Assembly: GCF_034479635.1 (NCBI RefSeq)
Contig: NZ_CP140153.1
Span: 565,501-629,500 of the forward strand
Reading direction: 5' to 3'
Source: Guyparkeria halophila
Lineage (GTDB): Bacteria > Pseudomonadota > Gammaproteobacteria > Halothiobacillales > Halothiobacillaceae
DNA length: 64,000 nt
Shown: positions 1 to 64,000 of the stretch, one piece after another
Position numbering within the stretch: position 1 is the stretch's first letter
Layout of the letters: every line of letters starts with the position of its first letter
Notes under the pieces: model-generated
Told to the model about the DNA's origin: nothing
The model's input: only the letters and a program-made list of their open reading frames with translations
Databases searched by the model: none
Translations under genes and position numbers: made by a program

Positions 1-1808
<1,808 letters not shown>

Positions 1809-1834
1809 GCCATCCGCTCTCGCTGAATCGAAAA

Positions 1835-1866
1835 GCCCCCGTAGCCGATGGCTGCGGGGGTTTTTG
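1835..1866 (+). terminator. rho-independent terminator after acs
   Basis: An 11-bp stem (CCCCCGTAGCC pairing with GGCTGCGGGGG, one G-T wobble) closes a 3-base loop. It is followed by TTTTTGTTT. It starts 27 bases after the acs stop. Confidence 0.9.
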
Positions 1867-1877
1867 TTTGTGAGTCT

Positions 1878-1910
1878 GAAGCTGATAGCTGATAGCTGGA
1901 AGCTTGAAGA
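1878..1910. repeat. short GAAGCT-type intergenic repeat
   Basis: Overlapping units of the type GAAGCTGATAGCT and GCTGGAAGCTTGAAG lie behind the acs terminator. The same GAAGCTGGAAGC vocabulary recurs as a large inverted repeat after uvrD (14126-14196). No coding potential is visible. Whether the two are the same family cannot be decided from two examples. Confidence 0.4.
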
Positions 1911-2007
1911 GATCAGAGCTCAGAGGTCAGTTGGTCGAGGCTTTCCCGTGGTTGACGCCCAGAGGGGGGGCGGGCCAACCATCTCGCCCAGCTTCCGCAT
2001 TGCCGCC

Positions 2008-2085
2008 TGTGGGAGCGCGGCCCCCGCGCGAAAGCCGCCATAGCGGCTGTCCCCGTTTAAGCCGAGCAACGCGCCCAACGGGCGC
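2008..2085. repeat. REP-like cluster of small palindromes
   Basis: Three short GC-rich hairpins lie in a row in the 3' flank of ubiB: GCGCGG/CGCGC near 2015-2029, AGCCGC/GCGGCT at 2033-2048, and GCGCCC/GGGCGC near 2070-2085. The opening GTGGGAGCGCGG resembles repetitive extragenic palindromes of other gammaproteobacteria. The last hairpin could help end the ubiB transcript, but it has no T-run. Confidence 0.4.
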
Positions 2086-2102
2086 CGGTGCGACCTTCGC
2101 CG

Positions 2103-3761
2103 TCAGCGCCGCAAGGCGGCGAAGAGGAAGCCGGCTGCGGCGATGAGTTCCGCCCAGCCCAGCCAGCCCAATCCCATCAGTCCGCTCTCCTCGAGGCCCC
2201 GGCCCTGGGTGGCGAGGAACACGACCAGCAACAGGGCACCGATCAGGGTCAGGCGATTGCGGGCGCGGTCGCGGCAAGCCTGTTCGCGTATCGCTGCCAG
2301 TTCCTGTCGTTGCCCCTCGAGCAGTTCCGACTGGCGATGGACCTGTTGCATGGCCTGGATCGACAGGCGGGGCAACTCGGCCAGGTGCTGGTTGAGATAC
2401 GGCAGCTCGTCCTTGAAGCGCTCGAGGAAGGCCTTCGGGCCGATGCGCTCGCGCATCCAGCGTTCGATGAACGGCTTGGCGGTCTGCCAGAGGTCGAGGT
2501 CCGGGTAGAGCTCGCGGCCCAGCCCTTCGATGGCGAGCAGGGTCTTTTGCAGCAGCACCAGCTGCGGCTGGACTTCCATGTCGAACTGGCGCGCGACCTG
2601 GAACAGTCGCAGCAGGAAGTGGCCGAAGGAGATCTCCCGGAGCGGCTTTTGGAAGATCGGCTCGCAGACCGTGCGGATCGCCGCCTCGAATTCCTCCACG
2701 CGGGTGGTGTTCGGCACCCAGCCGGACTCGACGTGCAGCTCGGCCACCCGGCGGTAGTCGCGGTTGAAGAAGGCGTGGAAGTTCTCGGCGAGATAGCGCT
2801 GGTCCTCGGGCATCAGCGAGCCGACGATGCCGAAGTCCACCGCCATGTAGCGGGGTTGGTCGGGGTCGGTCGCGTCGACAAAGATGTTGCCCGGGTGCAT
2901 GTCGGCGTGGAAGAAGTTGTGCTTGAACACCTGGGTGAAGAACACCTCGACGCCGCGCTCGGCCAGCCGCTTCATGTTCACGTTGGCCGCCCGCAGCAGG
3001 TCCATGCGCGCGATCGGAATGCCGTGAATGCGCTCCTGGACCAGCACGTCGGTGCGGCACCAGTCCCAGTAGACCTCGGGGACGTAGAGCATCTTCGATC
3101 CCTCGAACTGGCGCTTGAGTTCGGCGGCGTTGGCCGCCTCGCGCTGCAGGTCGAGCTCGTTCATCAGGGTCTTGTCGAACTCGCGTACCACCTCGACCGG
3201 GTGCAGGCGCGGGCCTTCCGACCAGTAGCGTTCGGCCAGTCGGGCCACGGTGTAGAGGATCTCGAGATCACTGCGGATGCGCCGATGGATGCCCGGTCGG
3301 GTGATCTTGACGACCACCTCCTGGCCGTCGTCCAGCGTGGCGGCATGCACCTGGGCGATCGAGGCCGAGGCGAGCGGTTCGGCCTCGAAGCGGGCGAAGT
3401 GCTCGGTGACCGAGTCGCCCAGTGCCGCCTCGATGCGCTGGCGGGCAAGCTCGGCCGGGAACGGGCGCACCCGGTCCTGCAGCGCCGAGAGCGCCTCGGA
3501 CAGGTCCGGCGGCAACAGGTCGCGCCGCGTGGAGAGCATCTGGCCGAACTTGACGAAGATCGGTCCGAGATCCTCGAGCGCGGCGACCAGCCGTTCGCCG
3601 CGCGTGCGTTGCCGGTTGTTGGAAAACCAGTACCAGGGCGACGTGAATTTGAGAAAACGGATCGGGCGGAAGATCTTGAGCGCCAGCACGATCTCGTCGA
3701 GACCGTGGCGCAGCAGCACGAACTGGATGACCACCAGTCGCCAGAGCAGTCTTGGTCGCAT
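2103..3761 (-). CDS. ubiB: UbiB-family atypical kinase/ATPase of ubiquinone biosynthesis
   Basis: A 552-residue protein, the usual UbiB length. It supports the late steps of ubiquinone synthesis at the inner membrane, probably by ATP-dependent extraction of lipid intermediates. Visible motifs in order: the N-terminal KxGQ-type segment FVKFGQMLSTRRDLLP, the Ala-rich loop ASASIAQVHAA, the lysine of VVVKITRPG, the catalytic loop HADMHPGNIF, then a DFG. Two hydrophobic segments at the C-terminus (near residues 500-550) match the family's membrane anchor. The start MRPRLLWRL is chosen because its ATG at 3761-3759 overlaps the ubiJ TGA by one base, indicating translational coupling. The frame is open further upstream but only through ubiJ. 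The gene follows pldA and ubiJ on the minus strand. Confidence 0.95.
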   Translation of the reverse strand: MRPRLLWRLVVIQFVLLRHGLDEIVLALKIFRPIRFLKFTSPWYWFSNNRQRTRGERLVAALEDLGPIFVKFGQMLSTRRDLLPPDLSEALSALQDRVRPFPAELARQRIEAALGDSVTEHFARFEAEPLASASIAQVHAATLDDGQEVVVKITRPGIHRRIRSDLEILYTVARLAERYWSEGPRLHPVEVVREFDKTLMNELDLQREAANAAELKRQFEGSKMLYVPEVYWDWCRTDVLVQERIHGIPIARMDLLRAANVNMKRLAERGVEVFFTQVFKHNFFHADMHPGNIFVDATDPDQPRYMAVDFGIVGSLMPEDQRYLAENFHAFFNRDYRRVAELHVESGWVPNTTRVEEFEAAIRTVCEPIFQKPLREISFGHFLLRLFQVARQFDMEVQPQLVLLQKTLLAIEGLGRELYPDLDLWQTAKPFIERWMRERIGPKAFLERFKDELPYLNQHLAELPRLSIQAMQQVHRQSELLEGQRQELAAIREQACRDRARNRLTLIGALLLVVFLATQGRGLEESGLMGLGWLGWAELIAAAGFLFAALRR

Positions 3762-4402
3762 CAGGCCTCCCGGCGGTTTGCTTTGTTGGCGTGGGCGGTT
3801 GACGTGGCATCGAGTCGCCCGATCCGTCGCTCGAGTCTTTCCACGCCGGCGCGCGCCTCGTCCACGCCCTCGAGAAAGGCCGCCAGGTCGAGGTCGTCGG
3901 CGATGACCCGGGCCTCGTGCACCAGGTAGTCGTGTTGCTCGATGCGGCGGGTTTCGCGCCATTCGCTCGCGGTGCGTTCAACCTCTCGCGCTGTCTGTTC
4001 GACCAGGCCGGCGGCCGAGACGCCGACTTTTTCCGCCAGCCAGTCGGCCCAGTCGATGTCGAGTTCGCTCAAGGCGCGCAGGAAACGGGTGGCCGTCTGT
4101 TCATCGCCCTCGATCACGAGATCACCGGTAAACAGCGAGTCCGAGCTGTGCTCGCGCTGTAGGGCGGCCAGCAACGCCGGCCCGCTGGTATGAATGCGGG
4201 CGTCGGGCGGCAGATCGTCCGCGGCGCGCCACATCAGCCCGTTGGTGGTGGGCGTGACGGTCAGCGTCAGGCTGGGGTGTTCGATCTCGAGGGCAATTAC
4301 CAGGCCGGCCAGGTCGGCCAGCCGGGCGCGCGCGTTCGGATCACGCTCAATCAGCCGATTGATCACGGTTTCGGCGCTGAAACGCAGGGCGGTGGAAATC
4401 AT
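3761..4402 (-). CDS. ubiJ: ubiquinone biosynthesis accessory factor UbiJ (SCP2 domain)
   Basis: A 213-residue protein. The N-terminal half is an SCP2-type lipid-binding domain and the C-terminal part is a charged helical region, the UbiJ layout. In E. coli UbiJ binds ubiquinone intermediates in a soluble complex with UbiK and the Ubi enzymes. Its stop codon overlaps the ubiB start, the order seen in many gammaproteobacteria. The upstream partner is usually ubiE; here it is pldA, whose stop is 25 bases before this start. Identification rests on the fold-type sequence and the ubiB neighbour, so the name is well supported. Confidence 0.88.
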   Translation of the reverse strand: MISTALRFSAETVINRLIERDPNARARLADLAGLVIALEIEHPSLTLTVTPTTNGLMWRAADDLPPDARIHTSGPALLAALQREHSSDSLFTGDLVIEGDEQTATRFLRALSELDIDWADWLAEKVGVSAAGLVEQTAREVERTASEWRETRRIEQHDYLVHEARVIADDLDLAAFLEGVDEARAGVERLERRIGRLDATSTAHANKANRREA

Positions 4403-4427
4403 GGGTGCGCGGGCAGTGAGGAATGGA

Positions 4428-5543
4428 TCAGAGCCAGTCGGTCAGGGCAATGCCCACACCGATGCGGCTGACCGAGCGATTGTAGTCGATCAGGCTTTCC
4501 CCGTAGCCGTTGAAGTACTGCACGTAGCCCTTGACGCGATTTGACAGCGGGAAGCTGTAGTCGACCTGGATCGCGCCCTTGTTGTTGGCGAAATCGAGGT
4601 TGTTGCGCAGGGTGGCGGCGATGGTCTGATCGTTCCACTTGTAGGCGAGCAGTAAATCGCCGTAGCCCATGTAGTCGGTGATATCGGGGTTTTCGTCCTC
4701 GTCGGCCTCGGGTAGTCGGTACCAGCCGCGCAGGCGGCCGGCGAAATTGCCCCGACCGAACGAGGTGCTTGCGGCCAGCCGATTCCAGCTGCGCGAGCGC
4801 TCGCCGCCCTGGCCGTTGGAAGTATGGATCAGCGACAACCGGCTGCGCTTGAAGGTTAGGCCGGCCAGCGAGAAATCCGTCTCGAGGGTCAGGCCCAGCT
4901 CGGGCTCGTAGTTGGTCTCGCGGAACGGAGACGAGGCGTCCTGCTCCTCGCCCAACAGCTTGGTGTTGTAGGTCTGCCAGAGCGAGAGTTGGGTATAGCC
5001 GAAATACAGGGCGGTGTTGGGGCCGAACGGGTCCTCGAACCAGTCGAACTGGAACGACAGCTGGAACTTGGTCTCGGCGTGTTGCGGCTCGAAGTCGTAG
5101 ACGTCGCGCGACAGGTCGGTGGGCGTGTAGGTCGCCGGCATGATGTAGTTGGGTCGGTAGCTGCGCATCACGAACGGATTGCGCTCGCCCGACTGTTCCG
5201 ACTGCAGTCGACGCTCCAGGGCGACCGGCTCGGACTCGTTGATCAGCGGGATGGTGGCCTCTTGGTCCGCTTTCGAGCCGGTGTCGATCGCATCGCTGCT
5301 GGCGCTGGGCGATTGACGACGCTCCTCGTCCTGCGTGGCGTCGTCCTCGATAGCAGCCGGTCCGCTCGAGGCCAGTCGATCAAAGCAGGCCAGCCGTTCC
5401 GCGTCGGCATCGATCTTGGCGCACGCCGACCAGTCGGGCGTGGCTGTCTGGGCAGTGGCCGGGCTCAGAACGCCGAGCAGGACCAGTCCGGCCAGCGTGG
5501 CGGGCAGCTGACCGTGATTGAGATGGAGCAAGGGACGGGACAT
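4428..5543 (-). CDS. pldA: outer-membrane phospholipase A
   Basis: A 371-residue outer-membrane beta-barrel enzyme that hydrolyses acyl esters of phospholipids mislocalised to the outer leaflet. A signal peptide (MSRPLLHLN... to a cleavage near SPATAQ, residues 1-31) supports the start at 5543. The open frame continues upstream but without a signal-like beginning. The catalytic motif HTSNGQ near residue 240 supplies the His and Ser. SRSWNRL shortly after carries the conserved Asn. A roughly 100-residue acidic linker precedes the barrel. The protein ends in alternating hydrophobic residues (IALTDWL), as an outer-membrane protein should. It is first in a minus-strand run with ubiJ and ubiB and diverges from the CHAD gene. 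Confidence 0.9.
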   Translation of the reverse strand: MSRPLLHLNHGQLPATLAGLVLLGVLSPATAQTATPDWSACAKIDADAERLACFDRLASSGPAAIEDDATQDEERRQSPSASSDAIDTGSKADQEATIPLINESEPVALERRLQSEQSGERNPFVMRSYRPNYIMPATYTPTDLSRDVYDFEPQHAETKFQLSFQFDWFEDPFGPNTALYFGYTQLSLWQTYNTKLLGEEQDASSPFRETNYEPELGLTLETDFSLAGLTFKRSRLSLIHTSNGQGGERSRSWNRLAASTSFGRGNFAGRLRGWYRLPEADEDENPDITDYMGYGDLLLAYKWNDQTIAATLRNNLDFANNKGAIQVDYSFPLSNRVKGYVQYFNGYGESLIDYNRSVSRIGVGIALTDWL

Positions 5544-5825
5544 GGCGGCAAGTCTTTGATGGATGGCGGCCGGTGGGCCATGATAGACGGTAGGGCAGGT
5601 CTGCACGAATCTGATGGCGCTCGGCGTCGTCCTGACGTGGCCGCCGGTACGCCGGCGGTGCCATCTTGGCAACGAGCGACTCGTCGGCCCAGCGTGGCGT
5701 CAGTCGCAACGGCGGCCTGCAGACCTCTCCCCATTGAGGAACGCGGAGTCGGCGGCGTCATGCCGCCTCGGGAAGACACGAGTCAGGGGCTCGGAGTTCC
5801 GCCATCGATGCCGGAGGACAGAGGT

Positions 5826-6773
5826 ATGGGGCAGGCCAAGAAGCACGCTCGGCAACTGGATGCCGATTTCCTTACCCAGCCGGCCGGCGAGGTCGCTGCC
5901 GTGCTCATTCGCGCCCAGCAGGCCGTTTTTCGTCGTGCCTGGGCCCATTACCTCGAGGCGGCCGATGATGACCCCGAGGCCCTGCACGACCTGCGGGTCG
6001 AGTTGCGGCGCCTGCGTGTCTGGTTGCGGTTGTCGCGCGACGTGGTTCGAACGCGCAAGTCGACACGGCGGCGCCTCAAGGCGCTGGCCCGGGCCAGCAG
6101 CCCGATGCGCGATCACGAGGTGATGCTGGAATTGCTCGATCGCGTGGCTCGAGATGCCGACGGCGCCGATGTCGCGGCGCGGATACGTCGTCTCGCCGAT
6201 GAACGTCAGCCGGCGGGCGTTGATCTGGCGTTTGACGTCAAGCCGGGCCTCAAGCCGCGGGCACGCAAGGGCACTACCCCGTTCGACCGCTGGTTCGCGA
6301 GCCAGGTTGCCATGATGACCGAGCAAATCGAGCGGGACCTGTCGTCCGGTCGTTCGGGGTTCCACGCGGCACGCATCCAGGTCAAGCATCTGCGCTACCT
6401 GATCGAACCCATGCACGAGCCCTTTGCCGTGGTCGACTCCATGCTGGCCGATCTCAAGACCGTTCAGGACTGGCTGGGCGACCTGCACGATCTGGTGGTC
6501 TTCCGTGCGCACCTGGCCGATTACGCCGGCTGGCTACTGACCGACGCATTACCCGCGCCTCTCGCCCGTCCGGGCAAGCAGGCCAGACCCTTGAGCCAGA
6601 CCTTCGCCGGCGTACGCGACGACATCATCCGACTCTCGGCCTGGCAGGACGCCCAGTTCGAGGCGATGTGGCGTGACTGGGAAACACGCCGCCCGGCGCT
6701 TGAGAAACGACTGTATGCGGCTCGCAATCGGCTGGTCGGCGAGCTCGACAAAGCCGCCGGTGCCGCCGATTGA
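5826..6773 (+). CDS. CHAD domain-containing protein
   Basis: A 315-residue all-helical protein. It has the CHAD pattern of conserved His and Arg/Lys: HDLRVELRRLRVWLRL near residue 55, then MRDHEVML, then HAARIQVKHLRYLIEP near residue 180, and LGDLHDLVVF. CHAD proteins bind polyphosphate and are often linked to polyphosphate granules. No CYTH domain is fused here. The ATG at 5826 has GGAGG nine bases upstream. The frame is open far upstream, but that stretch runs antisense through pldA and is rejected. The stop codon overlaps the -35 element of the following tRNA promoter. Confidence 0.88.
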   Translation: MGQAKKHARQLDADFLTQPAGEVAAVLIRAQQAVFRRAWAHYLEAADDDPEALHDLRVELRRLRVWLRLSRDVVRTRKSTRRRLKALARASSPMRDHEVMLELLDRVARDADGADVAARIRRLADERQPAGVDLAFDVKPGLKPRARKGTTPFDRWFASQVAMMTEQIERDLSSGRSGFHAARIQVKHLRYLIEPMHEPFAVVDSMLADLKTVQDWLGDLHDLVVFRAHLADYAGWLLTDALPAPLARPGKQARPLSQTFAGVRDDIIRLSAWQDAQFEAMWRDWETRRPALEKRLYAARNRLVGELDKAAGAAD

Positions 6774-6798
6774 CAAGACAGGGCAAAACGACAAGAAT
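6770..6798 (+). promoter_or_regulatory. sigma-70 promoter of tRNA-Thr
   Basis: TTGACA (6770-6775), a 17-base spacer and AAGAAT (6793-6798) end 12 bases before the first tRNA base. The -35 hexamer is perfect and the -10 matches 4 of 6 positions. The GC-rich stretch between the -10 and the tRNA would be the stringent-control discriminator. Confidence 0.6.
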
Positions 6799-6810
6799 GC
6801 CCGGTCCCGC

Positions 6811-6886
6811 GCCGGAGTAGCTCAGTTGGTAGAGCAGGTCATTCGTAATGACAAGGTCGGGGGTTCGACTCCTCTCTCCGGCACCA
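6811..6886 (+). tRNA. tRNA-Thr (anticodon CGT)
   Basis: A 76-base cloverleaf. The acceptor stem GCCGGAG pairs with CTCCGGC. The D-loop is AGTTGGTAG, the anticodon loop TTCGTAA carries anticodon CGT (decoding ACG), and the T-arm GGGGGTTCGACTCCTC is standard. Discriminator A and CCA are encoded. The overall sequence resembles thrW of E. coli. Confidence 0.97.
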
Positions 6887-7015
6887 CTTTTCTCTATATC
6901 CGTAACGGAACCTTTGCCACGCGTTGACTGTCTTACCAGTCAGTAGATCGGGCAAAAGAATTCGTTTCGAGTGTCTTGAAATACGGGTCGACAGTCCCAA
7001 CACTGTTAATCAACC

Positions 7016-7377
<362 letters not shown>

Positions 7378-7387
7378 AACTCCGCCG

Positions 7388-7421
7388 AAAGGGCTAGCCA
7401 GCGATGGTTGGCCCTTTTTTT
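7388..7421 (+). terminator. rho-independent terminator after tmRNA
   Basis: A 12-bp stem (AAGGGCTAGCCA with TGGTTGGCCCTT, containing wobbles) and a 4-base loop are followed by a run of T. Confidence 0.88.
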
Positions 7422-7543
7422 GCGCGCGTCTCTCGGCCTCGGCGGAGTCCCGCCCTTACGGCCGGCGTTTCCGTAGCGTTCCGGACGTGCCATGATCCGA
7501 ACATGAATTCAACCGATCGTTTTGCCATGACATCGAGGGCGTC

Positions 7544-10438
7544 GTGCTGAGGCTGGCGCTATTGTCGGTGTTGATGCTGTTCACGGCCGCGGGTCAGGCC
7601 CGCGAGGTGACGGTCGGGTTGTACGAGAACGATCCCAAGATCTTCCGCGATGCCGGGGGGCATCCGTCGGGCATCTTCGTCGAGCTGATCGAACGCATGG
7701 CGGCGGAAGAGGGGTGGGAACTCGAGTTCGTGGAGTGTGCCTGGGCCGACTGCCTCGAGCGCACGTCGCGTGGCGAGATCGACCTGATGCCGGATGTGGC
7801 CATCAGCGAGCAGCGGGAGGTTCGATTCGACTTTCACACCTTGCCTGCCCTGCACAGCTGGTCGCAGGTCTATCGCCGCCCCGGCCTGGAAGTGGACTCG
7901 ATCTTCGACCTGAGCGGGCGTCGGGTGGCGTTGCTGGAGGGGTCGATCCAGCAGGCGCGGATTGGTGCCTTGCTCGACGAGTTCGGTATCACCCACGAGT
8001 CCCTGGCGGTCGATGACTTTCATGCCGCCTTCGAGGCGGTGGCCGAGGGGCGCGCGGACGTAGCCCTGGTCAATCACCTGTTCGGCAGCCGCTATCACGC
8101 CGACTACGGCCTCAAGCGCACGCCGGTGGTAATGGAGCCGGCCCGGCTGTTCTTCGCGACCGGCGCCGGGCGCAATGCCGAACTGCTGGCGGCGATCGAT
8201 CGCCACCTGGCGCGTTGGCAGGCCGACGGCGACTCGGTCTATTTCGACATCCTGGAGCGCTGGCTGGGCGAACGCCCGCGGGTGCTGGTGCCCGGCTGGG
8301 TGGGATGGCTGTTCGCGACCGGTGGCCTGCTGCTTTTGATTGGCCTGGGCGTGGTGTTCTGGCTGCGCCGAGCGGTGGTTGTTCGTGGTCGCCGCCTGGC
8401 GGAAACGCGTCGTGCGCTCGAGACGGCCTACGAGGTGATCGAGGCCAGTCCGGTGGTGCTGTTCCGATGGCAGCTTGCCCCCGGTTGGCCGGTGGAATTC
8501 GTCTCCGGCAACGTCGATCGTTGGGGCTATTCCCCCGAGGAATTCCTGAACGGGACGCGCGATTTTGCCGAGATCCTCCACCCGGAGGATCTCGATCGCG
8601 TCGCCGCCGAGGTGGAGGAACGGCTCGGTGCGGGCGCGACGGCCTTCCGGCAGGAGTATCGCATTCTGCGTGCCGATGGCAGCGCGCGCTGGGTGGCCGA
8701 CCTGACGCACGTGTTCCGCCATGAAGACGGTGAGGTCGATCGCATCGAGGGCGTGATCACGGACATCACCGAGCAGCGCGAGGGCGAACGACGCCAGCGT
8801 GAGGCCGCGGCGGTGCTGGAAAACACGCTCGAGGGCGTGATCATCACCGATGCCGACGAGCGCATCGTGATGGTCAATCGCGCCTTCCAGTCGTTGACCG
8901 GCTACACCGAGGCGGAGGTGCTCGATCGGCCGGTCACCCTGCTGGATGCCGAACACGCAACCAGCCCCTGGCCGGCAATCCGCGAGGAGCTGGCGGCGAG
9001 CGGGCACTGGCAGGGCGAATTGACCAGTCGGCGCAAGAATGGCGAGCGCTTTCCCGAACTGCGGGCCATCAGTCGGGTGGTCGGGCCGGCCGGCGAGGAC
9101 GATCACGTGGTGCACCTGTTCACCGACATGTCGCGCCTGCGGGCGACCGAGGCGCGCCTGGATTTTCTCGCCCGGCACGATGCCCTGACCGACCTGCCCA
9201 ACCGGGCGCTGCTGCTCACGCACCTGCGTGAACGTGTGGCCTCGGCTGACGTCGGGGCGCTGGGCTTGCTGCTGATCGATCTCGATCGCTTCCGCGACGT
9301 CAACGACAGCTACGGCCACCACGTCGGCGATGCCCTGTTGCGTCAGGCGGCGCGACGCCTCGAGTCGCTGATCGAGGGGCGCTGCCTGGCGCGCCTGGGG
9401 GGCGACGAATTCGCCGTGCTTGCCGAAAACGTGGGTCGGGCCGATCTTGCCACGCTGGCCGAAACGATCATCGCGGCGCTCACCCGACCATGGCGACTGG
9501 ATAACGGCACCGAGGTGCGTCTGGGCGCCAGCGTCGGCATTACCTGCTACCCGGATTTCGGTCGCAGCCCCGAGGCCCTGCTGCAACAGGCCGACGCCGC
9601 CGTCTATCGGGCCAAGGCCGAGGGGCGCGGCAGCTTCCGTTTCTTCGATGACAGCCTCACCGCCGGTGCCCGTCACCGCATCGAGATGGAGACCCGCCTG
9701 AGGCGCGCGATCGAGGCCGATGAACTGGAGTTGCACTACCAGCCGCAGGTCGATGTCACCAGCGGGCGGATGATCGGTGCCGAGGCACTGGTGCGCTGGC
9801 GCGACGGCGACCGGGGGCTGGTGCCGCCGGATGCCTTCATCCCGGTGGCCGAGCAGACCGGCATGATCGCCGCGCTCGGCGACTGGGTCCTGCGCGAGGC
9901 CTGCCGTCAGGGGCGGGAGTGGCACGATGCCGGCTTGCCGGTCCCGAGACTGGCCGTGAATGTATCGGCGCGACAACTGCAGGACGAGTCGCTGGTTGAT
10001 CGGGTCCGAGCGGTGCTAGACGAGACCGGCTACCCGCCCGATCGGCTCGAGCTCGAACTGACCGAAAGCGCACTCATGCATCAGCAGGAACGCTCCGTCC
10101 GGGTGTTGCGCGCCCTGCGGCGACTGGGGCTGCATCTGGCGATCGACGATTTCGGTACCGGTTATTCCTCGCTGGCCTACCTGAGGCAATTCCCCATCGA
10201 CGTCCTCAAAATCGACAAGCGCTTCGTCGATGACCTCGCCGACAACAACGACGACCGCGAGATCGCCGGGGCAATCCTCGCGATGGGCCATGCCCTGCGC
10301 CTGTCGGTGCTCGCCGAGGGGGTCGAGACCGAAGCGCAACTGGCCTTCCTGCGGGCCAATGGCTGTGACAGCTACCAGGGCTACCTCTTCAGCCCGCCGC
10401 TGCCGCCCGCGGGTTTTGCCCGCCTCCTGGCCGACTGA
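7544..10438 (+). CDS. periplasmic-sensor PAS-PAS-GGDEF-EAL cyclic-di-GMP protein
   Basis: A 964-residue membrane protein. The order is: signal/anchor (1-20), a periplasmic SBP_bac_3-type amino-acid-binding fold (about 22-245), a transmembrane helix (about 250-275), PAS (about 290-405), PAS (about 410-530), GGDEF (motif RLGGDEF near residue 618) and EAL (motif EALVRW near residue 746, with DDFGTGYSSL later). Both catalytic motifs look intact, so it could make or degrade cyclic-di-GMP in response to a small periplasmic ligand. The start is GTG at 7544; the nearby ATGs are out of frame. It stands alone between tmRNA and glutamate dehydrogenase. Its PAS-to-EAL part is clearly paralogous to that of the protein at 25155-29363. 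Confidence 0.93.
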   Translation: MLRLALLSVLMLFTAAGQAREVTVGLYENDPKIFRDAGGHPSGIFVELIERMAAEEGWELEFVECAWADCLERTSRGEIDLMPDVAISEQREVRFDFHTLPALHSWSQVYRRPGLEVDSIFDLSGRRVALLEGSIQQARIGALLDEFGITHESLAVDDFHAAFEAVAEGRADVALVNHLFGSRYHADYGLKRTPVVMEPARLFFATGAGRNAELLAAIDRHLARWQADGDSVYFDILERWLGERPRVLVPGWVGWLFATGGLLLLIGLGVVFWLRRAVVVRGRRLAETRRALETAYEVIEASPVVLFRWQLAPGWPVEFVSGNVDRWGYSPEEFLNGTRDFAEILHPEDLDRVAAEVEERLGAGATAFRQEYRILRADGSARWVADLTHVFRHEDGEVDRIEGVITDITEQREGERRQREAAAVLENTLEGVIITDADERIVMVNRAFQSLTGYTEAEVLDRPVTLLDAEHATSPWPAIREELAASGHWQGELTSRRKNGERFPELRAISRVVGPAGEDDHVVHLFTDMSRLRATEARLDFLARHDALTDLPNRALLLTHLRERVASADVGALGLLLIDLDRFRDVNDSYGHHVGDALLRQAARRLESLIEGRCLARLGGDEFAVLAENVGRADLATLAETIIAALTRPWRLDNGTEVRLGASVGITCYPDFGRSPEALLQQADAAVYRAKAEGRGSFRFFDDSLTAGARHRIEMETRLRRAIEADELELHYQPQVDVTSGRMIGAEALVRWRDGDRGLVPPDAFIPVAEQTGMIAALGDWVLREACRQGREWHDAGLPVPRLAVNVSARQLQDESLVDRVRAVLDETGYPPDRLELELTESALMHQQERSVRVLRALRRLGLHLAIDDFGTGYSSLAYLRQFPIDVLKIDKRFVDDLADNNDDREIAGAILAMGHALRLSVLAEGVETEAQLAFLRANGCDSYQGYLFSPPLPPAGFARLLAD

Positions 10439-10532
10439 GTCGGTCGGGGCGCCCGCGCGCTGCTACGCTCAGAGCCATGGCCCCTCGGTGAACGCTGGCG
10501 GGCAGGGGCCGCGTGACGATGGAGGAACGAAC

Positions 10533-11837
10533 ATGACGAAAAACGGTGGACTGCTGGCCGATGCGCTGGTGCACCTCAAGCCGTTGATGGACGACGAACG
10601 CATCTCGGGGGACGCCCGGCGACGATTGTCGCAACCCAACCGGGTGGTCGAGGTGGAGATCCCGTTGCGCATGGATGACGGTTCGCTCAAGGTCTTCACC
10701 GGCTGGCGATCGCTCTACGACAACACCCGCGGGCCGGGCAAGGGCGGCATCCGCTTCCACCCCAGCGTCACCGGCGACGAGGTCGCCGCGCTCAGTTTCT
10801 GGATGGCCGTCAAGTGCGCCGTGGTCGACCTGCCGTTCGGCGGGGCGAAGGGCGGTGTCTGCGTCGATCCCAAGCAGCTCTCGCGCCTGGAGCTCGAGCG
10901 CCTCTCGCGAGGCTACATCCGCGCGCTGCTCGACGTGATCGGCCCTGATCGGGATATCCCCGCACCGGACGTCAACACCAACGAGACCATCATGGGCTGG
11001 ATGGCCGACGAGTACCGCCAGGCCGCCGGCCGGCACCAACGCGGCGTGATCACCGGCAAGCCGCCGGGGCACGGCGGCTCGCTGGGGCGTACGGCGGCCA
11101 CCGGCCGCGGGGCGCTGCAGGTGCTCAATATCTGGGAGCGCCGGCGCGGACGGGCCGACCAGCGCCCGCGCGTGGCCGTGCAGGGCTTCGGCAACGCCGG
11201 CTTTCACTTCGCCCGCCTGGCGCACGATGCGGGCTACCGGGTGGTCGCCATCGCCGATTCGCGCGGCGCGATCTACCGGGAGGAGGGCCTCGACCCGCTG
11301 CCGATCTGGGAGCGCAAGCACCAGTCCACCGAGCTCTCGGGTCAGGTCTACTGCGAGGAGTCCGTCTGTGCGGAGGTGGAGGTCGACAAGCTCACCAACG
11401 AGGAGTTGCTCGCCCTCGACGTCGACGTGCTGGTGCTGGCCGCACTCGAGAACGCCATCACCGAGAAGAACGTCGATGCGATCCGTGCGCCGACGATCCT
11501 GGAGATCGCCAACGGCCCGATCAACAACGCCGCCGACCGCCAGCTGGCCGAGCGTGACATCACCGTCATTCCCGACGTGCTCGCCAATAGCGGCGGGGTG
11601 ATCGTCAGTCACATGGAGTGGGTGCAGAACCGCATCGGCGACTACTGGACCGAGGACGAGATCGAGCGGCGATTGTCCGATCGCCTTGCCGAGCAGGCCG
11701 ACCTGGTCTTCGAACGGGCGGTCACCGAGGAGGAATCCTTGCGTTCGGCCGCCTACCGGCAGGGTATCGAACGCATCGCCATCGCCATGGACGGGCTGGG
11801 CACCGAGCGGTATTTCTGCGGCGATACCGGGCCCTAG
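10533..11837 (+). CDS. Glu/Leu/Phe/Val-type glutamate dehydrogenase
   Basis: A 434-residue NAD(P)-dependent dehydrogenase, most like glutamate dehydrogenases of this superfamily. It interconverts glutamate and 2-oxoglutarate plus ammonia. The active-site lysine segment LPFGGAKGGV is near residue 107, followed by PAPDVNTNE. The Rossmann motif VQGFGNAG is near residue 215. The motif NSGGVIVSHMEW near residue 355 is typical of the family. The ATG at 10533 follows GGAGGAACGAAC, a good ribosome-binding site. Leucine or phenylalanine as substrate cannot be excluded from sequence alone, so no symbol is given. Confidence 0.9.
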   Translation: MTKNGGLLADALVHLKPLMDDERISGDARRRLSQPNRVVEVEIPLRMDDGSLKVFTGWRSLYDNTRGPGKGGIRFHPSVTGDEVAALSFWMAVKCAVVDLPFGGAKGGVCVDPKQLSRLELERLSRGYIRALLDVIGPDRDIPAPDVNTNETIMGWMADEYRQAAGRHQRGVITGKPPGHGGSLGRTAATGRGALQVLNIWERRRGRADQRPRVAVQGFGNAGFHFARLAHDAGYRVVAIADSRGAIYREEGLDPLPIWERKHQSTELSGQVYCEESVCAEVEVDKLTNEELLALDVDVLVLAALENAITEKNVDAIRAPTILEIANGPINNAADRQLAERDITVIPDVLANSGGVIVSHMEWVQNRIGDYWTEDEIERRLSDRLAEQADLVFERAVTEEESLRSAAYRQGIERIAIAMDGLGTERYFCGDTGP

Positions 11838-11912
11838 AAAGGCCGTCGGCGCATGGGCGGGGCAACCGTTTCGGGCGGTCGGTTTGCACGGCGGTTCCGG
11901 TACAATGCGCCC

Positions 11913-14117
11913 ATGTCTCAAGATCCCATTCTCGATCCGCTCAACGCCGCCCAGCGCGAGGCGGTCACCAGTCCGTCACTAGCCACCCTGGTGCTTGCCG
12001 GGGCCGGTTCGGGCAAGACCCGCGTGCTCACTCATCGCATGGCCTGGCTGGTTGCCGAGCAGGGCATCTCGCCCTACTCGCTGCTGGCCGTGACGTTCAC
12101 CAACAAGGCCGCCGGCGAGATGCGCGGGCGTTTGGGCTCCTTGCTCGACGGGCAGGAGCTCGGCCCGCGCGGTGTCGACGGCATGTGGGTGGGCACCTTC
12201 CACGGCCTGTCGCATCGCCTGCTGCGCCAGCATGCCCGCGAGGCGGGTCTGCCCGAGGGCTTCCAGATCATCGACTCGGACGATCAGCTGCGGCTGGTCA
12301 AGCGCCTGATCCGCGAGGCGGAACTGGACGAGAACCGCTTCCCCCCTAGGCTGGTTGCCTCGATGATCAACGGCTTCAAGGAGGACGGCCTGCGCGCTCG
12401 TCACGTGGTGCCGGGCGACGATCCGATCCGCGACCAGGTGATCGTGATCTACAAGGCCTACGAGCGTGTCTGCGAGCGCAGTGGGCTGGTCGACTTCACC
12501 GAACTGCTGCTGCGCGCCACCGAGTTGTTGCGCGGCAACGATGCGCTGCGCGCGCACTACCAACGCCGTTTCCGTCAGGTCTTGATCGACGAGTTCCAGG
12601 ACACCAACGCCCTGCAGTACGCCTGGGCGCGGTTGCTGGTGGGCGAGGACAACGGCATCTTCGCCGTCGGCGACGACGACCAGTCGATCTATGGCTGGCG
12701 CGGGGCGAAGGTCGAGCACATCCAGCACTTCTCGCGCGACTTCCCCAATACCCACCTGATCCGCCTGGAGCAGAACTACCGCTCGACGCGCACCATCCTC
12801 GAGGCGGCCAACAGCGTCATCGCGCGCAATCAGGGCCGCCTGGGCAAGAACCTCTGGACCGAGGGCGATCACGGCGCGCCGATCCGCTTCTATCGCGCCT
12901 TCAACGACCAGGACGAGGCCAACTTCGTGGTCGAGCAGATCGCCACGGCGGTGCGTGAGGGCCACGACCGGGCCGACTGCGCGGTGCTGTACCGCTCGAA
13001 TGCCCAGTCGCGCCTGCTGGAGGAGGCACTGATACGCGAGGGCATGCCGTACCGCATCTACGGGGGCTTGCGCTTCTTCGAGCGCGCCGAGATCCGTGAT
13101 GCGCTCGCCTACCTGAAGCTGGTGGCCAATCGCCATGACGACACCTCCTTCGATCGGATCGTCAATCGCCCCACCCGCGGCATCGGCGACAAGACCCTGA
13201 ACGAGGTCCGCCAGGCCGCCCGCGAGCAGGGCGCCTCGCTGTGGGATGCCGCGCTGATCCTCTTGGCGGAGAACCGCCTGTCCGCCCGGGCGGGCGGGGC
13301 GCTGCGGCAGTTCATGACCCTGATCGAGGCGATCGACCAGCAGACCATCAACGACGAGTTGGGCGAGCGGATCGAGAAGACCATCGACAAGAGCGGCCTG
13401 CGCGCCCTGTTCGAGAAGGACCGCGACCGCGAGCGCGGCGAGGCGAAGATCGAGAACCTCGACGAGCTGGTCAACGCCGGGCGCGGGTACGTCATGGACC
13501 GCGACACGGCCGAGGAGATGGGCGAGCTCGAGGCCTTTCTTGCCCACGCGAGTCTGGAGGCCGGCGAGGCGCAGGGCGCGGCCTGGGAGGACTGCGTGCA
13601 GATGATGACCCTGCACGCGGCCAAGGGGCTCGAGTTCCCGCAGGTGTTCCTGGTCGGGGTCGAGGAGGGCTTGTTCCCGCACCAGATGTCGATCGACGAG
13701 CCCGGCCGCCTCGAGGAGGAGCGCCGGCTCTGCTACGTGGGCATCACCCGCGCCGAGCAGCAGCTGACCATCACCTGCGCCGAGTCGCGACGGCTGCACG
13801 GCAAGCAGATCTTCCCGATGCCGTCGCGCTTTCTGGGCGAGCTGCCGCCGGATCTGGTCGAGGAGGTCCGCCCGCGCGCGGCCCGCGCGGCTACCGCCTT
13901 CGGCGCCCGTCGACCGGAGGGCGAGCCCGGTCCGCGCACCCACAAGCAGAACGAGACCGGCTTCGAGATCGGCCAGAACGTCCGCCATGCCAAGTTCGGC
14001 GAAGGCACCATCCTCGACTGCGAGGGCACCGGCGCCTCGGCGCGGGTGCAGGTCAACTTCGGCCAGCATGGCGCGAAGTGGCTGATCCTGTCGTACGCGA
14101 ATCTGCAGCCGGCCTAG
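11913..14117 (+). CDS. uvrD: DNA helicase II
   Basis: A 734-residue SF1A helicase; the E. coli enzyme is 720. It unwinds DNA 3' to 5' in nucleotide-excision and mismatch repair. Motifs in order: LNAAQREAV (Q motif), Walker A AGAGSGKT near residue 32, TFTNKAAGEM (Ia), DEFQDTN (II), GDDDQSIYGWRGA (III), QNYRST (IV), TLHAAKGLEF (V) and VGITRAEQQLT (VI). The C-terminus carries the Tudor-like VRHAKFGEGTI segment found in UvrD and PcrA. The start is the ATG at 11913; an in-frame upstream extension has no support. No clear LexA operator is visible upstream. Confidence 0.95.
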   Translation: MSQDPILDPLNAAQREAVTSPSLATLVLAGAGSGKTRVLTHRMAWLVAEQGISPYSLLAVTFTNKAAGEMRGRLGSLLDGQELGPRGVDGMWVGTFHGLSHRLLRQHAREAGLPEGFQIIDSDDQLRLVKRLIREAELDENRFPPRLVASMINGFKEDGLRARHVVPGDDPIRDQVIVIYKAYERVCERSGLVDFTELLLRATELLRGNDALRAHYQRRFRQVLIDEFQDTNALQYAWARLLVGEDNGIFAVGDDDQSIYGWRGAKVEHIQHFSRDFPNTHLIRLEQNYRSTRTILEAANSVIARNQGRLGKNLWTEGDHGAPIRFYRAFNDQDEANFVVEQIATAVREGHDRADCAVLYRSNAQSRLLEEALIREGMPYRIYGGLRFFERAEIRDALAYLKLVANRHDDTSFDRIVNRPTRGIGDKTLNEVRQAAREQGASLWDAALILLAENRLSARAGGALRQFMTLIEAIDQQTINDELGERIEKTIDKSGLRALFEKDRDRERGEAKIENLDELVNAGRGYVMDRDTAEEMGELEAFLAHASLEAGEAQGAAWEDCVQMMTLHAAKGLEFPQVFLVGVEEGLFPHQMSIDEPGRLEEERRLCYVGITRAEQQLTITCAESRRLHGKQIFPMPSRFLGELPPDLVEEVRPRAARAATAFGARRPEGEPGPRTHKQNETGFEIGQNVRHAKFGEGTILDCEGTGASARVQVNFGQHGAKWLILSYANLQPA

Positions 14118-14125
14118 CCGAGTTT

Positions 14126-14196
14126 GAAGCTGGAAGCCGGAAGCTCGAAGCGACTATTCTTCCAGCTTCAGGCTTCGAGCTTCCGGCTCATGCCCC
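14126..14196. repeat. large inverted repeat, possible terminator after uvrD
   Basis: A perfect 17-bp inverted repeat (AGCCGGAAGCTCGAAGC at 14135-14151; its complement at 14172-14188) is built on GAAGC units. A second pairing option (GAAGCTGGAAG with CTTCCAGCTTC) overlaps it. CCCCTCTTTTTTG follows, so it can act as a terminator for uvrD. It shares its unit with the repeat at 1878-1910. Confidence 0.65.
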
Positions 14197-14244
14197 TCTT
14201 TTTTGCGCATGCTGAATAATTCGAAACCTTCAAGGAGTCCTGCC

Positions 14245-15369
14245 ATGAAACGCCGCGAGTTTTTGACCTGGGCCGGTGCTGCCGGCATTGCCGCCACCGC
14301 CCTGACCGGCTGCAACAACGAAACCGGCGAGCAGCCGGCGGCCACCGCGAGCGGCCCGACCGCGGCCGATCCGATCAAGTGGAAGATGGTCACCACCTGG
14401 CCGAAGAACTTCCCGGGCCTGGGGACCGGCGCGAACAACATCGCCAAGTACATCACCGAGATGTCCGGCGGCCGGTTGGTGGTCGACGTCTACGGCGCCG
14501 GCGAGATCGTCCCGGCCCTCGAGGTGTTCGACGCGGTCAAGGCGGGCACCGCCGAGATGGGTCACGGCGCGGCCTACTACTGGCAGGGCAAGATGCCGGC
14601 CGCGGCCTTCTTCGCCGCGTTTCCCTTCGGCCTGACCGCCGACGAGATGAACGGCTGGCTCTACCACGGCGAGGGTATCGAGCTGTGGGAAGAGCTCTAC
14701 GCCCCGCACGGCATCATCCCGCGTCCGGGTGGCAATACCGGCCCGCAGATGGGCGGCTGGTTTAGAAAGCCGATCGACTCGGTCGAGGACTTCAAGGGGC
14801 TGAAGATGCGCCTGCCGGGCATCGGCGGCGAGGTGCTGCGCCGGCTGGACGTGTCGGTGGTCAACACCCCGGGGGGCGAGCTGTTCCAGGCGCTGAACGA
14901 CGGCACCATCGATGCCGCCGAGTGGGTCGGACCGTTCAACGATCTCGCCTTCGGCTTCCACCGCGCGGCCAAGTACTACTACGCGCCGGGCTGGCAGGAA
15001 CCGTCGGCGACCATGGAGGCCCTGATCAACCAGGAGGCCTTCGAGGCGTTGCCCGAGGACCTGCAGGCGATCGTCGACGGGGCGATCAAGATGGCGGCGC
15101 TCGACATGCTTTCCGAGTTCACCGCGCGCAACAACCGGGCGCTCAAGACGCTCACCGAAGAGCACGGTGTCGAGCTGCGCTATTTCAGTGACGAGATCAT
15201 GGCGGCGCTGTTCGAGAAGTCCAACGAGGTGCTCGCCGAGATCACCGAGAAGGACGCATTCGCCAAGCGCGTGTTCGAGTCGCTGACCGACTATCGCCGT
15301 GACGTGGCCGGTTGGACCGAAGGCTCGGAGTACGCCTTCCTCACCTCGCGCCAGCGCTTCCTCGACTGA
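14245..15369 (+). CDS. TRAP-type transporter substrate-binding lipoprotein (DctP family)
   Basis: A 374-residue DctP-family periplasmic receptor for an organic acid. The N-terminus combines a twin-arginine motif (MKRREFLTWAG) with a lipobox (ALTGC, Cys near residue 25), so it is probably exported folded and lipid-anchored. The mature part has the family's usual opening IKWKMVTTWP and MGGWFRKPIDSVEDFKGLKMR near residue 175, the segment that carries the carboxylate-binding arginine. The ribosome-binding site AAGGAG is correctly spaced from the ATG at 14245. No dctQ or dctM membrane genes are adjacent, so the permease must be encoded elsewhere. The substrate is unknown; related receptors bind 2-oxo acids. 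Confidence 0.88.
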   Translation: MKRREFLTWAGAAGIAATALTGCNNETGEQPAATASGPTAADPIKWKMVTTWPKNFPGLGTGANNIAKYITEMSGGRLVVDVYGAGEIVPALEVFDAVKAGTAEMGHGAAYYWQGKMPAAAFFAAFPFGLTADEMNGWLYHGEGIELWEELYAPHGIIPRPGGNTGPQMGGWFRKPIDSVEDFKGLKMRLPGIGGEVLRRLDVSVVNTPGGELFQALNDGTIDAAEWVGPFNDLAFGFHRAAKYYYAPGWQEPSATMEALINQEAFEALPEDLQAIVDGAIKMAALDMLSEFTARNNRALKTLTEEHGVELRYFSDEIMAALFEKSNEVLAEITEKDAFAKRVFESLTDYRRDVAGWTEGSEYAFLTSRQRFLD

Positions 15370-15370
15370 G

Positions 15371-16042
15371 TCAGTCGCTGGCCGAGCGGATCGTCCAGAC
15401 CCGTTCGGCCAGCGTCGCTGCCAGCGGCCGCTCGTGGCGACCGATGGTCACCACCACGTCGGCCGACCCCGGCTGGCTGGCGCGACGTCGCACGAACTGC
15501 CCGGGCAGGATCCCCAGTTGTGTCAGGCGGCGCAGGTCGGCGGCGTTCTCGGCGGCCAGGCGCACCACCGTCGCCCCCTCGTCGATGGCCAGATCGCCCA
15601 GTGCGACCATCTGGCGGCGTTCGACCGGCGCCTCGTCCGGGCGTGGGATCGGCGCGCCGTGCGGGTCGAACTCCGGCTGGCCCAGATGGTCCCACAACCG
15701 GTCGATCAGCCGGCTGGAAAAGGCGTGTTCGAGGATTTCCGCCTCGGCATCGACCTCGGCCAGCGGCAGCTTGAGATCCTGGGCGAGAAAGGTCTCGATC
15801 ACCCGGTGGCGGCGGATCATGTCGACGGCGATCGTCCAGCCGGCGTCGGTCAGCGCTGCGCCCTGGTAGCGGGCGTAGTGGATCAGCCCGTCGGCGTGCA
15901 GGCGCTTGAGCATGGCCGTGACCGACGCGCGCGCGATGCCCAGCCGGTCGGCAATCGCCGAGGTGGACACCGCCGGCTCCGGCGACTGCTCGGCCAGCTT
16001 GAAGATCGCTTTCAGGTAGTCCTCGTACGCGGTGCTTGCCAT
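15371..16042 (-). CDS. DtxR/MntR-family metal-dependent repressor
   Basis: A 223-residue regulator. The N-terminal winged helix (residues 1-70, with AIADRLGIARASVTAMLKRL as the recognition region) is followed by the metal-binding dimerisation domain (HRVIETFLAQDL, then EAEILEHAFSSRLIDRL near residue 100) and a C-terminal FeoA/SH3-like domain. The family senses Mn2+ or Fe2+ and represses uptake genes when metal is bound. It ends 1 base after the TRAP gene that converges on it and diverges from the TroA-type gene at 16183. That arrangement suggests local regulation of the TroA-type gene. An 8-bp palindrome AGCATGCT near 16073 lies between the two starts but is too short to call an operator. Confidence 0.88.
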   Translation of the reverse strand: MASTAYEDYLKAIFKLAEQSPEPAVSTSAIADRLGIARASVTAMLKRLHADGLIHYARYQGAALTDAGWTIAVDMIRRHRVIETFLAQDLKLPLAEVDAEAEILEHAFSSRLIDRLWDHLGQPEFDPHGAPIPRPDEAPVERRQMVALGDLAIDEGATVVRLAAENAADLRRLTQLGILPGQFVRRRASQPGSADVVVTIGRHERPLAATLAERVWTIRSASD

Positions 16043-16182
16043 GGTGGGGCCTCGTTTGCGATGCCTTACGTTAGCATGCTCGCAGTGCGTCGTTCTTGCG
16101 GGGAGTGGCCCGGCTTTCTACCATCCGCCACCCCAGAGATCGGACTCATCCTGACCCACGCTTTACTCACGCGAGGCCCGTT

Positions 16183-17154
16183 GTGCAGATATTTACCCGT
16201 TGGCTTTCTCGTGCCGCGACCCTGTCGCTGGCCGTCGTTTTCCTGGTGCCCGCCGCCCAGGCGCAGGACGAGGTGCTGCAATACGCCGGCGGCGAGCAGG
16301 ATATCGACACCCTCCGCGTGGTGACCGATACCTCCTTCACGGCCGGGTTGGTCGACAACATCGCCGGCTCGTTCGTCGAAGTCGAGGCCGTGGTCGACGG
16401 CGAAGAATCGCCGCTGAACCATTCGCTCGACGAGGCCGATCGGGAGCGGATCGCCTCGGCCGATCTCGTCGTCTACCAGGGGCTGGGCCTGATGCCGGAA
16501 TTCATCCAGGCGGCCAAGGCGCGCGAGTCGGCCGATCGGGTGGTGCTGACCGATCGTATTCCCGAATTCCGACTGCTCAAGACCGAGGATGGCGTCAACC
16601 CGCACACCTACCATGACCCGTCGCTGCTGCAGTACTCGGTGGATCACCTGACCATCCAGCTCAAGGAGCGTCTCGAGGCGGTGGCCGGCGAGATCGAGGG
16701 CAACCGCCTGCGGGTCAATATCGAACTGCAGTCCCTCAACCGCGAGACCGAGGGGTTGCTGGAAGACCTGTCGCGCACCGAGCGGGTCTTGGTCACCGAC
16801 AACGACGTGTTCGCCTACTTCGCCAAGGCCTACCACTTCGAGTTGCTGGACGTCACCGACGAGAAACAGGGCGAGCAGGCGATCGAGTTGATCGCGCGCA
16901 ACCAGACGCCGCACGTCTTCCCGGTTGCCGGCGCCGGCGGTGGGGCGCTCGAGGAATGGCTCGAGGCCAAGCGCGGTTCGGCGATCGCCGAGTCCGTGAG
17001 TCTGGCGCCGCCATTGACCGGCCTGTGGCTGGCCGAGAGCAATCTGCCCACCGGCACCTATATCGGCCTGTTCCGCGAGAACGTCAGCGAGATCATCCTG
17101 GGGCTCAAGCCGCTGCCGGCGGCGGGCGCCGAGGCGCCGGCGCCGGCCGAGTAG
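16183..17154 (+). CDS. TroA/ZnuA-type metal-binding lipocalin-like periplasmic protein, degenerate ligands
   Basis: A 323-residue secreted protein of the cluster A-I metal-receptor family (Mn2+, Zn2+ or Fe2+). The signal peptide MQIFTRWLSRAATLSLAVVF ends near AQAQ (residue 27). GTG at 16183 is chosen because GCGAGG lies 7 bases upstream and the signal peptide begins there. First-ligand region: PLNHSLDEADRERIASADLV. Second: VNPHTYHDP, close to the family NPHxWxDP. The third ligand site reads VTDNDVFAYFAKA, where a His is usual, and the last acidic ligand is not obvious. No ABC ATPase or permease follows, so it is an orphan. Function is probably metal binding, but transport is unproven. Confidence 0.75.
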   Translation: MQIFTRWLSRAATLSLAVVFLVPAAQAQDEVLQYAGGEQDIDTLRVVTDTSFTAGLVDNIAGSFVEVEAVVDGEESPLNHSLDEADRERIASADLVVYQGLGLMPEFIQAAKARESADRVVLTDRIPEFRLLKTEDGVNPHTYHDPSLLQYSVDHLTIQLKERLEAVAGEIEGNRLRVNIELQSLNRETEGLLEDLSRTERVLVTDNDVFAYFAKAYHFELLDVTDEKQGEQAIELIARNQTPHVFPVAGAGGGALEEWLEAKRGSAIAESVSLAPPLTGLWLAESNLPTGTYIGLFRENVSEIILGLKPLPAAGAEAPAPAE

Positions 17155-17206
17155 GCCGGGTCCGGCCGGCGGTCAATCGGTCGGCCCCGAGAGGCCGTCA
17201 GGCGGA

Positions 17207-17737
17207 TCAGCCGCTGGTGCGATGGTCCTGCGCCAGCTCCCGGTAGAACCGGGCCGACTCGGCGAGGTGCTCGCGCTCCTCGTCGGTCAAGGGGCGGACC
17301 TTGCGTGCCGGCGCGCCGACGTAGAGGTGGCCGCTTTCCAGCACCTTGCCGGGCGAGACCACGCTGCCGGCGGCAATGATCACCTCGTCCTCGACCACCA
17401 CGTCGTCCATCACGATCGCGCCCATGCCGACTAGCACCCGGTTGCCCACGGTGCAGGCGTGCAGGATGGCGCGGTGGCCCACGGTCACTTCCTCGCCGAT
17501 GCGGCAGGGCATGCCCTGCGGGTGGCCGGCCGAGGGCTGGTTGACGTGCACGATGACGCCGTCCTGCAGGTTGGTCAGTCGTCCGGCACGGATCTGCTGG
17601 ACGTCGCCGCGCAGCACGGCGTTCGGCCAGACGGAGACACCTTCCTCCAGCACGACGTCGCCGATCACCACCGCGGTCGGATCGACCCAGCAGTCCTCGG
17701 CCACGGTCGGGAGCGTTGACTGGAAATTGCGGATCAT
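17207..17737 (-). CDS. gamma-carbonic anhydrase family protein (YrdA/PaaY type)
   Basis: A 176-residue left-handed beta-helix protein made of hexapeptide repeats (VVIGDVVLEEGVSVWPNAVLRGD, VGMGAIVMDDVVV and so on). The metal-site histidines of the family are visible in VIVHVNQPS, VGHRAILHAC. Members are trimeric Zn or Fe enzymes, some with carbonic anhydrase activity and others of unknown role. The start MIRNFQSTLP at 17737 is chosen because it begins the fold; the frame extends 15 codons further without a better signal. It diverges from ubiA. Confidence 0.87.
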   Translation of the reverse strand: MIRNFQSTLPTVAEDCWVDPTAVVIGDVVLEEGVSVWPNAVLRGDVQQIRAGRLTNLQDGVIVHVNQPSAGHPQGMPCRIGEEVTVGHRAILHACTVGNRVLVGMGAIVMDDVVVEDEVIIAAGSVVSPGKVLESGHLYVGAPARKVRPLTDEEREHLAESARFYRELAQDHRTSG

Positions 17738-17888
17738 GCGGAAACCTCGGGTTCGGTCGGGCGACGATGTAATCGCGCGCATTCTAGCGCAGGGAGCCCT
17801 GAGAGGTGAGGGGACAGGAATCAGCGGCCAGCCGTATGGGCGGTCTGGTATCTTCTGACGTCCGTTTTCTGATTGCTAAGGTAACGCC

Positions 17889-18749
17889 TTGTCCCTGATC
17901 GCCGAGAAAACCCGTGCCTATCTCGCCCTGACCCGGCTGGATCGTCCCGTGGGTATCTTCCTGCTGCTCTGGCCGACCTACTGGGCCCTGTGGGTCGCCG
18001 GCGAGGGCCGCCCGGACCTGTTCATCTTCCTGATCTTCACCTTGGGCGTGATCGCGATGCGCTCGGCCGGCTGCGCGATCAACGACTTCGCCGACCGGCA
18101 TGTCGACGGTCACGTGACGCGCACCAAGGGCCGTCCGTTGGCGACCGGGCGGATCACGTCACGCGAGGCGCTGGCCGTTTTTGCCGCCCTGGTGGGCGTT
18201 TCCTTCCTGTTGGTCCTGCAGCTCAACGCCACCACCATCGCGCTCTCCGTGGTGGCGGTGATCCTGGCGGCGACCTATCCCTTCGGCAAGCGCTTTCATC
18301 ACCTGCCGCAGGTGCATCTGGGGCTGGCCTTCGGCTGGGCCATCCCGATGGCCTTTGCGGCGCATCACGGTGAGGTCGCGCCGGTGGCCTGGCTGCTCCT
18401 GCTGGCGAACATCGGCTGGACGCTCGCCTACGACACCTTGTATGCGATGGCCGACCGGCCCGACGATCTCAAGATCGGGGTGAAGTCCTCGGCGATCCTG
18501 TTCGGTCGATTCGATCTCGCGGCCGTGGCCCTGGCCTACCTGTGGACGCTGGCCTGGCTGGTGGGCGTGGGCTGGATGGCCGGCCTGGCCGTCGGCTACT
18601 TCGTGGGACTCGCCATCGCTGCGGTATCGGCCGTCTGGATCCTGCGCACCGCCCGCTCGCGGCAACTGGCGGATTGCGTGCTGGCCTTCCGGCGCAACAA
18701 TGTCTTCGGCGCGATCGTGATGCTGGCATTGATCGCCGGATTTCTTTGA
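17889..18749 (+). CDS. ubiA: 4-hydroxybenzoate polyprenyltransferase
   Basis: A 286-residue inner-membrane prenyltransferase that attaches the polyprenyl tail to 4-hydroxybenzoate in ubiquinone synthesis. About eight to nine hydrophobic helices are visible. The first Asp-rich motif is NDFADRHVDGHVTRTKGRP near residue 66; the second is YDTLYAMADRPDD near residue 185. The start is TTG at 17889 with AAGG 7 bases upstream. The chorismate lyase gene (ubiC) that often precedes it is absent here. Confidence 0.94.
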   Translation: MSLIAEKTRAYLALTRLDRPVGIFLLLWPTYWALWVAGEGRPDLFIFLIFTLGVIAMRSAGCAINDFADRHVDGHVTRTKGRPLATGRITSREALAVFAALVGVSFLLVLQLNATTIALSVVAVILAATYPFGKRFHHLPQVHLGLAFGWAIPMAFAAHHGEVAPVAWLLLLANIGWTLAYDTLYAMADRPDDLKIGVKSSAILFGRFDLAAVALAYLWTLAWLVGVGWMAGLAVGYFVGLAIAAVSAVWILRTARSRQLADCVLAFRRNNVFGAIVMLALIAGFL

Positions 18750-18775
18750 GACAGGACGATCGGCTGGACTACACT
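18746..18775 (+). promoter_or_regulatory. candidate promoter of the DsrE-like gene
   Basis: TTGAGA (18746-18751), an 18-base spacer and TACACT (18770-18775) lie directly behind the ubiA stop. This would start transcription just before the hairpin at 18783. Confidence 0.5.
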
Positions 18776-18782
18776 CCGTTAG

Positions 18783-18816
18783 CTGACTAATGAAAATCGC
18801 TTTTCACGATTGGTCA
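18783..18816 (+). other. hairpin in the 5' leader of the DsrE-like gene
   Basis: CTGACTAAT pairs with ATTGGTCAG (one wobble). Inside it GAAAA pairs with TTTTC across a TCGC tetraloop, leaving a 3-base bulge. It lies in the predicted leader 35 bases before the start codon and could protect or regulate the mRNA. No known riboswitch is recognised. Confidence 0.45.
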
Positions 18817-18850
18817 GAAAGGTCCACCCAGGCGAAACGGAGCGTTCTCC

Positions 18851-19351
18851 ATGATCAAGCGTAGTGTCCTGTCCCTGATGTCCGCGGCGGTGCTGGCCGT
18901 CGCCATGCACGGTGCGGCCCACGCCGCCGACCCCGTCAATGACACGGCGGCCCTCGCCGGCGTGGAGGAGGCCAAGGGCGTCTTCCAGATCGACTTCACC
19001 GAGGCGGAGAAGACGGCCTTCTACCTGGAGATCATTCGCGGCACGCACGCGAACTTCGTCCGCCAGGGGCTCGATCCGGACCTGGTGATCGTGTTCATCG
19101 GCCCGACAGTCCAGTTTCTGACCACCGAGGCGGGCGAGGATGTCGCCGACCCGGCCACCCTGATGCGGATCGAATCCGAGGTCGCGCGGCTGGCCGAGCT
19201 CGGCGTGCGCCTGGAGGTCTGCGCGGTGGCCACCGAGGTCTTCGGCGTGGACAACGACACCTTGTTCGACGGCCTCGAGCTGACCGGCGACGGCTTCGTG
19301 TCGATGATCGGCTGGCAGGCGCAGGGGTATCACCCCGTCACCATGTTCTAA
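18851..19351 (+). CDS. secreted DsrE/F-like protein
   Basis: A 166-residue protein with a clear signal peptide (residues 1-25, ending AHAA) followed by a DsrE/DsrF-like alpha/beta fold. One cysteine (LEVCAVATEVFGV, near residue 124) sits where sulfur-relay members carry theirs. Periplasmic relatives are common in sulfur-oxidising bacteria, but their role is not settled. The gene has its own candidate promoter and leader hairpin and ends at a shared terminator facing the chemoreceptor gene. It is therefore probably a single-gene transcript. Sulfur binding is an inference from the family and the cysteine. Confidence 0.8.
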   Translation: MIKRSVLSLMSAAVLAVAMHGAAHAADPVNDTAALAGVEEAKGVFQIDFTEAEKTAFYLEIIRGTHANFVRQGLDPDLVIVFIGPTVQFLTTEAGEDVADPATLMRIESEVARLAELGVRLEVCAVATEVFGVDNDTLFDGLELTGDGFVSMIGWQAQGYHPVTMF

Positions 19352-19375
19352 GGAACCTCGGCACGAATGCGCAAA

Positions 19376-19401
19376 AAAGCCCCGCTTGATGGCGGGGCTT
19401 T
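19376..19401. terminator. bidirectional terminator between dsrE-like and chemoreceptor genes
   Basis: A perfect 10-bp stem AAAGCCCCGC / GCGGGGCTTT has a 6-base loop and A/T runs on both sides. It sits between convergent genes. Confidence 0.88.
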
Positions 19402-19425
19402 GTCGTTCCGGTGGGCGTTTTCGGG

Positions 19426-21060
19426 TTAACCGCGCTCGAGGCGGAACTGGCCCACCATCCCGGAGAGCGAGGAGGCCAACCGGGCGAGGTCGGCGCTGGC
19501 CGTATTGATCTGCTCGATGGCATCCAGCGACTCGTGGGAAACCTGGTCGATGTTCACGGCGTTGCGGTTGATCTCCTCGGTCACCGCGGTCTGCTCCTCG
19601 ACGGCGCTGGCCACCTGGGTGGAGAGATCGGTGATCTCGCGCACCGACTGGGCGATCTCGTCGAGCAGCCCCTGGGTGTGACCGGTGCGATCGAGCGTGT
19701 CGCGGGCGCTCTCGCTGCTGCGCTCCATCACGCCCACCGCCTCGCGCACGCCGGATTGGAGTTTGTCGATCATCTGCTCGATCTCGCCGATCGAGTCCTG
19801 GGTGCGGTTGGCCAGGCTGCGCACCTCCTCGGCCACCACGGCAAACCCGCGGCCCTGTTCGCCGGCGCGGGCCGCCTCGATCGCGGCATTCAGGGCGAGC
19901 AGGTTGGTCTGTTCGGCAATCCCGCCGATCACGTCGAGTACCGAACCGATCGAGTCGCTGTGCGTGTTGACGTCACGGATGACGTCACCGGCGCGCTGCA
20001 TGTCATCGGAGAGCGACTGCATGGCGCGCATGTTGTCGTCCATCGCTCCCATGCCGGCGCGTGCGCGCTCGTCGGTTTCGGTGGCCGAGTCGTTGACGCT
20101 CTGCATGTTGCGCGCGATTTCCTCGACCGCACTGCTCATCTGGGTGATGGCGGTGGCGACCTGCGAGGTCTCTTCACGCTGCTTTTCCGCGCCGCCCTTG
20201 GTCTGCTCGGAAACGGCCGACATCTCCTCGGTGGCCGCCGCCAGTTGCGACGAGCTGTTGGAGATGTCCCCCATCATCTCGCGCAGCCGTGTGATCGTGG
20301 CACCCAGACGGCGGATCAACTGGCCGGTCTCGTCCTTGGCATCCGAGTGGGGCGTGGTCGTCAGGTCGCCCGCGGCGATACGGTCGGCGATCTCGACGGC
20401 CTCGTCGATGGGGCGGACCACCGAGCGGGTGATGAACAGACCGGCGAGGATGGCGATCAGCACGGCGAACAGGCTGCCGAATCCGAGGATGCCCTTCATG
20501 AACGCATCGACGCGTTCGAGGCTCGCCTGACGTTCCTCGAGCAACCCGTGCTCGGTGTCGATCATGGCGTGATCGATCTCGCGCATCGCATCCATGTCGG
20601 TCTTGGCCTTCGCCATCAGATCCTGGACCCGATCGCGCACGTCGTCGTCGAGATTGCCCGCCTCGCGGCGCAGGTCGATTGCCGGCTGAATGTAATTGTC
20701 GATCCAGCTGTTGTAGCGCGTTTCCAGCTCCGTCAGTCGCTCGAGTTGTTGCGGGTTGTCGGCGGTCATCTCCTCGAGGCGGTCATTACGCCGCAGGAAT
20801 GCCTCACGGCCCTTGTCATAAGGTTCCAGATAACCCGCTTCCCCGGTGATCAGGTAGCCGCGCTGGCCGCTCGCGATATCCACCAGCGCGATCATCTGTT
20901 TCTCCAGCTCTTCGATGACCTCGTAGCTGTGCTGGTTGATTGCCTGCGCCTCACGCACCTGGCCATACTGCAGCCACACCGAACCGGCGATGAGCACGAT
21001 TAACAGGGTCAAGAGGCCGAAGCCAAGACCAAGGCGGGTGCCGATGGGCAGGTTCTTCAT
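19426..21060 (-). CDS. methyl-accepting chemotaxis protein with CHASE3 sensor
   Basis: A 544-residue membrane receptor. It has a first transmembrane helix (about 10-30), a CHASE3-type periplasmic helical domain including GQRGYLITGE (about 40-180), a second helix (about 187-210), HAMP, and a cytoplasmic signalling rod. The conserved hairpin tip EQTNLLALNAAIEAARAGEQ is near residue 385, flanked by methylation helices rich in E and Q. It passes ligand signals to CheA/CheW. No CheR-tethering pentapeptide is visible at the end (QFRLERG). The start MKNLPIGTRL at 21060 has AGGAG upstream; the frame's upstream extension is non-coding. No other chemotaxis genes are nearby, though the next genes are cyclic-di-GMP proteins. 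Confidence 0.93.
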   Translation of the reverse strand: MKNLPIGTRLGLGFGLLTLLIVLIAGSVWLQYGQVREAQAINQHSYEVIEELEKQMIALVDIASGQRGYLITGEAGYLEPYDKGREAFLRRNDRLEEMTADNPQQLERLTELETRYNSWIDNYIQPAIDLRREAGNLDDDVRDRVQDLMAKAKTDMDAMREIDHAMIDTEHGLLEERQASLERVDAFMKGILGFGSLFAVLIAILAGLFITRSVVRPIDEAVEIADRIAAGDLTTTPHSDAKDETGQLIRRLGATITRLREMMGDISNSSSQLAAATEEMSAVSEQTKGGAEKQREETSQVATAITQMSSAVEEIARNMQSVNDSATETDERARAGMGAMDDNMRAMQSLSDDMQRAGDVIRDVNTHSDSIGSVLDVIGGIAEQTNLLALNAAIEAARAGEQGRGFAVVAEEVRSLANRTQDSIGEIEQMIDKLQSGVREAVGVMERSSESARDTLDRTGHTQGLLDEIAQSVREITDLSTQVASAVEEQTAVTEEINRNAVNIDQVSHESLDAIEQINTASADLARLASSLSGMVGQFRLERG

Positions 21061-21316
21061 CAACGTTCTCCTATTCTGAATCGGGTCACGGGCGCCAGCC
21101 AGCGCGCGGAATGTATGGGTATCTCGGCGTATCGGCCGGCCCGAGGAAAGAATGAGCGGTTTCTCATGAATTGATCGTTTCGGGTAGCGTGCAAAAGGGT
21201 AGATCACGAACGAGTCTTGCGCTGAGCGGCAAGGCGTTTGCCGCGGTTTCATGCGTTCTGCGCCATGGGTTACAGTCGACCCAGACCGGGATATTCCCCG
21301 GGTCGAGGAGTTGCCG

Positions 21317-21673
21317 ATGTTGACCCTGCCGCAAACCGCTCGCGCCGCCCGCGTCGCCCGGGACGAGATGGAGGCGACCTTCAAGGCCGAGATCGCGGCC
21401 CTGTCACCGGATGCCTTGCCATTGCAGCAGGGCATGGCCCACGGCAACGTCGCCCAGGGGGATACCCTCTCGGCGATGGTGATCGGCAGCGTGATTGGTC
21501 CGGAACGGCTGCGTATTCACGCCGGCCTGTTCTTCACCAGCGTGGTCGCCGGCTGCGCCTGCACCAACGATCCCAGCCCGATGAACGACGAGCCCGAATA
21601 CGTCGAGGTCGAGTTTGAAATCGACTGTCGTGACGGGGCGACGCAGGTGCGGCTGCTGGACTCCGACGAGTGA
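21317..21673 (+). CDS. conserved small protein of unknown function
   Basis: A 118-residue soluble protein with no signal peptide or membrane segment. The middle contains VVAGCACTNDPSPMND, with two cysteines two residues apart, and the C-terminus is acidic. I do not recognise the family. GAGGAG lies 7 bases before the ATG at 21317. Its TGA overlaps the GTG start of the following diguanylate cyclase (GTGA), so the two are almost certainly translated together. A role linked to that cyclase, for example as an accessory or metal-sensing partner, is a guess based only on the coupling. Confidence 0.7.
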   Translation: MLTLPQTARAARVARDEMEATFKAEIAALSPDALPLQQGMAHGNVAQGDTLSAMVIGSVIGPERLRIHAGLFFTSVVAGCACTNDPSPMNDEPEYVEVEFEIDCRDGATQVRLLDSDE

Positions 21674-23547
21674 ACACGTCGTCGACACCAGGCCAGAATG
21701 CCGAAGAGTCGGTGCCGGCGGCGGACTCGCCGCCACGAGCGGCCTGGCCTGTGCACCGAATCGGGTTGCTGTTGCTCGCCATCTGGGTGTTGGTAACGGC
21801 GGCCCTGGCCTGGTCCAGCCTGCAGGCGATCGAGCGTTACGAGACCCATGCCAACCAACAGGTCGAGCAGCGCACCCGGCTGGTGGCCCTGATGCAATCG
21901 ACCCTGATCGACAGCGAGTTCGACGCGATCGACCGCGACCTGCGGGTGATTCGCGAACGCCTTGTGAATCGGCTGGACGAGCCCTCGTCACGAATGGCCC
22001 GGACGATGGAGTCATCGCTGGATGCCAATGCCCTGGTGCGCGACCTGTGGTGGTTGGACGAGACCGGTGAACGATTGGCCACGCGCCGCCGCGCGGATGA
22101 TTTGATGATCGATCCGGTCAAGGAACCCTTTTTCCGCCGCCACCGGCAAGCGCCACGTCGGCATGCGGGCGACATGGTATTCCTCACCCGTCCGCTCGAC
22201 GTAGGCGATGCGCGCCTGATGGCCATGAGCCGTGCGCTTCATGATCGGGCGGGGGCGTTTCGCGGGGTGCTGGTGGCCTATGTCGATCTCAACGCCCTGG
22301 CCGCCCTGCTCGAACGGGTGACGGCCGGGGAGCGCCTGGTCTCGCTGGTCGCCGATCGACAGGGCCACGTGCTGCTCAAGCTGGCCGAGCAGGGCCTTTC
22401 GGCCGAGTCGCTGACCCATTGGCTTGAAGAGGGCGAGGCACTGCCGCCGCAAGCGGGGCGGTTTGTCGGGCGATCGGACGGGCATGACTATCAATATTCC
22501 CTCGCCCGGCCCGAGGGATGGCCGTTGAATGTGGTGGCCGCCGAGGATCTCTCGGTGCTGCAGGAGCGGCTGGCGGCCAACGCCAGTGATCATCACTGGC
22601 GCCTGCTGATCTGGGCGGTGGTCTCGGGCCTGTTGCTGCTGCTGGTCGGCTGGTTGTTCGCGCGGCGTGCCACGGCATTGGAGCAGGTGGCGGAGAGCGA
22701 GCGGCGATTGGCCGAGAGTCACCGGCGCAATGCGGCGATCATCGAGGCGATGCCCGATCTGCTCTTCACCATGGATGCCGAGGGTCGCATCCTCGATTTC
22801 GAGCCGGGTGAGGGCATCCCCCTGCTGATGGAGCCGGCGGCATTCCTGGGGCGGACGGTGGCCGAGGTGCTGCCACCCGATCTGGCCGACCTGACCCGGT
22901 CGGTGATCGATGACACCTTGTCGAGTGGCGAGGTGCGGACCTATCAATATCATCTCGATTTCGACGGCACCCGCCATTACTACGAGGGGCGTTGCTCGCC
23001 GCTGACCGAGAGCAGCGTGTTGATCCTGATCATCGATATCTCCGCGCGCAAGCGGGCGGAGAATGCCCTCGAATGGGCGGCCACCCACGATGCCCTGACC
23101 CGGTTGCCGAACCGGCGCCTGTTCCTCGACCGCCTCGAGCTGGCGGTCAACGAGTTTCACCGCTACGGCGGGATCGGATTCTGTCTGCTGTATCTCGATC
23201 TCAACGGCTTCAAGGCGGTCAACGACAGCCTCGGGCATGCCGCCGGGGATCAACTCCTGCAGCGGGTGGCCGAGCGTCTGGGACAACAGGTGCGAGACGC
23301 CGACAGCGTGGCGCGCCTCTCGGGTGACGAGTTCGTGGTGATGGTCACCCACGCCAGTCGGCCCGAGGCGCGCGTGGTGGTCGACAAGTTGCGCGAGGAG
23401 ATCGGGCAGCCGTACTGGCTCGACGAGGGCGAGGCCGAGATCAGTGTGTCGATCGGGATGGCCTGCTGCCCGAACGAGGGCCGTACGGCGGATTCACTGA
23501 TGCGCGCTGCCGATGAGGACATGTATCGGCAGAAACCCGAACGGTAG
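21670..23547 (+). CDS. membrane sensor diguanylate cyclase (PAS-GGDEF)
   Basis: A 625-residue protein. It has a transmembrane helix (about 28-50), a Cache-like periplasmic sensor (about 55-305), a second helix (about 310-332), PAS (about 350-460) and GGDEF (about 465-620). The signature reads SGDEF near residue 551 instead of GGDEF; this variant occurs in active cyclases, so activity is likely but not certain. It has no EAL domain. The GTG start overlaps the preceding gene's stop by four bases. It converges on the diguanylate cyclase at 23632. Confidence 0.9.
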   Translation: MNTSSTPGQNAEESVPAADSPPRAAWPVHRIGLLLLAIWVLVTAALAWSSLQAIERYETHANQQVEQRTRLVALMQSTLIDSEFDAIDRDLRVIRERLVNRLDEPSSRMARTMESSLDANALVRDLWWLDETGERLATRRRADDLMIDPVKEPFFRRHRQAPRRHAGDMVFLTRPLDVGDARLMAMSRALHDRAGAFRGVLVAYVDLNALAALLERVTAGERLVSLVADRQGHVLLKLAEQGLSAESLTHWLEEGEALPPQAGRFVGRSDGHDYQYSLARPEGWPLNVVAAEDLSVLQERLAANASDHHWRLLIWAVVSGLLLLLVGWLFARRATALEQVAESERRLAESHRRNAAIIEAMPDLLFTMDAEGRILDFEPGEGIPLLMEPAAFLGRTVAEVLPPDLADLTRSVIDDTLSSGEVRTYQYHLDFDGTRHYYEGRCSPLTESSVLILIIDISARKRAENALEWAATHDALTRLPNRRLFLDRLELAVNEFHRYGGIGFCLLYLDLNGFKAVNDSLGHAAGDQLLQRVAERLGQQVRDADSVARLSGDEFVVMVTHASRPEARVVVDKLREEIGQPYWLDEGEAEISVSIGMACCPNEGRTADSLMRAADEDMYRQKPER

Positions 23548-23605
23548 TCGGCGGGAGGTCGGCGATTGGCTGATCGCCGCCGTCCGTCCCGATCGACGGG
23601 ATGGT

Positions 23606-23672
23606 CGCTCGGGTGAGCGCCAGGTCAATGATCACCCGCGCGATCTGGTCGCAGTCGCCGGGCTCCTCGATC
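23606..23672 (-). pseudogene. remnant of an EAL domain, out of frame
   Basis: On the minus strand these bases read IEEPGDCDQIARVIIDLALT in a frame shifted from the diguanylate cyclase that ends here. The intact EAL gene at 25155-29363 has IEEPSDRGQIARVIIDLGHT in its EAL domain (bases about 25303-25365). The DNA is also very similar over about 50 bases. The last 14 or so codons of the cyclase at 23632 are read from this relic in another frame. This is direct evidence of a past deletion or recombination between GGDEF-EAL genes. Confidence 0.75.
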
Positions 23673-25116
23673 CGTTGGATTCGGCCACGGCGACCTGATT
23701 GCGGCCATTGCGCTTGGCCTCGTACAGCGCCTGGTCGGCGCGATGGATCAGGCTGTCGAGCGACTCGTCCGGACGGCCTTGCGCCACCCCCTGGCTGACC
23801 GTCAACGCCCCATCTCCCTCGGGCCGGCGATTGCGCCGGGCAACCGCCTCGCGGATGCGTTCGGCCGAGCAGCGCGCATCCTCGGCATTCGCATCAGGCA
23901 GCAAGATCAGGAACTCGTCACCGCCCCAGCGGCAGAGCGTGTCGGTCTCCCGGATCTGGGCGGACACCGTTTCCACCAGTTCGCGCAGGACCTGGTCGCC
24001 GGCCTGGTGGCCGTGACGGTCGTTGATCGCCTTGAAGTGGTCGATGTCCAGGTTGATCAGGGAGATCGGCTGGCCATGACGGCGCGCGAGCTTCTGCGCC
24101 TGCTCGAACAGCATCTCGAGGGCCTCGCGATTGCTCGCCCCGGTGAGGCGGTCGGTGGTGGCCATGCTCTCCAGCCGCCGCTGATAGCCGCGCAGGGTCC
24201 AGCCGCCGATCACGACCACCAGGGCGGTGATCCCCAGCGCCAGCAGGACATTGACGATCAGGGTGTTGAGCAAGCGGGCATTGGCCGCCGATTCGCGTTG
24301 CTCGACCACCAGGTACCAGTCGAGTTCGGGGATCAGGCGCGTGTTGACGTAGACCGTACCCTCATCGGGGCGCTCGTAGGCGAACTCGGTGCTGGGGCTG
24401 GTGAGAATGCGGGTGGCGTAGCGCGCCAGCCCCGGCTGGCCCTGAATGCTGATCGGCCCGTCGTAGCCCGAGCCGCGCAGGGTGATCTCGCCCTCGCGAT
24501 TGATGAAGTAGATCGAGCGGTCGTAGCGTCGCTGGTAGGTTTCGATCAGCCTGGCAACGCTCTCGACTGCCAGGCCGATGCCGGTGACACCGATAAAGTC
24601 ACCCGATTCGTCCTCGACGCGGTAATTGACGAAGATCGACAGTCGGGCCGGATCGGCGGTGTCGTGATCGATGTTGATCTCGAACGGCTCGTTCATCTCC
24701 CGGACGCGGAAGTACCAGGCGTCAGCGGTGTTCGCCCGCGAGACCGTCTTCAAAACGCCGTCGGGGTGGTAGTAGCGCCGACTGGGCTCGCTGACGAAAA
24801 ACGCGGTGGTGGTGTCGTATTTCGCCTGTATTTCCGCGAGGTAGCGGATGATCGACTCCCGATCCTCCTCCCCGTCGACCACCCAGTCGCGCACGAAGGT
24901 GTCGTGGGCCATCAGCGAGGAAATGAGGATCGAGCGCAGCAGGTCCCGCTCGATCTCGGAGAAGATGTTGTCGCTGGTCAGCGGCAGGGTTTCTTCGGCG
25001 ATCTGCTTTTCCAGCGAGTCCTCGGCGACGAAGTAGCCGATCACGCTAGTGGCGACGAATCCCAGGGTCAGCAGAATGGTCAGGGCGGTAGCGAAGAGCA
25101 GCTTGTTGCGTTGCAT
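23632..25116 (-). CDS. membrane sensor diguanylate cyclase (dCache-GGDEF)
   Basis: A 494-residue protein. It has a transmembrane helix (about 8-30), a dCache-type periplasmic sensor (about 35-280, with DAWYFRVREMNEPFEINIDHD typical of the fold), a second helix (about 285-312) and GGDEF (about 320-480, motif RWGGDEF near residue 397, upstream I-site RxxD not evident). It should make cyclic-di-GMP in response to a small molecule. The C-terminal tail after QVAVAE (SNGSRSPATATRSRG) is the out-of-frame product of an EAL relic, so the original stop or downstream domain has been lost. It is followed 38 bases upstream on the same strand by the large GGDEF-EAL gene's end. Confidence 0.9.
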   Translation of the reverse strand: MQRNKLLFATALTILLTLGFVATSVIGYFVAEDSLEKQIAEETLPLTSDNIFSEIERDLLRSILISSLMAHDTFVRDWVVDGEEDRESIIRYLAEIQAKYDTTTAFFVSEPSRRYYHPDGVLKTVSRANTADAWYFRVREMNEPFEINIDHDTADPARLSIFVNYRVEDESGDFIGVTGIGLAVESVARLIETYQRRYDRSIYFINREGEITLRGSGYDGPISIQGQPGLARYATRILTSPSTEFAYERPDEGTVYVNTRLIPELDWYLVVEQRESAANARLLNTLIVNVLLALGITALVVVIGGWTLRGYQRRLESMATTDRLTGASNREALEMLFEQAQKLARRHGQPISLINLDIDHFKAINDRHGHQAGDQVLRELVETVSAQIRETDTLCRWGGDEFLILLPDANAEDARCSAERIREAVARRNRRPEGDGALTVSQGVAQGRPDESLDSLIHRADQALYEAKRNGRNQVAVAESNGSRSPATATRSRG

Positions 25117-25154
25117 CAGGAAGGCGGTTTACGTCCTTGTCCGGGGTGGTGGGG

Positions 25155-28100
25155 CTAGCCGTGGTGGAGGTAGCGTTGGGCGAACTGGTCTTCCGATAGC
25201 GGCTGGCTTTCCAGGTAGCCCTGGTAGATGTCGCAGTGATATTGGCGCAGGAATTCGAGCTGGCTGCCACGCTCGACGCCCTCGGCGAGCACCTTCAGCC
25301 CGAGGGTGTGGCCCAGGTCGATGATCACCCGCGCGATCTGGCCGCGATCGCTGGGCTCCTCGATCAGGTCGATGAAGCGCTTGTCGATCTTGAGCACGTC
25401 GATGGCGAACTCGCGCAGTTGGCCCAGTGACGAGTAGCCCGTGCCGAAGTCATCCAGCGCGACGTGCACGCCCATTGCGCGCAGCCGGTTGAGCAGGTCG
25501 CGCGCCTCGGACTCGCGGCGCACGATCGCGCTCTCGGTCAGCTCTAGTTCCAATCGCTCGGCCGGAAAGCCGGTTTCGCCGAGCACGCGTTCGACCAGCC
25601 GATCGATCTCGCCGTGGCGCAACTGGTGCGGAGAGAGGTTGACCGCCAACCGGCCGAATTCGTGGCCCGCGTCCAGCCAGGTCTTGCCTTGCCGGCAGGC
25701 CTCGCGCAGCACCCATTCGCCCAGCGGCCAGATCAGGCCGGTGGTCTCGGCCACCGGAATGAAGCGGTCCGGCGAGATCAGGCCGTCGACGGGGTGTTGC
25801 CAGCGCACCAGCACCTCGGCGCCATGCAGACCGTTGTCGCCGAGCCGGGTCTGGGGCTGGAACACCAGTCGCAGCTCGTCGTTGTCGATTGCCTGGCGCA
25901 GTTGCAGTTCCAGCGCGACGCGGTCGCGCGCGGCGTCGGTCATCTCGTCGGAGAAGAAGCGGAACGTGCCGCGCCCCTCGTCCTTGGCCCGGTAGAGGGC
26001 GGTGTCCGCCTGCTGCACCAGGCCGAGTGGCGAGGCGGCATTGTGCGGATACAGCGAAATGCCCACCGAGGCGAGTACCCGCACCTGTTGCCCCTTGGCC
26101 AGCTCCCAGGGTTCGCCCAGGGCATTGATCACGGTGTCGGCCAGCTCGCCGACGGCCGCGGTGTTGTCGATGCCGGTGATCGCCATGGCGAACTCGTCCC
26201 CCCCGAGGCGCGCAATGGTGTCGGCCTGGTCGAAGCGATCGCGCAGCCGGTCGCTGACCTTGACCAGCAGCTGGTCGCCAACGGCATGACCGAGGCTGTC
26301 ATTGACGTCCTTGAATCGGTCGAGGTCGATCATCAGCACGGCGATCTCGCCGTCCTCCCGGCGCGCGACGTCGATCAGCTGTTCCAGGCGCGCCATCATC
26401 AGCAGGCGGTTGGGCAGACCGGTGAGCGGATCGTGATGGGCGAGGAAGTCGAGCTTGGACTCGTTCTCTTTCTGGCGGCTGATATCGACGAACAGCCCGA
26501 CGTAGTGGCTGATGTTGCCTTCACGGTCGGTGACCGTGCTGATGCTCAGGATCTCGGGGAAGGTCTCGCCGTTCTTGCGCCGGTTCCAGATCTCGCCCTG
26601 CCAGTGGCCGTCGCGTTCCAGTGTCTCCCACATGTCGCGGTAGAAGCTGGGATCGTGCTGTCCGGAGGCGAGCAGGTCGGGGCTCTTGCCGATGACGTCC
26701 TCGGCGGCAAAGCCGGTCAGTTCGGTGAAGGCCGGGTTGACCTCGATGATGACCTGGTCGCGGTCGGTGATCAGCACCCCTTCGCGGGTGTTCTCGATCA
26801 CCTTGGCCATCAGGCGTTCGTGCTGCTCGATCTCGTGACGGTCGTGGATGTCGGTGACCACGCCGTCGAACCAGAGAATGGTGCCGTCGGTGTCCCGCCT
26901 GACCAGGGTCAGGTCCTCGAACCAGCGGTAGTCGCCGTCGCCCATGCGCAGTCGGTATTCCTGGCGATACTGCTGGTGGCCATTGGTCAGATACTCGTCG
27001 ATCTCGGCGTTCATGCTGCGCAGGTCGTCCGGATGGACGATGTCCGCAAAGCGGATCTCGCGTTCGAGCCACTGCGCCGTGGTGTAGCCCCAGCGCTTGA
27101 TGTTGTCGGAGACGTAGGCGGCCGGCCAGCCATCTTCGGGCAGCCAGCGGAACAGGACGGCAGGACTCGCCGCGACCGCCTCCTTCGCACGTTCGAGGTC
27201 TTCGAGTCGGTCGAAATAGTCCAGGGCAAAGGAAATGTCGGTGGCCAGTTCCCCGACCGTGTTGCAGATGGCCGCATCGAAAAAGTCGTTGACCGAGGCA
27301 TAAAGCGCCATCGCGCCGATTACCTTGCCGTCTCGAGTGATGGGGAAGGCCGCCACGGCATCGACGCCGGCCTCGATCGCCTGCTCATGCCATACGCCGG
27401 TCGCCAGCGAGGTCTGGAAATGGTTGACCACGACCAGCTCGTTGGCGCGAATCGCCCGGCCGACCGGTCCCTGACCGGCCGGTTCGTGCGCATGGACGCT
27501 CACTTCGATGTTGTCGACGTAACCGACTTCGTCGCCGAACCGGGCCACCGGATTGACGGCCCCCGTCTCCGCATCGATCAGTCCGATCCAGGCAAAGGCG
27601 AGATGGCCGTGTTCGACCGCCACCCGGCAGGCCGTCTCGAACAGCTCGTCGGCGGTGCGGCAGCGGGTAATCGCCTGGTTGGTCTGCGAGAGCAGGTCGT
27701 AGAGGTCCTTCTGGTGCTCCAGGGCGCGGTAGGCCTCGCGCTCGCGCGTGACGTCCTCGGCGATCGACACCAGGCGTTCTGCCTGGCCGTCTTCCGAGCG
27801 GGTCAGGCGGGTGTCGAATCGCAGATGCGCGGTCGTGCCGTCGGGGCGGTTGACCGCGTATTCCTGCGTGCAGTGATCGACGCGTCCCTCGATCAGGTCG
27901 ATCGTGGCCTGGCGCTCCTCGTCGTACCGGGCATCACCCAGCAAGTCGTCCCAGCTCTTGCCGACCAACGAACCGCCCGGGTGCCCGAGCATGTCGGCCA
28001 GCCGGGTGTTGGCATCGGTAATGCGGCGGTCGGCCGGCGAGCTGATCGCCATGCCGAAGAACGGCATGTCGTAGAACACGCGCAGCAGCCGGTCCTGCTC

Positions 28101-29363
28101 GGCGGTGCGGGCGGCCCAGCGCAATGCGTCGCTTTCCCGCGTGCGGCGCCAGAGCAGGGTCAGGACCACCGCGATGATCGCGAGCAGGAAGAACGCCACC
28201 ACGGCCAGCAGCCACAGGGCTTGATGCAGTGGCGCGAGCACCGCGCTTCGTTGCTGGGTCGTCACGATCGCCCACTGCCGCCCGGGGAGCGGATGGATTG
28301 CACCGACGATGGCCGCGCCATCAAGCCCCGAGCCCTCGAGCGAGCGTGGCTGGGCGGCGGGCGTGAAGTCATCCGGCTCGACCGCGCTCCGGCTCCAGGG
28401 CAGGCTTGGCCAGGGCTCCTCGGCGGACATCCGGTCCATGTCGTCGAGGTAGAGAACGGTGTCGCCCACCGGGTAGGCCAGGTGCGTCGCCGCGTGGGCA
28501 TGCCTCGCGCCGGCCGGCATCGACGGCACATTGGCCCGCAACAGGACATGGGCAAGGATGTCGTCGCCCCGGGTGATCGGCACCAGCCAGTCGATATGGG
28601 CATGACGATCGGTGTACAGATCCGGGGGCAATTCGATCACGCCGCCATCGGCCGCGGCGCGGATGCCCATCATCAGGTCGTCCGGCCAGCGGGTCACGCC
28701 GCGGTTGACCAGGGGGATCGTTCCGCTTGCGTCGAGCAGGGCCACCCCTTCGTAGTCGTAGGCCTGGCGCAGCGCATCGAACTGGTCGATGACCCGCTGG
28801 CGGGCCGAGTTGGTCTCGTGGGAGGCTGTCTCCGGGCTCACCAGTGCTTGAGCCGCCTGGCGCAGGGAGTCGGACGACTGGATGACCGACGCATCGCTGG
28901 CCCGTTCATCCAGCCAGGCGTCAATGAAATCGGCGCGCAGTGCGGCGACATCCGCCATGCGTCCCTGCGCCGATTCAATGGCGGCGGGGGCCTGGTAAAG
29001 ATAGGTGCCGATGGTGATGCTGGCGACGACCAGCAGGTTGGCGACAAAGACGGTCAGTGGCCCGCGTCGTGACGTCGAGGCGGCCTGGGTATTGCCCTGG
29101 GTGTCGGCCCGGGTATCGGTCGTGGCGGTGTCCGGCGTCAGCCACCGCAGCAACAGGTACAGAATCAGCCCGGTAACGGCGACGAAGGACAGCCCCTTGA
29201 CCACGCCGGCGCGGGCGAGCTGCTCGGCGGGCACGAACAGGCCGAGCAGCCAGTCGGAGGTCAGGATCCACAGGCCGGCGTAGACGACGTACGAGAGGGC
29301 CAGCACCAGCGGCGAGAACGAGCGGCGTCCGGCAGTGGCAGGCTGATGATCTCGCGACGTCAT
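25155..29363 (-). CDS. very large multi-sensor PAS/GAF GGDEF-EAL protein
   Basis: A 1402-residue membrane protein. It has two N-terminal helices (about 17-73) and a third at about 103-125. A periplasmic sensor follows (about 130-390), then a helix (about 395-420), PAS (about 445-570), GAF (about 590-735), PAS (about 745-860), PAS (about 865-985), GGDEF (motif RLGGDEF near residue 1054) and EAL (about 1165-1400). The EAL signature reads EVLVRW near residue 1183; EVL variants are known in working phosphodiesterases. DDFGTGYSSL is intact. It probably tunes cyclic-di-GMP in response to several inputs. It lies in tandem behind the minus-strand cyclase. From the second PAS onward it is paralogous to the protein at 7544. 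Confidence 0.92.
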   Translation of the reverse strand: MTSRDHQPATAGRRSFSPLVLALSYVVYAGLWILTSDWLLGLFVPAEQLARAGVVKGLSFVAVTGLILYLLLRWLTPDTATTDTRADTQGNTQAASTSRRGPLTVFVANLLVVASITIGTYLYQAPAAIESAQGRMADVAALRADFIDAWLDERASDASVIQSSDSLRQAAQALVSPETASHETNSARQRVIDQFDALRQAYDYEGVALLDASGTIPLVNRGVTRWPDDLMMGIRAAADGGVIELPPDLYTDRHAHIDWLVPITRGDDILAHVLLRANVPSMPAGARHAHAATHLAYPVGDTVLYLDDMDRMSAEEPWPSLPWSRSAVEPDDFTPAAQPRSLEGSGLDGAAIVGAIHPLPGRQWAIVTTQQRSAVLAPLHQALWLLAVVAFFLLAIIAVVLTLLWRRTRESDALRWAARTAEQDRLLRVFYDMPFFGMAISSPADRRITDANTRLADMLGHPGGSLVGKSWDDLLGDARYDEERQATIDLIEGRVDHCTQEYAVNRPDGTTAHLRFDTRLTRSEDGQAERLVSIAEDVTREREAYRALEHQKDLYDLLSQTNQAITRCRTADELFETACRVAVEHGHLAFAWIGLIDAETGAVNPVARFGDEVGYVDNIEVSVHAHEPAGQGPVGRAIRANELVVVNHFQTSLATGVWHEQAIEAGVDAVAAFPITRDGKVIGAMALYASVNDFFDAAICNTVGELATDISFALDYFDRLEDLERAKEAVAASPAVLFRWLPEDGWPAAYVSDNIKRWGYTTAQWLEREIRFADIVHPDDLRSMNAEIDEYLTNGHQQYRQEYRLRMGDGDYRWFEDLTLVRRDTDGTILWFDGVVTDIHDRHEIEQHERLMAKVIENTREGVLITDRDQVIIEVNPAFTELTGFAAEDVIGKSPDLLASGQHDPSFYRDMWETLERDGHWQGEIWNRRKNGETFPEILSISTVTDREGNISHYVGLFVDISRQKENESKLDFLAHHDPLTGLPNRLLMMARLEQLIDVARREDGEIAVLMIDLDRFKDVNDSLGHAVGDQLLVKVSDRLRDRFDQADTIARLGGDEFAMAITGIDNTAAVGELADTVINALGEPWELAKGQQVRVLASVGISLYPHNAASPLGLVQQADTALYRAKDEGRGTFRFFSDEMTDAARDRVALELQLRQAIDNDELRLVFQPQTRLGDNGLHGAEVLVRWQHPVDGLISPDRFIPVAETTGLIWPLGEWVLREACRQGKTWLDAGHEFGRLAVNLSPHQLRHGEIDRLVERVLGETGFPAERLELELTESAIVRRESEARDLLNRLRAMGVHVALDDFGTGYSSLGQLREFAIDVLKIDKRFIDLIEEPSDRGQIARVIIDLGHTLGLKVLAEGVERGSQLEFLRQYHCDIYQGYLESQPLSEDQFAQRYLHHG

Positions 29364-29417
29364 GTCGTCCGGCGGTTCCTGGCGTCAAGCGTGACGGGTG
29401 GTCGGTTCTACCAATAA

Positions 29418-29437
29418 GGCGGCCTCTGCGGGCCGCC
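29418..29437 (-). terminator. hairpin between amidohydrolase and GGDEF-EAL gene
   Basis: A perfect 7-bp stem GGCGGCC / GGCCGCC encloses a 6-base loop. On the minus strand it is followed only by TTATTGG, so termination of the iron operon here would be weak. Confidence 0.4.
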
Positions 29438-29510
29438 TGAAGGGCTCACTCAAGAATGGGCCAACCGACTGGTTAAGTCCAGTGCACGCCGACGCCAATT
29501 CATCCCGGTC

Positions 29511-30369
29511 CTATGGCTCGGGATTGCCCAGCAGCAGTGGGTCGAGCAGCAGTTCGCGGGCGTTTTCACGTGCCAGACGGCGGGCGACCGAATCGGGCAG
29601 CTGATCCAGCCACTGGCGGATGGTGTCGGCGGCGTCGCCGAACCGCTGCCAGCGGGCGAGGCTGTAGGTATCCACGCCGACGACGAAGCGGTTGGGGTGA
29701 TCGACGAACAGGGCCCGCCACTCGGCCAACAGCTGACCGTCGTTATCCAGGAAGCGCTCGTCGCGCACCGAGGTGTCGATGAACAGGTGTTCGGGATGGC
29801 GCGCCAGGGCGGCGCGCAGGATGGTCGGGTCGGGTTGATCGCCCAGGTGTGCCCAGAGCACGTCGACCTGCGGGGCGATCTCGAAGATGCGGTCGATGAT
29901 GGCGAGATCGCCGTGGATCATCAGCACCAGCTCGCGCTCGGCGGCGATCTCCACCAGCCGCTTGAGCACGGGGCTGTCGCGGTCCTCACCGAAGATGTGC
30001 AGTTCGCCCAGGCCGCGATAGTCGCCCTGGTCCAGCCACGTTTCCACCCGCGCGGGCAGGTCGGGCCGGTGCATCCAGGTTTCCTTGTCCGCCTTGGCGC
30101 GATAGACGCCCAAAAACGGCACGATGCGATCGGGGGCAAGCTCGCCCAGCAGGCGGGCGTTCTCCGGCGGGCGGCTGGTGACCACGGCATGCTCGATGCC
30201 GTTGGCCTCGAGTGTCTCGAGGATGGCCTGGGGATCGATGACGGCGCGCTGTTCGGCATTGTAGTGCAGGTGGGCGTCGAACAGGGGCGTGGCCGCCTGG
30301 CCGGGGATCGCCCAGAGCAAGACCAGGCAGGCGATCAGGCCGTCTGACAGTGTGGCCGAACGTTTTGCA

Positions 30370-30392
<23 letters not shown>
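29511..30392 (-). CDS. secreted amidohydrolase-2 family protein in the iron operon
   Basis: A 293-residue TIM-barrel metal-dependent hydrolase of the amidohydrolase 2 type. The N-terminus has a signal-like hydrophobic stretch ending PGQAA (about residue 34). Then come the metal-site HxH in DAHLHYN, VLMIHGD and VLWAHLGD with further metal histidines, and the late Asp in VGVDTYS. The protein would act in the periplasm; the substrate is unknown. GGAGGAGG lies 9 bases before the ATG at 30392, and the gene overlaps the fbpC 3' end by 23 bases. It is thus the last gene of the iron(III) operon. Its use there is puzzling: opening or clearing an organic iron ligand is possible but is inference only. 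Confidence 0.8.
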
Positions 30393-31449
<1,057 letters not shown>

Positions 31450-31476
31450 GAGTGACTTCCCCGGGAAGCCGCCGGC

Positions 31477-33198
31477 TTATTCATCGATCGGGTCACGGCT
31501 GGAAATGCCTTCATGTCCTCTCGCGCGGGTAATCGAACGACTGACCAGGATCACCGGGATCAGGCCGGCGGCCACGATCGCCAGGGCCGGCAGCGCGGCG
31601 TCGCGCAGTCGCTCGTCGGAGGCCAGTTCGAATGCCCTGACCGCCAGCGTATTGAAGTCGAATGGCCGCAGCACCAGCGTGGCCGGCAGCTCCTTGAGCA
31701 CGTCGACGAACACCAGCAGCGCGGCGGTGAGAAGACTGCCACGAATCAGCGGGATATGCACCCGCCACAGCGTGCGCCCGGCAGTCGCGCCCATCGAGCG
31801 CGCCGCGTCGTCCATGCTCGGCCGGATGCGCCCCAGGCCCGCCTCGACCGTGTTGAGACTCACCGCGAGAAAGCGCACCAGGTAGGCGAACACCAACGCG
31901 GCGACCGTCCCCGACAGCAGCAGGCCGGTGGACATGCCGAACTGCTCGCGCATCCAGCTATCCAGCGTGTTGTCGAAGGCGGCGAACGGGATGATCACGC
32001 CCACGGCGATCACCGTGCCGGGCACGGCGTAGCCCATGCCGGCGATGCGGTTGATGGTGAACGTCAGCCGGCCCGGCATCAGCCGGTGGCCATAGGCGAG
32101 GAACAGCGCCAGTAGCAGGGCAAGGATCGCGGTCAGCCCGGCCAGGCCCACCGACCGGCTTACCAGTATCGCGAACTCGGCCAAATTGCGGGTGGGGGCC
32201 ACTTCCAGGCTCCAGGCCAGCAGCTGGGCCGAGGGCACCAGAAAGCCCAGCGCCAGCGGCAGGGCGCAGGCAAGAAACGCCAGCGCCGCCGTGCCCCGTC
32301 GCAACTGGAACGACGGTCGGGCCTGCCAGTTGCCGTGATGGTGATAGCGTGCCTGGCGCCGCGAGAGCCGCTCGATGATGATCACCGTGAAGATGAAGGT
32401 CAGCAGCAGGGCCGAGAGTTGCGCCGCGGCGATGGTGTCGTTGAGCCCGAACCAGGTGCGGAAGATGCCGGTGGTCAGCGTCGGGATGCCGAAGTACTGC
32501 ACCGTGCCGTAGTCGGCCAGCGTCTCCATGATCGCCAGCGACAGCCCGGCGACGATCGACGGCCGCGCCAGCGGCAGGGCGACGCGGCGGAACATCTGCC
32601 AGGGGTTCAGACCCAGCGAGCGGGCCACGTTCAATGCACTGGCCGACTGCTCGAGGAAGGCCGCCCGCGTGAGCATGTAGACGTAGGGGTAGAGCACCAG
32701 CGTGAGCATCACGATGGCGCCGCCCAGCGAGCGGATCTCCGGGAACGGGTAATCGCCCACCGACCAGCCGGTCAGCGCGCGCAGGCCCGATTGGACCGGC
32801 CCGGCCACGTCCAGCAGGCCGGTGTAGGTGTAGGCGATGATGTAGGCCGGCATCGCCAGTGGCAGCAGCAGTGCCCACTCGAAGATCCGCCGGCCGGGGA
32901 ATTCGCACACCGACAACAGCCAGGCCGTGCCGGTGCCGAGGATGAAGGTGCCGAACCCGACACCAATCGCCAGCAGGGCGGAATTGATGACGTAGTCGGC
33001 AAGCACCGTGTCGGCCAGGTGCGACCAGGTCGACTTGTCCGGCCAGAACACGGACGCGACGATCACCGCGAGCGGCACGGCCAGCAGCGCGGTGATCAGA
33101 ATCATGGCCCCCTTCCACGCAGACAAGCCGCCCGCCCCTTTCGGGACGGCCGGCTTGTCGATCAGGACGTGGGGCTGTGCGTCCTGGCTTACTGCCAT
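31477..33198 (-). CDS. fbpB: iron(III) ABC transporter permease (fused double permease)
   Basis: A 573-residue inner-membrane protein with about twelve helices. It consists of two fused BPD_transp_1 permease halves, as in FbpB and SfuB. Each half carries an EAA loop for docking the ATPase: ALNVARSLGLNPWQMFRRV near residue 190 and MDDAARSMGATAGRTLWRV near residue 455. Its ATG at 33198 overlaps the fbpA stop by 10 bases, so translation is probably coupled. The sequence fits ferric-iron permeases rather than thiamine or sulfate ones, supported by the FbpA-type receptor. Confidence 0.92.
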   Translation of the reverse strand: MAVSQDAQPHVLIDKPAVPKGAGGLSAWKGAMILITALLAVPLAVIVASVFWPDKSTWSHLADTVLADYVINSALLAIGVGFGTFILGTGTAWLLSVCEFPGRRIFEWALLLPLAMPAYIIAYTYTGLLDVAGPVQSGLRALTGWSVGDYPFPEIRSLGGAIVMLTLVLYPYVYMLTRAAFLEQSASALNVARSLGLNPWQMFRRVALPLARPSIVAGLSLAIMETLADYGTVQYFGIPTLTTGIFRTWFGLNDTIAAAQLSALLLTFIFTVIIIERLSRRQARYHHHGNWQARPSFQLRRGTAALAFLACALPLALGFLVPSAQLLAWSLEVAPTRNLAEFAILVSRSVGLAGLTAILALLLALFLAYGHRLMPGRLTFTINRIAGMGYAVPGTVIAVGVIIPFAAFDNTLDSWMREQFGMSTGLLLSGTVAALVFAYLVRFLAVSLNTVEAGLGRIRPSMDDAARSMGATAGRTLWRVHIPLIRGSLLTAALLVFVDVLKELPATLVLRPFDFNTLAVRAFELASDERLRDAALPALAIVAAGLIPVILVSRSITRARGHEGISSRDPIDE

Positions 33199-34250
33199 CC
33201 GGCCCGGTCCATGAGCTTCACGGCGGCCGGGTTGAGTTCACCCAGTTTCGACAGGTTGAGATCGTCGGCCTTGAACTCGCCCCACTGGGCCAGCGTTTCG
33301 GCCGCCGGCACGCCGGGGCGGACCGGGAACTCGTTGTTCACCTGGGCGTACCACTCCTGCGAGGACTCGGTGGTCAGGAACTCGAGCAGCTGGGTGACGG
33401 CCTCGGTCTTGTCGCTTGCCGCGACCATGCCGGCACCGGAGACGTTGACGTGCGCGCCGCGGTCGTCCTGGTTCGGCCAGACCAGCCGCACGGCATCGGC
33501 CGCCTCGCGGTCGGTGTCGCTGCCGTTCTGCATCGCACCGTAGTAGTAGGTGTTCGCCACGGCGATGTCGCACTCGCCGGCGGCTACGGCACGGATCTGG
33601 TCACGATCGCCGCCCTGCGGCTTGCGCGCCATGTTCTCGACCAGGCCCGTGGCCCATTTCTCGGTCCATTGTTCGCCGTGCTCGGCGATCAGGGAGGCGA
33701 CCAGCGACTGGTTGTAGACGTTGTCCGAGGAACGGATGCAGATCCGGCCCTTGAACTTCGGGTCGGCGAGATCGGCGTAGCTGGTGATCGCGCCGTCCTC
33801 GACACGCTCGTTGTGCGTGAAGATCACGCGGGCACGCTGCGACAGGCCGAACCACTGGTTGTCGACATCACGCAGGTTGGCCGGGATGCGATCGCTCAGC
33901 GTCGCCGAGTCGATCGCCTGGAACACGCCCGATTCCTTGGCGCGCTGCAGGTTGCCGGCATCGACGGTGATCAGCAGGTCGGCCGGGGTGTTGCGGCCTT
34001 CGCTTTCCAGCCGGGAGAGCAGGGCGCCGGCCTTGGCGGTCAGCAACTGGACCTCGATGCCCGTCTCGTCGGTGAAACGATCCAGCAGCGGGGCGATCAG
34101 GTCTTCCTTGCGGGCGGAGTAGACGTTGATCGTGGTGGTGGCCTGCTCGGCGCCGGTGTCGGCAGCCTGGTCGCCATTGTCGCTGCACCCGGCGAGGGTG
34201 AGGCCCGAGGCGGTGAGCGCCAAGGCGGCAAATCGAATGAACCGGGACAT
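33189..34250 (-). CDS. fbpA: iron(III) ABC transporter substrate-binding lipoprotein
   Basis: A 353-residue periplasmic ferric-binding protein. The N-terminus has a lipoprotein signal with lipobox LAGC (Cys near residue 22). Next comes INVYSARKEDLIAPLLDRF, the usual FbpA opening. The iron-coordinating adjacent tyrosines are in NTYYYGAM near residue 226. It delivers Fe3+ to FbpB and FbpC, encoded directly after it. A Fur-like box lies about 100 bases upstream, so iron repression is likely. The mature part is full length. Confidence 0.93.
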   Translation of the reverse strand: MSRFIRFAALALTASGLTLAGCSDNGDQAADTGAEQATTTINVYSARKEDLIAPLLDRFTDETGIEVQLLTAKAGALLSRLESEGRNTPADLLITVDAGNLQRAKESGVFQAIDSATLSDRIPANLRDVDNQWFGLSQRARVIFTHNERVEDGAITSYADLADPKFKGRICIRSSDNVYNQSLVASLIAEHGEQWTEKWATGLVENMARKPQGGDRDQIRAVAAGECDIAVANTYYYGAMQNGSDTDREAADAVRLVWPNQDDRGAHVNVSGAGMVAASDKTEAVTQLLEFLTTESSQEWYAQVNNEFPVRPGVPAAETLAQWGEFKADDLNLSKLGELNPAAVKLMDRAGWQ

Positions 34251-34346
34251 GCTTGAAACCTCGTGGTGGATCGTTGGGATTTTTCTGACGAAAACGGCTT
34301 GATCACGTGATAGCGGGAGCCAAGATAGCCGAGCCGAAAACGACTG

Positions 34347-34365
34347 TCAAATGCGAATCATTCCT
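34347..34365 (-). promoter_or_regulatory. Fur-like box upstream of fbpA
   Basis: The core AATGCGAATCATT (34350-34362) is an inverted repeat AATG-N5-CATT, matching the central hexamer pairs of the Fur consensus. It lies 100 bases before the fbpA start in AT-rich sequence, where a promoter is expected. A related core, TAATGATTCGCAA, precedes tonB. Confidence 0.6.
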
Positions 34366-34466
34366 AGTCCAGCTTCGATTGATATCCGAGTTTGCCGCTT
34401 GGCCTTAGCTGCGCGAGTGCCCGGCTCGACGGCACGGCTTGACGGCGCGGCTGGCGGCGAGCCGGC

Positions 34467-35408
34467 TCAGCGGGTTGCCGGCCCCTTGTCCGCGATCGGC
34501 AGGTGGTGATCCCAGTAGGGCTCGCCGGCGAAGCGCTGGGCGAGAAAGTCGATGAACGCGCGCACCCGCGCCGAGAGGTGGCGGGTCTGCGGATAGACCG
34601 CGTAGGCGCCGATCTCCGGCCAGGGCACGTCGGTGAGGATGGGCACCAGCCGGCCCTCGCCGATCTCGCGGTGCAGCAGGAAGGTCGGTTCGATCACGAT
34701 GCCCGCGCCGCCGATGGCCGCCTCGCGCAAGAAATCGCCGTTGTTGACCCGCAGCCGGCGCCGACCGTGCACGGCCTGCCAGCGTCCCTGGGTGTCGGTG
34801 TAGCCCCAGACGCGCGTCTCGGGAACATTGCTGTAGATCAGGCAGTCGTGATCGGCGAGATCCGCCGGGTGGTGCGGGGTGCCGTGGCGGGCGAGGTAGT
34901 CCGGGCTGGCGGCGGCGAGGTTGCGGATCGGCGCGAGCTTGCGCGCCATCAGGGTGGAGTCCGGCAGGCTGGCCAGTCGAATCCCGAGGTCGTAACCGTC
35001 GGCGACCAGGTCGACCTCGTTGTCGTCGAGATTGAGATCGAAGCTCACTCCGGGGTGGGCATTCATGAACGCGGTGATCGCCGGCTGCAGGTGCGTCAGG
35101 CCGAACGAGAGCGGTGCCGCGATCCGCAGCACGCCGGAAAGCTCGCCATGCTCGCGGGTGACCGCCTCCTCCGCCTGGTCCAGATCGGCGAGCAGGCGCG
35201 CGGCACGGTGGTAGTACGCCTCGCCCGACGGGGTGAGCGCGAGGTGGCGGGTGGTGCGATGTACCAGCTCCACGCCCAGATGGTTCTCCAGCTCCCGCAG
35301 GCGCCGGCTCACGGCGGACTTGGCAATGCCGAGGCGCTCGGCCGCGCCGCTGATCGAGCCGACATCCGCCACGCAGGTGAAAGTGGCCATGGCGGTGAAG
35401 CGATCCAT
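34467..35408 (-). CDS. LysR-family transcriptional regulator
   Basis: A 313-residue regulator. The N-terminal winged helix (residues 1-60, with GSISGAAERLGIAKSAVSRRLRELE) is followed by the linker helix and a two-lobed effector domain (about 90-300). It belongs to the large group often found beside single target genes. It diverges from the cytochrome b561-yceI pair with 119 bases between, so it most likely controls that pair. The effector is unknown. ATG at 35408 begins the usual MDRFTAMATF. Confidence 0.92.
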   Translation of the reverse strand: MDRFTAMATFTCVADVGSISGAAERLGIAKSAVSRRLRELENHLGVELVHRTTRHLALTPSGEAYYHRAARLLADLDQAEEAVTREHGELSGVLRIAAPLSFGLTHLQPAITAFMNAHPGVSFDLNLDDNEVDLVADGYDLGIRLASLPDSTLMARKLAPIRNLAAASPDYLARHGTPHHPADLADHDCLIYSNVPETRVWGYTDTQGRWQAVHGRRRLRVNNGDFLREAAIGGAGIVIEPTFLLHREIGEGRLVPILTDVPWPEIGAYAVYPQTRHLSARVRAFIDFLAQRFAGEPYWDHHLPIADKGPATR

Positions 35409-35527
35409 ATTGTTCTCTTTTCGGCAACAGTGTTTTCAGAGATTAGTGATTTAAAAACCACCGCGCAACGACCATGCTCTCGCCGTGATCGGACGGCAAT
35501 CGCCAATGATCGGAACAGGGAGCAGGC

Positions 35528-36082
35528 ATGCAGTGGCGTAACACGCAATCGGGATACGGCTGGACGGCCATCGGCTTTCACTGGCTGGTGGCCGTTGCCG
35601 TGGTGGGGCTGTTTGCCCTGGGCTGGTGGATGGTCGAGCTGACCTACTACGACCCGTGGTACCGCCAGGCCCCGGCCATCCACAAGGCCGTCGGCGTGCT
35701 GCTGTTTCTGGTGCTGACCGCGCGTCTGCTCTGGCGGTGGCTCAACCCGTCCCCCCGCCCACTCGGCCGACCGTGGGAGCGGCGGCTGGCCCGCCTGGTG
35801 CATGGCCTGTTCTACCTGCTGTTGTTCGCCCTGATGACCGCCGGCTACCTGATCTCCACCGCCGACGGCAGTGCGATCGACGTGTTCGGGCTGTTCTCGG
35901 TACCCGCCACCATCAGCGACCTGCCGGAACAGGAAGACATCGCCGGCGATGTTCACCGCTGGCTGGCCTGGACGGTGATGGGACTGGTCGCGCTGCACAC
36001 GCTGGCGGCCTTCAAACACCACCTGATCGACCGGGATGACACCCTGCGCCGGATGCTCCGGCCCGGGGCGTCCCGGCGCTGA
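35528..36082 (+). CDS. cytochrome b561
   Basis: A 184-residue inner-membrane protein with four helices. Its haem-binding histidines are visible in AIGFHWLVAV (near 18), APAIHKAVGV (near 53), ARLVHGLFY (near 93) and GDVHRWLAWTVMGLVALHTLAA (near 142 and 158). Such proteins move electrons between quinol and periplasmic acceptors. yceI follows 33 bases later, the same pairing as yceJ-yceI in E. coli. It is divergent from the LysR gene. Confidence 0.93.
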   Translation: MQWRNTQSGYGWTAIGFHWLVAVAVVGLFALGWWMVELTYYDPWYRQAPAIHKAVGVLLFLVLTARLLWRWLNPSPRPLGRPWERRLARLVHGLFYLLLFALMTAGYLISTADGSAIDVFGLFSVPATISDLPEQEDIAGDVHRWLAWTVMGLVALHTLAAFKHHLIDRDDTLRRMLRPGASRR

Positions 36083-36115
36083 ATTCGACTGACCCCCATA
36101 GGAAGGAGACCACCC

Positions 36116-36703
36116 ATGATCAAGCGCACCCTGACTACCGCGGCACTCGCCGCCGCCATCGCCACCCCGGTTGCCCTGCCGACCACCGCGCAGGCCGCCG
36201 AGTACGTCATCGACACCGAGGGCCAGCACGCCTTTATCGAATGGCGCATCCAGCACCTTGGCTACTCCTGGCTGTACGGCCGTTTCAACGATTTCGAGGG
36301 CAGCTTCGAGTACGAGGACGGCGCGATTGAAGATGCCAGCGTCGACGTCACCATCGACATGGCCAGCCTGGATTCGAACCACGCCGAGCGCGACAAGCAT
36401 CTGCGCGAGAAGGACTTCTTCTACGTGAAGGAATACCCCGAAGCCACCTTCAAGAGCACCGGCATCGAATCGACCGAGGACGGGTTCGTCATCACCGGCG
36501 ATCTCACCATGCGCGGCGTCACCAAGGAGATCGAGATCGAGGCGGAGAAGATCGGCGAGGGCGAGGACCCCTGGGGCGGCTACCGTGCCGGTTTCCTCGG
36601 CACCACGACGCTCACGCTCAAGGACTTCGGTATCGACTACGACCTGGGGCCGGCGGCGACCACAGCCGAGGTGACGTTGTCGGTGGAGGGCGTTCGCCAA
36701 TAA
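36116..36703 (+). CDS. yceI: YceI-family periplasmic lipid-binding protein
   Basis: A 195-residue secreted lipocalin-like protein. The signal peptide covers residues 1-27 (ending AQAA). The YceI features are AFIEWRIQHLGYSWLYGRF near residue 40, then DVTIDMASLDSNHAERDKHLREKDFF near 80, and GDLTMRGVTKEI near 130. Family members bind polyisoprenoids such as ubiquinone precursors. AGGAGA lies well placed before the ATG. It forms a two-gene operon with cytochrome b561 and ends at a good terminator. Confidence 0.93.
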   Translation: MIKRTLTTAALAAAIATPVALPTTAQAAEYVIDTEGQHAFIEWRIQHLGYSWLYGRFNDFEGSFEYEDGAIEDASVDVTIDMASLDSNHAERDKHLREKDFFYVKEYPEATFKSTGIESTEDGFVITGDLTMRGVTKEIEIEAEKIGEGEDPWGGYRAGFLGTTTLTLKDFGIDYDLGPAATTAEVTLSVEGVRQ

Positions 36704-36744
36704 ATCAACGCTCGCCCCCTGCGATCGAAGAATCACCCGGCACG

Positions 36745-36776
36745 CGCCCCGGCACATACTGTCGGGGCGTTTCTTT
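36745..36776 (+). terminator. terminator after yceI
   Basis: CGCCCCG pairs with CGGGGCG, with partial pairing in the 11-base loop. TTTCTTT follows 40 bases after the yceI stop. Confidence 0.75.
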
Positions 36777-37080
36777 ACTCAGCCTGAATAATGACCATCC
36801 TTTCTCCCTGCGCTGCCTTCCCCTCTGCTTCCCAACTCGATAGGCTGGCCATCAGGCATTGCACGCCCACACGGGCCCTGATTGCAGAGGGAAGGACGCT
36901 CGATGTCACGGAAGGCCACCTTGAAAACGCGCCATGAATCCCACATCGGCTGGCCCACTTGCGGCGAGCAGTCGGTTCAGGATGCCCGCAAGAACCCCTG
37001 CCATGGGGCACCCCTGTCGCCCGCACGCTCTCCTTGCACGTCACTGATTTGCAAGGATGCCTGCGCGATATGGAGATGCC
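36777..37080. other. intergenic stretch with no recognised gene
   Basis: About 300 bases between the yceI terminator and the palindromes. Open frames crossing it have no ribosome-binding site and poor composition, and I see no RNA gene or repeat. It may be the old chromosomal boundary of the accessory region. Confidence 0.5.
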
Positions 37081-37133
37081 TTATGCGGCGCATGCGCCGC
37101 ATAAGGCGTTACGCGGCGGATCTGCCGCATAAC
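37081..37133. repeat. two adjacent GC-rich palindromes (TTATGCGGC / GCCGCATAA)
   Basis: Bases 37081-37104 form a perfect 24-base palindrome. Bases 37108-37133 form a second stem (GTTACGCGGC with GCCGCATAAC, one mismatch). The same GTTATGCGGC word returns at 37216. The ends GTTAYGC and GCATAAC look like integron core sites, so the structures may be remains of very short attC-like sites. A role as protein-binding or terminator palindromes is also possible. Confidence 0.6.
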
Positions 37134-37222
37134 ACCCTTCCACAACTTCCAGGCACTCGTCGCAAGACATTGATCCCTCAGGGAACCCTCGCTGTGCCAG
37201 GATCAAGGCCGGGATGTTATGC
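37127..37222 (+). other. candidate integron attC site before the first cassette
   Basis: GCATAAC (37127-37133) and GTTATGC (37216-37222) are exact complements in the spacing (96 bases) of an attC R''/R' pair. The next inner bases (CACCCTTCC and GGCCGGGATG) pair only partly. A second GTTATGC lies at 37246-37252, right before the cassette gene. This is plausible but weaker than the site at 38107. Confidence 0.4.
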
Positions 37223-37272
37223 GGCGTTTCGGCCGTCCAATTATAGTTATGCATCAAACAAGGAGTATTAAT

Positions 37273-38112
37273 TTGACCGATAAAACAGGAAAAAAAGAAG
37301 GTTCACCCCTCTGGGAATGGGTTAAAGCAATTTCAATGCTCGTAATTGTTGGCGTGTTTTCATACAAGGTATATTTGACTCCAATTAATCTAACGGTAGA
37401 TTTTCCAACCCTCCTTTCACTTCTTCTAGCCCTATTTTCAGTAGGCTTGGCGGCTCTTTTCTATTTTAAAGCTACGGAAACAAGCAACACTTTCTACGAC
37501 AATACATACAACTTTACGAAGGACATTGCTCAGCTTTTGGTAAAGATAGAAAGTGGTTTTGGTGAAAAGCTTAGGAATCTAGATGAAGGTTATGCGGCAA
37601 TGCGGAGTCAGCTTCAAAGAGATCCTACTTACAATTCTGAGGCCAAGGAAACAAAGCAGAAAATTGAAGGCGAGAAACAAGAAATCGAAAAAGTTCTTGA
37701 AGAGAGAAACGCAATTCTTAGTAACCTTTTAGAAAGATCCCAGCTTGAGCAAGACGAAAAAGAGAAGGTTCTTGCTGAGTTAGCCGAAAAAGAAAAAGAG
37801 CTAGAAGAATCTCAGAAAGAATTAAATAGAATGAATAAGCGGCTATTTATGGAGCGAATGAAGAAGAGGGAGCTGGCAGATGAATTTGATTCAGCGTTAG
37901 AGAGATATACATATCAACGTATTATTGAAGGAATCGGACTTGAACGAGTTCTTCATCTCAGCTCACTTGGTGTTAAGAAGAAAGTCGATCAGTTGTTAAA
38001 TGAGATGCCACATCAATACATTGAAGATTTAGAAAAAAATGGATACTTCGATAATGGAATTACAAGAAAAGGCGTTGAATTTATAAGGGAGTTGGCGCGT
38101 AAAAATGCATAA
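37273..38112 (+). CDS. cassette-encoded membrane protein with long coiled coil
   Basis: A 279-residue protein I do not recognise. Two hydrophobic helices (about residues 13-35 and 44-68) are followed by a soluble region. A strongly charged coiled coil spans about residues 115-215, rich in E and K. The C-terminal domain is mixed (about 220-279, with ERYTYQRIIEGIGLERVLHL). The start is TTG at 37273, with AGGAG 7 bases upstream; an ATG at 37249 is in frame but lacks a ribosome-binding site. The gene is strikingly AT-rich against its GC-rich surroundings and its TAA lies inside the attC R'' core, as in integron cassettes. It was acquired by transfer. Membrane-anchored coiled-coil proteins occur among phage-defence effectors, but nothing here proves that. 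Confidence 0.85.
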   Translation: MTDKTGKKEGSPLWEWVKAISMLVIVGVFSYKVYLTPINLTVDFPTLLSLLLALFSVGLAALFYFKATETSNTFYDNTYNFTKDIAQLLVKIESGFGEKLRNLDEGYAAMRSQLQRDPTYNSEAKETKQKIEGEKQEIEKVLEERNAILSNLLERSQLEQDEKEKVLAELAEKEKELEESQKELNRMNKRLFMERMKKRELADEFDSALERYTYQRIIEGIGLERVLHLSSLGVKKKVDQLLNEMPHQYIEDLEKNGYFDNGITRKGVEFIRELARKNA

Positions 38113-38184
38113 CAAAGCCATAAAATACGCTCCCTTTGGTCGCCGGACGCTCACAAGTTCGCGCCGTTTATGGCGGCGTTAGCC
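38107..38184 (+). other. integron attC recombination site
   Basis: R'' core GCATAAC (38107-38113) and R' core GTTAGCC (38178-38184) stand 78 bases apart. The inner arms GCCATAAA and TTTATGGC are exact complements, giving the R''-L''-loop-L'-R' fold of an attC. It starts at the stop codon of one gene and ends 17 bases before the next start, the standard position in a cassette array. Confidence 0.85.
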
Positions 38185-38201
38185 ATCATGGAGACGTTTT
38201 C

Positions 38202-39692
38202 ATGAATCCTCAGCTTCTGTTTAACGAGTACTTCGAAATCGACCAGAAGGTGGTGGATCGGTATGGGGCGCTCAACATATGCGTGGAAGCAGACCTTCCA
38301 CTTTTTGTTGATCCGTTTCTGTTGTTCTCATCTGAGAATCCCGAGTATCAGGCACTGCACGACAAAATAGTCGGACATCTGATTTTTCTCCGCGAACTTG
38401 CCTCGAATAACCCTTCAATTGGGCCTTCACTTTTTAAGTTCCCAGAAGTCCCACAGAACTGGCTTGGAATGTGTAAGTGGGGCAACAACGGTAAGGGTCT
38501 AGGCCCCAAGTTCGCTCGCAACCTAGTAGGCGCATTTAATGGCTTCTATCGCAATTTTGGGGCCGAGACAGTCACCAACGCTTCTCACATAGAAAAGTTG
38601 ACACTAGTTGGGTCAGGAATTGGTCGCGATTTCATAAGCGATTTCACAACTAATCTCATGCTGGAATTTCTGCTGAGCTACTCTCAAAAATTTGCACAAC
38701 AGCATCTTTCTCAACAACAACGCAAAACTTTCACGGTGCGCTGTAGCTTCGATCAAGACCTCATGGTTTGGACTCCAAAGTCGTTCGAGCTTCCATACTT
38801 CTACAAGGGAGATCGGGACGAGGATTTCATACTGCTAACACCCGTGGATATACTGACAAAAGATGAGGCCTTCATCTGTCACAGCGATTTTACGAGTCAG
38901 TTCAGGAAAGTTGCAAACTCCCTGGGCAACGCGGCGCTCCGAGATGCTATCAACCTCTACTTCCAAAAACGCCTTCCGACCAACCCTAAAAAGGAAGATA
39001 TTGAACGGGCAATTGATGCAACGGTTCACAAATACCCTGAAATCCTCGACTACTACATTGCGAAAAAAGAATCGGAAAAGGACAAGGCATCTGTACTTTC
39101 TGCTGAGAAAGTTGAGAAATTACGAGTTGAGCTACTCGCCACGCTCACAGACTTCTGTAAGCACTTGTTTTCGAACAGCGATTTCTACAATATCGAGCCC
39201 AATAGCTATGGTGAAGCTCTGAAGCGGGCGCACTTCCTTAAGCAGGTGATTGAGGACAACGACGGCTACAAAATTTTCTACAAGGGTGGCAAGCCAATCT
39301 CATCAGAGGAAACGGTTCAACGAATTTTTCGTCTGACCTGGTTTGCTTCGCCATACGACGTAAACGCCGAAGTTAACAATGGTAGAGGCCCCGCTGACTA
39401 CAAGGTCTCGTTTGGGGGTCGGGATTCAACGATAGTCGAATTTAAGCTTGGTGGCTCTAGTTCCCTTAAGAAGAACTTGCAAAATCAGACGGAAATTTAC
39501 AAGAAAGCATCGAAGTCGATTTCTGATATCAAGGTTGTTCTTTGTTACACGAAAGTTGAAATCGCCAAGGTCTACCGGGTGCTCAAGGCTATTCAGCAGG
39601 AAAACGCCGAGAACGTGATTGTCATTGATGCAACGCCAAAACTCTCGGCTTCAAAGGTGGGCCAACGGGGTCGGACCAAGCCAACCTTATGA
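38202..39692 (+). CDS. cassette-encoded protein with PD-(D/E)XK nuclease motif
   Basis: A 496-residue soluble protein of unknown family. Near the C-terminus it has GPADYKV (Asp about 399), a short beta turn, then TIVEFKLG (Glu about 413, Lys about 415). It continues with SLKKNLQNQTEIYKKA, where a Gln follows in the usual helix. This is the layout of PD-(D/E)XK restriction-like nucleases. The first 380 residues show no motif I recognise and could be a target- or DNA-binding part. ATG at 38202 has GGAG 8 bases upstream; the frame's upstream part runs through attC. Its base composition is intermediate, less GC-rich than the host. As an integron cassette with a nuclease motif it is a candidate defence gene, by inference only. 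An IS3 element starts 24 bases after the stop. Confidence 0.83.
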   Translation: MNPQLLFNEYFEIDQKVVDRYGALNICVEADLPLFVDPFLLFSSENPEYQALHDKIVGHLIFLRELASNNPSIGPSLFKFPEVPQNWLGMCKWGNNGKGLGPKFARNLVGAFNGFYRNFGAETVTNASHIEKLTLVGSGIGRDFISDFTTNLMLEFLLSYSQKFAQQHLSQQQRKTFTVRCSFDQDLMVWTPKSFELPYFYKGDRDEDFILLTPVDILTKDEAFICHSDFTSQFRKVANSLGNAALRDAINLYFQKRLPTNPKKEDIERAIDATVHKYPEILDYYIAKKESEKDKASVLSAEKVEKLRVELLATLTDFCKHLFSNSDFYNIEPNSYGEALKRAHFLKQVIEDNDGYKIFYKGGKPISSEETVQRIFRLTWFASPYDVNAEVNNGRGPADYKVSFGGRDSTIVEFKLGGSSSLKKNLQNQTEIYKKASKSISDIKVVLCYTKVEIAKVYRVLKAIQQENAENVIVIDATPKLSASKVGQRGRTKPTL

Positions 39693-39787
39693 TATTGCAA
39701 GTATAAGCGTCGTTGTGAAGTGGTTCACTGATCTTGGACACCCGGATAGGTGGTAATTTTGCCACCGTGACCACGAGGTGTATCAGG

Positions 39788-40093
39788 ATGGGACGACGAC
39801 ATTTTTCAGCCGCGTTCAAGCTCGAGGCGACCAGCCTGGTGCTGGATCAGGGCTACACGGTGCCCGAGGCATGCGCTTCGCTGAACATCGGCGATACTGC
39901 ACTACGTCGGTGGGTTAAGCAGGCCCGTGCCGAGCGGGAGGGTACCGTCCCGGCGGGCCATGCCCCGTTGACCGAGGAGCACCGCCGCATCGCCGAGCTG
40001 GAAGCCAAGGTCAAACGCCTGGAGCAGGAGAAAGCCATCCTAAAAAAGGCGACGGCTCTCTTCGTCGAGGACGAGACGCGACATTCGCGGTGA
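39788..40093 (+). CDS. IS3-family transposase OrfA
   Basis: A 101-residue DNA-binding subunit with an N-terminal helix-turn-helix (FSAAFKLEATSLVLDQGYTV, then LRRWVKQ) and a C-terminal leucine-zipper-like coiled coil (IAELEAKVKRLEQEKAILKKA). The slippery sequence A-AAA-AAG at 40042-40048 lies in its 3' part. A -1 shift there enters the orfB frame, which is open, giving the OrfAB fusion transposase. The ATG at 39788 has AGG close upstream; its stop overlaps the orfB start. Confidence 0.93.
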   Translation: MGRRHFSAAFKLEATSLVLDQGYTVPEACASLNIGDTALRRWVKQARAEREGTVPAGHAPLTEEHRRIAELEAKVKRLEQEKAILKKATALFVEDETRHSR

Positions 40094-40950
40094 TCGACCG
40101 ACTGGGAGAGCCTGCCAACGTAGCCTTTGTCTGTCGGACGCTGGGTGTTCCCCGATCCAGTTACTACCACTACCGCGAGCGGAAGGGCCGTGAAGTGGAC
40201 GTCGACCGGCTTGAGCTTCGAGCCCAGGCAAGGCGGTACTTTCACGAAAGCCGGGGGTCAGCCGGCAGCCGCACGCTGCGGGGTCGTTTCGCGGCCGACG
40301 GCATAGCGATCGGCCGATTCAAGGTCCGCCGGCTCATGCGGGAGGCCAACCTCGTCAGCCGACAGCCACGCCGGGCCCCGTACAAGCACGCCCGGCAAGA
40401 AAAACCCGACGTGCCGAACCGGCTGGGCCGAGCGTTCGCCGTCGAACAGCCCAACCAGGTCTGGTGTGGTGACATCACCTACCTCTGGGTCGAGGGCCGA
40501 TGGTGTTACCTAGCGGTGGTCATGGACCTGTTTGCCCGTCGGGTCGTCGGCTGGGCCGTCTCGGACTCGCCGGATGCCCGGTTGGCCGAGAGCGCCTTGT
40601 CGCATGCCTGGCAGCAACGGGGGCGACCCCGCCACATCCTGTTCCACTCCGACCAGGGTGTGCAGTACGCCGCGGCTTCTTATGCCGCGGCCCTGTCCCG
40701 TTTTGGCATGGAACCGAGCATGAGCCGGCGGGGCAACTGCTGGGACAACGCGCCGATGGAGCGACTTTTCCGCAGCTTCAAGAGCGAGTGGATGCCCCAC
40801 CGAGGCTATGGCTCGATCGCCGAGGCGAGACGAGATGCCGGCGCCTACTTGATGGGCTACTACGATTCGGTCCGCCCGCATCAATACCTGGACGGTCAAA
40901 CGCCGGCGGAAACCGAGAAATCACTCAACGAACTGTCCAAGATCGCTTGA
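40090..40950 (+). CDS. IS3-family transposase OrfB (DDE integrase core)
   Basis: A 286-residue rve-type catalytic subunit. The DDE residues are the Asp in WCGDITYL (near 120), the Asp in FHSDQGVQY (near 180) and the Glu in NAPMERLFRSFKSEW (near 220). The N-terminal HTH_21-like part precedes the core. The frame begins with GTG at 40090, overlapping the orfA stop, but the active product is probably the frameshift fusion. Its stop lies within the right inverted repeat. Confidence 0.94.
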   Translation: MIDRLGEPANVAFVCRTLGVPRSSYYHYRERKGREVDVDRLELRAQARRYFHESRGSAGSRTLRGRFAADGIAIGRFKVRRLMREANLVSRQPRRAPYKHARQEKPDVPNRLGRAFAVEQPNQVWCGDITYLWVEGRWCYLAVVMDLFARRVVGWAVSDSPDARLAESALSHAWQQRGRPRHILFHSDQGVQYAAASYAAALSRFGMEPSMSRRGNCWDNAPMERLFRSFKSEWMPHRGYGSIAEARRDAGAYLMGYYDSVRPHQYLDGQTPAETEKSLNELSKIA

Positions 40951-40967
40951 CCACTTCATTGGTTAGC

Positions 40968-40985
40968 GGTTTGATGGCGTTAGAA
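40968..40985 (+). other. right half of a possible attC split by the IS3 element
   Basis: GGTTTGATGGCGTTAGAA resembles the L'-R' end of the attC at 38107 (TTTATGGCGGCGTTAGCC). Removing the IS and one TTG copy joins it to the sequence behind the second cassette gene. That is where that cassette's attC should end. The matching left half is not convincing, so the site may be decayed. Confidence 0.35.
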
Positions 40986-41056
40986 GGGCGTTTTGAGAAG
41001 CAAAATTGGCGCTCTAACGAGGGAAGTATTGCCGCGTGTTGAACGCGATGGAGGGG

Positions 41057-41950
41057 TTTCACGCGCAGTTGCACAAGCGGGCACTGATTGGCGGCAGTGC
41101 TTGGCGCGCGAGTCGGTTTTCTTGCTTGTCCAAGAAAATCGACGAAAAGAAGGACACCCCGACGCCTTGGCCCTGCGGGCCTGATCGCTGGTGCGATCAG
41201 CCTCGCGAACGGGGAATCGCGGACGGGTCGGTTCGCCGCGACGTCCTGTCGCGGCGAACCTCGGGCTTGCGTCCATGCAAGCCCGACCCTGCGATTTCCC
41301 GTCCGCGAGGCAAGGCGTAAGGGGGGACTCCCCCTTCGATCCACATATTTCATGGACTTCAGCGGCGTACATGCCTTGGGGTCCGGTGGAATGAACCCTC
41401 GCAGCTGGCATGGCGGTTAACGAGGGCCTTTGCCCCCTAGGGCTTGCCTCACGGCCGGCGGGTGGCCGGGGTCGGAGCGACACGACGTCGCGTCGAGCCG
41501 GCCCTAGGGAATCTCTGCGTGAATGGATAGTGCCTCTGCGGGACCGCCAAGGGTCCAGATGCAAGGCGCGGTGCGCAGTGAATGGCCGTCGCATTCGCAA
41601 GCGCCGCAACGCCGCAGATGGGCAGTTGGCGGCCCGCCCGTGCGGGGCTCGCGGGTTTGCCCGCACTCGTCGTTTCCGGCCCTCGACGGGCAATGAGCCC
41701 GCCTTCGGCCCGGTGCCTCGATTGCGAACAAACCCGCAAGCCAGAGGCGCCATCGATTCGTGCAGAGATTCCCTGGCCAGCCGTCGGTCGTGAGGCTTCG
41801 AGGTCGGACGCCGTCCGGCCTCGAAGGCCCGAAGGGCCAAGCCGTGGGGTGTCCTTCTTTTCGCCTCTTTTCTTGGACAAGCAAGAAAAGGGGCTCGCAC
41901 GCCGGGCACGGCGGTAGTTGTTGTCCACCCTGCGCAACAGGCGTGCGAAA
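41057..41950. repeat. hairpin-rich inverted-repeat element, copy A
   Basis: An 894-base non-coding element related to 44530-45252. Terminal core arms (41103-41160 and 41846-41903) are long inverted repeats containing TTTTCTTG-CTTGTC-CAAGAAAA. Shorter outer repeats (TTTC.ACGC left, GGCGTGCGAAA right) extend them. Inside are several hairpins shared with copy B, such as CTGATCGC/GCGATCAG (41181-41200) and GGCTTGC/GCAAGCC near 41264-41283. Open frames in it show no gene-like start or composition and differ between copies. It carries a nested module (41507-41773) missing from copy B. Confidence 0.85.
41507..41773. repeat. 267-base inverted-repeat module nested in copy A
   Basis: Its ends GGGAATCTCTGC (41507-41518) and GCAGAGATTCCC (41762-41773) are perfect 12-base inverted repeats. 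The next 20 bases on each side also match imperfectly (both ending GCCTCTG). Copy B lacks it at the same place, so it looks like a separate insertion. No open frame or transposase is inside. Confidence 0.7.
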
Positions 41951-42045
41951 CAAATCTCACCCGGTGATGGATGCCCACTCGAGTGGCGACTACGCTTGTA
42001 AGCGATAGCCGCAGACGTCTTTAACGAATCACCGTCGGAGGCTCC

Positions 42046-43140
42046 ATGACCAATCGCGAAGATATAAAAGACCGTGCCGCCGGCGCGATCATGGGGGCCT
42101 TCGTCGGCGATGCCCTGGGGTTGGGTCCGCACTGGTACTACAACCTCGACGAGTTGCGTCGGGACTACGGCGAATGGATCGACGGTTATACCGCCCCCAA
42201 GCCCGGTCGCTACCACGAGGGCCTCAAGGCAGGCCAGCTCTCCCAGGCGGGGGTTATCCTCGACTTGATGCTGCGTTCGCTGGTCGCGGCGAATGGTTAC
42301 GACGAAGCCGATTTCTGTCGGCGGCTGGATGATGACCTCTTCCCAATGCTCGATGGCACCCCGGCCGCCGGTCCCGGCGGTTACACCAGCCAGTCCATCC
42401 GTGATGCCTGGCGAAAACGGGTCGAGTACGGCTTGCCCTGGGGTGAAGTCGGCGGCCACGCCGACACCACCGAAGCCATTGAACGCACGCTTGCCATTGC
42501 CGTGCGCTATGCATTCCAGCCCAAGAAACTGGCTGCAGCCATTGCCGGCAACACCACGCTCACTCAGGTGGACGAAACGGTGGTCTCCATGACCGTGGCG
42601 CACGGTGCGCTGCTGGCCCAGCTGGTTCAGGGGCAACGCCTGGATGCGGAAATCTCCGCTCGGCTGATGGCCTTGGTGAAACGTGGCGATTTGCCGTTTC
42701 ATGCCGTCACCAGCGATGACTTGCAGCCTCCCCAGCCGGGGCAGCCGGACCCGCCCCGGGCCGGTCGTTTTGCCTCGCCCGATGCCTTGCTGACCCCGTC
42801 ATTCATCGCCGCGGCGGCTGCCGATCCCGGGGTGCGCATCGAGCCGCCCTGGAAAGTCTCCCTGGTGTACGGCATGCCCTGCGCCATTTATCACCAGCTG
42901 CCGGCGGCCTACTACCTCTCGGCAAAATTTGCCGACGATTTCGAGGCGGCGGTATTGCACGCGGTCAATGGCGGTGGCCAGAACATGGCCCGGGCGATGC
43001 TGACCGGGGCGCTGACGGGGGCGCAGGTGGGTCTCAGCGGAATCCCGCAGCGGTTTATCGACGGGTTGGAAAACGTCGGCGAGTTGCAGCGGCGGGCCGA
43101 GCGAGTGGCCTCCGCGGTGGCAGCCGACGGTCTTCCATGA
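42046..43140 (+). CDS. ADP-ribosylglycohydrolase-fold protein lacking canonical metal ligands
   Basis: A 364-residue all-helical protein of the ADP-ribosylglycohydrolase superfamily. The N-terminus AAGAIMGAFVGDALGLGPHWYY (residues 11-32) is the family opening, and LTGALTGAQVG near residue 330 is the closing glycine-rich helix. Active members bind two Mg2+ ions with a TDDT motif and a GGDTD motif. Here the corresponding places read AGQLSQAG (near 66) and GGGQNMARA (near 318), so the usual metal ligands are missing. It is probably a binding protein or an enzyme with other chemistry. GGAGG is well placed before the ATG. It lies between the two repeat elements together with mscS. Confidence 0.82.
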   Translation: MTNREDIKDRAAGAIMGAFVGDALGLGPHWYYNLDELRRDYGEWIDGYTAPKPGRYHEGLKAGQLSQAGVILDLMLRSLVAANGYDEADFCRRLDDDLFPMLDGTPAAGPGGYTSQSIRDAWRKRVEYGLPWGEVGGHADTTEAIERTLAIAVRYAFQPKKLAAAIAGNTTLTQVDETVVSMTVAHGALLAQLVQGQRLDAEISARLMALVKRGDLPFHAVTSDDLQPPQPGQPDPPRAGRFASPDALLTPSFIAAAAADPGVRIEPPWKVSLVYGMPCAIYHQLPAAYYLSAKFADDFEAAVLHAVNGGGQNMARAMLTGALTGAQVGLSGIPQRFIDGLENVGELQRRAERVASAVAADGLP

Positions 43141-43313
43141 TGGTCCAGGTATCCGAGCGGCGGAGGCCGAACGGGCGGCGACGCCCCCAGGTCAGCCCGA
43201 ACCGGCGCTCATCGTCGTCACATGGCCGCCGCAGCGCCCGTCGAACGAGCGCCGTGGCGGGCGTTCGTCCGTTGTTCGCTTCCCGTCGCGGAACGGTTGC
43301 ACGAGCCATTAAA

Positions 43314-43344
43314 CGCCCCGGCAGATGTTGCCGGGGCGCTTTTT
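43314..43344 (+). terminator. terminator in the ADP-ribosylglycohydrolase-mscS gap
   Basis: A perfect 10-bp stem CGCCCCGGCA / TGCCGGGGCG and a 5-base loop are followed by CTTTTTC. It lies 174 bases after the upstream stop. I see no gene in the rest of the 43141-43536 gap, which should hold the mscS promoter. Confidence 0.85.
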
Positions 43345-43536
43345 CGTCTGTCGTGTCAGGGTAAGAAGACCCTTTTCTATCGCTTTGTGACCCGCAATTG
43401 CTCGCTGGGCGAGTTGTCGTGCGGTCTAAGCTTGAAGGGCCTCGTGTGGTTTCGGGATCGCCGCGCCCACAGGGGATGAGCACCACGGCGTGCGCAAGCC
43501 GCGCTGATTTACGCGCTGATTGATGGGGAGCGAGTC

Positions 43537-44424
43537 ATGCAGGAAGGTTTCGGAGCAGGGGTGTTGGCCCTCTGGCAGGCCCCTCTGTACCAGGCGGGCG
43601 AAACGACCATCCACCTGAGCCAGTTGGTGATAGCGCTTCTCGTCATCGTGCTGGGCTTTTTGCTGGTGCGTTACGTGGGGCGCACGCTATCGCGTCGCAT
43701 CGACAAGGATTCGCGCGTATCGGCCCAGCGGGCGCACGTGATCCGCAAGATGGTCGCCTACGTGGGCTATCTGACCATCGTCCTCATGGCCCTCCCGATC
43801 GCCGGCATTCCGATCACGGTGTTTGCCATTCTGGGTGGTGCGCTCGCCATCGGTGTGGGTTTTGGTGCCCAGAATCTGCTCAACAACCTGATCTCGGGCA
43901 TCATTCTGCTGGTCGAACACCCCATCAAGATTGGCGATGTCGTCGAGCTGGAGACCGACAGGGGGCGCGTCGAGGATATCGGGAATCGTTGCGTGCGCAT
44001 CCGGCGTTTCGACGGGGTGCATGTGCTGGTGCCGAACAGTTACTTTCTCGAGCAACGTGTCACCAACTGGACACTGGTGTCCAACGAGGTGCGTGGTGGG
44101 GTAACGGTAGGCGTGGCCTACGGCTCACCCACCCGCCGGGTGGAACAGCTGATGTTGCAGGCCGCGATGGAGCAAAGGGCCATTGACGACAGCCTGGCGA
44201 ATCCCGAGGTGCTGTTCGAGGACTTCGGCGACAACAGCCTGGTTTTTACCGTGTTCTTCTGGACGCGGGTTCAGGTGGCCACGGACCTTCGTCGACTCCA
44301 ATCGACCATCCGATTCCGTATTGATGAGCTGTTTGCCGAAGACGGGATCGTGATTGCCTTCCCGCAACGTGATGTGCACCTGGATACCAGCGATCCCCTG
44401 CCACTTCGCATGGTCGATGAGTGA
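43537..44424 (+). CDS. small-conductance mechanosensitive channel, MscS family
   Basis: A 295-residue inner-membrane channel that releases solutes on hypo-osmotic shock. Transmembrane helices lie near residues 28-50, 70-92 and 93-120. The pore-lining TM3 has the Gly/Ala pattern ILGGALAIGVGFGAQNLLNNLISG. The beta domain (GDVVELETDRGRVEDIGNRCVRIRRFDG, then VPNSYFLEQRVTNW) and the C-terminal alpha/beta domain follow. The length matches E. coli MscS (286). ATG at 43537 follows GGGGAG. It is a single gene behind its own gap. Confidence 0.93.
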   Translation: MQEGFGAGVLALWQAPLYQAGETTIHLSQLVIALLVIVLGFLLVRYVGRTLSRRIDKDSRVSAQRAHVIRKMVAYVGYLTIVLMALPIAGIPITVFAILGGALAIGVGFGAQNLLNNLISGIILLVEHPIKIGDVVELETDRGRVEDIGNRCVRIRRFDGVHVLVPNSYFLEQRVTNWTLVSNEVRGGVTVGVAYGSPTRRVEQLMLQAAMEQRAIDDSLANPEVLFEDFGDNSLVFTVFFWTRVQVATDLRRLQSTIRFRIDELFAEDGIVIAFPQRDVHLDTSDPLPLRMVDE

Positions 44425-44495
44425 ACGGGGCGAAGGGAGACAAAAACCCGTCCGCTGTGGCCGTGTTCGTGGCTCGGCCCGAGCACGGGACTGAC

Positions 44496-44514
44496 AAAGG
44501 GGTCAGAACCCTTT
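44496..44514. repeat. small inverted repeat before element copy B
   Basis: AAAGGG and CCCTTT flank GTCAGAA. It lies between the mscS stop and the left end of repeat copy B. It could end the mscS transcript weakly. Confidence 0.35.
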
Positions 44515-44529
44515 AAGACGCTTCTATGA

Positions 44530-45252
44530 TTTCGCACGCCCTCAACGCAAGTGCTGAGTGCCAAACCGCATTGGTAGGCGCGCGAGTCGGTTTTCTTGCT
44601 TGTCCAAGAAAACCGACGAAAAGAAGGACACCCCGACGCCTTGTGCGGGCCTGATCGCTGCGCGATCAGCCTCGCAAACGGGGCATCGCGGACCGGTCGG
44701 TTCGACGCGACCTCCTGTCGCGGCGAACCTCGGGCTTGCCGGTCCAGCTACGCCAAGGCTCCGCCTTCATCGGGCATGCGGCGTGCCACTGGCACGCCGG
44801 TCCCGATTCACCCATGCCGGCCCGACCCTGCGATTCCCCGCTCGCGAGGCAAGGCGTAAGGGGGCGCCCCCTTCGATCCACGTAATTCACGGACTTCAGC
44901 GGTGTACATGCCTTCGGTTTCCGGTGGCATGAACGCTCGGCAGCCGGCACGACGGTAAGCGAAGGTTTTCGCCCCATGACGGCTTGCCTCACGGCCGGCG
45001 GGTGGCCGGGGTCGGAGCGACATGGACGTCGCTCCGAGGCTCAGCGCGACACGATGTCGCGTCGAGCCGGCCCCGAGACATTCGCCGGCCGTGAGGCTTC
45101 GAGGTCGGACAAACGTCCGGCCTCGAAGGCCCGAAGGGCCAAGCCGTGGGGTGTCCTTCTTTTCGCCTCTTTTCTTGGACAAGCAAGAAAAGGGGCTCGC
45201 GCGCCGGACACGGCGGTGGTTATCTGCTTCTTCGCGTAACAGGCGTGCGAAA
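44530..45252. repeat. hairpin-rich inverted-repeat element, copy B
   Basis: A 723-base relative of copy A. Outer 11-base perfect inverted repeats TTTCGCACGCC (44530-44540) and GGCGTGCGAAA (45242-45252) frame it. The core arms 44577-44634 and 45148-45205 match at 52 of 58 positions. In each arm the TTTTCTTG/CAAGAAAA hairpin is extended by four bases that pair within the arm (TCGG with CCGA on the left; CCTC with GGGG, including a wobble, on the right). A short insert near 44738-44818 is absent from copy A. No gene is visible. Confidence 0.85.
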
Positions 45253-45337
45253 CCCTCCGCCTCGTTTTGAGAATTCCGGATAGTTGGGCGGAGCCGATGT
45301 TGGACAGAAGCCCGCCCCATAACGCGACGCTCCTTCC

Positions 45338-45375
45338 AAAAAAGGAACCCCCGGCAAGGTCACCCTTGCCGGGGG
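45338..45375 (-). terminator. terminator after the TonB-dependent receptor
   Basis: A perfect 12-bp stem CCCCCGGCAAGG / CCTTGCCGGGGG has a 4-base loop. On the minus strand it is followed by TTCCTTTTTT, 30 bases after the receptor stop. Confidence 0.9.
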
Positions 45376-45404
45376 GGTGGTCTCGAGTCGGTCGTGCCGT
45401 TCGA

Positions 45405-47639
45405 TCAGAAGTCGAACTGTGCCCCGACCATCACGGTCCGCGGCTTGCCGACCCGGAAACCGGCCGGACGGATCGCGGCGACGTAGGTTTCGTCGGTGAG
45501 GTTTTCCACCGTGGCGAACAGCTTGGCGTTCCTGGTCAGCCGGTAGTTTGCCGACAGGTCGAAGATGGTGCGCGCATCGACCTTCTCGCTAGCCGGGATG
45601 GAACCGCTGCCGGCCACGGCGCGGGTCTCGCCGACGTAGTTGGCGGTGGCATGCACGCCGAAGCGCTCGCCTTCCACGCCCGCTGACACGGAGAGCTGGT
45701 GCTCGGGGGTGTTGGGCAATTCGTCGCCCTTCTGCACGTCGCCCCAGGCGCCGTAGTCGGAGTCAAAGCTGTTCTGGAACTCGGTGTCGGTCCAGGTGTA
45801 GGCCACGCGCAGCGGGACCTTGACGGCCCAGTCGCGTGCCGCGCCCAGGTCGTACACGGCGAGTGCCTCGAGACCGCGAACCTGTACCTCGCCACCGTCG
45901 AAGCTGTCGCCGATGGTGCAGCCGCCGCCGGTGGAGGCGGTGCACACCCCGACCAGGTTCTCGTAGTCGTTGAGGAAGCCGATCACCTCGGACTGGAACG
46001 CGCCGTCCTGGTAACGCACGCCGGCCTCCCAGTTGATCGCCTCTTCCTCGTCGGCCTCGCCCACGCCGGTGGGCGCGAAGCCCTTGTAGACGCCGGCGAG
46101 CAGTTGCCAGTTCTGGTTGACGTCGAAGGTCGCGCCCAGCCCCGGGATCAGGACGTCGTAGTCGGCCGATTCGTCATCACGCGAGACGGTGCTCCGATCG
46201 GCATCGGCGTAGCGGGTGCGGTCGATGTCGATCGACTCGTAGCGCAGGCCCGGGGTGACGGCCAGTCTGCCGAAGTCCATGCGGTCCTGGACGAAGGCGG
46301 CGATGGTCTTGGCCTCGGTGACGCGGTTGCCGGCGCCGCCGAGCTCGCCACGATCGGTGAGTACCAGCGAGCCGTCGACCATGTCGTACTCGTCCTGCCA
46401 CTGGAAGCGGTCGATCTCGTCCTCGTGGTAGCGCAGGCCGAATTTCAGGTGATGGTCGATGTCGCCAGTGGCAATCCGCCAGTTGGCGCGCGACTCGATG
46501 CCCTGCGAGACGTACTCGCGGTTGTTGGCCTTGATGTGGCCGCGCAGGTCACCGTCATTGGCACCGGTGATCCAGCTCATCTCGTCACTGTTGGCATCCG
46601 GTTTGGCGAGGATGGTGGAGATCCCCGTCCCGTCGACATCATTGAGCTTGTACCAGTTGCGGTGGAACTCGTTGCGGTAGAGCGTCGTGGTGACGTCGAG
46701 ATCCGGGGTGACCTCGATGAAGTGACGCAGCTGGTACTGGGTGTGCTCGGTGTTCATCTGGTCGATCGCCGAGCCGGCGTAGCGGCGATAGGGCGTGGCC
46801 TCGTAATCCTCGCGGGTCAGGCCCAGATAGGTCTCGTCGATGGTCTTTTCATCGCGGGCGAGCTTGAGTTCCAGTTCCTGGTAGCGCTCGGCGCTGGCCG
46901 GGGTGTTGAGGCGGAACTTGCCCAGGTAGTTCTGGATCTCGTAGCCGGGGTTTTCCGTGCCGCGCTGGGGGGTATCCAGGTCACGGAAGCCATCGGCATT
47001 GTCCTGGTAGGTCTCGAGCAGGTAGCCAAAGGTCTCCTCGCTGTTGCCGTACCAGGCGTGCAGGCGACGAGCATCGCGTTCGCCGGCGGAAACGCGCACG
47101 CGCCCCTGTGCCTCGCCCGGGATGGGCGTGGAGGTCATGTTCAGTGCGCCGCCAACGGTGTAGGGGCCGTACTCGATCGACGATGAGCCCTTGCGCACCT
47201 CGACCGAGTGCATGCGCGCGATGTTGGGGAAGTAGTAGGCGGCCGGCGCGGCGTAGGGGGCCGGGGCGATCATCACGCCATCCTCCATCACCGTGATGCG
47301 GCTGTTGCGATCCTGGTTCGCGCCGCGGATGGAGATGTTGGGAAACAGGCCGTGGCCTTCCTCCTCGGTGACGTAGACGCCGGGCACCTGGCGCAGCACC
47401 TTCATCGAATCGTTGCCGGGAATGGTTTCCAGTTTGTCGTGATCGAGCACGTGTGCCGAGCCGGCGACGTCGCGGATGGCATCGGCCCCGCCGACGATCG
47501 AGATGCGGTCGAGCACCGGGCTGGCGGTGACCGGTACGGCCTGGGTGCTGTCCTGGGCGAATGCCAAAGTGGCCGGGGCGCTCAGTGCGGTGGCGATGGC
47601 GGCAGCCAGTGCCCCGCGTCGGGCGGGTCGGAAGGTCAT
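45405..47639 (-). CDS. TonB-dependent outer-membrane receptor (FecA-like)
   Basis: A 744-residue outer-membrane receptor. The signal peptide is residues 1-31 (ending AFAQ). The plug domain begins near VLDRISIVGG and includes LRQVPGVYVTEEEGHGLFPNISIRG near residue 95 and VEVRKGSSSIEYGPYTVGGALNM near 160. The barrel ends in a terminal Phe (VMVGAQFDF). It resembles the FecA-type ferric-citrate receptors, but no fecI/fecR regulators are adjacent, so the substrate is not assigned. HemP next to it also allows a haem or siderophore role. The start MTFRPARRG at 47639 has AGGAG upstream; the long upstream extension of the frame crosses hemP. It is the last gene of the tonB-exbB-exbD-hemP run. Confidence 0.9.
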   Translation of the reverse strand: MTFRPARRGALAAAIATALSAPATLAFAQDSTQAVPVTASPVLDRISIVGGADAIRDVAGSAHVLDHDKLETIPGNDSMKVLRQVPGVYVTEEEGHGLFPNISIRGANQDRNSRITVMEDGVMIAPAPYAAPAAYYFPNIARMHSVEVRKGSSSIEYGPYTVGGALNMTSTPIPGEAQGRVRVSAGERDARRLHAWYGNSEETFGYLLETYQDNADGFRDLDTPQRGTENPGYEIQNYLGKFRLNTPASAERYQELELKLARDEKTIDETYLGLTREDYEATPYRRYAGSAIDQMNTEHTQYQLRHFIEVTPDLDVTTTLYRNEFHRNWYKLNDVDGTGISTILAKPDANSDEMSWITGANDGDLRGHIKANNREYVSQGIESRANWRIATGDIDHHLKFGLRYHEDEIDRFQWQDEYDMVDGSLVLTDRGELGGAGNRVTEAKTIAAFVQDRMDFGRLAVTPGLRYESIDIDRTRYADADRSTVSRDDESADYDVLIPGLGATFDVNQNWQLLAGVYKGFAPTGVGEADEEEAINWEAGVRYQDGAFQSEVIGFLNDYENLVGVCTASTGGGCTIGDSFDGGEVQVRGLEALAVYDLGAARDWAVKVPLRVAYTWTDTEFQNSFDSDYGAWGDVQKGDELPNTPEHQLSVSAGVEGERFGVHATANYVGETRAVAGSGSIPASEKVDARTIFDLSANYRLTRNAKLFATVENLTDETYVAAIRPAGFRVGKPRTVMVGAQFDF

Positions 47640-47752
47640 GTCAGCTCTCCTGTCGTGTCGTTTTATGCCGGTGGGACCGGCCGATTGGCAGTGCTGGCTG
47701 GCTTGATCTTGCACTCCGCTCTGCGCGGGGGCTGGGTCTGGCTGGCTTGCAG

Positions 47753-47944
47753 TTACTTGGTAAGAATCAGTTTGTTGGCGGCGGTTATCCGCAACTGGTA
47801 GCGCTGGCCGTCGTGGCAGATCCAGCATTGTCCGTCGGGGGACATCAGGTGCTGGCTGTCGATGCAGCGCTCGCCGTCCGGGGGCTGCCGGTCGGCAGCT
47901 GACGGGGGCGCTGGTGGCTTGGCTGGTCGGTTAATGTCGTTCAT
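47753..47944 (-). CDS. hemP: hemin uptake protein HemP
   Basis: A 63-residue basic protein with the HemP core: CIDSQHLMSPDGQCWICHDGQ near residues 27-47, then YQLRITAANKLILTK at the end, the almost invariant family tail. HemP proteins accompany haem or siderophore receptor genes, and in some bacteria they activate receptor expression. The ATG overlaps the exbD stop (ATGA), so it is co-translated. The receptor follows after 113 bases. Confidence 0.88.
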   Translation of the reverse strand: MNDINRPAKPPAPPSAADRQPPDGERCIDSQHLMSPDGQCWICHDGQRYQLRITAANKLILTK

Positions 47945-48354
47945 GGCGTTTCCGGTTCCGAGACAAAGCCGAGGCGTTCGATGCCGGCGGTCTTGACCGT
48001 GGCCATGGCGCGGGCGACCAGCCGGTAGGGCACGGATTGGTCGGCGCGCAGGTAGACGACCAGTTCGTCGTTGTCGCGGCGGGCCTGGACGAGCACGCTT
48101 TCCAGGCGCTGCTCCGAGACCGGCTTGTCGTCGAGATACAGCTGGCCCTGGTCGTCGAGCGACAGGGTGACCGACTCGGGGTCCTCCGCCTGCCGCTCGC
48201 TGCTCGCCTTGGGGAGATCCAGGGTGACCGAGTGGGTGATCACCGGCGCGGCGACGATGAATACCACCAGCAGCACCAGCATCACGTCGACCAGCGGGAT
48301 GACGTTCATCTCCGCCATCGGTTCATCGTGATCGTCAAGTCGACCGAAGGCCAT
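47941..48354 (-). CDS. exbD: biopolymer transport protein ExbD
   Basis: A 137-residue single-pass inner-membrane protein. The helix PLVDVMLVLLVVFIVAAPV (about 20-38) carries the proton-conducting Asp near residue 23. The periplasmic part follows. With ExbB it powers TonB from the proton gradient. It starts 3 bases after the exbB stop. Confidence 0.94.
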   Translation of the reverse strand: MAFGRLDDHDEPMAEMNVIPLVDVMLVLLVVFIVAAPVITHSVTLDLPKASSERQAEDPESVTLSLDDQGQLYLDDKPVSEQRLESVLVQARRDNDELVVYLRADQSVPYRLVARAMATVKTAGIERLGFVSEPETP

Positions 48355-48357
48355 GGC

Positions 48358-49098
48358 TCAGACCTCCGCCGCCCGGGCGGTGGACGGGGCGGCCGCGTGC
48401 CGGCTGGCCGCCTTGCCGCTTCTGCGTGCCCACTCGGCCAGCTGGTCGTCGTGCATCAGTAGCGAATGGACGTCGTGGGCGGCGGCATCCAGTGTCTGGC
48501 GGTACAGCCGATGGCTGCGATTGAACAGGTTGAAGAACAGCACGGCCGGGATCGCGGCGGCCAGGCCCGCGGCGGTGGCAACCAGCGCCTCGCCCAGCGG
48601 GCCCGCGACCAAGCCCATCGAGACGCTTTGCGCCGAGGACAGGTCGATCAGCGCGCCGTAGATACCCCAGACGGTGCCGAACAGCCCCACGAACGGGGCG
48701 AGCGAGCCGACGGTGGCGAACAGTAATTGGCCCGCCTGCAGCCGGGTTTCCTGGCGGTCGAGCGCCTGGCGGATGCCGCGGATCAGGGCCTCGTCGAGTC
48801 GTTGGCGGGCCTGGGCATCGCCCTCGAGCGGGCCGCGATAGTCGCGCACGGCCTGCAAGCCGGCCTGGGCGAGGGCGGCGGTCGGGTCGTCGCGGTCGGC
48901 CAGGCGTGCCTCGAGTTCGGCGGCGCGATGGCTGTGCGCGATGACCTGCATGCTGTGACGTGTCGCGCGACGTCGCTGGATCAGGGCGAACAGCTTGGTG
49001 GCGGCGACCGCCCAGGTCGCCAGCGACATGATCAGCAGGGTGACGAAGACTCCTACCAGGACGGCGTCGCCGTGATCGAAAACCAGAAGGATGTCCAT
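48358..49098 (-). CDS. exbB: biopolymer transport protein ExbB
   Basis: A 246-residue MotA/TolQ/ExbB-type inner-membrane protein. Three helices lie near residues 12-34, 115-140 and 155-185. The second contains VGSLAPFVGLFGTVWGIYGAL, the family signature, and the third GEALVATAAGLAAAIPAVLFF. It forms the stator with ExbD for TonB. It follows tonB by 113 bases and is nearly joined to exbD. Confidence 0.94.
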   Translation of the reverse strand: MDILLVFDHGDAVLVGVFVTLLIMSLATWAVAATKLFALIQRRRATRHSMQVIAHSHRAAELEARLADRDDPTAALAQAGLQAVRDYRGPLEGDAQARQRLDEALIRGIRQALDRQETRLQAGQLLFATVGSLAPFVGLFGTVWGIYGALIDLSSAQSVSMGLVAGPLGEALVATAAGLAAAIPAVLFFNLFNRSHRLYRQTLDAAAHDVHSLLMHDDQLAEWARRSGKAASRHAAAPSTARAAEV

Positions 49099-49211
49099 TG
49101 TGCGAGTCCTCGTGGGAGTGGCTGCCGAATGAGGCGGCCATGATAGTCAAGAAAAAGGCAAATGAAAACCGTTCGCAATCGCGTCTGTGGTGATGGCCCC
49201 GTCGGGGTGGT

Positions 49212-50132
49212 TCAGCGCAGCTTGAACCGCAGCGGGACGATCACCTCGCCTTGGACGGCGTTCCCGCCGCGGGTCGCCGGCTCGAATCGCCACTTGGCCA
49301 CGGCCTCCATGGCGGCGCGGTCGAGTCGTTCGTGGCCGCTCGAGCGCTCGACCGACCAGTCGATCGGCCTGCCATCGGCATCCACCACGACCAGCAGGCG
49401 GACTTCGCCTTCCTGGCGCAGTCGTTGGGCCGCCCGGGGGTAGACCGGGGGTGGGTTGTCCAGGTAGCCGGCCGAGAAACCGGGGTCGGTCGTCTCGGTG
49501 TCGACGTCGGGGCCGGAGTTGGCGGCCGTGTCGCTCGGTGCCGTCTGCCTGACCGAGGATTCCTGTCGGTCGTCCGTTTGCTCGGAACGCTCGGGCGCGG
49601 TTTCGCGATCGCTCTGAGTCGGCTTGTCCATCGTCGGCTCGGGCTGCGGTTCGGGCTCCGGTTCAGGCTCTGGCTCCGGTTTAGGCTTTGGTTCCGGTTC
49701 CGGTTCAGGCTTTGGCTCCGGCTCCGGCTCCGGCTCGGATTCGGGTTCGGGTTCGGGTTCGGGTTCGGGTTCGGGTTCGGGTTCGGGCTGTGGCTTGGGC
49801 TGTGATTCTGGCTGTGATTCTGGCTGTGGTTCCGGTTCGGGTTCCGGCATGGGGACGTGATTGGGGGGTGCCGGCTCGGTCGTTGTTGGTTCCGGCGCCT
49901 CGTCTGTCGGCGTGGGGGGCGAGCCGAGATCGGTCTTGCTCAGGTCCACCCATTGCGCCTCGACCGATTGTCCGCCGCCGCGATTCGCGGCGCCCAAGCT
50001 CGCGTCGGGGCGTGTCCAGGCCAGCAGGGCCAACACGATGGCCGCATGCAGGACGACGCTCGTCGTAACGCCGGCCCACCAAAGGCGGCGATGCGATCGA
50101 GGGGCGCGAGGAGTGGAGCTGGTGGCGGACAT
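49212..50132 (-). CDS. tonB: TonB energy-transducing protein with long Pro-Glu spacer
   Basis: A 306-residue protein. The N-terminal anchor (about 18-42, starting [16 protein letters not shown], with the His of the SHLS-type motif) is followed by a spacer of about 75 residues of EP, KP and QP repeats (about 93-168). The C-terminal TonB domain begins at [21 protein letters not shown] near residue 225. It transfers ExbBD energy to outer-membrane receptors. The spacer is longer than in E. coli TonB and is encoded by imperfect 6-base repeats, so its length may vary. A Fur-like site lies upstream. Confidence 0.94.
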
Positions 50133-50193
50133 GGGGGCTCGGTAGCGGGACTGGTCGGGCAGAATAGAGAATCAATAAGGCGGATGCAAACCG

Positions 50194-50206
50194 TAATGAT
50201 TCGCAA
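50194..50206 (-). promoter_or_regulatory. possible Fur site upstream of tonB
   Basis: TAATGATTCGCAA resembles the Fur-like core before fbpA (AATGATTCGCATT on the minus strand). It lies in AT-rich sequence about 65 bases before the tonB start. Only half of the 19-base Fur consensus is matched. Confidence 0.4.
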
Positions 50207-50304
50207 CCAGGGTTGTGCGGTGGGCGCGATCTCCCTTTGTCGATGTTCTGCAGTAAAGTGGCGCCCGAAACGATCACCGAGATGTTCCGAACGAGGAGTT
50301 GATG

Positions 50305-51276
50305 ATGTTGATGCCTGTGTTGGCCGTTCTGGCGGGGCTGGTGCTGTTGGTCTGGAGCGCGGATCGGTTTGTCGATGGGGCGGCGGCCACCGCCAAGCAC
50401 CTGGGCATGTCGCCGCTGCTGATCGGCATGGTGATCATGGGCTTCGGCACCTCGGCGCCGGAGTTGGTGGTGTCGGTGATGGCCTCATTGGACGGCAGTC
50501 CGGGGATTGCCCTGGGGAACGCCTATGGCTCGAACATCGCCAATATTGCCCTGATCCTCGGCCTGACGGCGGTGATCGCGCCGATCGCGGTCCACTCGCA
50601 GGTCATCCGGCGCGAGATGCCGATCCTGCTGGCGGTCACGGCCGTCGCGGCCTTGCAGGTCTATGACGGCGAGGTGACTCGCATCGAGGGCGTCGTCCTG
50701 CTGGTGCTGCTGGTCGCCCTGCTGGGGTGGAACATCTACCAGGGGCGCCGCGGCCAGGTCGATGCGCTGGGTGGCGAGGTCGAGCAGGAGCTGGTCGCCC
50801 ACCCGATGCCGATGAAGAAGGCCCTGACCTGGGTCGTGATCGGTCTGCTCCTGCTGGTCGCCAGCTCGCGCCTGTTGGTGTGGGGCGCGGTGGATATCGC
50901 GCAATTCTTCGGCGTCTCGGATCTCGTCATTGGCCTGACGGTGGTGGCCATCGGCACCTCACTGCCCGAGCTGGCCTCGTCGATTGCCGCGATTCGCAAG
51001 AACGAGCACGACATGGCGCTGGGCAACGTGATCGGCTCGAACCTGTTCAACACCCTGGGCGTGGTGGGTCTCGCCGGCGTGATTCACCCGATGGTCGCCG
51101 AGCCGGAGGTGTTCACCCGCGACATGCTGGTGATGGGCGCGCTCACCCTGGCGCTGTTCGTCTTTGCCTACGGCTTTCGCGGGCCGGGGCGCATCACCCG
51201 GATCGAGGGCGGCGTGTTGCTGGTGGCGTTCGTCGCGTACACGGCCTACCTGTTGAGCACCACGTTCGCCGCCTGA
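50305..51276 (+). CDS. calcium/sodium antiporter, CaCA family (YrbG type)
   Basis: A 323-residue inner-membrane antiporter with about ten helices in two inverted repeats. Each repeat has its ion-binding motif: GFGTSAPELVVSV near residue 47 and AIGTSLPELASSIAA near 215. It exports Ca2+ against Na+ or H+. Several start codons lie together (TTG 50299, ATG 50302, ATG 50305); 50305 gives the best distance from GAGGAG. It is divergent from tonB, and the methyltransferase starts 2 bases after its stop. Confidence 0.92.
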   Translation: MLMPVLAVLAGLVLLVWSADRFVDGAAATAKHLGMSPLLIGMVIMGFGTSAPELVVSVMASLDGSPGIALGNAYGSNIANIALILGLTAVIAPIAVHSQVIRREMPILLAVTAVAALQVYDGEVTRIEGVVLLVLLVALLGWNIYQGRRGQVDALGGEVEQELVAHPMPMKKALTWVVIGLLLLVASSRLLVWGAVDIAQFFGVSDLVIGLTVVAIGTSLPELASSIAAIRKNEHDMALGNVIGSNLFNTLGVVGLAGVIHPMVAEPEVFTRDMLVMGALTLALFVFAYGFRGPGRITRIEGGVLLVAFVAYTAYLLSTTFAA

Positions 51277-51277
51277 C

Positions 51278-51952
51278 ATGCGCGCGGTCTGTCCGCTCTG
51301 CGAGAGCGGCCTGTCCCGTTTCGTGACCGTGGCGATGGGCAGAAAGGCCTCGCGTCGACCGCTGGCATTCCTGGAATGCCGCACTTGTGGGCTGGTGGTG
51401 CGTGATCCGGCCGACTGGCCTGCCCCGGCCGGCGAGCGCGCGTATTACCAACTGCACGAGAACCGGGCCGATGACCCGAATTACCGGCGCTTCCTGGCGC
51501 CGGCCATCGAGCGGTTGAGGCCGCTACTGGGGCCTGGCGTGACGGCGCTGGATTTTGGCTGCGGCCCGGACTCGGCCCTCCTCGCGCTGGGCCGGGAAGC
51601 AGGGGCGTCGATGCTGGGCTACGATCCGCTGTTTGCCCCGGACGAGGCGTTGCTGCGCGCATCGGCCTATGACGTGGTCAGTTGCACCGAAACGGTCGAG
51701 CATCTGCATCGGCCACGGTCGGTGTTTCGGCAGATGGGGCGACTGCTGCGCCCGGGCGGCCGGCTGGTGATCCAGACGGGGTTCGCCCCGGATGCCGCGT
51801 CATTCGCAGACTGGCACTACTGGCGCGATCCCACCCACGTGATCTTCTTCCGCGCCCGGACTTTCGGATGGCTGGCCGCCGCCTTCGACTGGCGGATCGT
51901 CGAGATCGAGGCGCCGGTGGCCGTGTTCGAGATGCCGGTGCGCGGTGACTGA
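51278..51952 (+). CDS. class I SAM-dependent methyltransferase with zinc-ribbon N-terminus
   Basis: A 224-residue soluble enzyme. The N-terminal CPLC (residue 5) and CRTC (near 34) pairs suggest a zinc knuckle. The SAM-binding motif TALDFGCGPDSALL is near residue 88, then YDVVSCTETVEHLHRP near 133 and GRLLRPGGRLVIQTGF near 155. The substrate is unknown; similar proteins methylate small molecules or RNA. It is in an operon with the antiporter. Confidence 0.88.
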   Translation: MRAVCPLCESGLSRFVTVAMGRKASRRPLAFLECRTCGLVVRDPADWPAPAGERAYYQLHENRADDPNYRRFLAPAIERLRPLLGPGVTALDFGCGPDSALLALGREAGASMLGYDPLFAPDEALLRASAYDVVSCTETVEHLHRPRSVFRQMGRLLRPGGRLVIQTGFAPDAASFADWHYWRDPTHVIFFRARTFGWLAAAFDWRIVEIEAPVAVFEMPVRGD

Positions 51953-51974
51953 TCGACAGGAAGGAGAGACTTTC

Positions 51975-52124
51975 ATGAGAGCACTTCGAAAAACCGTCGT
52001 GAGCCGCCCGAGTGCAAGGAGCCGCGGAGCGAGCGACGAGACATATCAAGCAGATAGGCGAGGATCGAGTGAGCACGCGACGCCGCAATCGGGTGGCGCA
52101 ACAGGTTTTTCGAGGTGCGTATGA
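51975..52124 (+). CDS. possible 49-residue leader ORF before the oxidoreductase
   Basis: An ATG with GGAAGGAG upstream opens a 49-codon frame ending in TGA at 52122-52124, overlapping the ATG (52121) of the next gene. The product is basic and rich in Arg and Ser, with no recognised domain. The arrangement would let translation couple to the oxidoreductase. Composition is less convincing than the ribosome-binding site, so the frame may instead be a structured repeat. Confidence 0.35.
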   Translation: MRALRKTVVSRPSARSRGASDETYQADRRGSSEHATPQSGGATGFSRCV

Positions 52125-53167
52125 AAGCGATTGGATTCGAACGTCATCTGCCCATCGACCACCCGCAGGCATTCGGGGAATACGAATTGCCGGTGCCCGA
52201 GCCGGGGCCCACGGACCTGCGCGTGGCGGTCGAGGCCGTCTCGGTCAACCCGGTGGATACCAAGGTGCGCGCCCCGCGCCACGCCGACCCGGATCATCCC
52301 GACAACCGCGCCGATCCCGCCCCAAAGGTGCTGGGCTTCGATGCCCTCGGGGTGGTCGATGCGGTCGGTTCGGCGGTCACGCGTTTTCAGCCCGGCGACG
52401 TGGTGTTCTACGCCGGCGACATCGGCCGGCACGGCAGCAATGCCGAGTTCCAGCTGGTCGACGAGGCGATCGTTGGGCATGCGCCGCGCGGTATCGATCC
52501 CGCCGATGCCGCGGCCCTGCCGCTGACGGCATTGACCGCCTGGGAGACGTTGTTCGACCGGCTGGGCCTGGACCCGGACGGTGCCGATGCCGGCACCCCG
52601 GTGCTGCTGATCAACGGTGCTGGTGGCGTGGGCTCGATGGCGATCCAGCTGGCCCGTGCGGCCGGGCTCAAGGTGATCGCGACCGCCTCGCGGCGGGAAT
52701 CGCAGCAGTGGTGTCGGGAGCTGGGTGCCGACGTGGTGGTCGACCATTTCGGTGATTTGCCCGCGCAACTGGCCGAGCATCAACTCGACTCGATCCCGGC
52801 GATTGCGTGTTTCAACGATCTCGATCGCCACTACCCCGCGATGGCACAACTGGTCGCCCCGCAGGGACGGCTGGCCAGCATCGTCGGCAACAAGACGCCT
52901 TTGCCGTTCCAGGAGTTGCGCGACAAGAGCGTGGGCTTTTTCTGGGAATACATGTTCACCCGGCCGCGCTTCGACACGGCGGACAAGGGGCGTCAGGGCG
53001 AGATCCTCGACACGGTCGCCGCCATGCTCGAGGCAGGAAGGCTCAAGACGACCCGCCACCAGGTGCTCGGGCGGATCAACGTCGATAACCTGCGTGCCGC
53101 CCACCGGGCGCTGGAGGGTGGGCGCGTGATCGGCAAGCTCACCCTGGCCGGATTTGACGATCAGTAG
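52121..53167 (+). CDS. zinc-type alcohol dehydrogenase / quinone oxidoreductase-like protein
   Basis: A 348-residue medium-chain reductase of the MDR superfamily. The GroES-like catalytic half has VSVNPVDTKVRAP and LGFDALGVVDAVG. The Rossmann half has LLINGAGGVGSMAIQLARAAG near residue 163. The usual catalytic zinc ligands are not all present and no structural-zinc cysteines are seen. An NADPH-dependent reductase of the zinc-free type is therefore likely. The start 52121 is preferred over GTG 52115 because AGGTG lies 4-8 bases before it. Confidence 0.85.
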   Translation: MKAIGFERHLPIDHPQAFGEYELPVPEPGPTDLRVAVEAVSVNPVDTKVRAPRHADPDHPDNRADPAPKVLGFDALGVVDAVGSAVTRFQPGDVVFYAGDIGRHGSNAEFQLVDEAIVGHAPRGIDPADAAALPLTALTAWETLFDRLGLDPDGADAGTPVLLINGAGGVGSMAIQLARAAGLKVIATASRRESQQWCRELGADVVVDHFGDLPAQLAEHQLDSIPAIACFNDLDRHYPAMAQLVAPQGRLASIVGNKTPLPFQELRDKSVGFFWEYMFTRPRFDTADKGRQGEILDTVAAMLEAGRLKTTRHQVLGRINVDNLRAAHRALEGGRVIGKLTLAGFDDQ

Positions 53168-53182
53168 CGGTACGCCGCCCGG

Positions 53183-53211
53183 GTGGGCTGTCGGGCTGAA
53201 GCCCGACCCAC
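53183..53211. repeat. REP-like hairpin
   Basis: GTCGGGC and GCCCGAC (53190-53207) flank a TGAA loop. Outside them GTGGG pairs with CCCAC. It is similar to widespread palindromic extragenic repeats, 16 bases after the oxidoreductase stop. Confidence 0.5.
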
Positions 53212-53281
53212 GGCAGTCGGGTGGGTTTGTGGTGAGTTGAACGGTCGAACCGACGTGATTCATCCCCGTCAGGTAACAAAA

Positions 53282-53308
53282 AAATCCCCCGGGCGTGCCG
53301 GGGGATTT
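53282..53308. terminator. bidirectional terminator between convergent genes
   Basis: A perfect 11-bp stem AAATCCCCCGG / CCGGGGGATTT has a 5-base loop and A/T-rich flanks. It lies between the oxidoreductase and glycerate kinase. Confidence 0.88.
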
Positions 53309-53346
53309 GTCGTTCAGGGTGGCCCTCTGGCCGGCGATTACGCCGT

Positions 53347-54498
53347 TCAGCCGGTCCGCGCGAGGTAATCCTGCATCAACGCCTGCGTGCGGGCGGTGAT
53401 CCAGTAAGCCGGTTCGGCCATGGCCTGTTCCAGCGTGGTCGAGCCATCGCACAGGGCCCGGGCGTCGGCCAGGCCGAACGCGGTCAGTTCCTCGTCGCTG
53501 CAGGCAATGCTGCCGGCGATGGCCATGACCGGCACGGTCAGGCGACCGGCCCGTGCGACCACCTCGGCGACCACCTTGCCGCGCGAGGTCTGCCCGTCGA
53601 TCTGGCCTTCGCCGGTGATCACCAGATCCGACTCGGCGATGGCCGCGTCCAGTCCGATCAGCTCGGCGATGTAGGCCGCGCCCATCCGGGCCGTGCCGCC
53701 CAGCACGCAATCCAGCGCAAACCCCAATCCGCCGGCGGCGCCGGCGCCCGGGGTATCCACCGGGCGTTGCAGGTGACCGGCCGCCTCGATCTTTTCCGCC
53801 AGGTGCTCGAGGTGCCGGTCCATGGCCTCGATGTCCGACTCGGCCAGCCCCTTCTGCGGACCGAATACGGGGCTGGCCCCGTGCGGGCCGGTCAGCGGGT
53901 TGTCGACATCGTTGAGCACGGTGATCTCGACATCCGCCAGTCGCGGATCGATCGAGGCGAAGTCGACTCGGGCCAGCTGGCGCAAGGCGGATGGATGGCT
54001 GTCCAGCAACTGGCCATCGGCATCGAGAAAGCGCACGCCCAGCGCGGCGAGCATGCCCGCACCGCCGTCGACCGTGCCGCTGCCGCCCAGGCCGATGAGC
54101 AGGTGATTGGCGCCGGCATCCATCGCCGAGCGCATCAACTCACCCACCCCCCGTGTCCCGAGCCGCCACGGGTCGCGGCGGTCCGTGGGCACCAGGTCGA
54201 GCCCACAAGCCGAGGCCACGTCGATCACGGCCCGACGGTTGGTGGCATCGAAGCCCCAGCCGGCGGTCAGGTGCGTGCCCGTGGGCCCGTGGACGTCGGA
54301 CAGATGCCACTCCCAGCCCAGCGTGTGCGCGACTAGGTCCGCGGTGCCCTCGCCGCCATCGGCCATGGGCAGGGCGCGGATCTGTGCCGTCGGGCGGGCC
54401 GCGTGAACGCCGCGCGCCATGGCCGCGGCCACGGCGTCGGCGTCCAAGCTGCCCTTGAAGCTGTCCGGGCAGAGGACAACGTGCAGGTCGTCAGACAA
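53347..54498 (-). CDS. glycerate kinase, type 1
   Basis: A 383-residue enzyme of the GarK/GlxK family that phosphorylates glycerate. Visible are VLCPDSFKGSLDADAVAAAM near the start, MADGGEGTADLV near residue 45, IGLGGSGTVDGGAG near 136 and VITGEGQIDGQTSRGKVV near 290. TTG at 54498 overlaps the permease stop by 8 bases, so the two genes are coupled. With the GntP-type permease it forms a glycerate uptake pair. Confidence 0.9.
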   Translation of the reverse strand: MSDDLHVVLCPDSFKGSLDADAVAAAMARGVHAARPTAQIRALPMADGGEGTADLVAHTLGWEWHLSDVHGPTGTHLTAGWGFDATNRRAVIDVASACGLDLVPTDRRDPWRLGTRGVGELMRSAMDAGANHLLIGLGGSGTVDGGAGMLAALGVRFLDADGQLLDSHPSALRQLARVDFASIDPRLADVEITVLNDVDNPLTGPHGASPVFGPQKGLAESDIEAMDRHLEHLAEKIEAAGHLQRPVDTPGAGAAGGLGFALDCVLGGTARMGAAYIAELIGLDAAIAESDLVITGEGQIDGQTSRGKVVAEVVARAGRLTVPVMAIAGSIACSDEELTAFGLADARALCDGSTTLEQAMAEPAYWITARTQALMQDYLARTG

Positions 54499-55855
54499 GG
54501 ATCAGCCCCAGCAGATAGATCGTGATCATGGCGCTGATGCCTTGCAGCAGGGTGGCCGTGGTGAAGGTCTTGTAGGCCGTGGCCACCTTCATGCGACTGA
54601 ACTGCGAGACCACCCAGAAGAAGCTGTCGTTGGCGTGCGAGACGGTCATCGCACCGGCACCGACGGCCATCACGGCCAGCACCTTGCCCATGTCCGAATC
54701 CAGCCCCAGGTCCGGCAGCAGCGGGGCGACCAGCGTCGAGGCGGTGACCAGCGCCACGGTCGAGGAACCCTGCGCGGACTTGAGCGCCGCGGCGATGATG
54801 AACGGCACGAACAGGCCCAGGCCGAGACCGGTGAGCATCGCGCCCAGCTGGTCGCCCAGCGGGGTGGAACGCAGCACGTTGCCGAAGGCGCCGCCGGCAC
54901 CGGTGATCAGGATGATCGGGGCGGCCAGCAGGATGCCGTCGACGGTCATCTGGTGGAAGCGGTCCTTCTTCTCGTCACCCTTGATCAGGCCGAGTGCGAA
55001 CAGCACACCGACAGCCAGCGCCACGACCGGCTGGCCGAAGAAGATGAAGAAGTCCGCGATAAAGCCCGGTTCGGCATCGCGCGTGGCGAGGCTGGCGATC
55101 GAGCCCAGGCAGATCAGCGCGATCGGCGCGATGATCGGCATGAACGAGGCCAGCGCCGACGGCCGGTGGGTCATGTCCGGCTCCGGCTCCTCGATCTCCT
55201 CGCCGACCGCCTCACTGATCGGATCGGGCTCGAGCATGTCCTTCTCGTTGGCCGGGTCGGAGTAGCGGCTGGCCCACAGTGCGCCGACGATGGCCGTCAC
55301 CGCGGCAACCAGCAGGCCCACCAGGATTACCAGGCCGAGCGAATCGGCAATGCCGAGGTTGGCGGCCGCGGCGATCGGGCCCGGCGTCGGTGGCACGAAG
55401 TTGTGGGTGGCGAACAGGCCGGTGGCCAGCGCGACACTCATGGCGACGACGGAGATGCCGGTCTTCTTCGCCATGGCGTTCTTCAGCGAGTTGAGGATCA
55501 CGTAACCCGAATCGCAGAACACCGGGATGGAGACGATGTAGCCGATCAACGAGACGGTAAAGTTGGGGAAGCGATCGGACAGCAGGCGAATGATCGCCTC
55601 GGCCATCACGACCGCCGCGCCGGTCCGTTCGAGGATCACCCCGATGATCGTGCCCAGGGCAATGACGATACCGATGTAACCCAGCGTGCCGCCGAAGCCA
55701 TCGTTGATGATGCCGATGGCCTCTTTCGGCGCGATGCCGCCGGCAAGGGCCATGGCGAAGGCGGCCAGCAACAGGGCCAGGAACGGGTGCATGCGCAGTT
55801 TCGCGGTGGCGAACACCAGCGCGATCACCACGATGATCAGGCTTGCGATAAGCAT
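54491..55855 (-). CDS. GntP-family permease, probably for glycerate
   Basis: A 454-residue inner-membrane H+ symporter with about 12 to 14 helices. Family motifs: FGGTLGYIGIVIALGTIIGVILE near residue 55, SIPVFCDSGYVIL near 108, THNFVPPTPGPIAAA near 150, and AGAMTVSHANDSFFWVVSQF near 398. GntP proteins carry gluconate and related sugar acids; the coupled glycerate kinase makes glycerate the likely substrate here. A central acidic loop (about 205-230) is not typical. AAGGAG is placed before the ATG. Confidence 0.9.
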   Translation of the reverse strand: MLIASLIIVVIALVFATAKLRMHPFLALLLAAFAMALAGGIAPKEAIGIINDGFGGTLGYIGIVIALGTIIGVILERTGAAVVMAEAIIRLLSDRFPNFTVSLIGYIVSIPVFCDSGYVILNSLKNAMAKKTGISVVAMSVALATGLFATHNFVPPTPGPIAAAANLGIADSLGLVILVGLLVAAVTAIVGALWASRYSDPANEKDMLEPDPISEAVGEEIEEPEPDMTHRPSALASFMPIIAPIALICLGSIASLATRDAEPGFIADFFIFFGQPVVALAVGVLFALGLIKGDEKKDRFHQMTVDGILLAAPIILITGAGGAFGNVLRSTPLGDQLGAMLTGLGLGLFVPFIIAAALKSAQGSSTVALVTASTLVAPLLPDLGLDSDMGKVLAVMAVGAGAMTVSHANDSFFWVVSQFSRMKVATAYKTFTTATLLQGISAMITIYLLGLILV

Positions 55856-56144
55856 GGCGCTCTATCTCCTTGGATGGGGTGGTTCTTGTCGTTGTCGATT
55901 CTTGTCATGGTCAGGCGTCGGGCGGGAACCGGCGGGCGGTTCCCGGCTGCCCGCGCATGACAGGCGCAGTGTAGACCCCATGCCACGGCGCCGCGACAAA
56001 GGATTGCCTATCAGGGATCAAGTGAGTTTGCTAGCTAATAATACGATCGACAAAACATGAAGGCGGCTTGATGCCGGGGCATCGTCCCACCGGGTCACGG
56101 TGCGGGTGGTGTCCTTGCTGCACGAACGCTCGGCCCAAACGAGA

Positions 56145-56176
56145 AAAAGGCCGCGCCGGGCATGCCGGGCGACCTT
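56145..56176 (-). terminator. terminator after rpoD-tRNA transcript
   Basis: On the minus strand AAGGTCGCCCGG pairs with the matching arm across a 5-base loop, with a single bulge. It is followed by five T. It lies 23 bases after the tRNA 3' end. Confidence 0.65.
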
Positions 56177-56198
56177 CGTGTCTGGTCGATTGTTTGAA

Positions 56199-56275
56199 TG
56201 GTGGGCCCAGCAGGGCTCGAACCTGCGACCAATCGATTATGAGTCGACTGCTCTAACCAACTGAGCTATGGGCCC
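56199..56275 (-). tRNA. tRNA with CAT anticodon, probably tRNA-Ile2
   Basis: A 77-base cloverleaf with encoded CCA. The acceptor GGGCCCA pairs with TGGGCCC and the anticodon loop is CTCATAA. The CAT anticodon alone fits elongator Met, initiator Met or Ile2. The anticodon arm and variable region (GTCGACTCATAATCGATTGG then TCGC) resemble E. coli ileX, and C4-G69/C5-G68 are kept. This points to the Ile2 type whose C34 is changed to lysidine. It lies 55 bases behind rpoD on the same strand. Confidence 0.9.
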
Positions 56276-56299
56276 GTGCGGCCGTGGTGGAAACCACGA

Positions 56300-56320
56300 A
56301 GGCCGGCAATAAGCCGGCCT
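56300..56320 (-). other. hairpin between rpoD and tRNA
   Basis: AGGCCGGC and GCCGGCCT form a perfect 8-bp stem with a 5-base loop 10 bases after the rpoD stop. No T-run follows, so it may act as a processing or stability element rather than a terminator. Confidence 0.5.
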
Positions 56321-56329
56321 GGAAGGGGA

Positions 56330-58141
<1,812 letters not shown>

Positions 58142-58391
58142 CGGCGTGGAACCTGCTCCGGCAATTCGGTGAAAACGTCTGAAAATCGCGCCGCGGGAGT
58201 GCAGGCGCCGAGCGCGGCGCGCCCGGGTGCCGAGCGGGCCGCGTCAGTGGATTCTGGCGGCGCGAGGAGACGTTTGGGCCTCGCGCGGGGTGGCCCGAAG
58301 AGCCGGCCAATCGGGCTAGCTGATGGTTCGGGCGTTCCCGTTGGGGAACACGAAATTATACCGCCCCGGGGACGTTTCGTCCATGTTGCGG

Positions 58392-60011
58392 TCAGTCGCG
58401 CGGGGGAGGGCTGCCGGCCAGATTGGCGCGTTGCTGCCGCTTCTTCTCCGCGAGTGCCTCGCGTTGACGCCGCTTCGCGAGGATGTCCCCCAGCATATTG
58501 GCGGCGATTTCCGCGTTTTCAATGCCGACGAGATTCTGCGCCTCGGCGATCTGGCGATCTTCCGCGGTCAGGCTGTCGTCAAGCAGGCGCTGGATCACGA
58601 CCGGCGGCTGGCCTCCGTGCCAGACCTCGGCGGGGCGCAGGCGGTCGGTCAGGCGGGGGTGGGTCAGTGCCAGACGCAGGATGGCATGCTCCTCCGAGCG
58701 AGCCGGCGGTGGACGCTTGGCGGCAGTCGGTCCCGTGGCCTGTTGCTCTTCCCGGAACGGGCGGCCGAACAGGCCGTGGTGGCGGTCGACCTGGCGTGCG
58801 GTGAGACGCTTGAGGCTGCCCGGGGGCATGCGCTCGATCAGCTGATGGGCCTGCTTGTTCTTGCGCGCCCTGGCGGCGGTGTCATCGCCGGGGGCGGCCT
58901 CGTCGAGGTGCAGGGTGAGAAAGCGATCGAATCCCATCGCCTCCTGCTCGACGAAGCGATTGAAGCCCGTCTGGCCATGCGCGCGCACGAAGCTGTCGGG
59001 GTCTTCGCCCTCGGGCAGGAAGGCAAAGCGCAGATCGCGCCCGTCCTGCATCAGGGGCAGGGCGACCGAGAGCGCCTTGACCGCCGCGCGCCGGCCGGCC
59101 GCATCGCCATCGAAGCAGAACACGATCCGCTCGGTCTGCCGATAGAGCAGGTCGAGCTGCTCGGCGGTGGTGGCGGTCCCCAGCGTGGCGACCGCGTGAG
59201 CGACCCCGTTCTGTGCCAGCAGGATCACGTCCATGTAACCCTCGACCACGATCAGCTGGTCGGGCCGCTGGTCGACCTGGCGCGATTCGTACAGGCCGTA
59301 GACGCCATAGCCCTTGTGGAACAGTTCGGTTTCCGGCGAGTTGAGGTACTTGGGTTCCCCCGGCCCGATCACCCGGCCACCAAAGCCGATCACGTGGCCG
59401 CGCGGATCGCGGATGGGGAAGATCACCCGGCCGCGGAAGCGGTCGTAGCGGTCGCCGTTGTCCCGCTGGATCAGCAGGCCGGTGGCGACCAGCTCCTCGG
59501 GCTTCGCCCGGCTGCCCATCGCCGCCTCGAGGTGATTGCCGGCCGGGGCGAAACCCAGCGCGAAGCGGGCGGCGGTCTCGCCGGTCAGGCCGCGCTGCTT
59601 GAGAAAGTCGATCGCCTCGCTCGACTGCTTGAGGTTGCCCCGGAACCAGTCGCTGGCCATCGCGGTGACCTGGCGCAGCCGGCCGATCCGGTCGAGCTTT
59701 TCCTGGTCGCCCTTCTCGCGCGGGATTTCCAGCCCCAGCCGGCCGGCCAGGTGCTCGATGGCGCTGGGGAAGTCGAGATGATCGAATTCCATCAAAAAGC
59801 CCACCACGTTGCCGTGCGCCCCGCAGCCGAAGCAGTGATAGAACTGCTTGTCCGGGGTGACGTAGAACGACGGCGTCTTTTCCTGGTGGAACGGGCAGCA
59901 GGCGGCGAACTCCTTGCCCTTTTTCTTCAGCGGCACGCGCGCGCCGATCACCTCGACGATATCCGAGCGCGAGACGACTTCCTCGACGAAGGCTTCCGGG
60001 ATGCGACTCAT
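58392..60011 (-). CDS. dnaG: DNA primase
   Basis: A 539-residue primase. The CHC2 zinc-binding domain has CPFHQEKTPSF near residue 40 and YHCFGCGAHG near 60. The Toprim catalytic core has LIVVEGYMDV near 258 and FCFDGDAAG near 303. The C-terminal DnaB-binding part (about 430-539) is somewhat shorter than in E. coli (581 residues). ATG at 60011 begins MSRIPEAFVEEVV; upstream codons in the frame are not conserved. The usual rpsU neighbour is replaced by gltB. Confidence 0.96.
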   Translation of the reverse strand: MSRIPEAFVEEVVSRSDIVEVIGARVPLKKKGKEFAACCPFHQEKTPSFYVTPDKQFYHCFGCGAHGNVVGFLMEFDHLDFPSAIEHLAGRLGLEIPREKGDQEKLDRIGRLRQVTAMASDWFRGNLKQSSEAIDFLKQRGLTGETAARFALGFAPAGNHLEAAMGSRAKPEELVATGLLIQRDNGDRYDRFRGRVIFPIRDPRGHVIGFGGRVIGPGEPKYLNSPETELFHKGYGVYGLYESRQVDQRPDQLIVVEGYMDVILLAQNGVAHAVATLGTATTAEQLDLLYRQTERIVFCFDGDAAGRRAAVKALSVALPLMQDGRDLRFAFLPEGEDPDSFVRAHGQTGFNRFVEQEAMGFDRFLTLHLDEAAPGDDTAARARKNKQAHQLIERMPPGSLKRLTARQVDRHHGLFGRPFREEQQATGPTAAKRPPPARSEEHAILRLALTHPRLTDRLRPAEVWHGGQPPVVIQRLLDDSLTAEDRQIAEAQNLVGIENAEIAANMLGDILAKRRQREALAEKKRQQRANLAGSPPPRD

Positions 60012-60038
60012 GGCGATTCTCGAGCGTCGCAAATAACA

Positions 60039-60070
60039 GGACCGACCACCCCGGGGAGGGTGGTCGGTCC
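60039..60070 (-). terminator. terminator after gltB
   Basis: A perfect 13-bp stem GGACCGACCACCC / GGGTGGTCGGTCC has a 6-base loop. On the minus strand TGTTATTTG follows. It lies 43 bases after the gltB stop, so dnaG needs its own promoter or readthrough. Confidence 0.8.
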
Positions 60071-60113
60071 CGGATTGACGATGCTTCGAGCCATAGCGGG
60101 CCCGCGCATCGGT

Positions 60114-64000
<3,887 letters not shown>

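Follow-up and report, generated by a model that had tools for sequence, protein, structure and literature searches.

TwoAYGGAY (Rfam RF01731, clan CL00106) is known as an isolated RNA in which two tandem hairpins with GGA loops sit inside one outer stem, and it was earlier predicted on motif grounds to bind CsrA (PMC4333381). The CsrA consensus obtained by SELEX is RUACARGGAUGU, displayed mostly in six-nucleotide loops closed by AC/GU on ligands that mostly have four stem pairs or fewer, and the repeats of CsrB read CAGGA(U/A/C)G (PMC7652899). Hairpin loops with GGA, in CAGGANG and ANGGAN motifs, are shared by the CsrB, CsrC and RsmX-Y-Z RNAs, each the product of a dedicated sRNA gene that has a promoter and many sites. 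Among DNA elements, MITEs such as QMITE1 of Coxiella burnetii are short, gene-free and interspersed, have inverted ends, and can yield sRNAs (PMC5896051). REP/REPIN sequences are palindromic intergenic repeats accompanied by RAYT genes, and mobile insertion cassettes consist of a gene between transposon ends without a transposase.

The window analysed here, a 64,000-nucleotide stretch of the Guyparkeria halophila genome, holds two copies of a repeat, family A, that resembles each of these systems in part. Like MITEs, family A is interspersed and gene-free with terminal inverted repeats (15 places, ends TTTCGCACGCC/GGCGTGCGAAA), but it is larger, palindromic over its whole length, and has neither a detectable target-site duplication nor a known parent transposase. 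It carries a hairpin module that matches TwoAYGGAY, although here the module is internal to a long dispersed palindrome and occurs twice in a full element, once per half, each facing outward. In contrast to the CsrB-type sRNA genes, it has no visible promoter and only two sites in each half. Y1 (RAYT-like) genes are present in the genome, as for REP/REPIN, but family A is much longer, with no GTAG-type ends seen and no Y1 gene association. As with mobile insertion cassettes, arm pairs in other genomes flank passenger genes; however, family A-type ends are long hairpin modules rather than known IS ends, and passenger movement is only putative. Literature searches found no description of the family A element, although one elsewhere is possible, and for the arm sequence returned a single unrelated human paper.

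Structure and boundaries of the family A elements

An alignment of 18 copies from the G. halophila genome and its congeners placed the boundaries of the two window elements to the base, exactly where the sequence-only reading had drawn them (Table 1). Similarity between family A copies ends abruptly, with TTTC[GA]C[AG]CGC as the left limit and GGCGTGCGAAA as the right. Both window elements are bounded by TTTC[GA]C… and …GCGTGCGAAA, and some subfamilies carry a degenerate outer extension, GGTGGATCG. Copies 1 and 2 are long imperfect palindromes with inverted arms of 67 nt (85% complementary) and 70 nt (84%), respectively, and family A elements are generally ∼620 to 720 bp in size. Each half consists of the terminal TTTCGCACGCC, an AT-rich arm hairpin, and then a G+C-rich three-way-junction module. 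The arms, order and internal hairpins described at first sight as common to the two copies are so, in a blockwise manner, with most blocks sharing 87 to 95% identity. No transposase or other gene was found inside family A copies, and the long open reading frames within them overlap in several frames on both strands of G+C-rich sequence; the elements are thus read as gene-free, which bears out the initial assessment.

Table 1. Coordinates of family A and family B features in the window
Feature	Position	Strand	Remarks
Family A element copy 1	41057-41950	+	With nested family B repeat
Copy 1 left inverted arm	41094-41160	+	
Copy 1 left arm hairpin core	41117-41138	+	TTTTCTTGCTTGTCCAAGAAAA
Copy 1 left outward module	41225-41289	-	Hairpin 1 loop AUGGAC, hairpin 2 loop AGGAC; RF01731 match 41198-41313, 61.1 bits
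Copy 1 right module	41469-41504	+	Hairpin 1 deleted, second hairpin alone remains
Nested family B repeat	41507-41773	+	267 bp, inverted ends, TA precedes
Copy 1 right inverted arm	41846-41912	-	
Copy 1 right arm hairpin core	41868-41889	-	
Family A element copy 2	44530-45252	+	
Copy 2 left inverted arm	44565-44634	+	
Copy 2 left arm hairpin core	44591-44612	+	
Copy 2 left module	44693-44828	-	Hairpin 1 loop swapped for recurrent variant
Recurrent loop variant in hairpin 1, copy 2 left module	44740-44812	-	Also L045, L075
Copy 2 right outward module	45009-45073	+	RF01731 match 44977-45102, 50.1 bits
Copy 2 right inverted arm	45148-45217	-	
Copy 2 right arm hairpin core	45170-45191	-	

Each copy had been thought to carry an insert of its own, and this holds for copy 1, where the insert is a separate, MITE-like interspersed repeat, family B, unrelated to family A and nested in it. 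Family B is ∼268 bp long and occurs at about 26 places in the genome, most of them outside family A. In most copies its inverted ends, GGGAAWCTCTGCACGAWTCGATAG, adjoin TA on at least one side. Two copies (L050 and L055) read cta-GGGAA...TTCCC-tag, combining inverted ends with TA at both borders as in a TA-target MITE, and most others have TA on one side only. Family B was also found in the same spot of an A copy in three congeners, G001, G003 and, inverted, G005. The supposed insert of copy 2 is not private but a recurrent variant of the hairpin 1 loop, present in the same hairpin in a third G. halophila copy (L045, at 1553 kb) and in congener G002 (L075), each with its own stem intact.

Dispersal, age and reshuffling

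The two copies lie only 2.6 kb apart, and a 37-bp left flank is common to copy 2 and the G001 orthologue of copy 1, as might be expected if the locus had undergone tandem segmental duplication. Family A, however, occupies 15 places in the 2.45-Mb G. halophila genome and is found in 9 of 10 congeners (the exception is a 64%-complete genome), with weak matches in two further genera of the bacterial family. The wider search suggested by the sequence-only reading thus identified an old, scattered, interspersed repeat family and not a local duplication; the interspersed copies rule out an origin by tandem duplication, which the sequence-only reading had named as grounds for its own refutation, and we give that explanation a negligible probability.

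Comparisons that included the flanks showed that several family A places are orthologous across the genus. Other places vary between species. One copy specific to G. halophila lies between efflux adaptor and pump genes, where the spacing is short in eight congeners; its left half is truncated, so the insertion junction is unreadable. The site orthologous to that of copy 2 is empty in G001 and G002 and occupied in G003. At locus 39 the orientation of the element differs between species, and the flanks of the empty site in G005 are too diverged for a duplication to be read. The right side of copy 1 is orthologous to the G001 copy and its left end is that of a different subfamily, which indicates that A copies have exchanged parts. 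At a further locus (L136, G008:C34), an A copy is cut to its two outer ends, the full element being present there in congeners.

Directly left of copy 1 is an IS3-family transposase pair (orfA/orfB; window positions 39734 to 40950), and in G001 part of the same IS3 element lies inverted beside the orthologous A copy. Beside the IS3 element, two neighbouring genes at 37219 to 39692 encode a 297-amino-acid coiled-coil membrane protein and a 518-amino-acid protein with no Pfam match, the C-terminal part of which (GPADYKVSFGG...IVEFKL) looks by eye like a PD-(D/E)XK nuclease. This gene pair is possibly a two-gene defence system.

Evidence bearing on mobility

Target duplications and a full-length relative with a transposase had both been proposed as signs to look for, and neither was found. 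In 27 complete A copies no adjacent duplicate recurred consistently, whatever the extension, and the longest word shared by the two flanks averaged 3.74 nt, compared with 3.90 nt in mismatched flanks. No autonomous relative sharing the A ends was identified among the congener copies and superfamily loci read, only ordinary genes lay between neighbouring A copies in G. halophila and G002, and a plasmid collection searched with copy 2 gave no match. As the copies contain no transposase and show no target duplication, mobilisation of family A is unproved, and we infer it from interspersion and presence/absence alone.

The main rival to an RNA-level role is that the element acts as DNA, with its hairpins serving as single-stranded substrates of a mobilising enzyme, either a recombinase or a RAYT-like HUH/Y1 transposase, for which the GGA loops form part of the recognition. 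The palindromic anatomy with subterminal hairpins would suit such an enzyme, the lack of target duplication is expected of HUH enzymes, four Y1_Tnp (Y1-type transposase) genes were found in the G. halophila genome, and REP-like GTCGGACTGAAGTCCGAC repeats lie beside some copies, with similar ones near one Y1 gene. However, no A end motif was present within about 1.5 kb of any of the four Y1_Tnp genes, so that no RAYT gene flanked by family A copies was seen, the halves are inverted and not in an IS200-like arrangement, and the loop variation ANGGAN follows the CsrA consensus. We consider this DNA-level explanation unlikely, though deserving of more weight than the other alternatives.

A REP-like palindrome, GTCGGACTGAAGTCCGACCTACAGG, adjoins several A copies (right flanks of L036, L060 and L069), and related GTCGGGCTNNAGCCCGAC repeats were observed beside one Y1 transposase gene (L078).

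TwoAYGGAY modules with CsrA-like loops

Both window copies exceed the RF01731 gathering threshold of 43 bits (Table 1). All 15 matches above this threshold in the G. halophila genome fall at family A places, and none was found in 14 control genomes. A named family covers part of the unit, not the whole. A ∼29-nt deletion removed hairpin 1 from the right module of copy 1.

The 65-nt module is predicted to fold into a multibranch structure of an outer stem and two hairpins (structure z of −7.2 and −5.3), with module stems of 8 to 13 bp. Among 24 distinct modules, both-sided changes were identified at 12 of 26 pairs, amounting to 65 cells against 18.4 ± 3.7 in shuffled sequences and no more than 9 when the pairing was slid; such covariation fits an RNA hairpin or a single-stranded-DNA hairpin alike. 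The hairpin 1 loop follows ANGGAN, with GGA in 66/66 modules and variable flanking N positions (base 2 is often G); hairpin 1 was located without requiring GGA but requiring A as first loop base, and the 66 modules include many orthologues and are not independent events. The hairpin 2 loop is a five-nucleotide AGGAN in roughly half of the modules and has CGA in place of GGA in the others. Right modules read GAC-ANGGAN-GUC, and hairpin 2 reads GAC-AGGAN-GUC where GGA is kept. Compared with the published consensus (PMC7652899), these loops show the features of a CsrA/Rsm site, namely, GGA in the loop and an ACA/GU context. A csrA gene is present in the G. halophila genome. Counting against CsrA binding are the module stems, which are longer than those of most SELEX ligands, and the CGA found in so many hairpin 2 loops.

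Neutral, decaying repeats could give loop conservation that is only apparent, arising from relatedness and gene conversion, and the many partial copies, mosaic ends and numerous orthologous modules agree with this. The stems, however, have both-sided changes at 7 of 8 pairs with GGA never altered, and loops with this strand specificity are found again in other families of the class; neutrality is accordingly judged improbable. The Rfam match, and GGA hairpins for which CsrA binding has been proposed, would also suit dispersed, independent CsrB-like sRNA genes without mobility, but palindromic ends, interspersion, lineage-specific presence/absence and the failure to find a promoter-like site in the stretch make this very improbable. 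The sequence-only reading had offered a non-autonomous transposable element or a structured RNA. The findings support both in combination, a dispersed transposase-less palindrome with above-threshold TwoAYGGAY modules, with transposition and transcription unproved.

Spread beyond the genus and passenger genes

RF01731 matched 23 of 369 Gammaproteobacteria, often in multiple copies, and many of these places also had the arm hairpin. As an independent test, loci were picked by the arm hairpin TTTYYTTGCTTGYCCAARRAAA alone, which was found in 20 of the 369 genomes. An outward-strand GGA hairpin was present inside the arm at 16 of 27 non-congeneric cores, compared with 2/27 on the opposite strand, 1 outside the arm and 0.9% in shuffled sequence. 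In a second genome set, outward GGA hairpins were found at 27 of 32 Gammaproteobacteria cores (two of them from congener G002) against 5/32 for the opposite strand, and at 10 of 42 cores from other bacteria, nearly all Selenomonadales. Diverged relatives in Methylomonas, Dyella and two further genomes (G150 and G210) missed the RF01731 threshold though the hairpins were present, and three arm-core matches in viral contigs were without GGA hairpins.

The arm hairpin together with ACGAACCAAAAGAAAAGACAC also occurs in Bacteroidota (L197, L200, L208 and other loci); GGA hairpins are absent there, and these matches are not claimed as family members. A Selenomonadaceae contig has a RAGATH-18 RNA (RF03064; L211, positions 2046 to 2107) close to an arm. 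Many contigs of two draft genomes, G314 and G210, break off at the arm hairpin, a pattern suggesting copies that are almost identical and were active recently.

Inverted arm pairs in other genomes flank an AbiU2-type HEPN gene (L118), an OLD/GajA-like ATPase gene (L260), an SNc-like nuclease gene (L106) and, by eye, an NYN-domain-like ORF (L255) and a methyltransferase-like ORF (L190). The passenger insertion comparison for the AbiU2 example ran into a contig end. Elsewhere the paired arms enclose ordinary genes (by eye, nif-type genes in L233), and a pair of arms is thus not necessarily a single unit.

Proposed model and implications

Judged from its sequence, family A is a real, class-wide palindromic repeat with MITE-like anatomy and CsrA-like RNA modules. 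Our overall reading, which we put at about even probability, is of a gene-free palindromic repeat spread in trans, its outward modules exposing CsrA-type GGA loops. Family A would be a non-autonomous element that spread in the ancestor of the genus, probably dispersed by an enzyme supplied in trans, and may now be mostly fixed, decaying and reshuffled by inter-copy recombination. A transcript crossing or leaving the element would carry the distal module in sense and present its ANGGAN and AGGAN hairpin loops, which would most likely bind CsrA as an Rsm-type site or decoy. Modules may have been kept because their transcripts bind CsrA. A bolder version, that transposase-less mobile palindromes with outward CsrA-binding modules exist across the class and that transcripts of the element or its passenger genes serve as decoys for CsrA or subject the passenger to its control, is a tentative proposal that we think has a modest chance of being correct.

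The orphan Rfam family TwoAYGGAY gains a genomic context from this work, as every above-threshold match in the G. halophila genome falls within a dispersed palindrome, and RF01731 matches lie in such elements in several other Gammaproteobacteria too. Caution is warranted with automatic RF01731 annotation, which may mark repeats. Should CsrA binding by the modules hold true, genomes would be receiving dispersed CsrA sites from mobile-type DNA, and arm pairs that enclose defence-like passengers would offer a testable vehicle for gene movement. The same layout in many Gammaproteobacteria points to mobile-type DNA as a possible means by which decoys of a host regulator are spread.
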